In this document: in pieces, positions 1 to 64,000 of the stretch
Position numbering within the stretch: position 1 is the first letter of the stretch
Layout: each line of letters opens with the position of its first letter
Source of the DNA: Thalassotalea nanhaiensis
GTDB taxonomy: Bacteria; Pseudomonadota; Gammaproteobacteria; Enterobacterales; Alteromonadaceae
Direction: 5' to 3'
Length of the DNA: 64,000 bases
Assembly (NCBI RefSeq): GCF_031583575.1
Contig: NZ_CP134146.1
Coordinates: 2,728,001-2,792,000, forward strand
Notes under the pieces: model-generated
What the model was told of the DNA's origin: nothing
What the model saw: the letters and a program-made list of their open reading frames with translations, nothing else
The model's database searches: none
Position numbers and translations under genes: made by a program

Positions 1-56
1 AACGGCTTGTTGTTATCAACACTTACGTTAGCAAAATCTATCGTTTGTAAACCCAT
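1..56 (-). CDS. kdsA: Partial: probable 2-dehydro-3-deoxyphosphooctonate aldolase (N-terminus only)
   Basis: Only 18 codons lie in the window, starting at an ATG at 56 with an AAGGA ribosome binding site upstream. The residues seen (start MGLQTIDF, then VSVDNNKP) resemble the first strand of KdsA, which reads roughly 'V-x-I-x-x-I-x-V-x-N-D-x-P' before a conserved FVLFGGMNVLES that lies outside the window. KdsA makes Kdo-8-phosphate for lipopolysaccharide. Context supports the call: in Escherichia coli the order is sirB2-sirB1-kdsA, and sirB1 and sirB2 lie just upstream here, with one gene between them and this start. The product cannot be proved from so few residues. Confidence 0.6.
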   Translation of the reverse strand, partial: MGLQTIDFANVSVDNNKP

Positions 57-68
57 GAGAAATCCTTA

Positions 69-1313
69 TTAAGAAACAACTTGTAAAATTTGGCCACATA
101 ACCACGCCATATATGTACCTACTGTATAGCCTAAAACAGCTAATAAAACACCTACCGGAGCTAAAGATGGGTGGAACGCTGATGCAACAATAGGTGCAGA
201 GGCTGCGCCACCAACATTGGCCTGGCTACCTACAGCCATATAAAACAGTGGTGCTTTGATTAGTTTAGCGACAAATAACATAAGACTCGCGTGTATTATC
301 ATCCAAATAGCACCTATAACGAAATAAATCGGCGCTTCAACAATCATGGTAACGTCCATCTTCATACCAATTGAAGCTATAAGAATATATAACATTACCG
401 AGCCAACTTTACTGGCACCTACACCTTCAAGTTTACGTAAACGAGTAAATGACAAAATAATACCAACAGTAGTGGCAAATACTATCATCCAGAAAAATTT
501 ACTATGGAAAGATAATTTGTCCAGTTCAGGAAAGTTCGTCACCATATAAGGCGTAATGGCATCGGCAAAGATGTGAGCAAAACCAGTTACACCAAAGCCA
601 ATGGCTAAAATAATCATTAAATCATGAAGTGCAGGATTACGAGAGTGCTCAGCATGGAAGTTTTCTACTCTTTCTTTTAAACGAGTAATAGCTGATGTGT
701 CTGCTCCAGCTTTTTCATCAATTTGTTTTGCATTCGATGCCATAACTAATAGGATTGCCATCCAAATATTAGCAACAATGACATCAACGGTGATCATTGC
801 AGAGAAAATTTTGTCTCCTGCCCCGTAAATTTCCTTCATTGCGGCTTGGTTAGCGCCACCACCAATCCAACTACCGGCAACAGTCGTTAAACCACGCCAT
901 ACCGCTTCAGGCCCATCTACACCAAGAACTCCTGGAGCAAAACTGGCTACAATCATTAATGCAATCGGGCCGCCCAATACAATACCAACGGTACCAGTAA
1001 AGAACATAATTACTGCTTTTTTACCTAAGCCGGCAATTGCCTTTAAATCAACACTTAACGTTAATAACACCAAACAGGTTGGTAATAAGTATCGAGATGC
1101 AACAAAGTAAAGGTTCGACTCTTCACCACTAATTACACCAAAGGTATTTAGTAAAGACGGTAAAAAGTAACATAATAATACGGCTGGAACGATGGTATAA
1201 AATCGCTTCCATTTAGGGTTACTGCTATTAGCGGTATAAAAAACCAAACCAAGTAAAATGGCCAATAAACCAAGGACTGAAGCATCGTTAGTGATTAACG
1301 CTTGATTATGCAT
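69..1313 (-). CDS. DUF819 family integral membrane protein (YjcL-like)
   Basis: This 414-residue protein has about ten to twelve hydrophobic segments along its whole length and matches the DUF819 family as I recognise it. Markers are a GSWIGGGANQAAMKEIYG stretch near residue 148 and a GSQANVGGAASAPIVASAF stretch near residue 362. These repeated glycine-rich, Asn/Gln-containing hairpins are typical of secondary transporters with inverted repeats, but the substrate of the family is not known to me. The start has a GGAG site shortly upstream. It sits 12 bases before the probable kdsA start and 63 bases after sirB1, so it interrupts an otherwise conserved sirB1-kdsA pair and is probably co-transcribed with them. 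Confidence 0.85.
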   Translation of the reverse strand: MHNQALITNDASVLGLLAILLGLVFYTANSSNPKWKRFYTIVPAVLLCYFLPSLLNTFGVISGEESNLYFVASRYLLPTCLVLLTLSVDLKAIAGLGKKAVIMFFTGTVGIVLGGPIALMIVASFAPGVLGVDGPEAVWRGLTTVAGSWIGGGANQAAMKEIYGAGDKIFSAMITVDVIVANIWMAILLVMASNAKQIDEKAGADTSAITRLKERVENFHAEHSRNPALHDLMIILAIGFGVTGFAHIFADAITPYMVTNFPELDKLSFHSKFFWMIVFATTVGIILSFTRLRKLEGVGASKVGSVMLYILIASIGMKMDVTMIVEAPIYFVIGAIWMIIHASLMLFVAKLIKAPLFYMAVGSQANVGGAASAPIVASAFHPSLAPVGVLLAVLGYTVGTYMAWLCGQILQVVS

Positions 1314-1376
1314 GTGTTCTCCGAAAATGAAATTATAGTCTCCCCTTCATGTAAAAAAGGGATAGTGTAGTTTTTG

Positions 1377-2192
1377 CTAATGAATAACAGTATCTATACT
1401 GCTAATCATATCTAATTGCATTTGTAATATTTTAGCTTGTGGATCTTTAGGACAACGCTCAACAAAATACTGATAGTCATCGAAAGCTACTTTAAAGCAA
1501 TCAAGTTGCTGTAATAAAAAACCACGATCACGTCGATGATACGGATCATTTGGGTTTAATGCCAATATTAACTCAACACATTGTAATGCTTCAGAAAACA
1601 TTTGTTCTCTGATCAATGAGTTTTTCAAAGATATTAAATATTGAACAATTAAATTTTTATCACTAATAGCCTCTAAAGTAACATGTTCGTTTGGATTTTC
1701 ATCATTATTCAATCGTTGGTCAAGCTCATGCCAATTAATTGGTGTGCCATCTAAACAATTAAAAATAATGGCATAGTCTTCATCACAAACAATACGCAAC
1801 ATTACTTCATTAGGTACATAAACGGCATCCACTTGAAAGCCACAGCAACGAATAATATGCAAAAGAAGTAAATTCTTTAGTGCTGGAGCCATCGAACGAA
1901 ACGCCATTCCGTCGTTAAGCTGATGAGTATTAACAGGCCAACTTGGTCGCGGATGATCAACAAAGAGTTGTTCAACAAAAATTAAGTTTAATAAACGCTC
2001 TGCTCGGTCTAATGCATCATCTATACTTTCAATCTCTGATTGAAACAAATGCACAAACTCATTTATATCAGCCATATTTTCTACGATGGCTGATTCGTCT
2101 AAGCCCAGTAAACTTTTCTCAATTAAGTTAACGGCTTGCATTGCATTAATGTGGTCTGAGTTTAACTCAGACAATAATAAATCTTTCATCAA
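1377..2192 (-). CDS. sirB1: SirB1 family protein (transglutaminase-like fold plus TPR)
   Basis: The 271-residue protein fits the SirB1/YchA family. An N-terminal transglutaminase-like region (about residues 30-185) is followed by a tetratricopeptide-like helical part around residues 190-260, with the motif ALQCVELILALNPNDPYHRRDRG. The family is widespread next to sirB2 and kdsA, but its biochemical role is not established; no complete Cys-His-Asp catalytic triad is evident by eye. The start overlaps the sirB2 stop by four bases, which indicates translational coupling. Confidence 0.85.
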   Translation of the reverse strand: MMKDLLLSELNSDHINAMQAVNLIEKSLLGLDESAIVENMADINEFVHLFQSEIESIDDALDRAERLLNLIFVEQLFVDHPRPSWPVNTHQLNDGMAFRSMAPALKNLLLLHIIRCCGFQVDAVYVPNEVMLRIVCDEDYAIIFNCLDGTPINWHELDQRLNNDENPNEHVTLEAISDKNLIVQYLISLKNSLIREQMFSEALQCVELILALNPNDPYHRRDRGFLLQQLDCFKVAFDDYQYFVERCPKDPQAKILQMQLDMISSIDTVIH

Positions 2193-2551
2193 AATAAGAA
2201 GTTTTGTTTAGTCATTGCTATTCGAGCAATTAAAATTACCCAGCCCATCGCACCAAGATAACCAATAACCTGCATGGTTTTATTGCGAGCTAATTTTAAT
2301 GTGTAATAGCCAGTAAATATATAAGCTGCAACTGCAACTAATTTTTCAGTCATCCAATCTACCTGCCCGGGGTATAAAGAATACTGAATCACCATAATTA
2401 TTCCTAAAGTAAAGAGTAATGTATCGATAATGTGCGGACTTATTTTCAACCATTTCTGCTTTAGCTTTTCAGGGTTGGTCATCAAAAGGGCAAAACGGAA
2501 TGTAAAAAACGCCACACTAATGGCGGCAAGAAGCATATGTAGATGTTTCAT
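2189..2551 (-). CDS. sirB2: SirB2 family membrane protein
   Basis: A 120-residue protein with four predicted membrane helices, starting MKHLHMLLAAISVAFFTFRFALLM, which fits the SirB2/YchQ family (invasion-gene-expression upregulator, molecular role unclear). It overlaps sirB1 by four bases. In enterics it follows prmC, but here the upstream 377 bases carry no gene and the next gene is sstT. The usual hemA-prfA-prmC neighbours are therefore absent. Confidence 0.88.
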   Translation of the reverse strand: MKHLHMLLAAISVAFFTFRFALLMTNPEKLKQKWLKISPHIIDTLLFTLGIIMVIQYSLYPGQVDWMTEKLVAVAAYIFTGYYTLKLARNKTMQVIGYLGAMGWVILIARIAMTKQNFLF

Positions 2552-2928
2552 TGTACGGGTAGAAACCTTTAGATTAACAAAGCAGAAAAATTTGGCGCTA
2601 GAATAACATATAGCTGTGCTAGCTCAAAGTGCAAGATGCGTCTTGGTGCTTGTATGGTATTAAACAGCTACTTTCAGGCACAGAACTTATGTTGTTAACA
2701 AGGTTGATTTTCAAACTGTTTTAATTGCTTTTTTGTGCGAATAACTTCGATGTTCATTAATTAAGCAAGGCTTGCTAGATCACGGTTTAATTGGGATAAG
2801 ATCTTTTGTATAAAGGTAATACACAATGTTATCCACAAGCTGAGTGGATAAGTCTAATTAAAGCGAAAGGAAGAAACTGGAAGGTAGAAACGAAAAGCAT
2901 ATTAACTTTTCGTTTCTTAACTTAATGG
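2552..2928. other. 377-base gene-free stretch with an inverted pair of DnaA-box-like sequences
   Basis: I see no coding frame here. At 2829-2837 there is a perfect DnaA-box sequence TTATCCACA, and at 2844-2851 its inverted partner GTGGATAA, giving an 8-base perfect inverted repeat with a 7-base spacer. A short palindrome (AGCAAG/CTTGCT) lies at 2764-2776. The stretch must also hold the promoter for the sirB2 operon, but I cannot place it reliably. Confidence 0.5.
2886..2917 (-). terminator. 12-bp hairpin downstream of sstT, built from a GAAACGA repeat
   Basis: AGAAACGAAAAG at 2886-2897 is perfectly complementary to 2906-2917, with an 8-base loop. It lies 11 bases past the sstT stop and can act as a transcription terminator, although the terminal T tract is part of the stem. 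The arms share the AGAAACGA core with the larger repeats at 5566-5773 and 25599-25740. Confidence 0.5.
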
Positions 2929-4140
2929 TTATAAATTTTTAGTGATGTGGTGCGAAGCCGCTGCTGTAAATACTACATCGGTTGAGCTATTAAGCGCAGT
3001 TTCTGCAGAGTCCTGTATAACACCAATAATAAAGCCGATAGCAACTACTTGCATTGCAACATCATTATTAATACCAAATAGACCACAAGCCAGTGGAATT
3101 AATAATAAAGAGCCGCCGGCAACACCAGATGCGCCACACGCAGACACAGAAGCAACGACACTAAGCAATAAAGCGCTGGCTAAATCAATCTCAATACCTA
3201 ACGTATGAGCCGCTGCCAGGCTTAATACCGTGATGGTTATCGCAGCACCTGCCATATTTATAGTTGCACCTAAAGGAATAGATACCGAGTAAGTGTCTTC
3301 GTGCAAATCCAGTTGCTTACATAAACGCATATTTACCGGAATATTAGCCGCAGAACTACGAGTGAAGAATGCTGTGATACCAGAGCCACGCAAACACTTA
3401 AATACTAATGGATATGGGTTTTTACGAGTTACAGCAAAAACTATCACAGGATTGATTACTAGCGCCATGATCAGCATTGAACCGATTAGTACTAATAACA
3501 ACTGAGAGTATTCAGCAAGAGCACTAAAACCGGTTGTTGCAATAGTATTTGCCACTAAACCAAAGATACCTAAAGGTGCTAGTCTGATAACTACTCGAAC
3601 AATCGCAGAAACGCCTTCTGCAACATCATGAACCATTAATTTAGTTGAATCATTTACACGTTTTAGTGCAAAGCCTAAACCTAACCCCCAGGCCAAAATG
3701 CCAATAAAGTTACCAGTTGCAATGGCATTAATTGGGTTATCAACAATTTTAAACGCCAAGGTTGTTAACACTTCATTTAATCCTTGCGGCGGTGTAGCTG
3801 ATGCTCCTGCTAAATCAAGAGTTAACGAGGTAGGAAACATAAAACTCATGGTAACTGCAACAAAAGCGGCACTTAAGGTACCAACAAGATAAAGCCCAAT
3901 AATAGGTTTTAATTCTGCGTCACTGTCTACCTTTTGATTAGCAATTGATGACACTACCAGCACAAATACTAAAATTGGTGCCACAGCTTTTAAGCCATTT
4001 ACAAACAAACTACCTAACAATGCAAATGATTTTGCAGCCTCTGGCGCTAAAACGGCTACGATACAACCGAGTATGATTGCCACAATAATTTGATTTACTA
4101 AACTAACTTTCTGGATTTTTTGAAATAATGATGTGCTCAC
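2929..4140 (-). CDS. sstT: Serine/threonine:Na+ symporter SstT
   Basis: A dicarboxylate/amino acid:cation symporter family protein of about 403 residues, matching SstT throughout. Evidence is the helical-hairpin motif [14 protein letters not shown] and the signature [20 protein letters not shown] in the second half, followed by [19 protein letters not shown]. It imports serine and threonine with sodium. I chose the GTG at 4140 because AGAAGG lies six bases upstream; a TTG two codons earlier would sit against that site. It follows tilS by only 12 bases, so it is probably read from the tilS transcript. Confidence 0.93.
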
Positions 4141-4152
4141 TATCAACCTTCT

Positions 4153-5535
4153 CTATTTATGTTTATGCCAAGTAATGCTTAGGCATTTTGTATTAGTATT
4201 AGCGGTAAAATCCTTGTCGATAAACAAAGGTAATACTGCCGCGAGTTGTTCGTTAATAAAAATTAAAGGCAATCGCCTTCTTTGCCACGTTGGTATTTGT
4301 AACTCTTGAAGTACTTTCTTTAACGTCCTACGTTGATGTCTAAAATCAGGTAAACACTTTGGATTATCATGTTTAAATGCTAATTTTAATTGTGCATGTA
4401 CATCGTTATAAGCTAAAAAAAACTGACTCTCAGAGCTATTTTCTATCTGTTTATTTTCCGTAAAGTATAGACTACCTAAGTTATCCGGTAAGGTGATTTC
4501 TTTAGTGTGTAATAATTCAGCTATGCTAAATTGTTTTTGCCAAGCAGAAATATCACCAAATACATCGCTAATAAACAATTTCTGCTTAAAGCGCCGTATA
4601 TAAAAGTCCCCAACTTTAACTTCAGGATTTTTATCTTCCTTTGCGCTAAAACAAGTTTTTATAACTTCTTCAATTTGTTTTTCTGAAGGCGCTAATTTAT
4701 TGTTAACTTTGATAAAAAAGCGTAAAAGATTGATTAACCTTTGCTTACTTAATTCCTTAAGTAAATCAATACTCAATGAATCTTTTGATATTTGACAATG
4801 CTTTAAGTCGGTCTCTGCGACCTGTTCAACGAGAATTTGTGCCTGCTGGCAATGCTTTGCACTTCTACTGGCTGTTTTTTTTATTTGTGGCCAACGCTGT
4901 TCAAGTAATGGAATAACGCTTTGTCTTAAAAAATTACGATCAAACTCTTGATTGCTATTAGACTCATCTTCAATCCACTTTAACTTAAATGTATTGGCAT
5001 AATTTTCAATTTGCTTACGACTGATAGAAAGAAACGGTCGAGCAATAACTCTGTTGTCAGTAAAAGAGCGTACATCTTGCATTGCAGAAAGGCCTTGAAT
5101 GCCAGAGCCACGTTTTAGCGCAAGTAATAGGGTTTCTAGTTGGTCGTCCTGATGGTGTGCGGTTAGTACGACGCTGTTGACTGCACTATTATCAGAAATA
5201 GCTTGATAACGTGCATCACGGGCCAACGCTTCCAGGCTTTGCTGATTTTGCTTTTTGATCACGACTTCAACCGCAACATATGGCACGTCAAACTGCGTTG
5301 CCTGTTGCTGGGTGAACTGTTGCCATTGGCTGGCATGTTCACTTAAGCCATGATTTACATGCACCGCATGCACTGGCGCGATTAAATAATCTTTTATTTG
5401 TGCTAAACAGTGCAAAAGCACCTGCGAGTCGACACCACCACTATAAGCGATGACTAAAGGCTTATTAGCAAATTCATCTTTAGATAGGAAGCTAAGTACT
5501 TGTTGGCAAAGTGGATTTAATGATGTGTCAGTCAT
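4153..5535 (-). CDS. tilS: tRNA(Ile)-lysidine synthase TilS
   Basis: This ATP-pyrophosphatase converts the wobble C34 of tRNA-Ile(CAU) to lysidine, changing codon reading from AUG to AUA. The PP-loop motif SGGVDS is at residues 32-37. It is followed by HVNHGLS near residue 60, and by the HHQDDQLETLLLALKRGSG motif in the N-terminal domain. The C-terminal half carries the usual extra TilS domains. Length (460) is close to the family norm. It lies downstream of accA, as in enterics, but separated by a repeat-bounded 302-base gap and a terminator, so it probably has its own promoter. Confidence 0.95.
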   Translation of the reverse strand: MTDTSLNPLCQQVLSFLSKDEFANKPLVIAYSGGVDSQVLLHCLAQIKDYLIAPVHAVHVNHGLSEHASQWQQFTQQQATQFDVPYVAVEVVIKKQNQQSLEALARDARYQAISDNSAVNSVVLTAHHQDDQLETLLLALKRGSGIQGLSAMQDVRSFTDNRVIARPFLSISRKQIENYANTFKLKWIEDESNSNQEFDRNFLRQSVIPLLEQRWPQIKKTASRSAKHCQQAQILVEQVAETDLKHCQISKDSLSIDLLKELSKQRLINLLRFFIKVNNKLAPSEKQIEEVIKTCFSAKEDKNPEVKVGDFYIRRFKQKLFISDVFGDISAWQKQFSIAELLHTKEITLPDNLGSLYFTENKQIENSSESQFFLAYNDVHAQLKLAFKHDNPKCLPDFRHQRRTLKKVLQELQIPTWQRRRLPLIFINEQLAAVLPLFIDKDFTANTNTKCLSITWHKHK

Positions 5536-5565
5536 GAAGGTACATTATCATAAAAACGAAAGACT

Positions 5566-5773
5566 AGAAACGGGAAACGAGAGACGAAGAGCGGATGCAT
5601 CGACCAATCCAAATTTTGGATGATATTTATTTCTTGTACTTGTTTCATCATCTGATTTTATCTAGAGCCTGAAATGAGTTCAGGAAGGGGTGTCTCTGTG
5701 ACATATAATTTATTGTGATTAGGATTCATCAACTTTATCAGAATACATAACATGCTCTTCGTTTCTCGTTTCT
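5566..5773. repeat. Intergenic element with GAAACGA-type terminal inverted repeats
   Basis: The left arm at 5566-5592 (AGAAACGG..AGACGAAGAGC) and the right arm at 5754-5773 (GCTCTTCGTTTCTCGTTTCT) are near-perfect inverted copies, enclosing about 160 bases without a coding frame. The interior includes CCTGAA/TTCAGG palindromic bits near 5669-5683. The arms share sequence with the element at 25599-25740 and the hairpin at 2886-2917. It fills most of the tilS-accA gap. It could be a non-autonomous mobile element or an intergenic repeat family. Confidence 0.6.
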
Positions 5774-5787
5774 AAATTCCACATATA

Positions 5788-5817
5788 AAAAAAGAGTGTA
5801 AAAATACACTCTTTTTT
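5788..5817 (-). terminator. Rho-independent terminator of accA
   Basis: A perfect 13-bp stem (AAAAAAGAGTGTA with TACACTCTTTTTT) with a 4-base loop lies 20 bases past the accA stop and ends in a T tract on the minus strand. It is symmetric and could work in both directions. Confidence 0.85.
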
Positions 5818-5837
5818 AGCAAACTCAAATGTTGCTA

Positions 5838-6794
5838 CTAGCAGTAACCGTATGTCATTAGACGCTGATAACGGTTCTCAATTAACTCATCACCTTTTTG
5901 GCCTTCAAGGCTAACAAGGTCTGCTTTAATTTTTTGCTTTAAGCTATTTGCCATCATTTCAAAGTCACGATGAGCGCCACCAAGTGGTTCATCAACGATA
6001 TCGTCAATTAAACCTAACTCTTTTATGCGTGGTGCAGTTACACCCATAGCTTCTGCAGCAGTAGATGCTTTTTCAGCAGTTTTCCACAAGATTGAAGCAC
6101 AACCTTCAGGTGAAATTACTGAATACGTTGAATATTCAAGCATGTTAACTTTATCACCAACACCGATAGCTAATGCACCACCAGAACCACCTTCACCAAT
6201 AACAGTACAAACAATAGGAACAGTTAAACGTGCCATTACTTTAAGGTTACGAGCGATAGCTTCAGATTGACCACGTTCTTCAGCACCAATACCTGGGTAT
6301 GCGCCTGGAGTGTCAATAAAAGTGATGATTGGCATTTTAAAACGCTCAGCCATTTCCATAATACGTAACGCTTTACGGTAGCCTTCAGGACGAGGCATAG
6401 CAAAGTTGCGACGTACTTTTTCAGTAGTGCCACGGCCTTTTTGGTGGCCAATAACGACAACTGGTTTGCCATCTAAACGAGCGGTACCACAAATAAGGGC
6501 TTCATCATTTGCATAAGCTCTGTCACCGGCAAGTTCATTAAAGTCAGTAAACATAAGATCAATATAATCTTGTGTATAAGGACGACCTGGATGACGGGCA
6601 ATACGGCAAACTTGCCAAGGGTCTAAGTCAGAAAAAACCTTTTTAGTTTTTTCTTCACTTTTGGTACGAAGCTGAGCAATTTCAGCTTCTAAGTCTAAGT
6701 TTAAATCTTGACCTTGGTTAACCAATTGAAGCTCTTCAATTTTTGCTTCTAATTCTGCAATTGGTTGCTCAAAATCTAAAAAATTGAGTGACAT
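5838..6794 (-). CDS. accA: Acetyl-CoA carboxylase carboxyltransferase subunit alpha
   Basis: AccA pairs with AccD to transfer the carboxyl group from biotin to acetyl-CoA, making malonyl-CoA for fatty-acid synthesis. The protein starts [22 protein letters not shown], the canonical AccA N-terminus. It carries [20 protein letters not shown] and [15 protein letters not shown] of the crotonase-like core. I chose the ATG at 6794 (318 residues, the family length), with an AGGTAG site upstream, over an upstream in-frame start that would add 16 atypical residues. It follows dnaE after 132 bases. Confidence 0.96.
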
Positions 6795-6926
6795 ATGTAA
6801 TCTACCTAATAATTGTAATGCTAATCTTTTAGCAAGTAACAAGGCTCGAAAAACGGCAATGTTACTATATATCTTAGTCCGTATAAAGTTTTTCGGACAT
6901 TATGCTCATATAAACAAGCAATTAAT

Positions 6927-9900
6927 TTAAAATTCTAACGAAATATTTTCGTCACCCAATAACACTTTTAATTCGTGCATTAGTGTATCGTCCGGAGACA
7001 CTCGCCATTGCGTACCTAATTCGATAGTCGCTTTCGCTTCATCGCGTTGGTAAAACATTCTAACTGGGCAGGTGCCTTCCTTGTAGGGTGTAAGAACCTC
7101 CGTAAAGTCAGTAATAAACTGTGGGGTTAGCTGATTTCGTAACACATTTAAATCTATAGATTTAATGTTATTTTCGCGAGCTTCGCTAACCGTCATTACT
7201 TCACGGGCGGTCATTGTAAGCCCTCCGGAGTAATCATCAAAGCTGACCTGTCCTTTACAGACTAAAATTTCATCTTTTTGTAGGATTTCTTCAAAGCGCT
7301 CATAGTCGTCTGGGAATAATCGCACATCAATACGAGCACTTTTATCGTCTAAAGTCACAAGTGCCCAACGTCGGTTCCTTTTATTTACCAATACTCGCAC
7401 ACCAAGCACTAAACCTGTCGCTGTCGATATTTTATCTTTCGCTCCGGGCTGCAAATTAACTAAGCGGGTAGAGCCATACTTTTTAATTTCATCCAAATAA
7501 CGGTCAATCGGATGACCCGTTAAATATAAACCGAGAGTTTCGCGCTCTCCGTCAAGCCATACTTCTTCAGCCCAAGGAGTGACCTCTTTAAAGCTTTGAC
7601 GTTCATCTTCTTCTTCAACGTTTATTAAACCAAATAAATCATCTTGACCAATAGCTTGAGCTTTAGCATGTTGATCGGCCGCTTTAATCGCTTCGGGTAA
7701 TGATGCAAACATCGCTGCGCGATGAGGACCTAAGTTATCCATAGCCCCAGATTTAATTAATCGCTCGAGCACGCGTTTGTTGGTTTTCTTTAAATCCAAG
7801 CGCGCACAAAAATCAAACAAATCAATGAAAGGACCGCCCTCTTCTCTGGCTGCTATAATTGCTTCAACAGGGCCTTCACCAACACCTTTTACCGCACCTA
7901 TGCCATAAACAATTTCATTGTTTTCATTAACGGTAAATTTATATAAACCAGAATTAACGTCCGGAGGAAGTAGCGTTAATTCCATATTGCTACACTCATC
8001 TACAAGGGTAACGATTTTCTCTGTGTTATCCATATCTGCCGACATTACAGCCGCCATAAACGGTGCTGGAAAATGCGCCTTCATCCATAATGTTTGATAT
8101 GAAACGAGCGCGTAGGCTGCAGAGTGAGATTTGTTAAAACCATAACCAGCGAACTTCTCTACTAAATCGAAGATTTTCATCGCCAGCTCGCCATCAACAC
8201 CGTTATCAATTGCTCCTTTTTCAAAGGTTGAACGCTGTTTTGCCATTTCTTCAGGCTTTTTCTTACCCATGGCACGACGTAACATATCAGCGCCACCTAG
8301 TGAGTAACCCGCAAGTACCTGGGCAATTTGCATTACCTGCTCTTGGTATAAAATTATCCCGTAGGTAGGTTCAAGAATTTCTTTTAATGATTCATGCTGC
8401 CATTGTGCATCTGGGTATGAAACTTCTTCACGGCCATGCTTACGCTCGATAAAGTTATCAACCATGCCTGAATCAAGTGGACCTGGTCTGAATAAGGCCA
8501 CCAATGCGATTATATCTTCAAAGCAATCTGGTTTTAGCTTTTCAATCAGTGACTTCATGCCCGATGATTCTAGCTGGAATACCGCAGTGGTTTTCGAAGC
8601 AAGCAACATATTAAATGATGCTTTATCATCTAATGGTATCGCGGCAATATCGATTGGTTCTTTACCTAACTTAAGCAATTTTTCATCGGCTATTTCAATA
8701 GCCCATTGCAAAATAGTTAAGGTACGTAAACCTAAGAAATCAAACTTAACTAAGCCTGCATCTTCAACATCATTCTTATCGAATTGAGTAACCGGGTTAT
8801 TGCCTTCATCATCACAATAAAGCGGAGCAAAGTCAGTGATCGTTGTCGGCGAAATAACAACACCACCGGCATGTTTACCGGCATTTCGTGTAGTTCCTTC
8901 AAGAATACGACACATATCGATAAGGTCTTTAACCTCATTATCTTGCGCGTAGACCTCTGGTAATTTAGGCTCTTCTTCGAAGGCTTTATCTAAGGTCATG
9001 CCTGGTGTCGGCGGGATCAGTTTTGAAATTCTGTCAACAAAGCCATAAGGGTGCCCAAGAACACGACCAACATCACGTATAACCGCTTTCGCCGCCATAG
9101 TACCAAAAGTGATAATTTGTGATACCGCATCTCGACCATACAACTCTGCGGTATGATCAATTACTTCATCTCGTCTATCCATACAGAAATCGACGTCAAA
9201 GTCAGGCATTGAAACACGTTCAGGGTTAAGAAATCGCTCGAAAAGTAAATCATATTCTAGCGGATCAAGATCTGTGATTTTTTGTGCATAAGCCACTAAT
9301 GAACCAGCACCTGAACCACGTCCTGGGCCTACAGGTATATTATTATCTTTACTCCATTGAATAAATTCCATAACGATAAGGAAATAACCAGGGAAACCCA
9401 TGTTATTAATTACTTCAAGCTCAATTTTTAAACGTTCGTCATACGGCTTACGTAATTCTTCAAATTCAGGCGAGTCTTTATCAAAAAGAAACTCTAAGCG
9501 TTCTTGCAAGCCTTCTTCAGACACTTTAACCAAGAAGTCTTCAATTGGTAGGCCTTCAGTTGGAAAGTCTGGTAAAACATACTCACCTAAGGTAACGGTA
9601 ACATTGCAGCGTTTTGCTATTTCAACTGAGTTAGCCAGAGCCTCTGGAATATCGCTAAACAATTCGACCATCTCTTGTTCACTGCGCAAATATTGCTCAG
9701 GGCTATACTTCTTAGGACGTCTTTTATCATCTAGGGTAAATCCATCATGGATCGCCACACGGATCTCATGTGCGTCAAACAAGTCTGAAGATAAGAAAAC
9801 AACTTCATTAGTCGCGACTACAGGAAGGTGTGTTTGCTGTGCAAGTTCAACAGCTAAGTGCAGGTATGTTTCTTCATCTTCTCTACCCGTACGTATTAGT

Positions 9901-10406
9901 TCGAGATAGAATCTATCTGCAAAGTATTGCTGATAAAAGCTCACCATTTGCTCAACAAGTTCAACATTATTTTTTAATAGTGCTTTACCTATGTCACCTT
10001 CACGACCACCAGAGAGTAAAATAAGCCCTTCGCTATATTCTACAAGCCATTGTTTATCCAGAGCAGCGCGACCTTGAATATGGCCACGTAAATAAGCTTT
10101 AGAGATAAGTTCAGTAAGGTTTTTATAACCTTTGTTATCTGTGGCTATAACAACTAAACGAAAAAGCTCATCTTCAAGTTCGTCACTTTGCACCCAAAAA
10201 TCTGTACCAATAATCGGCTTCATACCGGCGCCATGGGCTGCATGGTAATATTTAACCAGACCACATAAATTAGTTTGGTCGGTCAATGCTAGCGCTGGCA
10301 TGTTCAATTCAGCAGCTTTTGCAATGATAGGTTTAACTTTGTTTAAACCATCAGACATTGAAAAGTCACTGTGTACTCTTAAATGGACAAATTTAGGGTC
10401 GTTCAT
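6927..10406 (-). CDS. dnaE: DNA polymerase III subunit alpha
   Basis: This is the 1159-residue replicative polymerase catalytic subunit, almost exactly the length of the enteric protein. The N-terminal PHP domain begins [16 protein letters not shown]. The palm contains [16 protein letters not shown] near residue 400, whose aspartates bind the catalytic metals. A helix-hairpin-helix region and an OB-fold domain ([25 protein letters not shown]) follow in the last quarter. It begins three bases after the rnhB stop, and the gene order lpxB-rnhB-dnaE-accA is conserved in gammaproteobacteria. Confidence 0.98.
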
Positions 10407-10409
10407 AAA

Positions 10410-11015
10410 TTATCTAAGCCCACGTTCTGCAACGATTTTTGCCACTGGTTTAAAGCTTTTACGATAGCAATTGAGCACACCATGCTCGGCTATTTTTTCG
10501 AAATGGGCCTTAGTTGGATAGCCTTTATGACTGGCGAAGCCATATTCAGGGTAAAGTTTATCTAGCGCTAACATTTCATCATCACGAGCAACTTTTGCAA
10601 TAATTGAAGCGGCACTTATTTCCGCTACTTTTAAATCACCTTTTACCACTGAATGGCAAGGTAAGCCAAAATCAGGGCAGCGATTACCATCAACTAATAC
10701 ATAGTCAGCAGGAACTTTAAGACCAGCTACAGCACGTTGCATCGCAACCATTGTCGCCTGTAAAATATTAATTTGATCAATTTCTTCGGGCTCACTTCGC
10801 CCTAAACACCAGGCCAGTGCTTTCTCTTTAATTTCAATAGACAGTGCTTGACGTTTTTTATCTGAGAGTTTTTTTGAGTCAGTTAACCCTGCAATAGGGT
10901 TATTAGGATCTAAAATAACAGCGGCGGTAACAACTGCACCAACAAGTGGACCTCTACCTACTTCATCGACACCGGCAATTAAATTTGCCTGAGGTCTTAT
11001 AAAATCATCACTCAT
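10410..11015 (-). CDS. rnhB: Ribonuclease HII
   Basis: RNase HII cleaves RNA in RNA/DNA hybrids and starts ribonucleotide excision. The N-terminal [12 protein letters not shown] motif gives the first two acidic metal ligands, Asp17 and Glu18; the [10 protein letters not shown] and SIIAKVARD segments supply the rest of the active site. At 201 residues it is of normal length. It lies between lpxB (66 bases upstream) and dnaE (three bases downstream), in the conserved operon. Confidence 0.97.
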
Positions 11016-11081
11016 TCTGTTATTTCTCCGGCTTTTAGCCTGTTATATTTCTTATTATGGATTCACTTCAGCGTAAAATTA

Positions 11082-12224
11082 CTACAGTAATTTCATCACC
11101 GCAGCTGCAGCTTTCTCACTGGCATTTTGTTTTAATACATTATGAATATCAGTAAACTCGCTAACCAACTGGCTTTGATCTTGATAAAGTAATGGCTCAA
11201 CATGCTTGGTTAAATTTTCAGGCGTTACTTGCTCTTGCAACAACTCAGGTATTAACGTTTTATTGGCAAGTAAATTAGGCAATGAAAACCATTTAATCTT
11301 CACCATAATACGGCCAATCATTGCTGTTAACCAATTAAACTTATAGGCAACTACCATAGGCCTTTTAACTAATGCGGCTTCTAACGTTACCGTACCTGAC
11401 GCTGTTAATAAACAATCAGCGCTCGCCATTACGGTTTGAGTGTCATTGTTTACTATTTGAATATCCAGTTCAGGCGCATGCTCTTGTTGAATTTGTTTAA
11501 ATTGCTGTTCGCGAATATCATTGATAACCGGCGCTATAAATTGTAAATCACTATGCTGTTGTTTAAGAAGAGCCGCTGTTGCTAGAAAATCAGGTAATAA
11601 TATCGATAATTCACTGCCACGAGAACCCGGCATTATCGCTAAATATTTTGCATCCGTGTTTAATCCAAGCTTTTCTCTAGCACTACGTTTATCGCTGTGC
11701 ATTGGAATATCATCGGCTAATGGATGACCAACAAAGGTGCAGGCAACGTTGTGCTTATCATAAAAGTCTTTTTCAAAAGGCAATAAAGACAACACCATAT
11801 CGGTGGCTTTATCTATTTTAAATATACGCTTTTCACGCCATGCCCAAACCGACGGACTGACGTAATGAACGGTTTTTATACCTTGAGTTTTTAAACGCTG
11901 TTCAACTGTTAAATTAAAATCAGGTGCATCTATGCCGATGAAAACATCTGGCTTATTTTCGGTGAAAAAATTAACGATAGACTTTCTAACATGAAGCAAA
12001 CGTCTTAATCGTCCAAGGACTTCAACGATACCCATGACAGCAAGTTCTTCCATAGCGTATAAGCTTTCGAAGCCTTGCTTGATCATTTTTGGGCCGCCAA
12101 TACCAACAAATTTGGCATCAGGGTAATGTTTCTTTAATTCACTTATTAAGCCAGCACCTAGGGTATCCCCAGAGTGCTCGCCAACAATAATTGCGAAGGT
12201 TGGTGCTTGTTTATTCAAGGGCAT
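11082..12224 (-). CDS. lpxB: Lipid-A-disaccharide synthase
   Basis: LpxB condenses UDP-2,3-diacylglucosamine with lipid X to form the lipid A disaccharide, a peripheral inner-membrane step. The 380-residue GT-B glycosyltransferase has the N-terminal IVGEHSGDTLGAGLI motif, SPSVWAWREKRIFKI in the middle and TASGTVTLEAALVKRPMVVAYK in the nucleotide-binding half. It starts 14 bases after the lpxA stop, which fits joint expression of consecutive lipid A enzymes. Confidence 0.97.
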   Translation of the reverse strand: MPLNKQAPTFAIIVGEHSGDTLGAGLISELKKHYPDAKFVGIGGPKMIKQGFESLYAMEELAVMGIVEVLGRLRRLLHVRKSIVNFFTENKPDVFIGIDAPDFNLTVEQRLKTQGIKTVHYVSPSVWAWREKRIFKIDKATDMVLSLLPFEKDFYDKHNVACTFVGHPLADDIPMHSDKRSAREKLGLNTDAKYLAIMPGSRGSELSILLPDFLATAALLKQQHSDLQFIAPVINDIREQQFKQIQQEHAPELDIQIVNNDTQTVMASADCLLTASGTVTLEAALVKRPMVVAYKFNWLTAMIGRIMVKIKWFSLPNLLANKTLIPELLQEQVTPENLTKHVEPLLYQDQSQLVSEFTDIHNVLKQNASEKAAAAVMKLL

Positions 12225-12238
12225 CCCTAAAGGTAACC

Positions 12239-13009
12239 CTAGCGAATAATGCCACGGCTAGAGTTATTGATAAAATCGACAAAGTCTTTAACTTCTTGGC
12301 AATTGCTAGCAGACTCGGCTAAGGCAGAGGTTGCCTCGCTGATAGTTTGATTCTTACGATACACTTCTTTATAGGCACGTTTCACTTGTAATATAACGTC
12401 TTTATCAAAACCACGACGTTTTAACCCTTCACTGTTTAAACCAAAAACAGACGAAGGATGTCCCGAAACCATCACATAAGGAGGAATATCTTTAACAACA
12501 ATACTACCACCACCTACGAAACAATGTGAGCCAATATGACTAAATTGATGCGCACCAGACATGCCACCAAATATAACCCAATCACCTACATGGCAGTGAC
12601 CAGCCAAACACACTTGATTAGCAAAGATGCCGTGGTTGCCAATAACACAGTCATGAGCAACGTGAGCACCTGCCATAAACAAGTTATCATCACCAATAAT
12701 AGTTACTGATTCGTCCTGTATGGTACCGCGATGGATGGTACAGCTTTCACGAAAAACGTTATTGTTACCAATTTCTAAACGAGTTGGTTCTCCGGCATAT
12801 TTCTTATCCTGACAATCTTCACCAATCGACGAATATTGAAAGATATGGTTGCCAGTTCCAATGTTCGTTGGTCCTTTAATAACGACATGTGAATAAATAA
12901 TACAGTCATCACCAATTTCAACATCATTACCAATATAAGTCCAAGGACCTACTCGTACATTTTTGCCTATTTTAGCACCGGGTTCAATTATCGCTTGAGG
13001 ATGAATCAC
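12239..13009 (-). CDS. lpxA: Acyl-ACP--UDP-N-acetylglucosamine O-acyltransferase
   Basis: LpxA performs the first acylation of UDP-GlcNAc in lipid A synthesis. Hexapeptide repeats form a left-handed beta helix, and the HVAHD motif at residues 116-120 contains the catalytic His119 (numbered from my start). The C-terminal NSEGLKRRGFDKD stretch is typical. I placed the start at the GTG at 13009 (256 residues). It follows the fabZ stop by four bases, with AAAAGG about 11 bases upstream. In-frame GTGs further upstream (for example 13033) would overlap fabZ and add residues not typical of the family. Confidence 0.94.
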   Translation of the reverse strand: MIHPQAIIEPGAKIGKNVRVGPWTYIGNDVEIGDDCIIYSHVVIKGPTNIGTGNHIFQYSSIGEDCQDKKYAGEPTRLEIGNNNVFRESCTIHRGTIQDESVTIIGDDNLFMAGAHVAHDCVIGNHGIFANQVCLAGHCHVGDWVIFGGMSGAHQFSHIGSHCFVGGGSIVVKDIPPYVMVSGHPSSVFGLNSEGLKRRGFDKDVILQVKRAYKEVYRKNQTISEATSALAESASNCQEVKDFVDFINNSSRGIIR

Positions 13010-13013
13010 GTTG

Positions 13014-13463
13014 TTATACACCTTTTCTCGCACACATTAAATCGGCACTACAAACAACTTTGCCGTCGACTTCTGCACGTGCCGCAAATTTCCACATACC
13101 ACGACGCTCTTTTACAAGTTCTACATGTATGTGCATAGTATCGCCTGGCGTTACAGGGCTTTTAAATCTGGCATTATCTACAGAAGCGTATAAAAACATT
13201 TCGCCATCTTTACCTTCAACGGACTTAAACCCTAAGACGCCACCTGCTTGTGCCATGGCCTCTAGGATCATTACGCCTGGAAAAATTTTAAAGTCTGGGA
13301 AGTGGCCTTGAAATACAGGCTCGTTAACTGAGACATTTTTTATCGCATGAATAGATTTACCTGGGACAAAATCAAGAACGCGATCAATTAACAAAAATGG
13401 ATAACGATGTGGGATTAATGTTTGAATTTCTTCAACCGAAATTACGTTGTTCGTGTTGTCCAA
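13014..13463 (-). CDS. fabZ: 3-hydroxyacyl-ACP dehydratase FabZ
   Basis: FabZ dehydrates beta-hydroxyacyl-ACP in fatty-acid elongation and competes with LpxA/LpxD for hydroxyacyl-ACP, which explains its place among the lpx genes. The hotdog-fold protein has [21 protein letters not shown], with the catalytic His54 and Glu68. The start codon is TTG, supported by AAAGGA six to seven bases upstream and by the family N-terminus. Confidence 0.96.
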
Positions 13464-13533
13464 AGCTATTTCCTTTAAATGAACAATGAGTGCATTGCAC
13501 TCATAGCTTAGTAACTCATATAAACGATTACTG

Positions 13534-14559
13534 TTATTTACTTTTTATTTCAGCTATGGCTTTTTCAAGCTCAGCCATTTTCTTATACATCTCATCCAAG
13601 TGTTTATAACGAGACGCATTTTTTCGCCATTCTTTGTTCGGCAATGATGGTATTCCTGAAGAGTAAACACCGCCCTCTTTAACCGATTTAGTAACCATGG
13701 TCATGCCAGTGAAAACACAGCCATCAGCTACATTAATATGACCGTTAATACCAACTAACCCTGCTATGGTACAGTTTTTACCGATAACGGTACTGCCGGC
13801 AATTACGCTACAGGCCGCCATTGCGGTACCTGAACCAATTTTCACGTTATGGGCTATTTGGATTTGGTTATCAAGAATCACATTATCTTCGATAATGGTA
13901 TTTTCCAACGCACCACGATCAATTGTAGTACATGCACCAATTTCTACATTGTCGCCTACAATAACCGAGCCTAACTGTGGAATTTTGACCCATCGACCTT
14001 GATCGTTTGCATAACCAAAGCCATCACTGCCAATTACAGTATTAGCTTGAATTAAACAATTCTGACCAATTTCAACACGATGATATACACTAACGTTAGA
14101 CCAAAGTTGACTGCCGCTTTTTATTATTGCGTCTTTACCAACAAAACAATTGGCACCAATGGTAACGTTTTCACCTAATATTACGCCACTTTCTATGACT
14201 GCATTAGCGCCAATACTGACACCTTTGCCTAGTGTGGCATCACTAGAAATTACGGCAGTTGAAGCAATATCATTTGCAGCTTTTGGGGTTGTATCAAGTA
14301 ACTGAGCAACCAAGGCAAACCCTAAATACGGGTTTGTTAAAACGAGTGCATTAGTTTGACAATACTTAGCGTTAGCTTCAGAAACAATAACAGCACTCGC
14401 TTGAGTTGTTTCTAAATGAGGACGATATTTGGCATTTGCTAAAAAAGCAATTTGACCACTTCCCGCTTGAGTAAGTGTTGATAGTGATGAAATTTGACAA
14501 TTGTCATCACCTTTTACTACTCCACCTAATTTATCAGCCAATTCGCCTAATGTGATCAT
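13534..14559 (-). CDS. lpxD: UDP-3-O-(3-hydroxyacyl)glucosamine N-acyltransferase
   Basis: LpxD adds the N-linked hydroxyacyl chain in lipid A synthesis. The N-terminal uridine-binding domain starts [13 protein letters not shown] and is followed by a long left-handed beta helix of hexapeptide repeats. The [16 protein letters not shown] segment carries the catalytic histidine. The C-terminal helix ([26 protein letters not shown]) is the usual trimer-closing coiled part. It is 341 residues long and begins eight bases after the skp stop. Confidence 0.97.
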
Positions 14560-14567
14560 AATAACTT

Positions 14568-15086
14568 TTACTTAGTTTTAGATGCTTGTTCTACAACTTT
14601 AGTCGAAATATCAAAATCTGGCTTAGCAAATGCTACAGCTGACTGTTGAATAACAAGGTCGTAGCCTTCTTTTTCAGCAACAGAATCTACAGCTTCTTTT
14701 ACTAACAATAAGATTTTTTGTTGCTCTTCTTGTTCACGACGTTTCAGAGCTTGCTGTAAAGGCTGTGCTTTACCAGCGTATTCTTGACGTAATGTAGTAA
14801 TTTCAGCTTCTAACGCTTCAATTTCTTTTTTGCTTAAAATAGCTTCGTCACGTTGACGCTTTTCAATTTTGTACTTGATATCACCTTCCATCTTTTTAAG
14901 GGCATCAATTTGCTCTTTAAATTCAGAAGTGATCGTTTGCTGTACAGCAGCCATTTGTGGTAATTGGCTAACAACTTGTTGTACGTTTACCGTAGCAATT
15001 TTTTGATCGGCTGCTAATGAAGTACCAGTAAATAACATGCTTGCTGCTGCCGCTGTGAAAGCAACTGATTTAATTAATGTTTTCAA
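14568..15086 (-). CDS. skp: Periplasmic chaperone Skp/OmpH
   Basis: Skp holds unfolded outer-membrane proteins in the periplasm for the BAM complex. A signal peptide (MKTLIKSVAFTAAAASMLFTGTSLAA) precedes a long, strongly charged coiled-coil body at about residues 45-120, rich in Glu, Lys and Gln, which forms the tentacles. It is 172 residues long and sits between bamA and lpxD as in other gammaproteobacteria. Confidence 0.95.
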   Translation of the reverse strand: MKTLIKSVAFTAAAASMLFTGTSLAADQKIATVNVQQVVSQLPQMAAVQQTITSEFKEQIDALKKMEGDIKYKIEKRQRDEAILSKKEIEALEAEITTLRQEYAGKAQPLQQALKRREQEEQQKILLLVKEAVDSVAEKEGYDLVIQQSAVAFAKPDFDISTKVVEQASKTK

Positions 15087-15153
15087 TTTATTCTCCTAAA
15101 TAAAATTTTTTTCTTTGGCGTTTCTCGCCTTTTTCTTGTTATAACAAATAGCT

Positions 15154-17631
15154 CTAGAATGTTTTACCAATATTAAAACTAAAGAATTCTGTGTCATCGC
15201 CATCTTCACTTTTAAGACGTTTGGCAAAGTTAAATACCATTGGCCCCATTGGTGACAGCCATTGAATTGATAAACCTGCCGACGTACGAAGACGCATCGG
15301 ATCAGAGTAATCTTCTATTTTTTCATACTCAATAGGATTTAATGCAGAGTAATCTGAACGACTAAACTCAGTATCCCACACATTACCTGCATCAACAAAC
15401 AAACTTGTTCGTACACTATTTGTATAACTTTCGTCTAAAAATGGTGTAGGGACAATCAATTCGATACCGGCAATTGCAATCGCATTACCACCAACAGAAC
15501 GATCAGAAACAACTATAGCATCTTGATCTGGTGGACTAACTTCTGGTGGTTCACCAGGAATACCAGGACTTTGACTTGGATAACGATAAATCGCACGTGG
15601 ACCTACGGTATTGTTTTCAAAGCCACGTAAGGTATCAGAGCCACCAGCTCTAAAGTTTTCCCAAAATGGTAATAGTTGATCATGACCATTGATATCACCG
15701 TAACCATTACCGTAACCAGCTTCGAAACGAGTTAAAACTGTCCATTTATGATCTCGAGTTAATGGGAAGTAATACTTCGAGTCATATTTGAGCTTGAAGA
15801 ACTGCACATCAGACGATTCTGGTGTGGTTACTTTAGCCGATAATACTTGTGATGAACCTGCGGTAGGGAATGTACCACGGTTTAAGGTCACTCTGGATAA
15901 AGTTGCATTAATATCATAAGTTTCAAAGTTTAGTTTTTTATCCGGATCGTTTGGATCTTTAAAAACTTCATAAAAATCTTTAATTTGTTCATAAGTTTGT
16001 AAATTTGAAATATCAGAGTTTTTATAGCCGATACCTAAATTTAAACGCACATATTCATTAATTGGAAAGCCCATGTTAATACCAACACCGTAAGTGGTAT
16101 TGTTGTAATTAACCAAGTTAGCTTTACCAGCATCAAACTCGCTGTAGAAAATATTACCACCAAGCGAAATTGCGTCGATAGTAAAGTATGGATTGGTGTA
16201 AGACAAGTTAGCACTTTGAGAGTACTTCATTGTGTTTACTTGGAAAGCTAAACGGTTACCAGTACCTAAGAAGTTGTTCTGTTGAACACCGGCATTTAGG
16301 CTTAAACCTGAATAAGAACCATAACCAACACCCGCAGTAAATGAACCTGAAGGTTGTTCTTTAACAGTAAAATCTACATCAACAAGATCTTCTTCACCAG
16401 GCAACTGTGTGGTTTCAAACTCAACAGTTTCAAAATATGGTAAGCGCTGAACACGCATTTTCGAAGCTTCTAACCAGTTATTTGATAACCAGGCGCCTTC
16501 CATTTGACGCATTTCGCGTCGTAAAACTTGTTCTGAAGTAACATCATTACCAGAAAAGTTTAATCGGTTTACGTAAACACGTTTGCCAGGATCGACAGAA
16601 ACAATTAGTTTAACCGTTTTATCTTCATCGTTAATTTCAGGTATGGTTTTAACTTTTGGGTAAGCGTAACCAAAACGTCCTAAAAACTTACTAATGATAT
16701 CTTCGGTGTAAGTAACCTCAGCACCGTTATAAAGTTCTTCAGTTCTTAGCGGAGATATTGCTTCTATGGTTTTTTCATAGCCGGCCATATCACCAATAAA
16801 CTCAACTTCACTGACAGTGTATTGCTCACCTTCAGTTACGTTCATAGTAATATAAACACCTTCTTTATTCGGTGTCATTGATACTTGTGTTGAATCAACG
16901 TTATATCTTAAGTAGCCGCGGTCAAGATAATAACTTTCTATCGTTTCCATATCCCCTTGCAGGGTTTGTTTTTGGTAACGATCTTGCGCCATGAAATCCC
17001 ACCATGGCGAATCAAAAGTTAATTCAATTTTATCTAATAATTGCGCATCGCTAAATACTTCATTACCAACGATATTAATTTGCTCAATAGCAGCGGCATC
17101 ACCTTCTTCAAATTCAAACGTAAGGTTAATTCGATTTCGAGGTAAATGGGTAATTTTTGTGTTTACCTCTGCATTATATTTACCAACGCCATGATAGAAG
17201 TCTTCTAAGCCTGACTCTATACCAGTAAGCACTGAACGGTCTAGAGTTTCACCGACACGAATATTACTGCCATCAAGGCTTTCTTGTAATTGTTCGTCTT
17301 TAATATCATCGTTTCCTTCGAAGGTAATATCGCTGATAGTTTCACGTTCCTTAACGCGAAAAACCAGTTTATTGCCATCTCGAAATACTTTGATGTTATG
17401 AAAGTGACCTGAGGCATATAATGACTTTATTGATTGTGAAATTCGAAAGTCAGTCAGTTCATCACCCACACTAATAGGGATGTGAGTTAATGCTGCACCA
17501 AGGGCAACACGTTGCAGACCTTTAATTTGAATATCATCTACTACAAACTCATCGGCTGCTTGCGCATTACTTCCGATGCTGCCTAATAACACTGCTAAGG
17601 CAAGTTTTTTTATTATCATGTGGTTAGTCAA
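15154..17631 (-). CDS. bamA: Outer membrane protein assembly factor BamA
   Basis: BamA is the core of the BAM complex that folds and inserts beta-barrel proteins. An N-terminal signal peptide ends near AQA. Five POTRA domains follow (about residues 26-430), starting FVVDDIQIKGLQRVALG. The C-terminal 16-strand barrel contains the conserved loop motif TLRGFENNTVGPRA and ends in an aromatic residue (NIGKTF), as barrels do. A second start four codons downstream (MIIKKLAL) is possible. It sits 45 bases after rseP. Confidence 0.97.
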   Translation of the reverse strand: MTNHMIIKKLALAVLLGSIGSNAQAADEFVVDDIQIKGLQRVALGAALTHIPISVGDELTDFRISQSIKSLYASGHFHNIKVFRDGNKLVFRVKERETISDITFEGNDDIKDEQLQESLDGSNIRVGETLDRSVLTGIESGLEDFYHGVGKYNAEVNTKITHLPRNRINLTFEFEEGDAAAIEQINIVGNEVFSDAQLLDKIELTFDSPWWDFMAQDRYQKQTLQGDMETIESYYLDRGYLRYNVDSTQVSMTPNKEGVYITMNVTEGEQYTVSEVEFIGDMAGYEKTIEAISPLRTEELYNGAEVTYTEDIISKFLGRFGYAYPKVKTIPEINDEDKTVKLIVSVDPGKRVYVNRLNFSGNDVTSEQVLRREMRQMEGAWLSNNWLEASKMRVQRLPYFETVEFETTQLPGEEDLVDVDFTVKEQPSGSFTAGVGYGSYSGLSLNAGVQQNNFLGTGNRLAFQVNTMKYSQSANLSYTNPYFTIDAISLGGNIFYSEFDAGKANLVNYNNTTYGVGINMGFPINEYVRLNLGIGYKNSDISNLQTYEQIKDFYEVFKDPNDPDKKLNFETYDINATLSRVTLNRGTFPTAGSSQVLSAKVTTPESSDVQFFKLKYDSKYYFPLTRDHKWTVLTRFEAGYGNGYGDINGHDQLLPFWENFRAGGSDTLRGFENNTVGPRAIYRYPSQSPGIPGEPPEVSPPDQDAIVVSDRSVGGNAIAIAGIELIVPTPFLDESYTNSVRTSLFVDAGNVWDTEFSRSDYSALNPIEYEKIEDYSDPMRLRTSAGLSIQWLSPMGPMVFNFAKRLKSEDGDDTEFFSFNIGKTF

Positions 17632-17676
17632 CTTTTCTAATATTTTTTTGCAACAATCAATGTTGTTGTCATTTAT

Positions 17677-19035
17677 TTAGAGCCGGGAAAAATCGTTAAT
17701 TATTGCTATGCTCATTAACGATAATAAAATCAGTGCTCCAATTTTAAATCCAACTTCTTGTATTTTTTCTGGTACAGGCTTTCCAGTCAGAAGCTCTATA
17801 ACATAATAAAGTAAATGGCCACCATCAAGTATTGGTAGTGGTAAAAGGTTAATTATTCCTAAATTAATGCTAATTAAGGCTAAAAAGCTTAAAAAGTATA
17901 CAAGACCAATGCCTGCACTACTTCCTGCTCCCTGAGCTATAGATATAGGCCCACTTAAATTATCTACACTTACATGCCCGGTAATTAATTTACCTATCAT
18001 GTCAAAACTTAAGACAATTAAATTCCATGTACTGTCTACAGCTTTTCCCATAGCCTCGATAGGACCATAGGAGATTTCCAGTTTATGACTCTCTGGCCAA
18101 GGGTCAATTTTCGGTGAAACACCAATATACCCTACATTACGACCATCAGTATGCTGACGAGTTCCCACCAACATATCAATTTTTTCAAGCTCACCATTTC
18201 GAATTACTTCAAGGGCGACAGTTCGATTCGAATTTTGTTGAATAATATCAACAAAAGCCTGCCAATTACCATACAATTCAACGCCATTCGCTGAGATAAT
18301 TTCATCACCAATAAGAAGCCCTGCTTTTTTACCAGCTTCGCCATCTGCAAGTAACGCCACAATTGTATAGGTTCTAGGTAAAAATGGTTCTATTCCCAAG
18401 CTGTGCATTGCGGATGTTTTATTCGGTTCAAACTTCCAATCAGCCGTATTAAGCTTTTGATTCCTAACATAAGTTGAGTCTAAATCACGGGTAGAAATAT
18501 TTATTTCAGTTTCACCAATATGACCAATGAGCGCCAAATTAACAGCTTGCCAATCTTGGGTTTCCTGACCATCAATTGCCATTATTTGTGTATTTGTTCT
18601 TATCTCTGCTTGCTCGGCAATTGACCCTTGAGTGATTTCACCAATGATAGGTTTTACGCTTGTCATGCCAATTAGAAACATTAAATAAAAAGCAACAATA
18701 GCAAATAGAAAGTTAGCAATTGGTCCTGCAGCGACGATAGCAATGCGTTGTAAAACAGTTTTTTGATTAAACGCGAATTGCTTGTCTTCTTCGCTTACCT
18801 CATCTATTCGCTCATCAAGCATTTTCACATAACCGCCTAATGGTATTAAGGCGATTACATATTCAGTACCCTGCTTATCAAATTTGCGCCACAAGGTCTT
18901 GCCGAAACCAACTGAAAATTTTTCAACCCGTACACCACATTTACGGGCAACCCAAAAATGGCCATATTCATGTACCGTTACTAACAAACCTAAGGCAACG
19001 ATAAATGAACCTAAATTCCATAAAAAATCAAACAT
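17677..19035 (-). CDS. rseP: Site-2 protease RseP (sigma-E activator)
   Basis: RseP cleaves membrane-embedded anti-sigma factor and leftover signal peptides. The zinc-binding HEYGH motif is at residues 22-26 in the first membrane helix, and NLLPLPILDGGH near the C-terminus supplies the third ligand. Two PDZ domains lie between them. The length is 452 residues. It starts one base after the dxr stop, so the two are tightly coupled. Confidence 0.97.
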   Translation of the reverse strand: MFDFLWNLGSFIVALGLLVTVHEYGHFWVARKCGVRVEKFSVGFGKTLWRKFDKQGTEYVIALIPLGGYVKMLDERIDEVSEEDKQFAFNQKTVLQRIAIVAAGPIANFLFAIVAFYLMFLIGMTSVKPIIGEITQGSIAEQAEIRTNTQIMAIDGQETQDWQAVNLALIGHIGETEINISTRDLDSTYVRNQKLNTADWKFEPNKTSAMHSLGIEPFLPRTYTIVALLADGEAGKKAGLLIGDEIISANGVELYGNWQAFVDIIQQNSNRTVALEVIRNGELEKIDMLVGTRQHTDGRNVGYIGVSPKIDPWPESHKLEISYGPIEAMGKAVDSTWNLIVLSFDMIGKLITGHVSVDNLSGPISIAQGAGSSAGIGLVYFLSFLALISINLGIINLLPLPILDGGHLLYYVIELLTGKPVPEKIQEVGFKIGALILLSLMSIAIINDFSRL

Positions 19036-19036
19036 G

Positions 19037-20242
19037 TTAGCTATCTTCCTTAATGTTTAACACGTGTCGTTTCGCCGCGATTCGAGCTTTATTATCTAGG
19101 TCAGTGACATCATCAATAGTATTTATGTTGATATTAATGAACTGATTCATCACCACTTTATTCACTTTGGCAATTTCAACAAAACTAATATCATTATTTA
19201 AAAAGGCTTCAACAGCGATTTCATTTGCAGCATTCAATGCAGTACACGCACCTTGGCCTGCTTTACATGCATTTATAGCAAGTTCTAAATTTGGGTAACG
19301 TTCAAAATCCGCTTGCGCAAATTCAAAGTTTTTACAGTTAAAAAAATCAAAAGGCTCAACACCTGATGCAATTCTTTGTGGAAATGCTAACGCATGAGCG
19401 ATAGGCGTGCGCATATCAGGATTGCCCATTTGAGCAAGTACACTACCATCTTTGTATTGCACCATTGAATGTATGGTGCTTTGTGGATGTAACACAACTT
19501 GAATATCTTCAGGCTCAAGGTTAAATAACCATTTAGCTTCTATAAACTCTAGGCCTTTGTTCATCATAGTGGCAGAGTCGACTGATATTTTACGGCCCAT
19601 ATCCCAGTTAGGATGAGCGCAAGCCTGCTGTGGAGTAATATCTGCAAACTGTTCAAGAGGAAGAGTTCTAAAAGGGCCACCAGAGCCGGTAAGTAAAATT
19701 TTACTGATACCAGAGTCTGCAATGCCAGCCATGCCCATATTATTTTGCATATTGGTAGGCAGGCACTGAAAAATTGCGTTATGTTCACTGTCTATAGGTA
19801 GCAATTGAGCGTTAGAGTTTTTTAACGCATCAATAAAAATTTGCCCAGAAGTCACTAACGCTTCTTTATTGGCAAGCAGAACCTTTTTATCGGATTTTAC
19901 CGCGGCTAGTGTTGGCAGTAAGCCACTTGCGCCAACAATTGCCGCCATTACCACGTCAACATTATCGCTACTGGATAGTGCAGATAGTTCACTATGCCCA
20001 GATAATACTTCAGTGCTATGTAAGTCATCTTGCAGTAACTTAAGCTTTAATTGCTGGGCTGATAACTCATCAACCATAACGACAGTTTCAGGTTTAAATT
20101 CAACACATAAAGCATGCATCTCATCTACCCGGGTATTGGCACTTAAGCTCACTACCTTGTATTTATCTGAGTGCCTTCTAACTACGTCTAAGGTACTAAT
20201 ACCTATAGAGCCAGTAGCTCCCAGCACACATAAGTTTTGCAT
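19037..20242 (-). CDS. dxr: 1-deoxy-D-xylulose 5-phosphate reductoisomerase
   Basis: Dxr (IspC) makes 2-C-methyl-D-erythritol 4-phosphate in the non-mevalonate isoprenoid pathway. The NADPH-binding GATGSIG motif is at residues 8-14; VLLANKEALVTSG and LLPIDSEHNAIFQCL carry substrate and metal ligands. The length is 401 residues. It lies between cdsA (12 bases upstream) and rseP (one base downstream) and feeds precursors to UppS in the same operon. Confidence 0.97.
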   Translation of the reverse strand: MQNLCVLGATGSIGISTLDVVRRHSDKYKVVSLSANTRVDEMHALCVEFKPETVVMVDELSAQQLKLKLLQDDLHSTEVLSGHSELSALSSSDNVDVVMAAIVGASGLLPTLAAVKSDKKVLLANKEALVTSGQIFIDALKNSNAQLLPIDSEHNAIFQCLPTNMQNNMGMAGIADSGISKILLTGSGGPFRTLPLEQFADITPQQACAHPNWDMGRKISVDSATMMNKGLEFIEAKWLFNLEPEDIQVVLHPQSTIHSMVQYKDGSVLAQMGNPDMRTPIAHALAFPQRIASGVEPFDFFNCKNFEFAQADFERYPNLELAINACKAGQGACTALNAANEIAVEAFLNNDISFVEIAKVNKVVMNQFINININTIDDVTDLDNKARIAAKRHVLNIKEDS

Positions 20243-20254
20243 GTTAATAATTGC

Positions 20255-21121
20255 CTACCAGCCGAATAAAACAAAGCATAATGCAAACACTGGAGCGGTT
20301 GCAGTTAAGCTGTCTATACGATCTAAAATTCCACCATGACCAGGTAATATAGAGCCACTGTCTTTAACCCCGGCTTGTCGTTTAAGCATGCTCTCAGTTA
20401 AATCACCGACAACCGACACTATGCTGATCAATAGCGCTAACGCAATAGCTAATATAATTTGCTGGCTAGTCCAAGAAAACATAAGTCCGGTAACAACAGC
20501 GACTAGAGCCGCAGAAACGTTTCCGCCAACAACCCCTTCGATAGTTTTACCTGGGCTAACGTTCGGCATAAGTTTATTTTTACCAAATCGTTTACCTGCA
20601 AAATAAGCGCCTATATCAGCACTCCAAACAAAGGCGAATAACAATAACAGTAAATAGGTACCATGAAATTCATCCAAAAGATGGCCATTTGACCTAAGGA
20701 TCAAGAATGCTAACCAAGTGGGTGCAAGGGTTATGATGCCAAACAAGCCGCGAATACTGCGGTGGGAAGTCCAAAAAGAAGAGTAACGTGGGTATTTAAA
20801 AATCATAAAGATGGTAAATAACCACCAAACAGCTGAAACATATAATACGTTTAACGCCAGAGGGTTAATTCTGCCATCCAGTGTCCATAATTCTTGTGGT
20901 GGTATAGCTAGCCATAAACCAATAATACAGAATACAACAGCACTAACAAAAGCAGTTCTGCGGGTTTTTGTATCGAAGCCCATTAAAGGCCCCCACTCCC
21001 AAGCGCCAATAGCTAAAACTACGAGTAAGGCAGCTGCCAAGTTTGGCAGTGACAAAAAGAAGATTGCGGCAATGGCTAACGGTACCAATATAACAGCCGT
21101 TAAAATACGTTGTTTTAACAA
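20255..21121 (-). CDS. cdsA: Phosphatidate cytidylyltransferase
   Basis: CdsA makes CDP-diacylglycerol, the precursor of all phospholipids, in the inner membrane. The 288-residue protein has about seven to eight membrane helices and ends with the family signature ESMLKRQAGVKDSGSILPGHGG followed by ILDRIDSLTATAP. It is in its normal place between uppS and dxr. Confidence 0.96.
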   Translation of the reverse strand: MLKQRILTAVILVPLAIAAIFFLSLPNLAAALLVVLAIGAWEWGPLMGFDTKTRRTAFVSAVVFCIIGLWLAIPPQELWTLDGRINPLALNVLYVSAVWWLFTIFMIFKYPRYSSFWTSHRSIRGLFGIITLAPTWLAFLILRSNGHLLDEFHGTYLLLLLFAFVWSADIGAYFAGKRFGKNKLMPNVSPGKTIEGVVGGNVSAALVAVVTGLMFSWTSQQIILAIALALLISIVSVVGDLTESMLKRQAGVKDSGSILPGHGGILDRIDSLTATAPVFALCFVLFGW

Positions 21122-21201
21122 ACGTGAATCCTTTTTAATCTGATATCAATTAAATCAAAAGCAGATGCTAAGTTCCCTTAGAATCATTGATAAAGTTGAT
21201 A

Positions 21202-21957
21202 TTATTGTGCTTTTACCTGTTCACCGGTTTTACCAAAGCGTCTTTCTCTACTAGAGAAAGAAATAAGCGCGTCTTTAAACGCTTCCTTGTTAAAGTCGGG
21301 CCATAATTCATCAGTAAAGAAAAATTCGCTGTAAGCCGCCTGCCAAAGCAAGAAGTTACTGATACGATAATCCCCACCGGTTCTGATCAATAAGTCAAGA
21401 TCAGGTAAATGCGATAAATTAATATATTGATTAAGCATTTGCTCATCAATATCTGCTACGTTGATGTCGCCTTTAACCGCGAGTTGAGCTATTTTTTTTG
21501 TTGCCTGGCTAATATCCCAACGTCCACCGTAATTGGCGGCGACAGATAAAACCAATGCATCATTATTTTTAGTTAGTTGCTCTGCATCATTTATTTTTTC
21601 TTGTAATTTTTCTGAAAAGCGAGATTTATCACCAATCATTTGAAAACGGATATTGTTTTTATGCAGCTTTTTAACCTCTCGGGTTAAAACAAACATAAAC
21701 AAATCCATTAACACACTAACCTCTTCTTGCGGTCTTAGCCAATTTTCACTGCTAAAAGCAAAAAGAGTTAAGGCTTTTACACCTAATTCTCGAGCGCCAC
21801 TCACGCAGTCTCGTACTGATTGTACGCCTGCACGGTGTCCAGCAACACGACCTTTACCTCGTAATTGCGCCCAACGCCCGTTACCATCCATGATAATTGC
21901 CACATGTTGTGGTAAAGGCATTTGTTCACTATTATTTTTTAATTCAATAGTCGTCAC
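21202..21957 (-). CDS. uppS: (2E,6E)-farnesyl-diphosphate-specific undecaprenyl diphosphate synthase
   Basis: UppS adds eight isoprene units to farnesyl diphosphate, giving the undecaprenyl carrier for peptidoglycan and LPS. The [22 protein letters not shown] motif contains the catalytic Asp24. The second substrate-binding region ([24 protein letters not shown]) lies near the C-terminus. The start is a GTG; an ATG 12 codons in would also keep the active site but lacks a clear ribosome binding site. Confidence 0.96.
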
Positions 21958-22056
21958 ATAAGTTCCATTTTATAAAAATGCCGTAAACGGTAAATATTCT
22001 TAAACAGAATACATAGAGTTACGGCTTTAATAATAGATAATTTAATTATTTATAAA

Positions 22057-22614
22057 TTAAATTTCCATTAATTCTTTTTCTTTTGCAGCAGCTAAATCAT
22101 CTGCTTGCTTGATGTATTCATTAGTAATTTTTTGAATCTCATCTTCAGCTTGACGTGACTCATCATCACTGATTTCTTTTTCTTTATTTAAAGATTTAAT
22201 GTCTGAATTCGCATCACGACGGATATTACGAATAGCAACTTTACCACCTTCAATTTCACCGCCAACAACTTTAACTAGATCACGACGACGTTCCTCAGTT
22301 AGTGGAGGTAAAGGAATTCGAATTAATGTGCCCTGTGATGATGGGTTTAAACCTAAATCAGACTTTAATATTGCTTTTTCAACAGCGCCAATCATGGTTT
22401 TATCAAATACAGAAATTGCGATAGTACGAGCGTCTGGTGTAGAAACACTACCTACTTGGCTTAACGGAGAATCAACACCGTAATACTCAACAGTAATGTT
22501 ATCTAATAGAGAAGTATGAGCGCGACCCGTTCTAATTTTATTTAATTGGCCTTTTAAAGCTTCAATACTTTTACCCATACGAGTTTTAGCATCTTGTTTA
22601 ATTTCGTTAATCAA
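22057..22614 (-). CDS. frr: Ribosome recycling factor
   Basis: Frr splits post-termination ribosomes together with EF-G. The 185-residue sequence begins [32 protein letters not shown] and contains [15 protein letters not shown], both diagnostic of the three-helix bundle domain. It is in the conserved pyrH-frr-uppS order. Confidence 0.98.
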
Positions 22615-22647
22615 AATGTAGTTCCTTTTTACTTTTAGTTATTGCTA

Positions 22648-22681
22648 TAGAAAGCAAGCCGTTGTTCTGTATTGCTTTCTA
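22648..22681 (-). terminator. Inverted repeat between pyrH and frr
   Basis: TAGAAAGCAA at 22648-22657 and TTGCTTTCTA at 22672-22681 form a perfect 10-bp stem with a 14-base loop. It lies in the 91-base pyrH-frr gap. No good T tract follows on the minus strand, so it may be an attenuator or RNA-processing hairpin rather than a full terminator. Confidence 0.4.
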
Positions 22682-22705
22682 TAAATAAATTTTAATTTTT
22701 AGTGC

Positions 22706-23449
22706 TTATTTACTAAAATTTTCACTATGGTCAATTACTGTACCTTCAGTACCGCCCATAATAATTGATTTTAACGCACCTTCTCTATTCATGTTAAATA
22801 CACGAATTGGCATTGAATGATCGCGTGCTAGTGTAAACGCAGCTAAATCCATCACTTTCAATTCTTTATCTAGAATTTCGTCATAAGTTAAATGAGAGTA
22901 TAGTTCTGCATCAGGATTTGTAACAGGATCAGCAGAATAGATACCATCTACCTTAGTACCTTTAAATACAGCATCAGCATCGATTTCGATGCCACGTAAA
23001 CATGCTGCAGAGTCTGTAGTAAAGAAAGGGTTACCTGTGCCCGCAGAGAAAATTACTACACGACCAGATTTTAATAGGCTAATTGCTTCTGCCCAGTTAT
23101 AGCTGTCACAAACACCCGTTAAATCGATTGCTGACATTAAACGTGCATTAACAAAAGCACGGTGAAGTGCATCTCGCATAGCTAAACCATTCATAACGGT
23201 GGCAAGCATGCCCATTTGGTCGCCTACAACACGATTCATTCCGGCTTCTGCAAGGCCTGCACCACGGAATAAATTACCACCACCAATAACTAAACCTACC
23301 TGAACGCCCATCTCAATTAATTCTTTGATTTCTTGGGCCATACGATCAAGCACTTTAGGATCGATACCAAAGCCTTCCTCACCCATTAGGGCTTCACCAC
23401 TAAGTTTTAGTAAAATACGACGATAATTTGTTTTTGGGTTGACGCTCAT
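22706..23449 (-). CDS. pyrH: UMP kinase
   Basis: PyrH phosphorylates UMP to UDP and belongs to the amino-acid-kinase fold. Evidence is [11 protein letters not shown] at the N-terminus, [13 protein letters not shown], and [31 protein letters not shown] in the C-terminal half. It is 247 residues long, between tsf and frr as usual. Confidence 0.98.
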
Positions 23450-23616
23450 AAAATAAACAATCCTGTGATAAATGGGGGATCAGGTCAAAAAATAACCGAA
23501 ATTCAAATGCCTAATCGAATCGGGCTATTTTAATACCAATTGAAGTAATTATCTACTGATAAAAACAGAAAGTATATCATCCATGGTTTTTCTGTATATA
23601 GCCCGCTTCGGAGCAT

Positions 23617-23653
23617 AAAAAAAGCCCTGTCATTTTCATGACAGGGCTTTTTA
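23617..23653 (-). terminator. Rho-independent terminator after tsf
   Basis: A strong GC-rich stem (AAAAGCCCTGTCA with TGACAGGGCTTTT), with a six-base loop and flanking A and T tracts, lies about 30 bases past the tsf stop. It separates rpsB-tsf from pyrH-frr. Confidence 0.92.
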
Positions 23654-23682
23654 TTTATATAATTTAAAGATAAATCTTTAAA

Positions 23683-24534
23683 TTAGTTGCCAGCCTTAGC
23701 AGCAGCGATTTGTGCTTCAACTTCAGCAGCAAAATCTTCTTCTTTCTTCTCAATACCTTCACCTACTTCTAGACGAACGAAAGAAGAAACAGTTAAACCT
23801 TTCTCTTTAAGAATGTCACCAACAGAACGCTTTGGTTCCATGATGAAAGCTTGACCTGTTAAAGAAATTTCACCAGTAAATTTCTTCATACGACCAGTAA
23901 CCATTTTCTCAGCGATTTCAGCAGGCTTGCCTTCGTTCATCGCGATTTCGATTTGGATAGCTTTTTCTTTTTCAACAACTTCAGCTGGTACGTCAGTTGG
24001 ATTAACGTATTCAGGCTTAGAAGCAGCAACATGCATTGCAATGTGCTTTAATGATTCAGCGTCGCCTTCACCAGCAACAACTACACCAATGTTGCCACCG
24101 TGAATGTAAGATGCAGCTGCACCTTCAACATAAGATACACGACGAACATTGATGTTTTCACCAATTTTAGCAACAAGTGCAACACGAGTTTCTTCGAATT
24201 GAGCTTGTAACTCTTCGATTGAAACGTTGTTAGCAGCAGCAGCATCAGCTACTTCGTTAGCAAATGCTAAGAAGTTACCGTCTTTAGCTACGAAGTCAGT
24301 TTGACAGTTAACTTCTACTAATGCAGCAACACCATTGTTTTCTTTAATGATGATTGCGCCTTCAGCAGCAATGTTACCCGCTTTTTTAGCAGCTTTAGCT
24401 TGACCAGACTTACGCATGTTATCAATTGCAAGTTCGATGTCACCATCAGTTTCTTGTAAAGCTTTTTTACAATCCATCATGCCCGCGCCAGTGCGGTCAC
24501 GAAGTTCTTTAACTTGTTTAGCAGTAATTGCCAT
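23683..24534 (-). CDS. tsf: Elongation factor Ts
   Basis: EF-Ts is the nucleotide exchange factor for EF-Tu. The N-terminal UBA-like part begins [25 protein letters not shown] and the core contains the diagnostic QTDFVAKD segment near residue 80. The 283 residues match the family. It follows rpsB by 86 bases. Confidence 0.98.
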
Positions 24535-24567
24535 GAGTTAATTCCTTAAATATCTGTAATTAATTAG

Positions 24568-24591
24568 AAAGAGGCTCAAATGAACCTCTTT
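24568..24591 (-). promoter_or_regulatory. Small hairpin in the rpsB-tsf gap
   Basis: AAAGAGG at 24568-24574 pairs with CCTCTTT at 24585-24591 around a 10-base loop. Its place between the two cistrons suggests a partial terminator or RNA-stability element that sets the S2 to EF-Ts ratio; this is inference from position. Confidence 0.35.
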
Positions 24592-24620
24592 AGAAGAAAA
24601 TATTAAATCGAAAGATTTAA

Positions 24621-25349
24621 TTATTCAGCTTCAACAAAACCGTCTTTTTCAGCAGCTACTGCGATGTTAGTTTCGCGACCTTCGATTACAGCGTTAGCAG
24701 CTGAATCAAGGTATAAGCTAACTGCGCGGATAGCATCATCGTTACCAGGTACGATGTAATCAACACCGTCTGGGTTCGAGTTTGTATCAACAACAGAAAT
24801 TACAGGGATACCTAAGTTGTTAGCTTCTTTGATAGCAATGTGTTCATGATCAGCATCGATGATGAATAAAGCATCAGGAAGACCGCCCATGTTTTTGATA
24901 CCACCAAGGCTTTTCTCAAGCTTGTCCATTTCACGAGTACGCATTAATGCTTCTTTCTTAGTAAGAGCATCAAAAGTACCGTCTTGGCTTTGGCTTTCTA
25001 AATCTTTAAGACGTTTGATAGATTGACGTACTGTTTTCCAGTTAGTCAACATACCACCTAACCATCTGTGGTTAACGTAGAATTGATCAGATTTAAGTGC
25101 AGCTTCTTTAACTGCATCGCTAGCAGCACGCTTAGTACCAACAAATAAAACTTTACCTTTTTTAGAAGAAACGCCTTCTAAAAAGCTTAACGCTTCGTTA
25201 AACATAGGAACAGTTTGTTCTAAGTTGATGATATGAACTTTGTCACGAGCACCAAAAATGTATGATTTCATTTTTGGGTTCCAGTAACGAGTTTTGTGAC
25301 CGAAGTGAACACCGGCCTTAAGCATGTCGCGCATTGATACGTTTGGCAT
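24621..25349 (-). CDS. rpsB: 30S ribosomal protein S2
   Basis: S2 joins late to the small ribosomal subunit. The family sequence begins [27 protein letters not shown] and contains [21 protein letters not shown] and [23 protein letters not shown] chose the ATG at 25349 (242 residues), with AGAGGAA upstream. An upstream in-frame start at 25427 would translate 26 leader residues that are not part of S2. Confidence 0.97.
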
Positions 25350-25440
25350 TTTAAATTCCTCTGGGGTTAAGCGTTCATACATTCCATATTTCCGACCTAT
25401 TGTTACCATCAAGCTGGTAACAGGCACCCCGGAATATGTT
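25350..25440 (-). promoter_or_regulatory. rpsB leader RNA with stem-loop (candidate S2 autoregulatory site)
   Basis: The 5' leader holds a perfect stem GTTACCA/TGGTAAC at 25402-25421, about 55 bases before the start codon. A purine-rich stretch and the AGAGGAA ribosome binding site follow. In E. coli the rpsB-tsf operon is repressed by S2 binding to its leader, so an equivalent is expected here. The sequence shows only the hairpin; the regulatory role is inferred. Confidence 0.45.
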
Positions 25441-25598
25441 TGCCGAATGTATGTGAGTTTAATATTAAATTGTGCGAATAATTTCGCATCAAAATTGCTA
25501 AATATTTAGCGTTTGTCACCTCAAAGCAAAATGGCTTTTTCAGTGAGCGGCGTTTTATACCACTTTTGAGGTTAAAAATAAAGGAAAAACTGCATTAA

Positions 25599-25740
25599 AG
25601 ACGAGAAAAATAGCAACAAGAAACGAAGGGCTGCGTGAGCATGAAGTAATAATGATATTAGCTTACTTATATAAATAGTTGTCTATTCTTAATGGACAGT
25701 AAAAAACGTGTTTGATCTTCGTCTCTAGTTTCTCGTTTCT
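25599..25740. repeat. Second GAAACGA-type inverted-repeat element in the rpsB-map gap
   Basis: The left arm at 25599-25628 and the right arm at 25717-25740 are imperfect inverted copies; the right arm read in reverse is AGAAACGAGAAAC then TAGAGACGAAG. They enclose about 90 A/T-rich bases with no coding frame. The arms match those of the element at 5566-5773. The rest of the 488-base rpsB-map gap holds the rpsB leader and the unplaced promoters of both genes. Confidence 0.55.
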
Positions 25741-25837
25741 TTTGTGTTATTTGCTGTTCTAAGTTATTATTTCTGCAATTATTAGTAAGTAAATAAGCGT
25801 AATAAAAATAAACGCTTTTAGCCCTTAAAGGAAAACA

Positions 25838-26683
25838 ATGAGTATTGCCATAAAAACTCAGGATGAAATTGAAAAAATGCGTGTTGCTGGAAAGTTAGCG
25901 GCTCGTACACTAGACATGATAGAACCGTTTGTAAAAGCGGGCGTTACTACCGATGAACTCGATGCTATTTGTGCAAAGTTTACTGCAGAAAATAACGCTT
26001 TGGCTGCGCCTTTAAATTATGGTGCTGATCAAAATGGCGACGGTGGCTTTCCAAAATCTATTTGTACATCAGTAAATCATGTTGTTTGTCACGGTATTCC
26101 TTCTGAGCAAACTTTAAAAGATGGCGATATAATCAACATCGATATCACCTGTAAAATTTGTTTAGATCCTGAAGATACACCTGAAGCTGATAAAAAATAT
26201 TATCATGGTGATACCTCTAAAATGTTTTTAGTTGGTAATGTGAGTCCTGAAAATCGCCGCTTATGTCGAATTACTCAGGAAAGCCTTTATGCTTCTATGC
26301 GTAAAGTGAAGCCAGGTACAAAATTTTCTGAAATTGGTGCAACAATACAAAAGTACATTAAAAAGTCAGGCCGATACGGCATTGTAAAAGATTTTTGTGG
26401 CCATGGTATTGGTTCAGTATTTCATGAAGAACCGCAAATTTTGCATTATAAAAATGCCGATAACCGTAAAATGCAAGCCGGTATGATTTTCACTATCGAA
26501 CCAATGATTAATTCTGGTAAAGGTGGAACCAAGCTTGATCAGGATGATGGTTGGACTGCTTACACCATAGATAGCAAAAACTCCGCGCAATGGGAACATA
26601 CAATATTAGTGACCAAAACAGGTTGCGAAGTATTAACCCATCGCGATGAAGAAAAAGATATCTCTAGAATAATGAATAACTAA
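25838..26683 (+). CDS. map: Type I methionine aminopeptidase
   Basis: Map removes the initiator methionine from new proteins. All five metal ligands are visible: Asp102, Asp125, His189 (CGHGIG), Glu221 (IEPM) and Glu253 (WEHT). The protein is 281 residues, longer than the usual 264. Much of the excess is an extra segment between the two Asp ligands (about residues 105-121, with a Cys-x-x-Cys and several acidic residues). The AAAGGA site precedes the ATG. It is divergent from rpsB, as in E. coli. Confidence 0.95.
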   Translation: MSIAIKTQDEIEKMRVAGKLAARTLDMIEPFVKAGVTTDELDAICAKFTAENNALAAPLNYGADQNGDGGFPKSICTSVNHVVCHGIPSEQTLKDGDIINIDITCKICLDPEDTPEADKKYYHGDTSKMFLVGNVSPENRRLCRITQESLYASMRKVKPGTKFSEIGATIQKYIKKSGRYGIVKDFCGHGIGSVFHEEPQILHYKNADNRKMQAGMIFTIEPMINSGKGGTKLDQDDGWTAYTIDSKNSAQWEHTILVTKTGCEVLTHRDEEKDISRIMNN

Positions 26684-26691
26684 TAAACCAT

Positions 26692-26717
26692 AAAACGGCC
26701 AATTACTTGGCCGTTTT
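26692..26717 (+). terminator. Rho-independent terminator of map
   Basis: AAAACGGCCAA and TTGGCCGTTTT form an 11-bp stem with a 4-base loop, starting nine bases past the map stop; the descending arm ends in T residues. Confidence 0.88.
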
Positions 26718-26791
26718 GCGTTTTAATAGATAGCAAACACTGATCCTTTTCTGACATTAACTTCAACAACGTAAAAATAAGAAGACCTGCA

Positions 26792-29413
26792 TTGTTAAAT
26801 AACCCGATAATACCAACTCACTTAACCAGTAAATTAGCCCCCGCTGCTGCCATGCTAACAACCGCAGAGCTTGTTGATTTAGGTAGTCAATTTTATCAAT
26901 GGTTAACAGAGTCTTTCGACATCATTGAAGTAACTGAACTGGTACATGCCCGTGCTGACTTTGTTGATCAAGTTTTGCAAAAGGTTTGGTGCCAACATCA
27001 TTTGGACGAACATCAAATAGCCTTAATAGCCGTTGGTGGCTATGGCCGTGGAGAATTACACCCACATTCAGATGTTGACATTCTTATTCTGACTCAAGAA
27101 AAGGTCAGTGCTGAAGTTGAAGAGTTTATTGGCAAATTTATTACTGAACTTTGGGATATTCGATTAGATATTGGTCACAGCGTGCGCAGTGTTAAAGAAT
27201 GTGTAAAGCGAGCAAACGCTGACGTTACTATTGCAACAAACTTATTAGAGTCACGAAGAATATGCGGCAACCAGCAACTTGAAGAGCAATTAAAGCCGCA
27301 TATACAGAGTGCAAAGTTTTGGCCGTCAGACAAATTTTTTGTCGCTAAACGAGATGAACAAAAAAAGCGCCATCAACAGTATAAAGGCGCAGCCTACACT
27401 CTTGAACCAAATTTGAAAGCTAACCCTGGTGGTTTACGAGACATACAAACCATTAGTTGGGTAGCAAAACGTCACTTTTTAGCCGACACGCTGGAAGAGC
27501 TAGTTGCTCATAAATATCTTTCTGAAAATGAGTTTTCAGAATTAGATGAATGTCAGGACTATTTATGGCGTATGCGTTTCTGCTTACATTTAGTCGCTAA
27601 CCGCAGTGAAAACAGGCTACTGTTTGATCATCAAGGCGCGGTTGCTAAAATGATGGGCTTTGGTGACGATGGTAAACCAGCAGTAGAACGAATGATGAAA
27701 CGATTTTTTCGAATCATCAACTCGGTAAATGAACTCAATGAAATGTTATTACAACATTTTAAACAAGGCATTCTCGGTGCCAATGATAGCGAGAACATTG
27801 TTGAACTTGACGATCACTTTTCACTTGTTGGAGATTTAATTCGAGTTAAAAACAAACGCAAGTTCATGCGACCTAAAACCATGATGATGCTGTTTTTAAT
27901 GATAGCTAAAACCCCTGAAGTAAAAGGTATACACTCCGACTCGATACGTTTATTGCGTAACTCACGTCGCCGATTAATTGGTGGCTTAAACGACTATGCT
28001 GAATGCCGTCGTATTTTCATGGAGTTTATCAAGCACCCAAATGGACTTGGTCGATCGTTTAACCTAATGCATCGTCATGAAATACTGGGCAGTTATTTAC
28101 CCGAATGGCAAAGTATCGTAGGGCAAATGCAGTTTGATTTATTTCATGCTTATTCTGTAGATGAGCACAGCTACCGTTTAATTAAAAATTTATATCGATT
28201 CAGCTTGCCTGAGCATAATCATGAATTTCCTTTATGTAGCAAAATAATGCAAAGAGTTCGTAAACCTGAACTACTCTATCTTGCCGGAATATTTCATGAT
28301 ATCGCCAAAGGCCGGGGTGGACGTCATAGTGAATTGGGCGCTGTAGATGCATTAGAGTTTGGTAAGTTACATCAACTTTCTGATCATGACTCTCGTTTGG
28401 TTTCTTGGTTGGTAAAACAGCACCTGCTTATGTCCGTTACCGCTCAACGTAAAGATATTTCAGATCCTGATGTAATAAAAGCATTTGGTGAAATCGTTCG
28501 TGATGAAGCGCAATTGGATTACTTATACTGTCTAACGGTTGCCGACATGCGAGCCACTAACGAAAGCTTGTGGAATAGTTGGAAAGCCAACCTGCTTGAA
28601 GAATTATACTTTGCCACCAAAGCAGCCTTTAGACGTGGATTAGAAAAGCCAGTAGAGCTTAGAACCAAAATTCGTGAAAACCAACAAAAAGCGCTGGAGT
28701 TACTTGATGCCGACGACATCAGTTCTGACGTAATAAAACCACTTTGGAAAGCATTTAAGCCAGATTACTTTTTGCGCTACTCGCCACAGCAGATAGCCTG
28801 GCATTGCCGATACATTATTAGTCACGACAAAAACAAGCCTTTAGTTTTAATCAGTGAAAAACCTTACCGTGGTGGTACAGAGGTATTTGTCTACACAAAA
28901 GACAAGCATAATATATTTGCAACCATTGTTACTTTGCTAGGTTTAAAAAAGCTGTCAATTCATGATGCAAAGATTTTAAGCTCAAAAGATGGTCACACCT
29001 TAAATACGTTTGTAATTCTTGATAGCAAAGGCCACCCAATAAAAGATAGCTATTTAGCTGACAATATTAAAACGTCATTAACTCAATACCTTAGCCAGGA
29101 TGAGCATATCGAATATGGCAAAATTCCAATGCCGAAAAAATATAAGCAATTTAACTTTCCAACGAGAGTAAGCTTTATCGAGCATAGTAATAAAAACGTT
29201 TCATCTCTTGAAATTAAGGCGATTGATAGACCTGGTTTATTGGCCGAAATAGGTAATGTATTTCAAAAATGTGAGCTTAATGTCCACATGGCAAAAATCA
29301 CCACGTTTGGTGAAAGAGCAGAAGATGTCTTTATTGTATCAAATAAAGATCATTTACCCCTTTCAACAACGGAACAAAATCAGTTAGAATCACTGCTCTG
29401 CGATATTAGCTAA
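26792..29413 (+). CDS. glnD: Bifunctional uridylyltransferase/uridylyl-removing enzyme GlnD
   Basis: GlnD senses glutamine and uridylylates or deuridylylates PII. The nucleotidyltransferase motif [19 protein letters not shown] is at about residues 82-100, with Asp94 and Asp96 as metal ligands. The HD hydrolase domain has [19 protein letters not shown] near residue 510. Two ACT domains lie at the C-terminus (from [17 protein letters not shown] and from [16 protein letters not shown]). The predicted start is a TTG without a strong ribosome binding site; an ATG 20 codons in would shorten the N-terminus. It lies downstream of map as in enterics. Confidence 0.95.
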
Positions 29414-29430
29414 TTAAGCTATCGCAGGTG

Positions 29431-29606
29431 GTATACCCAAGCTTCTTTAAGATGCAGGATTCGGTTGAAATTAGAAACGTCTTTAGGTAAGACTTTGATT
29501 GAGAGAATGATTTTTCGCTTGTCAAAGTCAGTAACGCCAAAAAATCCTTTCTAAACAAATCCTTAGTGGATGTTTGGAGCTGATTGCTGAAGTGGTTTGG
29601 GTATAC
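29431..29606. mobile_element. MITE-like element between glnD and dapD
   Basis: GTATACCCAA at 29431-29440 and its exact inverse TTGGGTATAC at 29597-29606 bound a 176-base non-coding segment. The interior has features I recall from short interspersed repeats in marine Alteromonadales and Vibrionales (a TGCAGGATTCGG stretch near the left end and an AAAAAATCCTTTCTAAAC stretch). It encodes no protein, so any mobility would depend on a transposase elsewhere. It lies directly before the dapD ribosome binding site and may supply or disturb the dapD promoter. Confidence 0.6.
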
Positions 29607-29631
29607 TTATAAAATATATTTAGGAAAACTC

Positions 29632-30462
29632 ATGAGTACGTTAAAAGAAGTCATTGAATTAGCATTTGAAAACCGAGCAGACATTACGCCTAGTAGTGTT
29701 AGTGATGAAGTTAAAAATTCAGTATTTGCAGCCCTGCACTTATTAAATATCGGTGAAGCACGCGTTGCTGAAAAAGTAGATGGTGACTGGGTAGTGAATG
29801 AATGGCTTAAAAAAGCCGTTTTATTATCTTTCCGCATTTTAGAAAATGAAGTTATTGAGGACGGTGCCGGTAATGGTAAGTTTTTCGATAAAGTTCCAAT
29901 GAAATACAAAAACTATGACACAGCTCGTTTCGCTAAAGATGGCGTTCGTGTTGTTCCTGGCGCCTCAGTACGCACAGGTAGCTACATTGGTAAAGACGTT
30001 GTAGTAATGCCTTCGTTTGTAAACATTGGCGCTTTCATTGACGAAGGTACAATGGTTGATACATGGGCAACAGTAGGCTCATGTGCGCAAATTGGTAAAA
30101 ACGTACACTTGTCAGGTGGTGTAGGAATTGGTGGCGTTTTAGAGCCATTACAAGCTGGCCCTACAATCATTGGTGACAATTGTTTCATCGGCGCGCGTTC
30201 TGAAGTTGTTGAAGGCGTTATAGTTGAAGATGGTTGTGTTCTTTCAATGGGCGTATTCATTGGTCAATCTACCAAGATTTTTGATCGTGAAACTGGCGAA
30301 GTACACTATGGCCGCGTTCCTGCTGGATCTGTAGTTGTTCCTGGTAACTTACCTTCTAAGTGTGGTACTTACAGCTTATACGCTGCAATTATCGTTAAGA
30401 AAGTAGATGCAAAAACGCTAGGTAAAACCGGTCTTAACGAACTTCTACGTTCTATCGACTAA
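29632..30462 (+). CDS. dapD: 2,3,4,5-tetrahydropyridine-2,6-dicarboxylate N-succinyltransferase
   Basis: DapD succinylates tetrahydrodipicolinate in the lysine and diaminopimelate pathway. The protein is a trimeric left-handed beta-helix enzyme with [43 protein letters not shown] and [31 protein letters not shown] chose the ATG at 29632 (276 residues), preceded by AGGA; an upstream in-frame start would run into the repeat element. It follows glnD as in E. coli. Confidence 0.97.
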
Positions 30463-30484
30463 ATAGTCGAAAGTTTCAGAACAT

Positions 30485-30513
30485 TAAAAAAGGAGCTATT
30501 TGGCTCCTTTTTT
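30485..30513 (+). terminator. Rho-independent terminator of dapD
   Basis: AAAAAAGGAGC and GCTCCTTTTTT form a perfect 11-bp stem with a short loop and T tract, 22 bases past the dapD stop. The stretch from here to 30825 holds no gene. Near 30550-30690 there are repeat-like bits (a GGGATCTCCTTCAGTAA stretch resembling 51435-51455). Confidence 0.92.
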
Positions 30514-30732
30514 GTTAATAGCTGCGATACGTAATTAGACAAACCATTTCATCATCCCATCATGCTTTTGAGTGGGATCTCCTTCAGTAATAGAGTGCTT
30601 ATAAAGCTTAGAATTGATTTCTTTGTAGAGCCACAGTATACGGCAGGAGGTCCCTGACATCGCTACTGCTCTTCAGGGATGACGACGTACTTTTTCAAAG
30701 AATGTGTAGAACTCTTATTCGTTCTTACCAAA

Positions 30733-30789
30733 CCTTAACCTTTTCAGTACGTTAAGATCAATTTTGTGTCATAGATATGCGGTAATAGA
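30733..30789. repeat. Copy of a TTAACCTTTTCAGTA repeat (family of four in this window)
   Basis: The sequence from CCTTAACC through GTTAAGAT to GATATGCGGTAATAG matches 57173-57229 over about 57 bases with few changes. Shorter relatives are at 54069-54100 and 55386-55426. At 57.2 kb the same sequence encodes the last residues (YYRISMAQI) of an exported protein. Here only that C-terminal fragment remains, so this copy may be the remnant of a lost gene end. Confidence 0.6.
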
Positions 30790-30825
30790 TGAAGACTATA
30801 ACCTGACTGGGTATCTGTGTTTATT

Positions 30826-31113
30826 TTAAGATCGACAATGGGAAAAAGCTATTTCATAACTAACAGAGTAGCCACTAGAGCCCAAATAATCATCAACCCG
30901 ATTTGCACACCATTCCAATGCTTCTTCCTTACTTTCAAAAGTTTGATTTGGATTCCAGCATTGATTTAAATCCCACATTTGTTCCGCATATGTAGGAGCA
31001 TTAGATTCTGTTATTTGACAAGATCTATAATTAAACTCTTCTTTTTCTTTCTGTTTTTCGGCCTCACAAGCCAACAATGTTAATAAAATACTTAATAGCA
31101 TCAACTTTTTCAT
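30826..31113 (-). CDS. Small putative lipoprotein
   Basis: A 95-residue protein with a lipoprotein signal: MKKLMLLSILLTLLAC, with the lipid-anchored cysteine at residue 16. The mature part is acidic and charged, with four further cysteines. I do not recognise a family. It follows the next small exported protein by one base and is read in the same direction, so the two are probably co-expressed. Confidence 0.7.
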   Translation of the reverse strand: MKKLMLLSILLTLLACEAEKQKEKEEFNYRSCQITESNAPTYAEQMWDLNQCWNPNQTFESKEEALEWCANRVDDYLGSSGYSVSYEIAFSHCRS

Positions 31114-31114
31114 T

Positions 31115-31447
31115 CTATTTCCTAATATATTGGTTTAAGAAGAATTCGTTGAACACTATGCGATTTTGGCATGAGACTTCGAAATATTCATGGTCATTAT
31201 TTTTAATTTGAATTTCCAGTGTTTTATAACCTGAGCATTCGAATTTAACACCGGATGCAGGAGGTAAGTTAAACGTTTCTCCATAAATATCAATTTCAAC
31301 ATGTTCAGTTGAGAGATTTTGGATTGATAATTTTAATAAGTTTGTTTCAAATATTTCAATATTTTGCAGTGGAGGTGTGTAATCACTAGCCATTACATTC
31401 AACGATACAAGACAATAAAGAAAAACTGATTTATAACTAAATTTCAA
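31115..31447 (-). CDS. Small exported protein, unknown function
   Basis: A 110-residue protein with an N-terminal signal peptide (MKFSYKSVFLYCLVSLNVMAS). The mature part is beta-rich, with two cysteines that could form a disulfide. The LQNIEIFETNLLKLSIQNLSTEHVEIDIYGETFNLPP pattern suggests an immunoglobulin-like sandwich, but no family is recognised. It forms a pair with the downstream lipoprotein. Confidence 0.65.
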   Translation of the reverse strand: MKFSYKSVFLYCLVSLNVMASDYTPPLQNIEIFETNLLKLSIQNLSTEHVEIDIYGETFNLPPASGVKFECSGYKTLEIQIKNNDHEYFEVSCQNRIVFNEFFLNQYIRK

Positions 31448-31510
31448 ACAACCTCCCGCTTTGAATGTTCGTTGTACTTTTACTTAACTCGTATAGGTCT
31501 CTTGTTCGCT

Positions 31511-32287
31511 CTATGATTCGATATTTATTGGTTTCTTAAATACCAAGGTGAACCTATCTGTATTACCAGTAACAGATTTTCTACCCACTTCATAACCAAG
31601 CTCATCATCAGGGCGATAAAACATATCAGAAGATTTTTCTAATATAAAACCTGCCGCTTGTACTTCTAAAATTACTTTGACTGCATCTTCACGGCGGCGT
31701 AACTCGTGTGTTTCAGGAGCCATATGACGTCGGCTATGGTCAATAATTACATAAGTTCCACCGGGCTTGAGAGAGTCAAAGGTAGCTTTGTTTAATTTAG
31801 CTTTATCTTCTTGATTAAAGTTGTGATATTCACGAATATTCAAAACCATATCAGCATCAGATATCCCAAAACTCAAATCACCTAATTGATAACGGCTTTC
31901 AGTGCGATTCCAGCTTAATTCAATAGGCAGCTTTTTCGCTTTACTTATCTCATCTACTTTCAATAAGTCATCAAAATCAGCAAGCCACTTCTCACTGTAT
32001 GCTAAATGAAGTTCGCCATTATCTTTTAATACTGGAGCAAGTATTTTGGTATACCAGCCATTACCTGGTGCAAATTCGATTACCTTCATATCATCTTTCA
32101 GTCCAATGAATTCTAAAGCTTGAATTGGTTGGCGATTGCGATCTCTAGCAGTATCAACTTCTGTACGATGCTCCATTTTCATTGCCGCCCACACCTTTTC
32201 TTGGAGAGGTGTCAAATTTGCCAATGATGCAAATGAACTGAATAAGCCAAGTGAGGCTAACCCGATTAATATTTTTTTATTTTTCAT
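31511..32287 (-). CDS. Exported methyltransferase-like protein (COG4798 type)
   Basis: A class I SAM-dependent methyltransferase fold is suggested by VIEFAPGNGWYTKILAPVLKDNGELHLAYSE (motif I region), DADMVLNIREYHNF and LKPGGTYVIIDHSRRHM. It resembles the predicted methyltransferases of COG4798. The start at 32287 has AGGGAA upstream and gives a clear signal peptide (MKNKKILIGLASLGLFSSFASLA), so the domain would act outside the cytoplasm, where SAM is not expected. The in-frame start at 32317 would add ten residues with no good site. Its real substrate is unknown. Confidence 0.8.
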   Translation of the reverse strand: MKNKKILIGLASLGLFSSFASLANLTPLQEKVWAAMKMEHRTEVDTARDRNRQPIQALEFIGLKDDMKVIEFAPGNGWYTKILAPVLKDNGELHLAYSEKWLADFDDLLKVDEISKAKKLPIELSWNRTESRYQLGDLSFGISDADMVLNIREYHNFNQEDKAKLNKATFDSLKPGGTYVIIDHSRRHMAPETHELRRREDAVKVILEVQAAGFILEKSSDMFYRPDDELGYEVGRKSVTGNTDRFTLVFKKPINIES

Positions 32288-32568
32288 TTTGTATTCCCTT
32301 TGATTCCGCACAGTCATCCATATTTAGCAGTTTATTCAAATATGATGCTATTTAAAAAGTGCAATTTTCAGTTGTACTGACTAACCGCTTTTCGCACAAA
32401 GCTAACCGAAGTAAACTTTAATCATTTGTAAATCAACAATACATGATGTTATTGTTTAAACACAAGTTTTTACTGTTGGTGACTGCCTCCATAGAGTGAA
32501 ATTAAAACGTTCAATCTACAATCGGCATTCATAATTCACCTACCTAATGCGCGTTATGAGTATCGAAT

Positions 32569-33120
32569 ATGAGCATCAATTTTCAACCATTGAACAAGCA
32601 TGACGTTAACTTTTCAAACGTGCTCGATCTTTACAGGGAAGCATTTCCAGAAATTCGTCGCGTACCGCAATGGCTGCTTCGCTATAAAATGAGAAAAGGC
32701 AAAGCAGGGTTTAGCGTTATTTATGATCATGATACTTGGCTTGGATTTATCTATACCACAGAATATAAAGACATAATTTATGTACAATTCATGGCAATAA
32801 CTGAATCTCTCCGTTCTTCTGGATACGGAAGTAAAGTAATTGACTCAATTAAAGATATGTATTGCGGTAAAAGAATTGTATTAAATATTGAAGAACTCAA
32901 TGAGCAAGCTGAAAACTACCCTCAGAGACTAAAACGTAAAGCATTTTATGAAAAAAATGACTTTAACTCTTCAGGGTATATTGTTAAAGAACCTGCTGAA
33001 CGGGTTGAGGTGCTTATATTTGGCGGAAACATCAGTAAAGAAGAAATAGAAGAAATGTACAAATCTCTTATGGGCTTCCCTTTTGGTTTATTAATTAAAC
33101 CAGAAGTGTTTAAGATTTAA
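32569..33120 (+). CDS. GNAT family N-acetyltransferase
   Basis: A 183-residue protein with a GNAT fold: the acetyl-CoA-binding pattern IYVQFMAITESLRSSGYGSKVIDSI is near residue 75, and RLKRKAFYEKNDF is typical of motif B. The substrate cannot be told. The start lacks a strong ribosome binding site. It is divergent from the exported methyltransferase-like gene, and the 281-base gap between them must hold both promoters. Confidence 0.8.
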   Translation: MSINFQPLNKHDVNFSNVLDLYREAFPEIRRVPQWLLRYKMRKGKAGFSVIYDHDTWLGFIYTTEYKDIIYVQFMAITESLRSSGYGSKVIDSIKDMYCGKRIVLNIEELNEQAENYPQRLKRKAFYEKNDFNSSGYIVKEPAERVEVLIFGGNISKEEIEEMYKSLMGFPFGLLIKPEVFKI

Positions 33121-33164
33121 TAAAACTAATTTTTACGACCCTAACTGCCTCTGGTTATTCTAGC

Positions 33165-33186
33165 TAATGGCAACCCATGGCCATTA
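33165..33186. terminator. Hairpin between convergent GNAT gene and kdsB
   Basis: TAATGGC at 33165-33171 pairs with GCCATTA at 33180-33186, between two converging genes. The T tracts are weak, so this is a candidate bidirectional terminator only. Confidence 0.4.
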
Positions 33187-33220
33187 ACTTTTGCCAAATA
33201 AAATAATTACCCAACAGACT

Positions 33221-33985
33221 TTATAAGCTGGCAGCGTAGCGTCGAGCTTTTTCTAAATCTTCTGGAGTATCAACACCTTCAACGGGTAATCGTGATTGCG
33301 CAACTTCAACATGAATTTTCTCACCTTGCCAAAGAACACGTAATTGCTCTAACGCTTCTATGTTTTCCAAGGCACTTGTTGGCCATTGTACGTAATCTTT
33401 AATGAACCCTGCACGGTAAGCATAAATACCAATGTGTCGCAGGTAAAAGTCCCCTACTTCTTTAATGTCTTGAGTATTTAAAAAGCGTTCACGATCATAA
33501 GGAATTGTGGCGCGAGAGAAATATAAGGCATAGCCATCTTTGTCACATAGCACTTTAACCGCATTTGGGTTTAATGCTTCCTCAACCGAGTCTATATTTA
33601 CGGCTAAAGTCGACATGCGAGCTTTACTTTGCCCTGCTAAGTTGGCGGCAACCTGAGCAATATTTTGGCTTGGTATAAACGGTTCATCGCCTTGAACGTT
33701 AACAATAATTTCATCATCACTGAATTGATATTGCTGCACTACTTCAGCTAATCGTTCAGTACCGGATTGATGGTCACTACGGGTTTTACATACTTCACCG
33801 CCAAAAGCGTTTACTGCAGTTTCTACTTCATCATTGTCAGTAGCAATAATAACCCGCTCTGCACCCGAGGCGAGTGCTTTTTCAGCAACCCACTGGATCA
33901 TCGGTTTACCATCAATATCTGCCAAGACTTTTCCCGGTAATCGTGTTGATTGAAAACGGGCAGGTATTACTACAGTAAATTTCAT
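33221..33985 (-). CDS. kdsB: 3-deoxy-manno-octulosonate cytidylyltransferase
   Basis: KdsB activates Kdo as CMP-Kdo for lipid A glycosylation. The N-terminus [31 protein letters not shown] is the nucleotide-binding signature, and [10 protein letters not shown] carries a metal ligand. The 254 residues are normal for the family. Its ATG overlaps the stop of the upstream ycaR-type gene (TAATG). Confidence 0.97.
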
Positions 33986-34170
33986 TAGCTACGCTCTTCT
34001 TCAGACAATTTTCTTGCTTCAGTTTCTAATAAAACCGGAATATCCTTTTCAATTGGATAAGCTAAATGGTCAAACTTACAAATCAATTCTGATTTATCTT
34101 TATTAATATCAAGTTTGCCTTTACATACAGGACAGGCAAGAATGCCAATAAGGTTACTATCAAAAGCCAT
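33985..34170 (-). CDS. ycaR: Trm112/UPF0434 family protein (YcaR-like)
   Basis: A 61-residue protein beginning [20 protein letters not shown] and containing [15 protein letters not shown], diagnostic of the YcaR/UPF0434 family with a zinc-ribbon-like fold. Here the second cysteine pair is reduced to a single cysteine (LICKFDHL). The gene overlaps lpxK by 11 bases and kdsB by one base, in the conserved lpxK-ycaR-kdsB order. Confidence 0.93.
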
Positions 34171-35170
34171 AGTTTTTACATCTCGTTATAATTAAATCAA
34201 TTAATTGCTCACCTTGGTTATCATCAAAATGAGCATCCACTGGCAAATACCAGCTATTTTGTGGCGCTATGCCCGTACACTTTACCGCATCTTTTTCAGT
34301 CATTAATAATGGTGTATTGGCACAAAATTGGTCAAAATCAGTGTCGCAAAAATGGTGGTGGTCAACAAATGCTATTTTTTGCCCTAAACTAAAACCCAGC
34401 TCATTTAAGCTAATAAAAAATCGTTCTGGGTTGCCAATTCCAGCCATAGCATTAACAACACCATTTTTTCCATGGTGCTCTTTAAAGTCTTCAACCGTTA
34501 CAACACTGCCGTCGTGAATATTGATCAGTTTATCGCCTTTTAAATACATATGCTGTTCATTCACATCAGCTAGGCCACTATTTACAATAACTTTATCGAC
34601 GGTTTTTAATCGCCATAGCCCTTCCCTTAGTGGGCCGGCAGGTAATAACCAACCATTACCAAAACGGCGATTACCATCAACAATCACTAACTCTACATCA
34701 CGTTTTAAGCGATAATGCTGTAAACCATCATCACTGATCACAATATTACAGCCCTGGTTCATTAATAGGTTTACCGAGGCTACTCGATCACTGCTTACCA
34801 CCACAGGTACCTGGCAACGTTTAAAAATAAGCACAGGCTCGTCACCTGCTTGCTCTGCGGTGGTTTCACCGGTTAACAGTAATGGTGAACTTCTTTTTTC
34901 ACCACCATAACCACGGCTAATTACGCCAACTTTCAAACCACGTTGTTTTAGCTGTTCTACAAGGTAAACAACCACGGGTGTTTTACCATTACCACCAACG
35001 CCAATATTTCCAACAATGACAACAGGGATGTCCAACTGAGGTTGTTTTAAAATACCTAAATTAAACAATACCCGTCGCAAAGCTGACAACAGATAAAATA
35101 AAACATTTAAGGGTAACAATAGCCACTTTATTGGATGATTTTGATACCAAGCCTGTTCAATTAAGCGCAC
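34160..35170 (-). CDS. lpxK: Tetraacyldisaccharide 4'-kinase
   Basis: LpxK adds the 4'-phosphate to the lipid A disaccharide at the inner membrane. The Walker A-like motif [11 protein letters not shown] is at residues 54-64, after an N-terminal amphipathic membrane helix. [39 protein letters not shown] is diagnostic. The start is a GTG with AGGGGTG upstream. It is nine bases from msbA. Confidence 0.97.
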
Positions 35171-35179
35171 TGTTCACCC

Positions 35180-36925
35180 CTAATCACCAAATTGAAATGC
35201 ATGTAATTGTGCATAGGCACCATTTTTATCTAACAATTCTTGGTGGGTACCTTGTTCAAGTAAACTACCTTGATCCATTACGATGATAGAGTCGGCATTT
35301 TCAATGGTAGATAAACGGTGAGCAATCACCACACAGGTTCTGTTTTGCTGCAATACATTTAAAGCATCTTGTATATGGCGTTCAGATTCAGTATCTAAGG
35401 CACTGGTAGCTTCGTCCAGTATTAAAAAAGGTGCATCGCATAACAATGCTCTAGCAATTGCTAAACGTTGACGTTGACCGCCACTAAGCATAGAGCCATT
35501 ATCACCAATATTTGTTTCTAAACCTTCAGGTAAGTTTTCAACAAACTCCATTACATGGGCTGCTTTGGCTGCCGCTACTATTTCATCGCGGCTTGCTTCA
35601 GGGTTACCATAAGCAATGTTGTTTGCAACGCTATCGTTAAACAGTACAACCTGTTGAGAAACAAAGGCGAACTGTTTTCTTAAGTCTTTTAGTTTGTAAT
35701 CACGAATATTTTCACCGTCAATCAACACTTGCCCGTGATTACTGTTATAAAAACGCAGCAATAAAGAACTAAGGGTTGATTTACCACTACCTGAGCGCCC
35801 TACCAGTGCTAATGTTTTTCCAGGTTCTAGCTTAAAGCTTACATTTTTAAGTGCTGGTTTTTCGCTGCCACGGTAGTTAAATGTTACGTCATCAAATTCA
35901 ATAATGCCTTGGGCATGTTTAAGCTCAAGGGTGCCACTATCTTGCTCTACATCTTGGTCGAGCACTTCAAAAATGCTTTGTGCGGCGGCCATACCCCGTT
36001 GAAATTCGCTGTTTACCGTTGTTAATAACTTAAGCGGTCTTAACATCATAATCATACATGTAACAACAGTCGTAAATGTTCCTGGTGACAACTCACCTAT
36101 CAAATCATCTTGGCTGGCAACATATAAAACAAATGCAAGTGCAAATGAGGCTATGATTTGAATTACAGGTACACTGGTCGACTTTGCCGCCACCATTTTC
36201 ATTCGTTGCTGGCGGTTTTGGTTATTTATTTTTGCAAAACGCTCAAACTCTCGCTCTTGCCCACCAAACGACAACACTACTTTGTGGCCATTAAAGGTTT
36301 GCTCTGTCGCACTGGTGACTATACCCATCATTTTTTGAATGCGTTTACTTACCGCTCTAAAGCGTTTTGAAACGACGACGACAATACCAGCCACAATTGG
36401 GATTATAAGTAAGAAAATAGAGGATAATTGCCAGCTGTTATAAAACATCAAACCAATTAAGCCAACAACAAAAGCACCTTCACGAATTAATGTTAGAAGC
36501 GCTTTTGTTATCGCTTTTAATAACTGCTCAGTGTCATAGGTAATTTTTGAAATTAAAGTACCAGTAGACTCTTTATCATGAAACGGTACCGGCATTGCAA
36601 CAATATGCTCAAATAATTTCTGCCTTAATCGCATCACTACATGGTTTCCCATCCAAGCTAGGCAATAAGTTGCAATAAAATGAGAAATACCGCGAATAAA
36701 AAACGCACCGATAACAAATATAGGAGCGTATTTAAGAATATTAGGATTTGAATTTGTTAATCCTTCATCGATGAGAGGTTGTAGCTGTGAAAACACTAAG
36801 GTATCAATACCAGCATAGCCTAGCATACCTAAAATCGCGGCAGCCAAGCCGAAGCGTAACCCTCTGGTATATTTAAATAGTCGTTTAAAATTCTGCCAGG
36901 TGGAGGCAGGCTTTTGCTCTTGCAT
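35180..36925 (-). CDS. msbA: Lipid A export ATP-binding/permease protein MsbA
   Basis: MsbA flips core-lipid A across the inner membrane. The 581-residue half-transporter has six N-terminal membrane helices (about residues 25-300). The ATPase follows, with Walker A GRSGSGKST, signature LSGGQRQR and Walker B FLILDEATSALD. It is followed directly by lpxK, as in enterics. Confidence 0.97.
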   Translation of the reverse strand: MQEQKPASTWQNFKRLFKYTRGLRFGLAAAILGMLGYAGIDTLVFSQLQPLIDEGLTNSNPNILKYAPIFVIGAFFIRGISHFIATYCLAWMGNHVVMRLRQKLFEHIVAMPVPFHDKESTGTLISKITYDTEQLLKAITKALLTLIREGAFVVGLIGLMFYNSWQLSSIFLLIIPIVAGIVVVVSKRFRAVSKRIQKMMGIVTSATEQTFNGHKVVLSFGGQEREFERFAKINNQNRQQRMKMVAAKSTSVPVIQIIASFALAFVLYVASQDDLIGELSPGTFTTVVTCMIMMLRPLKLLTTVNSEFQRGMAAAQSIFEVLDQDVEQDSGTLELKHAQGIIEFDDVTFNYRGSEKPALKNVSFKLEPGKTLALVGRSGSGKSTLSSLLLRFYNSNHGQVLIDGENIRDYKLKDLRKQFAFVSQQVVLFNDSVANNIAYGNPEASRDEIVAAAKAAHVMEFVENLPEGLETNIGDNGSMLSGGQRQRLAIARALLCDAPFLILDEATSALDTESERHIQDALNVLQQNRTCVVIAHRLSTIENADSIIVMDQGSLLEQGTHQELLDKNGAYAQLHAFQFGD

Positions 36926-37046
36926 GAAAGTCTCTTAATTAATGCAAAAAACACTGCATCTTATTAAATTATTATGAAAGTATAATACCTGATATATAAG
37001 GCTAATTCACTGATATACAACTATAATAGCCTAATAATTGAAAAAA

Positions 37047-39359
37047 TTATTGCCATGGCCAAAAAGGCAGCAAATTTTCACGGTACGATTTATAGCTTAT
37101 TTCATGCTCGGTAAACGTAAATTGCAACATCCCCACCATACTTGTATTCAGTTCTACGGCACCAATTTGTTGGTATCGCTGGCTAACTTCCTCAACAGGC
37201 ATATTCCAACGATTTAGAAAGCCACTGCTGTAAATGACAAACTTAGGCCGAACAAACTGAACAAAGCTGAAACTTGAAGAGCTTTTAGAGCCATGGTGCG
37301 GTGCTATCAGTACATCAACTTCAGACAATGATTGTAGATATAATAACTGTAATTCCACCTTACTAGAGATATCTCCAGGCAATAATACTTTATGCACCCC
37401 ATCCGTTAGCTCAATGACACAGGAATCATCATTATGCTCCCCCACGTTATTAATAGGCGACAACACTTTTAATGTTAAGTCTTGCCAGTTTATAGATGTG
37501 CCGGCACTACATTGACGATTATTTTTCAACTCTGCAAAATTTACGGCAAATGATTTAACTAAGTTATGCTGCTGTAAGTGCACTAAACCGCCAGCATGAT
37601 CGTTATCACTGTGACTTAGTATGGCCAGATCAATTACCTCCAACCGATTGGTAAGTAAATAAGGCTTAACTGCAGCTTCAACAAAATTAAAGCCACTTGA
37701 ATAAGATGCACCAGTGTCATACAAGATTGCCTTACCATTTTTTTCAATCAATACAGCTAAACCGTGACCAACATCAAACACTGTCATCAACCAATAATTA
37801 TTCGTTCGCTGCCAATATTTCGCGCCTACTTCAACCAAAAATAGACTCACTAAGATAGGAAACAGAGTAATAACTTGCCATTTGAAACTTATTAATCGCA
37901 GGCTTTGCAAAAATATTGCTAACGGGAGTAAACAAACAATGATCAGAGCTGGTGTCGAAAACGATACAATAGAATACTCAAATGCAGTAAGCCAATTAAG
38001 GTAACTTATACTGAGTTGCAGACAATAATTGGCAATATCAAATAACCATAAAGCTAATGAAGGGATTATGGGTAACGACAATGTAGCAATTAAAATGATA
38101 GGAATTGCCGTAAACGACAACCAAGGAACAACAACAATATTTGCAAAAGGCGCGACAACAGAAACTTGATTAAACAGAAGTAAGGTCATTGGCATTAAAA
38201 ATAAGCAAATACCAAGTTGTAATAACAATAAAGACAACAGGGCCTTTTGCCACTTAGACCTGTCTTGAACTAAATAGCCCCAGCGCCAAAAACTAAATAA
38301 AATAACTAATACCGCACTAAAAGATAAATACAAACTTGCATCTAAAATTGCAAATGGCTCTATCACAATAATGGTACACAAACTAAGTAACAACCATTTG
38401 ATAATACTGACCTTAGTGCAAAATAGCCTAAATGCATAAAACCATAACAACATAATTAACGCTCTAACTGTTGGCATCGCAAACCCAGCCAGGTATGAAT
38501 AACTACAAGCAAAAATTAGACTAACGATGATTGGATAAAGATATAAATACCGTTGTGATATTAACGGTTTGGGTAACAGCCAAATAACCAGTTTGGTCAA
38601 GGTAAACCCAAACGCTGCAATAAGGCCTAAGTGCAACCCAGATATAGCCATTAAATGTTGAGTACCGGTAGTTTGTAACATTTGCCACATAGGTTTATCT
38701 ATTTGAGATTTATCGCCAAGTGACAACGCTAAAATTAACGGTTTTAAATTTTGTTTAAGCCTTGTGTTTAACTGGTTGTAAAGTGCTTGCCTAACACTTT
38801 TTGATTTTTCCAGCACCATGTTTTGTGCTGACTTTTTTACATAACCGGTAACAACAATATGTTTTTGTAGTAACCATTTTTGATAGGAAAAACCACCTTG
38901 ATTAGCAAACCCATGGGCGGGTTTTAGTTTTACCAGTAAGCGGATATTATCGCCTTGAGAAAGGTTGATATTTGCTTGTTTAAACGTGAGTCGAGCTAAG
39001 AATGTCTTCTTTAACCGTTGTGAGTTTATTGATTGTATTTCAACATTAAAGCGAAGGTCTTCACTTTCTACAATCAAGGTTTGTACTGTACCCTGTATCA
39101 ATACATCATTTAAATGTAAGGTATTTACGTCTAAGTCATTATTTTCGCTCCATGAAAAATGAGCATGCGCGGCCCATAAAATATAGGTAAATCCAACAAG
39201 CCAAGCGAGTACTGGTAGCAGTTTTTTACAAAAATAGACAAGAATAGCGACACAAAAACAAGACAACGCTAACAATAATAGATAGTATAACGCCGGTACT
39301 TGCTCAAGCACTAACGCACAGCATGCACCAACAAAAAATAACAGCAACCACCGTTCCAT
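37047..39359 (-). CDS. comEC: ComEC/Rec2 family DNA internalisation protein
   Basis: The 770-residue protein has the ComEC layout. An N-terminal region carries the DUF4131/OB part, then the Competence domain with many membrane helices (MAISGLHLGLIAAFGF; FAMPTVRALIMLL). A C-terminal metallo-beta-lactamase-like domain has ILSHSDNDHAGGLVHL and IAPHHGSKSSSS. It forms the channel for single-stranded DNA uptake in natural transformation. The order comEC-msbA-lpxK-ycaR-kdsB is conserved, so its place alone does not show that this strain is competent. Confidence 0.95.
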   Translation of the reverse strand: MERWLLLFFVGACCALVLEQVPALYYLLLLALSCFCVAILVYFCKKLLPVLAWLVGFTYILWAAHAHFSWSENNDLDVNTLHLNDVLIQGTVQTLIVESEDLRFNVEIQSINSQRLKKTFLARLTFKQANINLSQGDNIRLLVKLKPAHGFANQGGFSYQKWLLQKHIVVTGYVKKSAQNMVLEKSKSVRQALYNQLNTRLKQNLKPLILALSLGDKSQIDKPMWQMLQTTGTQHLMAISGLHLGLIAAFGFTLTKLVIWLLPKPLISQRYLYLYPIIVSLIFACSYSYLAGFAMPTVRALIMLLWFYAFRLFCTKVSIIKWLLLSLCTIIVIEPFAILDASLYLSFSAVLVILFSFWRWGYLVQDRSKWQKALLSLLLLQLGICLFLMPMTLLLFNQVSVVAPFANIVVVPWLSFTAIPIILIATLSLPIIPSLALWLFDIANYCLQLSISYLNWLTAFEYSIVSFSTPALIIVCLLPLAIFLQSLRLISFKWQVITLFPILVSLFLVEVGAKYWQRTNNYWLMTVFDVGHGLAVLIEKNGKAILYDTGASYSSGFNFVEAAVKPYLLTNRLEVIDLAILSHSDNDHAGGLVHLQQHNLVKSFAVNFAELKNNRQCSAGTSINWQDLTLKVLSPINNVGEHNDDSCVIELTDGVHKVLLPGDISSKVELQLLYLQSLSEVDVLIAPHHGSKSSSSFSFVQFVRPKFVIYSSGFLNRWNMPVEEVSQRYQQIGAVELNTSMVGMLQFTFTEHEISYKSYRENLLPFWPWQ

Positions 39360-39476
39360 AGTGAATTGTCCATAATAATGCTGAAAATTAAGTTGTAATG
39401 AGTATAGTCGCTTTTAAATTTCCTATACTGACTTAGTTCCCTTTAAAAATAATACGCAAAAAGATTAACTAAACAT

Positions 39477-39986
39477 ATGCCGAAGAAAATGATCAAACGA
39501 TGGTTACCTGATCATCACACCATCAAAACAAATAAGCACCTGCAAATTTTTGGTGATGTGTTACATGACGCTAATTTATGGCACCTTAATCGCCGTTCTG
39601 TTTCAAAAGCATTTGCAGTTGGATTATTTTTCGCCTTTGTTCCGGTGCCATTTCAAATGATGTTAGCAGCTGGAATGGCAATTTTAGTCCATGCAAACTT
39701 ACCTCTTTCGGTAGCTCTTGTTTGGTTAAGCAACCCTATTACTATTCCACCAATATTTTACGGGTGTTATAAATTAGGCACGGTGTTAATGAATGTACCA
39801 CCGCAAGACTTTGCTTTTGAATTAAGTGTAGAGTGGCTAACGACAAGTTTATCAGCCGTTGCCGGTCCATTCCTACTTGGCTGTGCTGTTTGTGCAGTGT
39901 TCTTTTCAGTCGTAGGTTATTTTACCATTAATGGTATTTGGCGTTATTCAGTAGCAAGCAGTTGGAAAAAGCGTAAAGACCGTTAA
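39477..39986 (+). CDS. DUF2062 domain-containing membrane protein
   Basis: A 169-residue protein with a DUF2062 domain: NRRSVSKAFAVGLFFAFVPVPFQMMLAAGMAILVHANLPLSVALVWLSNPITIPPIFYGCYKLG, and a further C-terminal membrane helix. The family is found with glycosyltransferases and alone; its role is unknown to me. It is divergent from comEC. Confidence 0.9.
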   Translation: MPKKMIKRWLPDHHTIKTNKHLQIFGDVLHDANLWHLNRRSVSKAFAVGLFFAFVPVPFQMMLAAGMAILVHANLPLSVALVWLSNPITIPPIFYGCYKLGTVLMNVPPQDFAFELSVEWLTTSLSAVAGPFLLGCAVCAVFFSVVGYFTINGIWRYSVASSWKKRKDR

Positions 39987-40067
39987 AAATCCGGTTTTAA
40001 ACACAGTACCCCACCATAATAAGGCCAGTAAAAATTATCTGCTGGCCATTAACAACTCAATATAAAA

Positions 40068-40101
40068 AAACTCTTAACCTTCGATTTAAGATTAAGAGTT
40101 T
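40068..40101. terminator. Bidirectional hairpin between DUF2062 gene and S9 peptidase
   Basis: AAACTCTTAA at 40068-40077 pairs with TTAAGAGTTT at 40092-40101, flanked by A and T runs. A second inverted repeat (GGCCAG/CTGGCC) lies at 40023-40047. Together they fit terminators for the two converging genes. Confidence 0.75.
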
Positions 40102-40163
40102 AACTAAATGATTTTAATACTTTATTCTCTACTAACTAAGTAGAAAACTCGGTGAAGTAAGCC

Positions 40164-42125
40164 TTACATTAAATGCTCATTTAAAAACTTCAGCACGTTA
40201 TTCATGTATTCCTTTTTGTCTTCCGGATCAAAGAACCCATGACCTTCACCTTCAATTGGATACCAGATGTATTCTTTATTTGACTCATCAAGCGCGTCAA
40301 TTAAACGCTCTGAATGTTCAAACGGCACTTGTTTATCCAGTTCACCATGAGCGATTAACAACGGTATGTTTATTTTATCCACGCCATGAACTGGTGACAT
40401 TGCTTTTAATACGGTTTCATCTGTACCTAAAGTTTTTTCAAGGTAACTTTTGCCCGAGTAAAGTCGTTTTATATTACCTTCGTCATACATGAACTCTAAA
40501 TCATATACGCCAGCATAAGCAACGGCGCACTTATATGTATCAGGGTAATTAATAGCGCTTTGAACTGCCGAATAACCACCAAAACTTGCGCCCATTACAC
40601 AGGCTTTACCTTTCTCAGCTTTGCCGGTGTTAATTGCCCAGTTATAAGCTTCTAAAATATCTTGTTGAATAGCCGAGCCCCAGTTTCTGTAGCCAGCCTC
40701 TTCAAACGTAGAACCGTAACCTGATGAGCCTCTAAAGTTTATTTGCAAAACTGAATAGCCATTTAAAGCCAAGTACTGGTTTGTGGCATCAAATCCCCAG
40801 TAATCCCTTGCGTGAGGGCCACCGTGAACATAAACGATCAATGGCGCTATTTCGCCTTTTTTAGCTACTTTTCCCTGGGTAAATAAACCGCTGATCTCAA
40901 GATTGTCTGAAGTAGTAAATTTAATAGGATCGGTATACACCAACTTGTTGGAGTCAAGGTTAGGGTAGTATTTAAACATTAAGCTTAACGAGTTTTTTTC
41001 ATTATCGAATAGGTAAAACGTACCTGCTTCAATATCTGATGACGTTCTAACTATCGAAAGCTTACCATCTTCAGTTTGACTGGTAATGTCGATAACATGT
41101 CCTGGAAATGATGCCACAAGCTTTTTAAAAACCTTTGCTTCCGGTAACGATTTATTCAACATGTAATAAGCGGGAAATTCATCATCTACTCGCAGCGCAT
41201 AAACGTTACGTTTATCAACCGTTTTATTAACCGCGCTAATATCAACTTTTTTATCGGTTAATATGTGTTTATAGCTGCCATCAGTTAAGTTTAATTTGAA
41301 CAAACCAGCAATATCTTGTTCAAAATTATCTATAACATAAAGATGTTCACCTGATTGGTTAACTGTTAATGGTGTAAAGTATTGACCAAAATTTGCCTCA
41401 GGAATTTGATGCCATTCATCCCCCTTCTTTAAATAAGCTTGTCGGTTGTAATTTTTATCAATCGCGGTGGCAACTTTTAAATTACCGTCAACATCGGTAA
41501 TAAAGCGTGCTTTTGGCGCAGGACCTTTACCAAGTTTTTGCTTGATTTTTCCGGTGTAAACATCAATTTTAAAAATAGATGCAATTACATCACTGTGCCT
41601 ACTTTGAGGAGTAGAGCTTATCAGAATGTGCTTGTCATCCTCAGGTAGAAAATCAATAACTTGAGCCCAACCGATGATTTGTTGGTTCTTTTTAATGTTA
41701 CTGCCCACCTGCTTACTGCCAGCTCGGTAACCATAAATGAGTTTAGCCTTAGAGCTATCCTTATTTATTGCGTACAACTCACCATAAAAATAGGACTCTT
41801 TACTCCAAGGTTCACGCTGGTTTATTTGTATTACCACACGTTCGTTATTTACCCACTCGTAATAGCCTACTTCATTATTCCCTGGCAAAATGGCACTACC
41901 AGTAACTTTCATTGTTGCTCTTTCTATAAACGCTAATGCGGGTTTATCATCTTTCAGTATCTTGACAGCAAGATGGTTGCCATCAGGGGATATTTTAACC
42001 CCTAAATATTCTGGTCGATCAAACAGGTGGGACCAATTGTTGGCATTGGCACTGAAACAGATACTAAATAGCATCAACAGCAGAAACAGCGGAGATTTTT
42101 TGAACACTTTCAACTTCCTTATCAT
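40164..42125 (-). CDS. S9 family (prolyl oligopeptidase-type) peptidase, exported
   Basis: A 653-residue alpha/beta hydrolase with an N-terminal beta-propeller-like region and a C-terminal peptidase domain. The catalytic triad is visible as Ser514 (GASFGGYS), Asp597 (GELDKQ) and His629 (EGEGHGF). A signal peptide (MIRKLKVFKKSPLFLLLMLFSICFSANA) suggests a periplasmic enzyme. Such peptidases are numerous in marine Alteromonadales and help peptide use; the substrate here is unknown. It stands alone between convergent and tandem neighbours. Confidence 0.92.
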   Translation of the reverse strand: MIRKLKVFKKSPLFLLLMLFSICFSANANNWSHLFDRPEYLGVKISPDGNHLAVKILKDDKPALAFIERATMKVTGSAILPGNNEVGYYEWVNNERVVIQINQREPWSKESYFYGELYAINKDSSKAKLIYGYRAGSKQVGSNIKKNQQIIGWAQVIDFLPEDDKHILISSTPQSRHSDVIASIFKIDVYTGKIKQKLGKGPAPKARFITDVDGNLKVATAIDKNYNRQAYLKKGDEWHQIPEANFGQYFTPLTVNQSGEHLYVIDNFEQDIAGLFKLNLTDGSYKHILTDKKVDISAVNKTVDKRNVYALRVDDEFPAYYMLNKSLPEAKVFKKLVASFPGHVIDITSQTEDGKLSIVRTSSDIEAGTFYLFDNEKNSLSLMFKYYPNLDSNKLVYTDPIKFTTSDNLEISGLFTQGKVAKKGEIAPLIVYVHGGPHARDYWGFDATNQYLALNGYSVLQINFRGSSGYGSTFEEAGYRNWGSAIQQDILEAYNWAINTGKAEKGKACVMGASFGGYSAVQSAINYPDTYKCAVAYAGVYDLEFMYDEGNIKRLYSGKSYLEKTLGTDETVLKAMSPVHGVDKINIPLLIAHGELDKQVPFEHSERLIDALDESNKEYIWYPIEGEGHGFFDPEDKKEYMNNVLKFLNEHLM

Positions 42126-42281
42126 TATTGTTTTTATTAGTTTATTTTATTTTTAATGCTTAAATACCCGAAGGGACATCATATTTGCACATAAAGACAA
42201 TAAAACTATCATTTCAATACTGTTAATTCAATCTATTTTGTGTTCTAACTATCGCGACATCACACTATTCAGGTGCAGGTT

Positions 42282-43532
42282 TTAACCACCTTGACCTAAC
42301 ACTTGTGCGGGGTCTATTTTTGTTGCTCGCCAAGCGGGATACAAGGTAGCAATTAAACTTAATATTAGCGCAGCAACAACCGTAAAAATAACATCTCGTA
42401 TATCTAACTCGGTTGGCAAGAAGTCGATAAAATAAACATCACCAGATAAAAACTTGGTATTTAACATTGACTCAATACTGCGAATAATTTCGGTTAAGTT
42501 TTTTGATAAATACACGCCACAAAGCGCGCCTATAAGGGCACCAAGTACGCCATTTACCAAGCCTTGGTAAACAAAACTAAGCATTATAGTTTTAGGTTTA
42601 GCCCCCATAGTTTTTAAAATGGCGATATCACCTTTTTTATCATTTACCGCCATAAACAGGCTTGAGACGATATTAAAACTAGCAACGGCAATAACCATAA
42701 GCATCACCACAAACATAACCGTGCGCAGTAATTGAATATCGTTAAATACATGCCCTTGGGTTCGAGTCCAATCATTCATATACACATATATATCAAGCTG
42801 TTGACCAATGTCTCTAACAATTACAGGCGCTTGAAATACATCATCAACGGCTATTCTAATGCCATGTACATCAGTCCCAATATCTGCAATTTCACTACCA
42901 ACACTTAATGGCATGTAAGCCAGTGTTTCGTCAATTGCGCCGCCAAAATCGAAAATAGCAGCTATGGTCATATTACGTTTTTTCGGTGCAGCAAACTGAC
43001 TATTACTATTATTACCATTGAGTCGTGGCAAGATAAGTTGCACGGTATCCCCAACTTTAACGTTCAGCTTTTTAGCAATTCCTTTACCAATAACGAGAGA
43101 TTGCCCAGTTAAATCGGTCCATTTACCGGCACTAATAAAGTCGGTTATTTTTGACACTTTTGCTTCAAGTGCAATATCTACGGCTCTAACTTCTAATCCT
43201 TTAAGTTGCTCGCCCTTTTGCAATAAACCGCCAAGTTTGATCACTGGTGCGGCAGCAAGTACATGCTCAAATGTCTCTAAATGCTCTACCTGTTGTTGCC
43301 AGTTTTCTATAGGCTTAGTTACTGCAATATATTCACCATGAGGGACAATTGAAAGTAAGCGTTTGGCTAATTCTCGCTCAAAACCATTCATTGCAGACAG
43401 CACGATAATAAGCACCATGACACCTAAACCAATACCTATGGTCGAAGATGCTGATATAAACGAAGCAAACCCTTTGCTTCGATTAGACGATACGTAGCGT
43501 AAGCCGATGAAAATACTTAACGGTTTAAACAT
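42282..43532 (-). CDS. lolE: Lipoprotein-releasing ABC transporter permease LolE
   Basis: LolE with LolC and LolD releases outer-membrane lipoproteins from the inner membrane to LolA. The N-terminus [65 protein letters not shown] matches LolE better than LolC. Four membrane helices enclose a large periplasmic domain. I chose the ATG at 43532 (416 residues), overlapping the lolD stop by eight bases; an ATG five codons earlier is in frame. Confidence 0.94.
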
Positions 43533-44202
43533 CAAGTAATTTCCCATGGTCCAGCTTTAATTGCCTGTCCATACGGCCGGCTAGCGTTAAATCGTGGGTA
43601 ACAACAACAAAGCTGGTGTTTTCGGAGCGATTTAACTCCTGAATTAATTGAAATATTTGCTCTGCAGTATCAAAGTCTAAATTACCGGTTGGTTCATCCG
43701 CTAATACTAAAGACGGCTTGGTAACCAAAGCTCTGGCAATCGCTACACGTTGGCGTTCACCACCAGACAGCTCTGATGGGCGATGATGGGTACGGTGACT
43801 AAGACCGACTTTAGCGAGCATATTTTGTGCTTCTGCTAACGCTTTTTTTGGTTTGTCACCGCGGATAAGCAGTGGCATAGCTACATTTTCTTCGGCGCTA
43901 AACTCCATCATTAAATGATGAAATTGATAAATAAACCCTAAATGTTTATTTCGAAATTCTGCTCTTTTCGATGCAGATAAACCATAAATATCGACATTAT
44001 CAATTTCAACACTGCCTGATGTAGGTGTATCCAGTGCTCCTGCCAAATGCAAAAAGGTACTTTTACCACAGCCTGAGCTACCAACGATTGCCAGTAACTC
44101 CCCTGCTTTAACCGTTAAGTCTAAGCCAGTTAATACTGCAGTTGTTTGTGGCCCTTGCTGATATTCTTTAACCAGTTGCTGGCACACTAACACATTATTC
44201 AT
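43525..44202 (-). CDS. lolD: Lipoprotein-releasing ABC transporter ATP-binding protein LolD
   Basis: The ATPase of LolCDE: Walker [10 protein letters not shown], the LolD-type region [24 protein letters not shown], signature LSGGERQR and Walker [13 protein letters not shown]. It is 225 residues long and overlaps lolC by eight bases and lolE by eight bases, so the three are translationally coupled. Confidence 0.97.
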
Positions 44203-45433
44203 TTCGTAAAACCTCTGCGGGTTGTGTTTTAGATGCTCTATAAGCTGGGTATAAGGTTGCTGTGAAACTCATCACCAATGCCGATAGAATAATAATTAAT
44301 ACTTGTTGATATTGTAAGTCGATGGGTAAGGTTTGCATGACAAAACCTGAGCCTAATACGTTAACCCCAAACAATGATAGAACGCTATTTATGTTTAAAG
44401 TAAAAATCACGCCAATAATAGATCCAAGCGTAACGCCCCATAAGCCGTTCACCATGCCCTGAGTGATAAATATTTGTAAAACCTGCTTGGGCTTTAAACC
44501 CAACGTTTGCAAAATACCGATTTCACCTTGTTTGTCGATAACAACCATAACCAGTGCCGATACAATATTAAATGCTGCTACGGCGACAATTAAACTTAAC
44601 ATTAACCACATCATGTTTTTTTCTATGCGCACTGCCGCAAATAGATTTCCCTGAGTTTTATCCCAAGTGGTAAAATTTAACTGGTTAAACTCAGGATTTA
44701 AGCTGAGTTGCTCTGCTAAAGGTTGCGCATCAAAGGCATCGTTAAGATATAAACGAATATTCTCAACGCTGTCTTTATCTTTTCGTAATAAACGTGCGGC
44801 ATCCTGGCCGTGAATAATGACCATATGATCATCTACTTGCGAGCCAACATGAAAAACGCCAACCAAGGTAAACTTGCGTTGTACAGGTACCCTGCCCATT
44901 GGAGTGAAAATAGTTTTATTTGGTAAAGCCAATCTGATTTTGTCGCCAATACGAATACCTAGTTTACGCGCTAAAGAAACGCCCATTACCATTTGGTATT
45001 TTCCAGGGACTAAGTCTGTTAACTGCCCTACTTGCATTTTTTCGGCTAATAATGAGTACTTTTGTTCATATTCAGGGTAAATCCCCTGCATTAAAACGCC
45101 TTCCAATTTACTTGGCGACTGAATAAATGATTCACTTTCTAAATAGGGCGTTGCCCCTTTAATTGATGGGTCAGCTTCAAACTTTGCAATGAGTTCGCGC
45201 CAATCATTAATGCTTTGCTGTTCGCTCTGTACCACAACATGAGGAACCAGGCCTAAAATTCGTTGCTTTAACTGACCTTCGAAGCCGTTCATAACGGAGG
45301 CCACAGAGATCAATGCAGCCACGCCTAATAAGATACCGGCGATTGAAAAAAAGGTGATAAAAGATACAAAACCAGAGCGGCTTTGACTGCGACTGTAGCG
45401 GTATCCGATAAAAAGACTAACCGGTTGAAACAT
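44195..45433 (-). CDS. lolC: Lipoprotein-releasing ABC transporter permease LolC
   Basis: The first permease of the lolC-lolD-lolE operon, 412 residues, beginning [53 protein letters not shown] periplasmic domain lies between the first helix and the last three. It is a paralogue of LolE with the same helix layout. It is divergent from mfd; the 162-base gap must hold both promoters. Confidence 0.94.
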
Positions 45434-45595
45434 TTATATTTATAATTTTTTTTGAAGATGTCGTTAAATGATAAAAGCTTGCACTGTTTAGTACAAGTAG
45501 AACAAGATAATAATATGTAATTTAGTATGACAATGACTGTGTTAACGGCTAAAATCAAACGCTAAATGTAGTCTTTCACTCTAGTAAACTAAACA

Positions 45596-48500
45596 ATGAG
45601 CCAAACCAGTAGTATATTTTCGCCTTTATTAGCGTTAAGTAAAGTTGATGCCACTTTAAAAGATAAAAAACAATGGGCTAACTTGCACGGTTCCAGTGCC
45701 AGTGTTGCTATTTATTTTGCCGCGGCTAACTCTAACAGTCTTACTTTATTAATTACCGAAGATACAGCAACCGCGCTTAAGCTTGAACATGAATTACTTA
45801 GCATTAATGATCAAGACTTGGATATCTGCTTATTTCCCGATTGGGAAACTCTACCGTACGATAGCTTTTCGCCTCATCAAGATATTATTTCACAACGACT
45901 ACAAACGCTTTATCGCTTATCACGAATGCGTAAAGGCATTGTCATTGTTCCGGCCCATACCTTAGTACATCGCATAGCGCCAAAACAGTATATTGAAGCA
46001 AACAGTTTACTGATAAAAACAGGCGATAAAAAAGATTTACATCAAATGCGTACAGAATTAGAGGCCAGTGGTTATAGAGCTGTTGACCAAGTTCTTGAAC
46101 ATGGTGAATTTAGTGCTCGCGGCGCTATTCTAGATCTTTACCCTATGGGTAATAATACGCCCTATCGTTTAGACTTTTTTGATGATGAAATAGACAGCAT
46201 TCGAACCTTTGATGTTGAAGATCAACGTTCAAAAGATACCATCGCCAACATTGAATTATTGCCAGCTCATGAATTTCCAACTGATAAGGCGGCAATAGAA
46301 TTATTTAGAAGCCAATATCGTGAAATATTAAAAGCGAATAACGATAAAGATTCGGTATATCATCATGTCAGTAAAAATATTTTACCGGCAGGTATCGAAT
46401 ATTATTTACCGCTATTTTTTGAACAAACAGCAACCTTATTTGAATACTTGCCAATCAATACACAAGTATTAATTCACGGTGATATTGATAAAAACCTTGA
46501 ACAATTCAACCTGGACGCTCAGTACCGCTATGAAGATAGACGTTACGATCCGTTAAGGCCGTTACTGCCACCAGATAAGTTGTTTTTAACTCGAGAACAA
46601 TTGTTTGCGACATTAAAGCAACATGATCGAGTGAATATAAAGGTAGCCGATAAAGAAAGCCAAGCAATTAAGCTCAATGATAAAGCTGGGAATGTAAACT
46701 ATGCCACTGCAGCGTTACCCAGCGTTGCGGTTAACCATCAACTTAAACAGCCTTTACAAAATGTTTGTCAGTTTCTAGAAAGTGCAGCACAAAACAACCA
46801 GCAAGTGTTATTTGTCGCTGAAAGCCAAGGCCGAAGAGAGACTCTTTTAGAGTTACTTTCCCGAGAACAAATAACGCCAAAAAATGTTGATGATCTAAGC
46901 AGCTTCATTTCATCAGAGTTGCCAATTGCAATTACGGTTAATGCACTTAACCACGGTTTTATTGTTTCTCAAACAGACATCAAAACCGATCTTAATTTTG
47001 CCGTAATCACTGAAGATGATTTATTCACTGACCGAGTAAAGCAAGCCAGACGCAGAACTAAACAACAAGAAACCAACAGTGAAGCAATATTTAAAAACCT
47101 GACTGAGCTGTCGTTAAATCAACCGGTTGTACATATCGAGCATGGTATTGGCCGCTATCAAGGCTTACAGACCTTTGAAAACCAAGGGATCAGCACTGAA
47201 TTTTTAATGTTAAGTTATGCTAATGACGCCAAGCTTTATGTGCCAGTTGCCTCATTACATTTAATTTCTCGCTATTCAGGCTCAAACAGCGATACAACAC
47301 CAATTCATAAATTAGGCACCGACTCTTGGTCAAAAGCGAAGAAAAAAGCCGCAGAGAAAATTAAAGATGTAGCCGCTGACCTACTCGATATTTATGCAAA
47401 ACGAGCACAAAGTCATGGCTATGCATTTAAACGAAATAAAGAAGAGTACATAAGTTTTTCAGAAAGCTTTGGCTTTGAAGAAACTCTTGATCAACAAAAT
47501 GCCATTACCAATGTTATAGCTGACATGCTGGATCACAAAACCATGGACCGTCTGGTTTGTGGTGATGTTGGCTTTGGTAAAACTGAAGTTGCCATGCGAG
47601 CAGCCTTTGTTGCCGCCAATGACTCAAAACAAGTTGTGGTGTTAGTCCCAACTACCCTGCTGGCACAACAACATTATGAGAATTTTCGTGATCGGTTTGC
47701 AAATTGGCCAATAAATATTGAAGTACTGTCACGTTTTAAAACATCTAAGCAGCAAAAGGAAGTGATTAGTGAAATCGCTACCGGTAACATTGATATTCTT
47801 ATAGGCACTCATAAATTATTGTCTGATGACATTAAATTTAAAGACTTAGGATTACTTATTGTTGATGAAGAGCATCGCTTTGGCGTAAAACAAAAAGAGA
47901 AAATCAAAAAACTGCGTGCCAATGTTGATATCTTGACCCTTACCGCAACACCTATTCCTAGAACACTAAATATGGCTATGGGAGGAATGCGAGATTTATC
48001 AATAATTGCAACACCTCCGGCAAAGCGATTAGCCGTAAAAACCTTTGTACGTGAACGTGAAAACGGCTTGATCAGAGAGTCTGTATTACGTGAAGTGTTG
48101 CGTGGTGGTCAAGTATACTTCCTGCATAACAATGTTCAAACCATTGAAAAAACAGCTCAAGAACTTCAAGACTTGCTGCCAGAAGCAAAAATTATTGTTG
48201 CTCACGGTCAAATGCGTGAACGCGAACTAGAACGTATTATGAGTGATTTTTATCATCAACGTTATAATGTATTAGTGTGTACCACTATTATTGAAACGGG
48301 CATCGATATTCCTACTGCAAACACCATTATTATGGACAGAGCCGATCATTTAGGTTTAGCACAGTTACACCAATTGCGTGGTCGTGTTGGGCGTTCGCAT
48401 CATCAAGCGTATGCTTATTTATTAACGCCCCACCCTAAGCGTATGACCAAAGATGCAATTAAGCGCCTAGATGCGATATCACAACTAGAAGATTTAGGTG

Positions 48501-49123
48501 CAGGTTTTGCGTTGGCGACACATGACTTGGAAATTCGTGGTGCGGGTGAGTTGTTAGGCGAAGACCAGTCAGGGCAAATGGCCAGTATTGGTTTCAGCTT
48601 ATACATGGAAATGCTTGATCAGGCAGTGGCGGCATTAAAAGAAGGTAAACAACCTTCGCTAGAAGATTTAACCGCTAAGCAAACTGAAATTGAATTGCGT
48701 GTACCCGCGTTAATACCTGATGATTACATTTATGATGTCAGCATGCGTTTATCATTTTATAAACGTATCGCCAGCTGTAAAGACAACCAGGAGCTGGATG
48801 AAATTCAAATTGAATTAATTGACCGTTTTGGTTTATTACCGCAAGCAACTAAACACATATTTTTTATCGCCAAATTACGCTTAACCGCTGAAGACATCGG
48901 AATATCAAGAATTGATGCAGGTATAAATGGTGGTTCAATCGAATTTAATAGCAGCACTAAAATTGATCCTATGCTTATAATAGGCTTAATCCAGCAACAA
49001 CCATCAATTTATAAAATGGATGGTGCGAATAAACTAAAATTTGCAATTAAAACTGAAGATAATCAAGCCCGCTTTACCTTAATCAACAAGATGCTAGACA
49101 GTTTAAACAAAAGTATTGCCTAA
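45596..49123 (+). CDS. mfd: Transcription-repair coupling factor Mfd
   Basis: Mfd removes RNA polymerase stalled at DNA damage and recruits UvrA. The N-terminal UvrB-homology part contains LFPDWETLPYDSFSPHQDIISQRL. The RNA-polymerase-interacting domain starts near residue 510 (VVHIEHGIGRYQGL). The translocase has Walker A GDVGFGKTEVAMRA, DEEHRFGV and LHQLRGRVGRSHHQAYAYLL. The C-terminal TRCF domain is complete. Length is 1175 residues. Confidence 0.98.
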   Translation: MSQTSSIFSPLLALSKVDATLKDKKQWANLHGSSASVAIYFAAANSNSLTLLITEDTATALKLEHELLSINDQDLDICLFPDWETLPYDSFSPHQDIISQRLQTLYRLSRMRKGIVIVPAHTLVHRIAPKQYIEANSLLIKTGDKKDLHQMRTELEASGYRAVDQVLEHGEFSARGAILDLYPMGNNTPYRLDFFDDEIDSIRTFDVEDQRSKDTIANIELLPAHEFPTDKAAIELFRSQYREILKANNDKDSVYHHVSKNILPAGIEYYLPLFFEQTATLFEYLPINTQVLIHGDIDKNLEQFNLDAQYRYEDRRYDPLRPLLPPDKLFLTREQLFATLKQHDRVNIKVADKESQAIKLNDKAGNVNYATAALPSVAVNHQLKQPLQNVCQFLESAAQNNQQVLFVAESQGRRETLLELLSREQITPKNVDDLSSFISSELPIAITVNALNHGFIVSQTDIKTDLNFAVITEDDLFTDRVKQARRRTKQQETNSEAIFKNLTELSLNQPVVHIEHGIGRYQGLQTFENQGISTEFLMLSYANDAKLYVPVASLHLISRYSGSNSDTTPIHKLGTDSWSKAKKKAAEKIKDVAADLLDIYAKRAQSHGYAFKRNKEEYISFSESFGFEETLDQQNAITNVIADMLDHKTMDRLVCGDVGFGKTEVAMRAAFVAANDSKQVVVLVPTTLLAQQHYENFRDRFANWPINIEVLSRFKTSKQQKEVISEIATGNIDILIGTHKLLSDDIKFKDLGLLIVDEEHRFGVKQKEKIKKLRANVDILTLTATPIPRTLNMAMGGMRDLSIIATPPAKRLAVKTFVRERENGLIRESVLREVLRGGQVYFLHNNVQTIEKTAQELQDLLPEAKIIVAHGQMRERELERIMSDFYHQRYNVLVCTTIIETGIDIPTANTIIMDRADHLGLAQLHQLRGRVGRSHHQAYAYLLTPHPKRMTKDAIKRLDAISQLEDLGAGFALATHDLEIRGAGELLGEDQSGQMASIGFSLYMEMLDQAVAALKEGKQPSLEDLTAKQTEIELRVPALIPDDYIYDVSMRLSFYKRIASCKDNQELDEIQIELIDRFGLLPQATKHIFFIAKLRLTAEDIGISRIDAGINGGSIEFNSSTKIDPMLIIGLIQQQPSIYKMDGANKLKFAIKTEDNQARFTLINKMLDSLNKSIA

Positions 49124-49129
49124 GGAATA

Positions 49130-50389
49130 ATGATTAATATGCAAGTAAACAATGCAATGACAACTTTAACATCAATGTGTAATAAACAGATTAAACCTGC
49201 GCTTGCGAAACTGGCGCATGTAGGTTTTATGTTTTTGTGCTTGTTTGTTGCTAACGCAAGTGCACAAGATGAACTTCCGGAGGAGGAGCCTGCTGAGCGT
49301 TGGTTTGAAATCGAAGTGATATTGCTCGAGCAATTGATCGATAAATCTCGTTACAACGAAGACTTTAACCAACAAGTTGCCTTGAACAATGGTAAAGCTG
49401 TAAACAACGTTTCTTTGCTCAACGGTTATTTGCAAAACATTGTAAATTTTAAACAACAATTAGACACGTGTCCCCCAGTTAACACTAGGAATGAGATAAA
49501 TTCTGCTGACAATATTGATAAAGTAAAGGGTTCTACGAAGAGTAAAGTAAGCCTTGCAGAAGTTGAACAAGAATTAGAAAACCTGTCATTAGCTTGTAAG
49601 CAAAATGAGGTAAATATTTTTGAAAATGCAATTGATAAAGAGTTTTATCAAATTCCAAGAGTCATCTCTGCTAATGAAGACTTATATGCCAATGTTCCTT
49701 ATTTACTTAATAAAGATAGCTTAGAACTAACACATATTAGACAATCTCTAAGCCGGTCAAAACACTTTAAACCTCTATTGCACGTAGCCTGGCGTCAAGC
49801 TGTTGTAGATAGACGCGCAGCCAAACCAGTTCGACTTATGGCTGGAGAGAATCAATCTTTAACTAAAGTTACCAACGATGATGTGATTGAACTTGATAAA
49901 GATTTGCAAATAACTGAAGAAGAAAAACAAGAAATTATCACAAATCATTTAGGCCAAATCATCGAAGATATTGAACAAAATAATATCCAGTTAGATGTAT
50001 TGACGAAACAAATTAAAAATCAGCAGATTCAACCATTATTCGATGAACAAACCACAGCGGCAACTGAAAACATTGATAAACAACACAAACAAAATTGGCA
50101 TATAGACGGCTTGTTTAATGTGCACTTAGACCATTACCTTTATATCAACAGTCAGTTTAATGTCATTACCGAAACAACAAGTAATAACAATGACAAGCCC
50201 AGTGATAACTTAGTCCCATTCAAACAGAACCGTAGGGTGATCAGCGGTGAGGTTCATTATTTCGATCACCCATACATGGGCATGATCGTACAAATTCGTC
50301 GCCATGAGAAACCCGAAGTGATTGATGAAGAAACCCCAAATGAAACACAAGATAACGAAGAAATAGACGCTAACAGCGATTATTTCTAA
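49130..50389 (+). CDS. csiV: CsiV family protein (peptidoglycan-synthesis accessory)
   Basis: The mature N-terminus (ERWFEIEVILLEQLIDKSRYNEDF) and C-terminus (VISGEVHYFDHPYMGMIVQIRRH) match the CsiV family. In Vibrio cholerae CsiV binds peptidoglycan and helps activate the class A synthase through LpoA. A signal peptide ends near ANASAQ. The middle contains a long, low-complexity, Gln/Asn/Glu-rich stretch (about residues 255-320). The start follows mfd by six bases, and the mfd-csiV pair is familiar in Alteromonadales. ATGs three and nine codons in are alternative starts. Confidence 0.8.
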   Translation: MINMQVNNAMTTLTSMCNKQIKPALAKLAHVGFMFLCLFVANASAQDELPEEEPAERWFEIEVILLEQLIDKSRYNEDFNQQVALNNGKAVNNVSLLNGYLQNIVNFKQQLDTCPPVNTRNEINSADNIDKVKGSTKSKVSLAEVEQELENLSLACKQNEVNIFENAIDKEFYQIPRVISANEDLYANVPYLLNKDSLELTHIRQSLSRSKHFKPLLHVAWRQAVVDRRAAKPVRLMAGENQSLTKVTNDDVIELDKDLQITEEEKQEIITNHLGQIIEDIEQNNIQLDVLTKQIKNQQIQPLFDEQTTAATENIDKQHKQNWHIDGLFNVHLDHYLYINSQFNVITETTSNNNDKPSDNLVPFKQNRRVISGEVHYFDHPYMGMIVQIRRHEKPEVIDEETPNETQDNEEIDANSDYF

Positions 50390-50460
50390 CAGCCAACTGT
50401 AGTCGTCCCGTATTCGTTACGGGACCTAAGCAAACCTTTTAATTAATAGTAGTAAAAATT

Positions 50461-50754
50461 ATGTCAGTAGATAAACAAACACAAATTGAAGCCGCGGTAT
50501 TTCGCCGTTTATTAGCCCATTTAGATTCTCGTAAAGACGTACAGAATATTGAACTGATGAATCTTGCCGGATTTTGTCGCAATTGTTTTTCAAAATGGAC
50601 AGTTAGTGAAGCTGAAAAACTAGGTGAAACAATCGATATAGATACGGCGCGAGAGCAAGTTTACGGTATGCCTTACAGCGAATGGAAAGAAAAACACCAA
50701 CTTCCTGCAACACCTGAACAGTTAGCAAAATTTGAACAATCGTCAAAAAAGTAA
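50461..50754 (+). CDS. DUF1244 family protein
   Basis: A 97-residue protein with the DUF1244 core NAGFCRNC-type motif, here LMNLAGFCRNCFSKW, and YGMPYSEWKEKHQLPATPEQLAKF. The function of the family is unknown; a structural role for the CRNC pair is possible. It is read with the isochorismatase-family gene 41 bases downstream. Confidence 0.92.
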   Translation: MSVDKQTQIEAAVFRRLLAHLDSRKDVQNIELMNLAGFCRNCFSKWTVSEAEKLGETIDIDTAREQVYGMPYSEWKEKHQLPATPEQLAKFEQSSKK

Positions 50755-50795
50755 TAGATTAACCAATCCAATAAAATAATAAGAACGATTTTTGT

Positions 50796-51335
50796 ATGCT
50801 AAATAAAGAAGATACAGTATTTGTATTAGTTGATGTGCAAGGTAATCTTGCAGGGTTAATGCAAGACAAACAAACCTTATTTAGCAATTTGCAAAAGCTT
50901 ATAAAAAGTTTGCAAATCCTTAATATTCCTATTATTTGGGTAGAGCAAACACCTGGTGCCATTGGCGACACTATTGTTCAAATATCAAGTTTACTTCCTA
51001 ACCAATCACCTATTAGCAAAACTACGTTCAGTGCCGTTAAAAATACTGAGTTTATGACTGCTCTGAAAAACGTCGGTAGAAAGCAAGTGTTAGTTGCAGG
51101 TATAGAGTCACATGTTTGTGTGTATCAAACAGCAATGGATTTGCATAAACAGGATTTTTACGTAGAGATAGTTTCCGATGCGGTTTCATCCAGAACCGCA
51201 ACGAACAAGCAAATAGCCTTATTAAAAATGCAAAATAAAGGCCTAACCCTAACTAATACTGAAATGGCCTTATTTGAACTGTTAGGCGATGCTCAATGCG
51301 AAGAGTTTAAGCAGATCATAAAAATAATTAAGTAA
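50796..51335 (+). CDS. Isochorismatase-family cysteine hydrolase
   Basis: A 179-residue protein with the conserved triad of the family: Asp13 (VDVQGN), Lys75 (SKTTFSA) and Cys108 (GIESHVCVYQTAMDL). Members hydrolyse amide or ester bonds in diverse small molecules, and the substrate cannot be told here. The nearest subgroup by eye is the YcaC-like hydrolases. It ends the mfd-side gene block before the accessory island. Confidence 0.92.
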   Translation: MLNKEDTVFVLVDVQGNLAGLMQDKQTLFSNLQKLIKSLQILNIPIIWVEQTPGAIGDTIVQISSLLPNQSPISKTTFSAVKNTEFMTALKNVGRKQVLVAGIESHVCVYQTAMDLHKQDFYVEIVSDAVSSRTATNKQIALLKMQNKGLTLTNTEMALFELLGDAQCEEFKQIIKIIK

Positions 51336-51854
51336 CGCTCCTAAAGTGCCAATCAGAGTCGTTTAACTTCTAAGTATCTATACGATAATCAGAAACAATT
51401 AACCACGTCATCCTGTGCGAGCCTAAGCGAGACATGGGGCCTCCTTCAGTGACGCTGTGGGTCTGCAAAGTGCCAGAAACAGAAGTAGAGAAAATACGCC
51501 GTCATCCTCGAGGACTAGTGCATGGATGCACGTAGTTAGAACAATGCAGGAGCAATTGTCGAGCCAAAGCGACATCGGGGACCTCATTAAGCGTATTGTG
51601 GATATAAAAAATTCAACCTCCTTAACTTGTTTCAGGATCTATTGAACGTCTCAAAAGTGCCAGGAGCGGTAGTAGAGAAAATACGCCGTCATCCTCGAGG
51701 AGCTCAAGCGACATCGGGGACCTCATTAAGCGTATCGTGGCTATAAAAGTTCCTACTTCCTGAACTTGTTTCAGGATCTATTGAACGTCTCAAAAGTGCC
51801 AGTAGCTGCCACTCACTTATTTATGTCCCCCTATTATGGGTAATAACTTTTATT
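51336..51854. other. 519-base gene-free stretch with repeats at the island edge
   Basis: No credible coding frame is seen. It holds palindromic repeat bits (TCATCCTCGAGGA, and an AACTTGTTTCAGGATC stretch) and the tandem duplication described separately. Similar bits occur near 30550-30690, so they probably belong to a dispersed intergenic repeat family. Confidence 0.6.
51468..51793. repeat. Tandem duplication in non-coding DNA
   Basis: Unit 1 (51468-51654, about 187 bases) and unit 2 (51655-51793, about 139 bases) begin with AAGTGCCAG and end with TATTGAACGTCTCAAA. They share near-identical blocks (GTAGAGAAAATACGCCGTCA, GCGACATCGGGGACCTCATT, TTGTTTCAGGATCTATTGAA). Unit 1 has about 48 extra bases in the middle. 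A third partial start (AAGTGCCAGTAG) follows at about 51793. Confidence 0.8.
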
Positions 51855-52496
51855 TTATAAAATCAGAATAAAGATTAATGGCCAGGACATAAGAAGACCT
51901 AAGAAAAACGTCCATCTAGATTGTAAGTTATTTACTCCAGAAAAGTCATGACTTTGGATTGAGCCATCTTTTAGACTGCTTAGTAATGAGCTTTCAGATA
52001 TTGTGTATTCAACACCATTGCTATCAACAAAAACAGGCCATAATGAAACTCCCATGCTAGGGTGGGATGCACTTACTTTAGTCATACGCAAAGTTAATGG
52101 TGCTGTAAATCTACCTTTAATATCAGCGCGTGAATCACTCTCAATAAACTCTCTTTTCCATAGTGATAAATATTCAGAATCATGATATTTAGCGTACCCC
52201 CAGGCGGCATCTATTTGGATTTCTGCTCCTATATTCGGGTAATACAAGGTGTTCATTTCTTTAGGGAGTAGAGGGATGCAGACTAGCGCGGTAACAATCA
52301 AAATCGCATTCCTAGTTTCTTTTTTATAACTAAGCAAACGAATACAAAATAAAACAACAAAAGGCAATGCGAAAAAGAAACTAGTGAAGCCATTATTTGC
52401 AGCACCACTTAATATAAAAATGAAGCAAATTGGCAATAGGAACCTATCTATAAATTTAAGTTCCAAGTACAAATTTTTCCACTTTAATGAATTCAT
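51855..52496 (-). CDS. Membrane protein of unknown function
   Basis: A 213-residue protein with two or three N-terminal membrane helices (residues about 17-75), a roughly 100-residue extracytoplasmic part and a C-terminal helix (WTFFLGLLMSWPLIFILIL). I recognise no family. Its 5' side faces the IS110 element, whose left flank begins about 70 bases away, so its native promoter may be partly separated. Confidence 0.6.
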   Translation of the reverse strand: MNSLKWKNLYLELKFIDRFLLPICFIFILSGAANNGFTSFFFALPFVVLFCIRLLSYKKETRNAILIVTALVCIPLLPKEMNTLYYPNIGAEIQIDAAWGYAKYHDSEYLSLWKREFIESDSRADIKGRFTAPLTLRMTKVSASHPSMGVSLWPVFVDSNGVEYTISESSLLSSLKDGSIQSHDFSGVNNLQSRWTFFLGLLMSWPLIFILIL

Positions 52497-52579
52497 GTCT
52501 GCTTAAGAAGCCCTTTTGTGAAGTTCAATAAATGCAATTGTTGCGTTTTTTTCAACGGCTGCTGCTCGCTCTTTATAAT

Positions 52580-52768
52580 CTTTTAGTCCTGAATTAAACC
52601 ATACTTATTTAGTTCAGGTCATGTGCCTGCTTCATACGAATAACTCGCTCAGAACAACTTGTATGTTTACTCTTTTAGCTTCGATGTTGCAGGTACTACC
52701 AAGCTCTATAACGAATACTCAGGGCTCGCTTCAAACAGCTCATTATATTGATTTCGAAGAGCCTTGGT
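52580..52768 (+). ncRNA. Candidate bridge RNA of the IS110 element
   Basis: Three consecutive stem-loops are visible. The first pairs 52588-52598 with 52608-52618 (11 bp, one wobble). The second has an outer stem 52623-52630 with 52689-52696 (8 bp, one wobble) around an internal loop and a small apical stem (52652-52656 with 52664-52668). The third pairs 52698-52707 with 52758-52768 (10 bp, one bulge). The second loop carries presumptive target guides at 52644-52649 and 52670-52677. The third carries donor guides at 52717-52726 and 52742-52747. They match the flanks and the element ends respectively. Size and layout agree with the roughly 177-nt bridge RNA of IS621. Transcript ends are guesses. 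Confidence 0.75.
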
Positions 52769-52792
52769 TCTCCTGACTTTACTATGAGGAGA
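52769..52792 (+). promoter_or_regulatory. Hairpin covering the transposase ribosome binding site
   Basis: TCTCCT at 52769-52774 is perfectly complementary to AGGAGA at 52787-52792, and the latter is the only good ribosome binding site for the transposase ATG at 52799. The hairpin starts directly after the third bridge-RNA stem. It could keep transposase translation low; this is inference from base pairing. Confidence 0.55.
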
Positions 52793-52798
52793 TAGCAC

Positions 52799-54040
52799 AT
52801 GACTACGAAACAAAAACCAATATTACACATTGGTATTGATTGGGCAACCAAGAAACACGATGTGTGTATTCAGCTACCCGATGGAAGTCGTTCATTCGTT
52901 GTTGTTGATAGTTCACCAGAATCTGTCGATGAATGGATTTTAAAGCTACATAAGCAATACAAAGGTAATATTCATGCGGCCGTAGAGCTATGTCGAGGAC
53001 CGATTGTTTATGCATTACAGAAGTATGATTTCATCACCATATTTCCAATCAATCCTGCCATGCTTGCCAAGTACCGTTCAGCATTTTCGCCAAGTGGTGC
53101 TAAAGATGATCCCACGGATGCTGAAATTGCATTGGGTTTAATGATCAATTATCCAAAACTGATCACGCCGTTGAAATTGGAAAGTGAGGATATGCGTAAA
53201 CTCGCATTCTTAGTCGAACAACGTCGTCGGTTTGTTGAAGATAGGCGGCGGTTTGCTAATCGATTAAATAACACGTTAAAACAGTATTACCCTCAACCAC
53301 TTAGCTGGTTCAGTCATCGTGATACAAAATTATTTGCTGACTTCATATTACGATGGCCAAGTCTTCAAAAATTACGTCGAGCTCACGAATCAACTGTCCG
53401 ACAGTTCTTCTTGGAGCACGGTGGTAACGCAGTAACATTGCTAGAAAAACGCATAGCCTCAATCAAAGAGTCAACTCAACTGACAGACGATAAAGCCGTC
53501 ATTGATACTCATGAACTGCTTAGTTCGACGCTAGTTAAACAGCTTCATACCGTCATTAAATCTATTAAAGAATATGATGTTGAGATAGCACTTATTTTCA
53601 AAGAGATGCCCGATGCTGATTTGTTTAAATCGTTACCAGGAACAGGCATATGTTTAGCGCCCAGATTACTGGTCGCTATGGGAGAAAATCGATCTCGTTT
53701 TGACACAGCATCAGAGATTCAAATGTACGCAGGTATAGCCCCTGTAACAGAACGAAGTGGCAAAAAATGTTGGGTTCACTGGCGTTGGCAATGTTCAAAA
53801 TTTCTCAGACAATCATTCATTGAATGGGCGGATAGATCTATATATCAGTCATTCTGGGCGAAACTGTATTACGACCAACAAAGAGCCAAAGGAGGCTCTC
53901 ATCAAGCCGCTGTTCGGAGTTTAGCTTTCAAATGGGTACGTATATTATTTCGCTGTTGGAAGTCGAAAACGCCTTACTCAGAGAGTAGATATTTGCAGGC
54001 TTTGAAAGATAGAAACTCACCATTGATTGCGAATATTTAG
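52799..54040 (+). CDS. IS110-family transposase (DEDD/serine recombinase)
   Basis: A 413-residue transposase. The N-terminal RuvC-like domain has Asp14 (GIDWATKKHDV), Glu63 (AAVELCRGP), Asp104 and Asp107 (KDDPTDAEIAL), the DEDD tetrad of the family. A coiled-coil middle (residues about 130-270) leads to the C-terminal Tnp domain with LPGTGICLAPRLLVAMGENRSRF and APVTERSGKK, where Ser320 is the likely nucleophile. The protein looks intact, so the element may be active. Confidence 0.95.
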   Translation: MTTKQKPILHIGIDWATKKHDVCIQLPDGSRSFVVVDSSPESVDEWILKLHKQYKGNIHAAVELCRGPIVYALQKYDFITIFPINPAMLAKYRSAFSPSGAKDDPTDAEIALGLMINYPKLITPLKLESEDMRKLAFLVEQRRRFVEDRRRFANRLNNTLKQYYPQPLSWFSHRDTKLFADFILRWPSLQKLRRAHESTVRQFFLEHGGNAVTLLEKRIASIKESTQLTDDKAVIDTHELLSSTLVKQLHTVIKSIKEYDVEIALIFKEMPDADLFKSLPGTGICLAPRLLVAMGENRSRFDTASEIQMYAGIAPVTERSGKKCWVHWRWQCSKFLRQSFIEWADRSIYQSFWAKLYYDQQRAKGGSHQAAVRSLAFKWVRILFRCWKSKTPYSESRYLQALKDRNSPLIANI

Positions 54041-54068
54041 TTGACTGAAGGACTCAGGGCGTGAAAGA

Positions 54069-54100
54069 GACCTTAACCTTTTCAATAAGTTGAGGTCAAA
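54069..54100. repeat. Copy of the TTAACCTTTTCAGTA repeat next to the IS right end
   Basis: GACCTTAACC through AAGTTGAGGTCAAATT matches the other copies (30733, 55386, 57173) with a few substitutions. The bases before it, back to 54062, are the right flank of the IS110 insertion. Other copies are preceded by CGCTCTTAGGA instead. Confidence 0.6.
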
Positions 54101-54129
54101 TTAAAACAAATGCTAACTATTAATAATAT

Positions 54130-54564
54130 TTAAACTTCTACCATTTCCACTAAATACTTAAATTTTTCAAGTGAAGTTGAACCATTATTACTAGGATACT
54201 TCTCTCTTGAGACTTCGATATCTTTAATAACACGTTTAATATACTTTTTATGATTTTTAAGTTCTTTGTTAATTATTCCTGATTGTATGGATAAAATTAT
54301 CAAATTAATCTCACTATCAATTGTAAGGTCAATATTCTCAATCAAAAGAAGTTGAGTTTCATCATTAACGTTGAGTGAGTCTCTTATAACACTTAGAAAA
54401 TCCATTTCTTCCAGAGATTTTTCAAAAGTGAATTTAGGTTTAAGCAATAAATCTAGTTGACCGCTGTTTAATAAAGTATTTAATTTTTCTTCGGTTACGC
54501 ACTCTTCTTTGGTTAAAGCTGAGAAACTCAAAAGTATAGCTAGAAAAGTAAATATTTTAATCAT
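54130..54564 (-). CDS. Small exported protein, unknown function
   Basis: A 144-residue protein with a signal peptide (MIKIFTFLAILLSFSALTK). The mature part is predicted helical and rich in Leu, Glu, Lys and Asn, with one Cys just after the cleavage region. No family is recognised. It is the first of seven island genes of this general kind, all on the minus strand. The bases upstream share a short module with other members. Confidence 0.6.
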   Translation of the reverse strand: MIKIFTFLAILLSFSALTKEECVTEEKLNTLLNSGQLDLLLKPKFTFEKSLEEMDFLSVIRDSLNVNDETQLLLIENIDLTIDSEINLIILSIQSGIINKELKNHKKYIKRVIKDIEVSREKYPSNNGSTSLEKFKYLVEMVEV

Positions 54565-54692
54565 TTGTTATCTATTCTTAATCATTAAATTAGTCTGGTT
54601 ATCGCTCTTTTCAGCCGTTAGGCTTTTGAATACACTACGTTATATTACTCATGGTCTCAAGTATGCAGTCAGTCGTTTTTGTCAATCATTTA

Positions 54693-55337
54693 CTAATGGG
54701 TTCTATGTAGCTGCTTTACAAAAAACTCATTTTCAATTTGGTGTAGCGTCAGTCGCCATCGATTATCTCCAATTTTAATTGCTACACTTGCTACGTTCTT
54801 ATCGGGGTAGTTCATATTTATCGAGCGAATAATAATTGAGTCACTTTTATTGAGTGCGGCAAAGAATTCATCGCACTCATCACAAAACCAAAACTTATAA
54901 AAAGGGATATCAATTCTGTCTCTGGCAAAAGCACCACTTTTCTCTAAATCAGATTTAAGTTCTAGTATTTGATTAAAAACGAAATCGTCATCAAAGATTT
55001 CTGAGCCATATATCATTGGAACATATAACCCACTTCTATGATTTGGGCAAATACCGTTTACCGCTGGTGCATATGAAGTGTATTTTGATAATGGCTCTAT
55101 CCTTTCCTCAATTAATGAGCAATTTTTCAAAGGCGTTAACGTTGGAGTTGTCAATTTAAAAGAGATTTTATGTTGCGCTAATTTGCATGTCATTAAAGAG
55201 GTATACGGGGGCGATTCAGTTGAGTTTCGGATATGTTTATACGTACAAGGTTCAACATTCATTATAGATGTAGCAACAGCATTATAAGAAAGTAATAACA
55301 ACAAACCAATGCTTATCCCTTTTGCTACAATCTTCAT
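54693..55337 (-). CDS. Exported protein, unknown function
   Basis: A 214-residue protein with a signal peptide ending near NAVATS. The mature part has seven cysteines, among them a CDECDEF motif around residues 153-159, so disulfides or metal binding are possible. No family is recognised. The upstream 183-base gap holds a copy of the TTAACCTTTTC repeat. Confidence 0.6.
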   Translation of the reverse strand: MKIVAKGISIGLLLLLSYNAVATSIMNVEPCTYKHIRNSTESPPYTSLMTCKLAQHKISFKLTTPTLTPLKNCSLIEERIEPLSKYTSYAPAVNGICPNHRSGLYVPMIYGSEIFDDDFVFNQILELKSDLEKSGAFARDRIDIPFYKFWFCDECDEFFAALNKSDSIIIRSINMNYPDKNVASVAIKIGDNRWRLTLHQIENEFFVKQLHRTH

Positions 55338-55385
55338 CTAAACCCTTTTTCATTACTTAAGCATGTCCGTTCATCGCTCTTAGGA

Positions 55386-55426
55386 GACCATAACCTTTTC
55401 AGTAGCTTAAGGTCAAATCAGTGCCA
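55386..55426. repeat. Copy of the TTAACCTTTTCAGTA repeat
   Basis: Follows the module GTCCGTTCATCGCTCTTAGGA at 55366-55386, just as the copy at 57173 does. The inverted arms are less perfect here (CATAACC and CTTAAGG). Confidence 0.6.
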
Positions 55427-55520
55427 AAAGCAGTTGGTCGATAATGCTGCGTTAACTAGCGGCAAAGCGGTGTCTAATACTGCGCATAAAAAGCATGTTA
55501 ATTAAGAGTTAAACATCATC

Positions 55521-56852
55521 TCAGCTCTTTTTTAATATTGGACTAATCGCACATCGGAATATGGCCGCTCCCGAAAGGATATAGAAGGTCAAAAACAAAT
55601 AAACAAAAGGTGGCAGGTATACTTCTTGTGAATCTTCAGATTTTATTAAAGCTTTGCGTGTCAAAACAAACAACAAAGCAGTCTCACCTAAGTAAGGAGC
55701 ATCAGACAGATTTGAAAGTAATCTTGGAATCATAAGAGTGCCATTTGGTAAAGGCCATGAAGCAACCAATGCCTCAGTGGAAAGTGCGTATGATTGCTGT
55801 ATTCTATTATTGACCCTTGCTGCACCAATTCCGAAAGCGCTTGCCGCCACACCATATCCGCCAATGACTGGTCCAGAATCTACATCGGAGAAGGCCATGT
55901 TATTGCTATTAATCGCAAACTCATGGAAGCCTGATATGAGTAGGCTTTCTTTCCAGAAGTATTTTTCATACTGCTCATACCAACGACTTGCTGTGTCTGG
56001 CCAGAGTTCAGGCGCCCAAATTAGCATATATGAAATTCCGACACCGCGAGCAGGACCATAGCCAACACCAGTTTTTGAATTCGCTACATAAGCAGGCAAG
56101 TTAGTTTCGGAATCTAATGCATTGCCTTGGAAGGCTCGTAAAGAGCGTTTTACAAACTCCGAATCATCAACACCAATCAATTCATTTGCTCTTTTTATCG
56201 CAGCTATCGCTGGGAGTATATCGACTGGGTAGCACTCGCCTGGATAATCGTCCAGTAGACCGAATGGCGAATGGTCTAATTCATTTGTTAATGAATTCAC
56301 TTGATCGACTAGTATTTCCTTATATTGATCGTCCCCTGTTAATTTCTGATAACTCGATAGTCCTGAAATTAAAAGCATTCTATAAAAGGCATTCTCTTTG
56401 TGTAGGTAATTATCTCCCCAGTGTTGTTTTACCCATGATGCATTATCTGGATCAACTATTAATTGTGCAGCCGCCTCAATGGCATCTTTAGAATATTCTA
56501 CTGGTGCTTGTTGAGATGCATCGGGATTGAGAGCCCAATTATCCTGGAGTGCTTCAGTCGACCATAGGAAAAACACAGCGCTAAACATAGGCCATTCTGT
56601 TCCCGAAATATCATTAATGCTTAGATTGGAACCCATTTCTGCATCAACACGCTCCGCCGACCAGGCTACAATATCTTTTGAAATCCGAGAATGCCAACGA
56701 TAGGTAAAACTTGGGATATCATTATTTTTCAAGCCTGCATCCTGCAAATCGATCACCAAGATACCTGCGGGAATAAGAAAAATGTAGAATGAAATAAATA
56801 ATAATACAATTGATTCTGCCCAAGAGCTTAGTTTATTACCCTTTGAATCCAT
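55521..56852 (-). CDS. Membrane-anchored protein with probable (alpha/alpha) barrel domain
   Basis: A 443-residue protein with one N-terminal helix (residues about 14-35) and one C-terminal helix (about 417-438) around a large extracytoplasmic domain. The repeated helical pattern and the segments WGDNYLHKENAFYRMLLISGLSSYQKLTGDD, LLDDYPGECYPVDILPAIAAIKRA and YFWKESLLISGFHEF suggest a six-hairpin barrel. It may be of the linalool dehydratase/isomerase-like or glycosidase-like type; I cannot say which. It is larger than and different from its island neighbours. Confidence 0.6.
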   Translation of the reverse strand: MDSKGNKLSSWAESIVLLFISFYIFLIPAGILVIDLQDAGLKNNDIPSFTYRWHSRISKDIVAWSAERVDAEMGSNLSINDISGTEWPMFSAVFFLWSTEALQDNWALNPDASQQAPVEYSKDAIEAAAQLIVDPDNASWVKQHWGDNYLHKENAFYRMLLISGLSSYQKLTGDDQYKEILVDQVNSLTNELDHSPFGLLDDYPGECYPVDILPAIAAIKRANELIGVDDSEFVKRSLRAFQGNALDSETNLPAYVANSKTGVGYGPARGVGISYMLIWAPELWPDTASRWYEQYEKYFWKESLLISGFHEFAINSNNMAFSDVDSGPVIGGYGVAASAFGIGAARVNNRIQQSYALSTEALVASWPLPNGTLMIPRLLSNLSDAPYLGETALLFVLTRKALIKSEDSQEVYLPPFVYLFLTFYILSGAAIFRCAISPILKKS

Positions 56853-56911
56853 GCTCTAGCTCTTCCATTCTAAGTATCGTTGTTTTCAATTAGCGACTGA
56901 CAGCAATTCGC

Positions 56912-57127
56912 TCATTGCTGCCTGTTTGAATAAGGGAATGCAGAAATGGTAAATACAATCGATAAAGATGCCTGAATAACTAACATTTCTATATCGGCCA
57001 TAAAGTTATTATGCAATACACTCAAAATAGAAAAAGTACCCATTGCACATAGAAAAACTAACGCACTACCCGCAAATTTATTTTCTTTCCAGAAGGTCAT
57101 AAAATCTTTATTGATGAAGTTAGACAT
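56912..57127 (-). CDS. Small membrane protein with two helices
   Basis: A 71-residue protein with two hydrophobic segments (about residues 19-37 and 44-64) separated by a short loop. No family is recognised. Its stop codon is part of the island boundary module (GGCAGCAATGAGCGA). Confidence 0.5.
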   Translation of the reverse strand: MSNFINKDFMTFWKENKFAGSALVFLCAMGTFSILSVLHNNFMADIEMLVIQASLSIVFTISAFPYSNRQQ

Positions 57128-57172
57128 ATTATTAAATCCTTTACTATTCAGTCCGCTAATCGCTCTTAGGAG

Positions 57173-57229
57173 ACCTTAACCTTTTCAGTATGTTAAGGTC
57201 AAATTTGTGCCATAGATATGCGGTAATAG
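57173..57229. repeat. Longest copy of the TTAACCTTTTCAGTA repeat, overlapping a gene end
   Basis: GACCTTAAC and GTTAAGGTC form a perfect 9-bp inverted repeat (57172-57200). The repeat continues into the last codons of the 57199-57681 gene and ends near GCGGTAATAG. The same coding tail appears as a fragment at 30757-30789. Confidence 0.65.
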
Positions 57230-57681
57230 AAAGTCCATTTCCCTTCGTATCCTATTTTCTCGACACTCACGTAATGTGTCATTCCTTTTATAGACCATTG
57301 TTTATTAAAAATGAAAGGCTTAGTTAATTCAGAAGGTATATTTTTAGATAATTGGCTCCCATCAAATGAAGGAGAACCAAACCTTTTAGTTAGCTTTTTA
57401 ACTGCACGTTCATATTGGCTAACTGCAATATTCTTTTCGATATACCTCTGAAACATAGAAATTTCATTTACAATATTTTCTTCGTTACAAAAGTAGAAAT
57501 AAATAGAATACTCACCAAAAGCCTCAAGTTCATACATATTGTCATCAAGAAAGTTATGACTAGTCAGAGAAACAATTTCTTTTTGATGAGTGCAACTATT
57601 CCCTAGTGACATAAGGTTGCCAGATAAAGCTTGGGCACTTTGGGAAATTAACAAAGATAAAAATAAAAATATGTACTTCAT
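57199..57681 (-). CDS. Small exported protein, unknown function
   Basis: A 160-residue protein with a signal peptide (MKYIFLFLSLLISQSAQA) and two cysteines in the mature part (residues 33 and 70). The C-terminal residues (YYRISMAQI) are encoded within the TTAACCTTTTC repeat. No family is recognised. The upstream module GTCTGCTGCTCGCTCATT at 57707 overlaps the next gene's stop. Confidence 0.6.
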   Translation of the reverse strand: MKYIFLFLSLLISQSAQALSGNLMSLGNSCTHQKEIVSLTSHNFLDDNMYELEAFGEYSIYFYFCNEENIVNEISMFQRYIEKNIAVSQYERAVKKLTKRFGSPSFDGSQLSKNIPSELTKPFIFNKQWSIKGMTHYVSVEKIGYEGKWTFYYRISMAQI

Positions 57682-57719
57682 GAGATGAATTTATTTCTCT
57701 TATTTTGTCTGCTGCTCGC

Positions 57720-58265
57720 TCATTCCTGCCCATGACTAGTACAGTCTGCTAAAGCGTGTTCCCAAACTTTAGTTATTGTTTGTTTAGATTTGTACACCAA
57801 TTTTCCAGCGGAAAACTCATAAACATCAGCACTATATTTATAGCCGATAGGTCTTTCACCACCTATATCATCTAGGCATGTTTGATAATCATTACTGGAA
57901 AGACGAAGCTTTATGTCTCCGTTATACCATACGACCTTAACAGGGTATTCTTCTTCACCAAAAAATAACACGGGATCAACTAGTGCAGGCTCTTTTTCAC
58001 AAGCCCCCTTTACCATGGAGTTAATCCACAATTCATTATCTTTAAGCTCCCATGTAGCTTTGTAATCCCTCCAATTAGCGGTACAGACTCCTTGTGTGCC
58101 CAACATGGAATGAATATCTTCAAATTTGTACAAATTTTCTAATGGATACTGAAACTGTCCTAGCTCATATGCTTTACCATCTACAATAAAATCATCTTCT
58201 ATTTGCTGGGTGGCAAAACAATTAATAGAAAAAAGGATTAAGAAAATTGTTACTAGATTACGCAC
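57720..58265 (-). CDS. Small exported protein, unknown function
   Basis: A 181-residue protein with a signal peptide (MRNLVTIFLILFSINCFA) and about four cysteines in the mature part, probably paired. The pattern of beta strands (LYKFEDIHSML, ATWELKDNELWINSM, VKVVWYNGDIKLRL) hints at a lipocalin-like or other beta fold, without a recognised family. Its stop TGA lies inside the boundary module GGCAGGAATGAGCGAG. Confidence 0.6.
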   Translation of the reverse strand: MRNLVTIFLILFSINCFATQQIEDDFIVDGKAYELGQFQYPLENLYKFEDIHSMLGTQGVCTANWRDYKATWELKDNELWINSMVKGACEKEPALVDPVLFFGEEEYPVKVVWYNGDIKLRLSSNDYQTCLDDIGGERPIGYKYSADVYEFSAGKLVYKSKQTITKVWEHALADCTSHGQE

Positions 58266-58393
58266 ACATTCTTCCTTGCTGTTATCATAATGCTGACCGT
58301 CCGAGAATCGCTCGCAGCGGCCTGTGAGCTTTTGATTACATTACGTTAAATTACTAAACGGTACAAGAGTGCCACTTGTAGTCATAGGCAAAG

Positions 58394-59065
58394 TTAATTT
58401 ATACCTGTTTCTAAGTTTAAGATTTTTATTTTTTGTTTTTCAATTTTATACTCTATGAAAAACAAAAAATTAGATTGTTTGAAAGTAGCTTTCTCGACTG
58501 AATCATCTGGGGAATCAAGCGGTTTAGAAAAAGATAACAGGCGAAAATCCACATTATTAATGTGCTTGGGAAAGGTTACCCCTATTTCTTTAGCTAACTT
58601 CAAAGCTTCATCTAATATTACTTGCTGCTTATTGTATCGGTCTAAAAAAGATTGTTCGGTCATTGGGTATTCGATTTGTACATAATTGCCAGAACGGTAG
58701 TCACATTCACCGATTTTATTTTTAAAGTACACTAACGCGGTATAATTAGGCTTCTCATTAATTACCCAGTTATTAGATGTTTTATCAGCAAAGAAATGGA
58801 TTCTTTCATCTCTACATGTACTGTCATTAATATCAGAGCCTTCAAAATCAAAATGACCGTTAAGCCACCACCTTTTCTCATCTGAAAAATAGCTTTTTCT
58901 TCCCCCGACCAATTGGAACTTTCCTATTATAGGAAGTTGCCACTCGCTATTATAAACAACAAATAAATCTGTTAATTGTTGTTTATCCATTTCGGTTAAA
59001 AACTCTTCTGCTCTAATAGAGGTCAATGCAGTAAAGTATAGAAAGATGCAGAAAATTTTATTCAA
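58394..59065 (-). CDS. Exported protein, unknown function
   Basis: A 223-residue protein with a signal peptide (MNKIFCIFLYFTALTSIRA). The middle has an aromatic-rich part (KRWWLNGHFDFEG) and two cysteines, and the C-terminal part is strand-rich. No family is recognised. The gap downstream (58266-58393) has the boundary module and a segment similar to 54610-54650. Confidence 0.6.
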   Translation of the reverse strand: MNKIFCIFLYFTALTSIRAEEFLTEMDKQQLTDLFVVYNSEWQLPIIGKFQLVGGRKSYFSDEKRWWLNGHFDFEGSDINDSTCRDERIHFFADKTSNNWVINEKPNYTALVYFKNKIGECDYRSGNYVQIEYPMTEQSFLDRYNKQQVILDEALKLAKEIGVTFPKHINNVDFRLLSFSKPLDSPDDSVEKATFKQSNFLFFIEYKIEKQKIKILNLETGIN

Positions 59066-59139
59066 ATTATGCTCATGTTTATTATAGAAACTATTAAATG
59101 CTTTAGATGTGTCTGTCTCTTAATCGCTCATTACTGCCG

Positions 59140-59838
59140 TTATAATACCGATATAGCTCCAGCAATAGAAAATATGAAATCGCCGTCATCGTTACTATTA
59201 TCACTGGATGCTACGGCACCACCAGCCGCAAAACCAGCAGGCCCACCGAAAGCAGTAGCTATCGCAACTCCAAGTCCCATTTTATCAACATTTGAATCGG
59301 AAGCTGATTCACCAAATTCCATTCCTGTAAATTGAGGCTTAGTATGAATAATTAAGTATGCAGTGTTTTCAGGTAATTTAAATTCATTTCTTAAAGTGTT
59401 TTTTTGAAAATTAAACTCAAATTTAGGAAGCTCTTCAGAAATAATATTTCCATCTTTATCTATTGCAGTTAATACAGGATAAAAAAGATAAAGAGGCTTC
59501 TCTTTAGCTTTAACGACATAGCTAGCTACGGTTATATGTTCAGACTTATTCGAGTCATAAGGAAATATAATAGCTGGTGAAACATACTCACCAAAATTTA
59601 TCAAATGGGATGTCGAAGAATTGATTGCGAATTTGCTGTTTTGTAAAGATTGCACAGTAATTCTTTTAAATGCGGCTTTATCTAATTGGGAGAGCTTTGT
59701 AGGCTTTACTTTTGAAAATTCGTACACCAATGTAGACAGTGATTTCTCTTGGTATACTCTAGTTGGTTCAGTTGAAGCACATCCACACAAACAGATTAAA
59801 ACTAAACTCGAAATTAATATTTTTATTCGGTTAAACAC
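59140..59838 (-). CDS. Putative lipoprotein with glycine-rich C-terminus
   Basis: With a GTG start at 59838, supported by AAAGGAAG seven bases upstream, the protein has 232 residues. It opens with a lipoprotein signal (LISSLVLICLCGC, anchored Cys20). In-frame starts up to 59958 would bury that signal, so I rejected them. The middle part (ITVASYVVKAKEKPLYLFYPVLTAIDKDGNI) recalls MalM-like maltose-operon lipoproteins only loosely. The C-terminus has a Gly/Ala-rich stretch (GVAIATAFGGPAGFAAGGAV) followed by acidic residues. Confidence 0.65.
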   Translation of the reverse strand: MFNRIKILISSLVLICLCGCASTEPTRVYQEKSLSTLVYEFSKVKPTKLSQLDKAAFKRITVQSLQNSKFAINSSTSHLINFGEYVSPAIIFPYDSNKSEHITVASYVVKAKEKPLYLFYPVLTAIDKDGNIISEELPKFEFNFQKNTLRNEFKLPENTAYLIIHTKPQFTGMEFGESASDSNVDKMGLGVAIATAFGGPAGFAAGGAVASSDNSNDDGDFIFSIAGAISVL

Positions 59839-60046
59839 AATGCTTCCTTTACAACTAATGATGTTTCTTATTCGCTCTAAGCGATCAGTCATAATCGCTA
59901 AAAACTTGTGTTTAAACAATAACATCATGTATTGTACATTAATACAACTTACTAACATTTTCCTCAGTGAATTTTGAGGAACTGAGGAAATTATAACCCC
60001 TCAAAATTACGTAGTTTAAACTTGAATATACAAGGAAAGAAGTTAA

Positions 60047-60538
60047 ATGAAATGTCCAAGAACAGGTACTCAACTTAAAACTATCAAAGTCGGCGGTATG
60101 GAAATTGAAATATCTGAAAGCTGCGGAGGTGCATTCTTTGATAACTCTGAATTGGATAAATTTAAAGACCCTAAAAGTGTTCGTGGTTCAGCATTAGTAA
60201 AACATTTACGACAATTCAAAAATACTTCTTTGAACGAAAAGGAGAGAATTAAATGCCCTAAGTGTGAAAATACTGTAATGATGAGGCGATATTTTAGTCC
60301 ATTAAAGGTTTTAGAAATAGATGAATGCCCTGGTTGTGCTGGTATTTGGTTAGATACTGCTGAATTAGATAAACTTCATGAAAATCATTTAACTGAACGT
60401 GAACGAGCTTTACTTCGAATTGAAATGATGAACGATATCTATATCCCAAATATTGACGCGCCTTTACATAGAATTATGCGAAATGGTGAGAACCGATTAG
60501 CATCAGTATTTGAGATGGCTACTTATATTATTGAATAG
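60047..60538 (+). CDS. zf-TFIIB domain protein with one degenerate zinc ribbon
   Basis: A 163-residue protein with two zf-TFIIB-like units. The second is complete (Cys70, Cys73, Cys94, Cys97, followed by AGIWLDTAELDKL). The first keeps the outline (MKCPRTG...SESCGGAFFDNSELDKF) but only Cys3 and Cys26, so it probably does not bind zinc. The role of these small proteins is not established. It is one of two plus-strand genes at the end of the island. Confidence 0.8.
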   Translation: MKCPRTGTQLKTIKVGGMEIEISESCGGAFFDNSELDKFKDPKSVRGSALVKHLRQFKNTSLNEKERIKCPKCENTVMMRRYFSPLKVLEIDECPGCAGIWLDTAELDKLHENHLTERERALLRIEMMNDIYIPNIDAPLHRIMRNGENRLASVFEMATYIIE

Positions 60539-60596
60539 CCGCCTTTGAGCGATTAAGAAAAGCTCAGTTAGGGAAGTTTGCAAAGGATTACATTAA

Positions 60597-60803
60597 ATGT
60601 CAGGTTATTATATTTTAGGTTGTGCGTTATTTTTTATTTATTTAGGCGTTAAAGAGAAAAGAAAAGCTCTTTCTTCTGAAACATTACAGGCAGATGAAAA
60701 CAAAGCTCAGCTTACTAAACAATTAACCCGAAGCAAGCTCCTAATTTTTTCTGGCAGTCTTATGCTTTCAGCTCAACTTTTATTCTTATTTACTGAAGTT
60801 TAG
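60597..60803 (+). CDS. Small membrane protein with two helices
   Basis: A 68-residue protein with a hydrophobic N-terminal helix (residues 3-18), a charged linker (KEKRKALSSETLQADENKAQLTKQLTRSK) and a C-terminal helix (48-66). No family is recognised. It is preceded by the boundary module TTTGAGCGATTAAG at 60546-60559 and probably co-transcribed with the zinc-ribbon gene. Confidence 0.55.
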   Translation: MSGYYILGCALFFIYLGVKEKRKALSSETLQADENKAQLTKQLTRSKLLIFSGSLMLSAQLLFLFTEV

Positions 60804-60822
60804 AGCGATAAACATTCCAACC

Positions 60823-61515
60823 TTAGCTTATTGAATTAACCTCTGCCTCGGTTAAATAACGCCATTCACCTAAAGAAAGATCTGGGTCTAGTTCGATATC
60901 ACCTATCTGCTCTCGGTGTAAGCCAATCACTCGGTTACCAATTGCAGCAAACATTCTTTTTACTTGGTGGTATTTTCCTTCAGAAATCGTTAATAACGCT
61001 TCTTTTTCGCCTAATACCTCAAGTAAAGCTGGTTTTGTCAGCTTAGGTTCATTTTGTAATTGCACCCCTTCTGCAAAACGCTCTGCTGCATTTTCAGGAA
61101 TAGGCTTTGATAGTTGCACTCTATAGCGTTTATTACATTCTTTTTTTGGGGACGTAATTTTATGAGACCATTGACCGTCATCGGTAATTAAAACCAAACC
61201 TGTTGTATCCGCATCTAATCGGCCGGCAATATGTAAATCAAAAGCACGGTCGACTTCAACTAAATGCAAAACAGACGGGTAAAGCTCATCAACATTCGAG
61301 CAAATGCAGTCTGCGGGTTTATACAACATGATATAACGGGCAGCGGCAAACGTTAGTCTATTGCAGTTAAAGGTAACGACAGACTCTTCATACACTTGAA
61401 AACCAGGATCTTTAATAACCTCATCAGCCACTTTAACTGCGCCACGTTTCAAATATTTTTTTGCATCACTGCGCGATAATTCAGTACAACGACAAATATA
61501 CTTATCTAATCTCAT
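60823..61515 (-). CDS. rsuA: 16S rRNA pseudouridine(516) synthase RsuA
   Basis: RsuA makes pseudouridine 516 in 16S rRNA. An N-terminal S4 domain (MRLDKYICRCTELSRSDAKKYLKRGAVKV) precedes the catalytic domain with the AGRLDADTTGLVLITDDG motif (catalytic Asp101) and EGKYHQVKRMFAAIGNRV. The 230-residue length is standard for RsuA rather than the longer RluB/RluE types. It converges on the small membrane protein gene. Confidence 0.92.
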   Translation of the reverse strand: MRLDKYICRCTELSRSDAKKYLKRGAVKVADEVIKDPGFQVYEESVVTFNCNRLTFAAARYIMLYKPADCICSNVDELYPSVLHLVEVDRAFDLHIAGRLDADTTGLVLITDDGQWSHKITSPKKECNKRYRVQLSKPIPENAAERFAEGVQLQNEPKLTKPALLEVLGEKEALLTISEGKYHQVKRMFAAIGNRVIGLHREQIGDIELDPDLSLGEWRYLTEAEVNSIS

Positions 61516-61607
61516 GTTTAACTTTTTATTAATGATATTGGAAAAGGAGAAATAACAGAGTAAATACTTTCTATGGTAATTCTAAGTTAACTTATCCCTA
61601 AATTAAT

Positions 61608-61656
61608 AAAGGCAAGTTTATCACATACTTTATTAAGTATGGATAAACTTGCCTTT
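61608..61656 (-). terminator. Very long hairpin after the parA-RHH pair
   Basis: AAAGGCAAGTTTATC at 61608-61622 pairs perfectly with 61642-61656, and an inner CATACTT/AAGTATG stem continues it to a TATT loop, about 22 bp with one interruption. It lies 40 bases past the stop of the ribbon-helix-helix gene and before rsuA. It is a terminator candidate, unusually long for that. Confidence 0.7.
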
Positions 61657-61695
61657 CATAAAGAAATAAATATTTAGACTTAGCTTTACCTTAAA

Positions 61696-62061
61696 CTACT
61701 TCACTTTCGACAAAAGTAGTTTGTTAGGGTTGTCTTGAAAATAAAAGTTGTTCACTAAAATTCGCAATAACCGAGACTTTGGAATATTTGTTTTTATCGC
61801 TAACTCATTAAGCTGCTCAATAATATCTTCACTTAACGTGAACGTCGCATGTTTAAAGGGTTTATCTGATTGTGGCTCTGCTGCTGGTTCAATTGAATTA
61901 GCAATTTTTTGGCTAAGTAATTGCGTTTGCGCCTGAATATCTGCACTAACAATTTGCGGATCGCCAATTGAGTAGTTAGTCGAATCATCAATAAATTCAT
62001 CAACAGTAAAACTACGTTTGATTTTAGTTGATGATTGCTTTTTCAGATCAGCTAAACTCAT
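61696..62061 (-). CDS. ParG-like ribbon-helix-helix protein
   Basis: A 121-residue protein with a probably disordered, charged N-terminal half and a C-terminal ribbon-helix-helix (FKHATFTLSEDIIEQLNELAIKTNIPKSRLLRILVNNF, residues about 69-107). It overlaps the ParA-like gene by 14 bases. This order (ParA then a small RHH protein) is that of type Ib partition systems, where the RHH protein binds the centromere and stimulates the ATPase. Confidence 0.75.
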   Translation of the reverse strand: MSLADLKKQSSTKIKRSFTVDEFIDDSTNYSIGDPQIVSADIQAQTQLLSQKIANSIEPAAEPQSDKPFKHATFTLSEDIIEQLNELAIKTNIPKSRLLRILVNNFYFQDNPNKLLLSKVK

Positions 62062-62716
62062 AGCTAAGCTCCTGCTTAATTGACATCATTTCAGTTGCTA
62101 TACTTCTCACCTCATCAGCAGCCTTGCCGTTAGGCTCGGTTTCAAATACTGAGGTGCCTTTTTCTTCACTATCATCGTAAATGTTACGTGCATAGGTGAT
62201 TGAATCCAGTACATTGATACCATAAGATGCACAAACTTCTTTAGCTTCCATGATTCGAGGAGCTTGATTTGGCAACGATGGACACTGAGTAATTACAAAA
62301 GAGGCTATCATTTTAGGGTTAACCATTTTACAAGTACTGAGCATATCTTCCATATGTGGTGCTGTTTTAATATCGCGACGCTTAGGACGCATTGGAATAA
62401 GCACATGGTCAGCAACTGACATGGCAGCCCTAAGAGCTAGATTGTCCTGACCACCACAATCGACAATAACATAGTCGTAATGTTCATTTAAGCTGAGTAA
62501 GTCATTACGAATTTTACCGTATAATTGAATACAGTTTATTGTCGCTAGTTTGGGGTCGTTATTTCGAGCTTGGATCCAATCAGATGTTGTTCGCTGAGGA
62601 TCGCAGTCGGCAATTAATACACTGGCATTTTTTTCTTTGGCAAAAAATACGCCTATATTTTGAGCTAAACAGCTTTTACCGCTACCGCCCTTTTCTCCAC
62701 CTACCAATAATATCAT
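62048..62716 (-). CDS. ParA/MinD-like ATPase, short (type Ib-like)
   Basis: A 222-residue deviant Walker ATPase: EKGGSGKS at residues 8-15 with the signature lysine Lys9, DCDPQRTTSDW for the A' motif and YDYVIVDCGGQDN for Walker B. It lacks an N-terminal DNA-binding domain, as in ParF-like proteins. It is coupled to the RHH gene. Its presence on an apparently chromosomal stretch suggests an orphan positioning system or a relic of an integrated replicon. Confidence 0.85.
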   Translation of the reverse strand: MILLVGGEKGGSGKSCLAQNIGVFFAKEKNASVLIADCDPQRTTSDWIQARNNDPKLATINCIQLYGKIRNDLLSLNEHYDYVIVDCGGQDNLALRAAMSVADHVLIPMRPKRRDIKTAPHMEDMLSTCKMVNPKMIASFVITQCPSLPNQAPRIMEAKEVCASYGINVLDSITYARNIYDDSEEKGTSVFETEPNGKAADEVRSIATEMMSIKQELSYEFS

Positions 62717-62778
62717 TATTTATTTCCTTGGTTATTATTCTTATGTAAACGTAACAGTATTTCAGCACATGCTACATT

Positions 62779-63090
62779 TCATGCCATTTGAAAACCTAAA
62801 CTAAACTTACCGTTTTGCAACTCAATACACCTAACTACCTTAGCGGGTAAAAATCGGCTTTCGGGATGGTCAGCTTGAAATTTAAATTCGACTACAGTAT
62901 CAATTGCAATAGCAAAATCATGTTCGATACGTAATCCACCTTTAGAGAAGTCTTCACAAGAGCATTGTAATTTATGAGCTTGGCCATCACTGTCATGCCA
63001 AGAAATATCGACTAATTCACGCTCCATGTCTATGCGGAAATTTTGACGACGTTCAATGTTGTCTAGTTCATCTAAGTTAGTTTCATTCAT
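62779..63090 (-). CDS. PilZ domain protein
   Basis: A 103-residue single-domain PilZ protein with both c-di-GMP-binding signatures: RxxxR (Arg15-Arg19, RQNFR) and DxSxxG (Asp47-Gly52, DFSKGG). I chose the ATG at 63090 with AAGGGAA upstream; an in-frame start at 63204 would add 38 unrelated residues. It is 63 bases upstream of the ParA-like gene in the same direction, so the three may share a transcript. Confidence 0.85.
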   Translation of the reverse strand: MNETNLDELDNIERRQNFRIDMERELVDISWHDSDGQAHKLQCSCEDFSKGGLRIEHDFAIAIDTVVEFKFQADHPESRFLPAKVVRCIELQNGKFSLGFQMA

Positions 63091-63261
63091 TATTATTTTG
63101 TTCCCTTGAAATAAGGCAAGCCCCTCTATGCCAAAGACGGAATTTAGCGGGCTTACTTTCAACTTGATATATCCAATATAACAACAAATATCAAAAAAAT
63201 ACAAATTTAGTGCAATTATAATGTTAAATTAAAAAACAAAATAAAGTAAAAGGAAGCAGAT

Positions 63262-63792
63262 ATGCTTTACCAAATTTCAAATAAAAAGCCTACTATCAAA
63301 GGCGATCACTTTATCGCGCCAACAGCTGTTTTAATTGGTGACGTGGTGTTAGAAAACAATGCCAGCATTTGGTTTAATGTCATTATACGAGCTGATAACG
63401 ACACCATAACTATTGGGGAAAACTCAAATATCCAAGATGGTAGCATTTTGCATGTCGATACTGATGTCCCGCTTACTGTTGGTCGAAATGTAACTGTTGG
63501 TCATAAAGTTATGTTACATGGTTGCACAATTGGCGATGGCAGTTTAATTGGCATGAACGCAGTAGTACTAAATGGCGCTAACATTGGTAAAGAGTGCCTC
63601 ATAGGGGCAAACACGTTAGTACCCGAAAATATGCAAGTACCAGATGGTTCAATGGTGCTAGGTAGCCCTGGAAAAATAGTAAAGCAGCTTTCTGATGAGC
63701 ACCGCCAAATGATAGCCTATGGGGCTGAACATTATGTTGAAAACGGCAAACGTTACAACGAAACAGGGAAAGTAATCACTAACAGTGATTAA
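63262..63792 (+). CDS. Gamma-class carbonic anhydrase family protein (YrdA-like)
   Basis: A 176-residue left-handed beta-helix protein with the family motifs GDVVLENNASIWFNVIIRADNDTITIGENSNIQDGSILHVD and VGHKVMLHGCTIGDGSLIGMNAVVLNGA. Zinc-ligand histidines are visible in ILHVD, VGHKV and MLHGC. It resembles the YrdA/PaaY branch; whether it has carbonic anhydrase activity is not evident. It has its own promoter region opposite the PilZ gene. Confidence 0.92.
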   Translation: MLYQISNKKPTIKGDHFIAPTAVLIGDVVLENNASIWFNVIIRADNDTITIGENSNIQDGSILHVDTDVPLTVGRNVTVGHKVMLHGCTIGDGSLIGMNAVVLNGANIGKECLIGANTLVPENMQVPDGSMVLGSPGKIVKQLSDEHRQMIAYGAEHYVENGKRYNETGKVITNSD

Positions 63793-63807
63793 CTCCCTGT
63801 GCTCTGG

Positions 63808-64000
63808 TTACTTTGTGGCGCAAACAAAGGCTAAATAGACCGAATTTTCAGACATCACCATTCGAGTGATGTCGCCTTTACAATTGCTTGAGAAATCCAA
63901 AAACGGTTGCCACTTACCTTCTTCATCGAGTTCATTTTTCATTACGATTGCTTTATCAGCCGATAATAACGCGCCACTTTGATGCCAAGCATAATACATA
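63808..64000 (-). CDS. C-terminal fragment of an unrecognised protein (runs off the window)
   Basis: At least 63 residues (ending SVYLAFVCATK) form an open frame to the window edge. The strand-rich text (ALLSADKAIVMKNELDEEGKWQPFLDFSS) would fit the last blade of a beta-propeller, but no family is recognised. The frame probably continues beyond 64000. Confidence 0.55.
   Translation of the reverse strand, partial: MYYAWHQSGALLSADKAIVMKNELDEEGKWQPFLDFSSNCKGDITRMVMSENSVYLAFVCATK

Follow-up and report, generated by a model that had tools for sequence, protein, structure and literature searches.

A probable bridge RNA encoded at the left end of an insertion sequence of the IS110 group found in dispersed palindromic repeats of Thalassotalea nanhaiensis

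Insertion of IS110 elements into dispersed palindromic repeats has long been known (PMC1525189); ISPpu9, ISPpu10 and ISPa11 reside in dispersed extragenic palindromes, as does the element described here, in other hosts and other repeats, and the 2006 study, in the sections drawn upon here, treats target choice without a guide RNA. For IS621, a member of the IS110 group, an RNA situated in the left end of the element was described, with a 5′ hairpin, a target loop, a donor loop and four guides, along with a circle-junction promoter and insertion in palindromic repeats (PMC11208160, PMC11208158); our element resembles it in all these features. The ISEc21 seekRNA and ISMch6 (PMC11187229) offer further likenesses: an upstream non-coding RNA, a promoter formed by joined ends, no target duplication and natural redirection between relatives. 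The target of ISEc21 is reported to be linear and located in IS3-family genes (PMC11187229), whereas that of our element is a dispersed palindrome.

The window, i.e. the whole analyzed stretch of 64,000 nucleotides, sits in a chromosome of 4,311,067 bases. The insertion sequence occupies positions 52574..54064 of its forward strand (all features given below are on this strand unless noted) and is present in the genome in four copies, identical over 52574-54063 (compared by script) and at 54064 (compared by eye); therefore, it has probably moved recently. Its recombinase of 413 aa (52799..54040), longer than the 328-residue chain in IS621, matches Pfam DEDD_Tnp_IS110 and Transposase_20 with 87.4 and 56.8 bits and NCBIfam NF033542 with 160.6 bits, all above the cut-offs; the two Pfam domains place it in the IS110 family. 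Residues D14, E63 and S320 stand opposite conserved positions (by eye), and D104 and D107 were assigned by spacing only. A weak match of a TIGR-Tas endonuclease model to 52799-54037 (22.3 bits against a cut-off of 100) is as expected of distant kin. The arrangement of the IS1111 group, with a guide RNA 3′ of the gene, was not found: the RNA is upstream, and 24 bases separate the stop codon from the element end.

Judging by sequence, the 5′ non-coding end of the element is very probably (about 0.93) the bridge RNA, or seekRNA, of an element of the IS110 group. The RNA 52586-52776 folds with minimum free energy of −51.4 kcal/mol (z −3.77; as low in none of 200 shuffles) into a 5′ stem-loop (52588..52618), a target-binding loop (52624..52695) and a donor-binding loop (52698..52768), the three structures and the order that a preliminary description of this DNA had claimed and that the homologues bear out as well; the longer RNA 52586-52820 has z −4.12. 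In a structure alignment (A1) of 29 relatives the consensus comprised 36 pairs, 18 of them with compensatory change. Pairing was seen in 95.6% of cells (86.3% in shuffles), and 119 cells had changes on both sides (41.4 in shuffles), with neither value reached in 500 shuffles; when partner columns were slid by 1-3, pairing fell to 31-44%. A covariance model built on 21 homologues, none of them from the clade of the window, matched the RNA core at 52616..52777 with 116 bits (E 1.5e-26), the next-best match in the window having 14.4 bits; among the 150 of 1,548 first-look candidates scored in the whole genome, the matches with E <= 0.001 were the four element copies. Thus, the fold, the covariation over 29 relatives and the match of an out-of-clade model uphold the identification of the RNA made in the preliminary description. 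Rfam at gathering thresholds did not report the RNA; its sole match in the window was a t44 RNA at 25366-25474 on the reverse strand (51.1 bits).

The relatives and the covariance model also indicate a closing helix, predicted to enclose both loops, with the 5′ arm at 52618..52623 and the partner at 52772-52777. Across relatives four of its six pairs show both-side changes, and a single pair of the six cannot form in the window; we found no mention of such a helix for IS621 in the portions of PMC11208160 and PMC11208158 that we drew upon.

The ends of the element were fixed by empty repeats. The hairpin arm GACCTTAACCTTTTCA occurs in the genome 18 times (with at most one mismatch), four times adjoining the element and 14 times in an uninterrupted repeat. 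Nine of these 14 read exactly TCGCTCT[T/A]ANNAGACC, four variants (L045, L056, L060, L061) likewise have T followed by T/A there, and in the remaining one (L058) the site is on the opposite strand. All four insertions split the repeat exactly between TCGCTC-T[T/A] and ANNAGACC: left flanks end in ...TCGCTCTT (three copies) or ...TCGCTCTA (one), right flanks start with AAGAGACC (two copies), AGGAGACC (one) or AACAGACC (one). A whole-genome search for TCGCTCTWANNAGACC gave 10 exact sites and seven with one mismatch, against two for the reversed pattern. The right flank of copy L003 equals the uninterrupted copies L048 and L050 along the entire printed flank; therefore, the exact join is target ...CTCTT, element TATAATC...GCGTGA, target AGGAGACC. 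It also follows from the empty repeats that TGA (54062-54064) of 'TGAAAGAG' is the element's own end, and that the left boundary had been misplaced: 52573 is the last base of the flank and 52574 the first of the element. Copies L001 and L002 have ~550 bases of right flank in common (54065 to ~54614; 84-100% per 50 bases) and no common left flank, which could mean either that a module next to the repeat was duplicated or that copies recombined with each other.

The same insertion geometry was seen in a relative (L158, 56.6% identical) on plasmid AP022422.1, placed between GTGTGCCAGA and AGCGGACG; its right flank is present in 119 plasmid records, and the three other plasmids fetched all read unbroken GTGTGCCAGAAGCGGACG. 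This plasmid copy and the one on NZ_LR890179.1 (L159) have a common right flank and differing left flanks, a pattern that suggests a rearrangement at the element.

Guides were compared with flanks across relatives, with loci located by RNA anchors and right ends by CTCAGGG. Of 77 loci scanned, 18 had no usable left junction (12 without an RNA anchor, six without an assigned left end); the remaining 59 gave 55 rows after merging of equal guide/flank rows. Weak or fragment loci were skipped (L023, L024, L031, L034, L037, L039), L033 and L036 gave no match, and L030 was left out as having the same sequence as L005 (by eye). The scan of viral contigs found no relatives there, and in a phage collection of 10 records the best match was 26.7% identical.

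The left target guide CTCGCTC (52644..52650) equals the left target, positions 1-7, in the flank (52565..52571); the preliminary description had located this match correctly and made it too short. The right target guide CTCTT (52670..52674) pairs with AAGAG in the right flank (54065..54069), a target seen in the copies and in the empty repeats; copy L004 has one mismatch to it. All eight pairs formerly proposed between the right guide and TGAAAGAG (54062-54069) exist, yet three of them are made by TTA (52675..52677) with the element's own TGA end, an arrangement that may resemble the handshake guides of IS621. Accordingly, the predicted target ACTCG-CT-TAAAAGAG gives way to NTCGCTC-TW-A[A/G]GAG, with AACAG used once.

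With shuffles that ignore relatedness, left guide and left flank agreed at 5.96 of 7 bases over all 55 rows (4.07 shuffled), at 6.38 in the 34 rows of group A (4.06), at 6.42 in 24 rows with one row per distinct guide (4.06) and at 5.29 in the 21 rows of group B (4.48); in each case none of 10,000 shuffles was as high. Examples are TGTGCGC (L064), GATACG (L067), TGAGCGA (L072), CACCGAC (L077), GTGCCCC (L079) and TCGGCCC (L017). The right guide, under the same kind of shuffle, matched the flank at 4.54 of 5 bases by Watson-Crick pairing (37 rows; 3.43 shuffled) and in group A without G-U at 4.41 (27 rows; 3.76), both with 0/10,000; with G-U allowed in the same 27 rows the signal was weak (4.56 against 4.38; 222/10,000), and group B showed no variation of the right guide among rows. 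Thus, the agreement is strong for the left guide and moderate for the right one. Homologues lacking the stems, or with flanks that do not covary with the guides, had been named as evidence that would speak against a bridge RNA; the homologues retained both, with poor left-guide fits in L062 (4/7), L080 (5/7) and L098 (5/7). In the nearest relative with both ends (L005, protein 76% identical) guides and flanks have changed together: left flank ATGGCAC with guide TTTGGCAC, right flank AATTG with guide CAATT. On the sequence evidence this is natural re-aiming, as reported for ISMch6. The relative in genome G012 of a genus mate appears, when compared by eye, to be identical to the sequence in a public Thalassotalea MAG contig (L030 and L005).

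One could argue that the 5′ region serves mainly as a structured leader of the recombinase mRNA that controls its translation, and that the protein itself recognizes the palindrome. Folding predicts that a hairpin at 52768..52792 (52768-52774 with 52787-52792) covers the ribosome-binding site, and a hairpin of this kind appeared in six of six leaders folded; the longer fold (52586-52820) pairs the start codon too, and leader control was reported for ISPpu9 (PMC8450116, as far as the part drawn upon goes). Such a leader would explain neither the match of loop bases to the flank of the individual locus nor the joint change of the left-end sequence and its complement, and we consider it very improbable as the chief role. 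The region could act both as a leader and as a bridge RNA. The ribosome-binding-site hairpins in L005, L062, L008, L090 and L070 are of other sequence (predicted, with no shuffle control). Also, GTCATGTGC (52618-52626) is complementary over nine bases to GCACATGAC (52795-52803), which contains the start codon.

The donor guides of the bridge RNA could be read at both ends of the element. The left donor guide ACTCAGGGC (52717..52725) equals the left donor at 54052..54060, one base beyond the match between 52717-52724 and 54052-54059 that had been recognized before; this agreement was observed in the window alone. The right donor guide ATTATA (52742..52747), also recognized before, is complementary to TATAAT at 52574-52579, and 58 of 59 loci have an exact 5-base complement no more than 45 bases past CTCAGGG, a raw count with no chance control. 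Variants TATGG/CCATA and TATAA/TTATA were seen; the locus without a complement is L115, and the first complement detected in L006, L063 and L082 lies earlier than in other loci.

The preliminary description had placed the core dinucleotide at CT (52569-52570), a reading that was dropped on the evidence of the empty repeats. The core, positions 8-9, is TT in the target (52572..52573; TA in copy L004) and GA in the donor (54063..54064): GA is retained at each of the four right junctions, and T followed by T/A at each of the four left ones. IS621 has a strong preference for CT on the target side as well as on the donor side (PMC11208160, PMC11208158); the identical CT core that marks the IS621 subtype is absent from this element. 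In group A, whose 32 loci include the four copies of the window element, the two junctions have the same core at four loci and unlike cores at 28. The right-guide base opposite position 9 pairs with the donor core at 32 of these loci and with the target core at 20; for the base opposite position 8 the counts are 31 and 26; the L004 row of this comparison is unreliable, its automatic right-guide offset being wrong. In group B (20 loci) the target core is CT and the donor core GT, so that T is common in 20/20, position 8 differs and no cores are equal. The left core is demonstrably target-derived in the window's genome and in L158, and is assumed to be so in other loci, where empty-looking sites have varied bases at the core place, in line with this assumption.

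It is conceivable, though we would not bet on it, that this branch recombines without a shared core: UU of the right guide would pair with the donor core (GA, AG, AA), so that the product would be checked instead of the target core and the target core would be largely free, and folding of the guide RNA and masking of the recombinase message may exclude each other. The closing-helix arm 52772-52777 does share bases with the ribosome-binding-site hairpin. In the portions of PMC11208160, PMC11208158 and PMC11187229 drawn upon and in the titles surveyed we found no description of a free core. An equally doubtful alternative is that the unlike cores are not a property of the enzyme, having been matched at insertion and then mutated or replaced by mismatch repair. 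Post-exchange repair of mismatched bases was suggested for IS621 (PMC11208158, in the part drawn upon), and L158, the plasmid copy for which an empty site is known, has GA as target core and donor core alike. The constancy of the junction cores in the four copies of the window element speaks against such a change, as does the absence of a GA core from all 14 uninterrupted repeat copies of the genome.

TATAAT (52574..52579), the right donor, could also serve as the -10 box of a circle-junction promoter. The putative -35 box TTGACT (54041..54046) comes to lie 18 bases from it only when the element ends are joined, which creates a sigma-70-like motif. TTG was present at the best spacing (16-18 bases) in 45 of 53 loci, and the -35 box scored on average 3.49/6 in these 53 loci against 2.58 at other spacings; the match to the -35 consensus is poor in group B (2-3/6). 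The motif fits the life cycle as published.

The conserved structure, the covariation of guides and DNA, the empty sites and the promoter motif can be read from the DNA; for transcription, binding, circle formation and cutting we rely on analogy to IS621 and ISEc21. Excision would join the element ends into a circle and thereby form the promoter, which would make an RNA starting near 52586 to be held by the recombinase as the bridge RNA. The target loop would pair with both strands of the repeat, CTCGCTC with the repeat's loop and CTCTT with the start of the 3′ arm, while the partners of the donor loop would be CTCAGGGC and TATAA at the joined ends. With strands exchanged after position 9, the element would come to lie between TCGCTC-TW and ANNAGACC.

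The target repeat of this genome is a dispersed imperfect palindrome, its best copy being GTCTGCT-GTTCGCTCTA-AGCAGAC (L054); the left guide reads the loop of the palindrome and the right guide its 3′ arm. Six or seven of seven arm pairs are found at nine of 24 TCGCTCT[A/T][A/T] places, the 24 including two filled sites and chance hits. A[A/G]GAG is present at three of four insertion sites and in three of 14 uninterrupted copies (Fisher P 0.083), which is only suggestive of a choice among repeats by the right guide. GAGCGA, the reverse complement of TCGCTC, is in the left target of seven relatives (L007, L008, L072, L075, L078, L090, L091), and the genome of the window has 13 occurrences of GAGCGANNAGCRGAC, which fits the other strand of the repeat; two branches may thus read opposite strands of one repeat family.

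An overlapping second inverted repeat, GACCTTAAC...GTTAAGGTC, follows the target palindrome (in the window at 30731, 54069, 55386 and 57172); its copies are clustered in the genome, often 1-3 kb apart. Group B (20 loci among L082-L112, e.g. L107; ~50% identity), with right guide TAACA, inserts at ...CT / TGTTA in 19 of 20 loci and at TATTA in L095; its target flanks have what we take to be the look of integron attC sites. The window's target repeats were considered as attC sites as well, a reading dropped in view of the R-box pattern.

Systems of this kind have been described before; the modest variants seen here, a loose core and a closing helix, merit the attention of specialists. IS110 bridge RNAs can be programmed to guide the insertion of DNA. 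In this branch dozens of relatives have been re-aimed in nature and have targets that can be read, those of one group being attC-like in appearance, and the core constraint that limits IS621 insertion may be looser in it.
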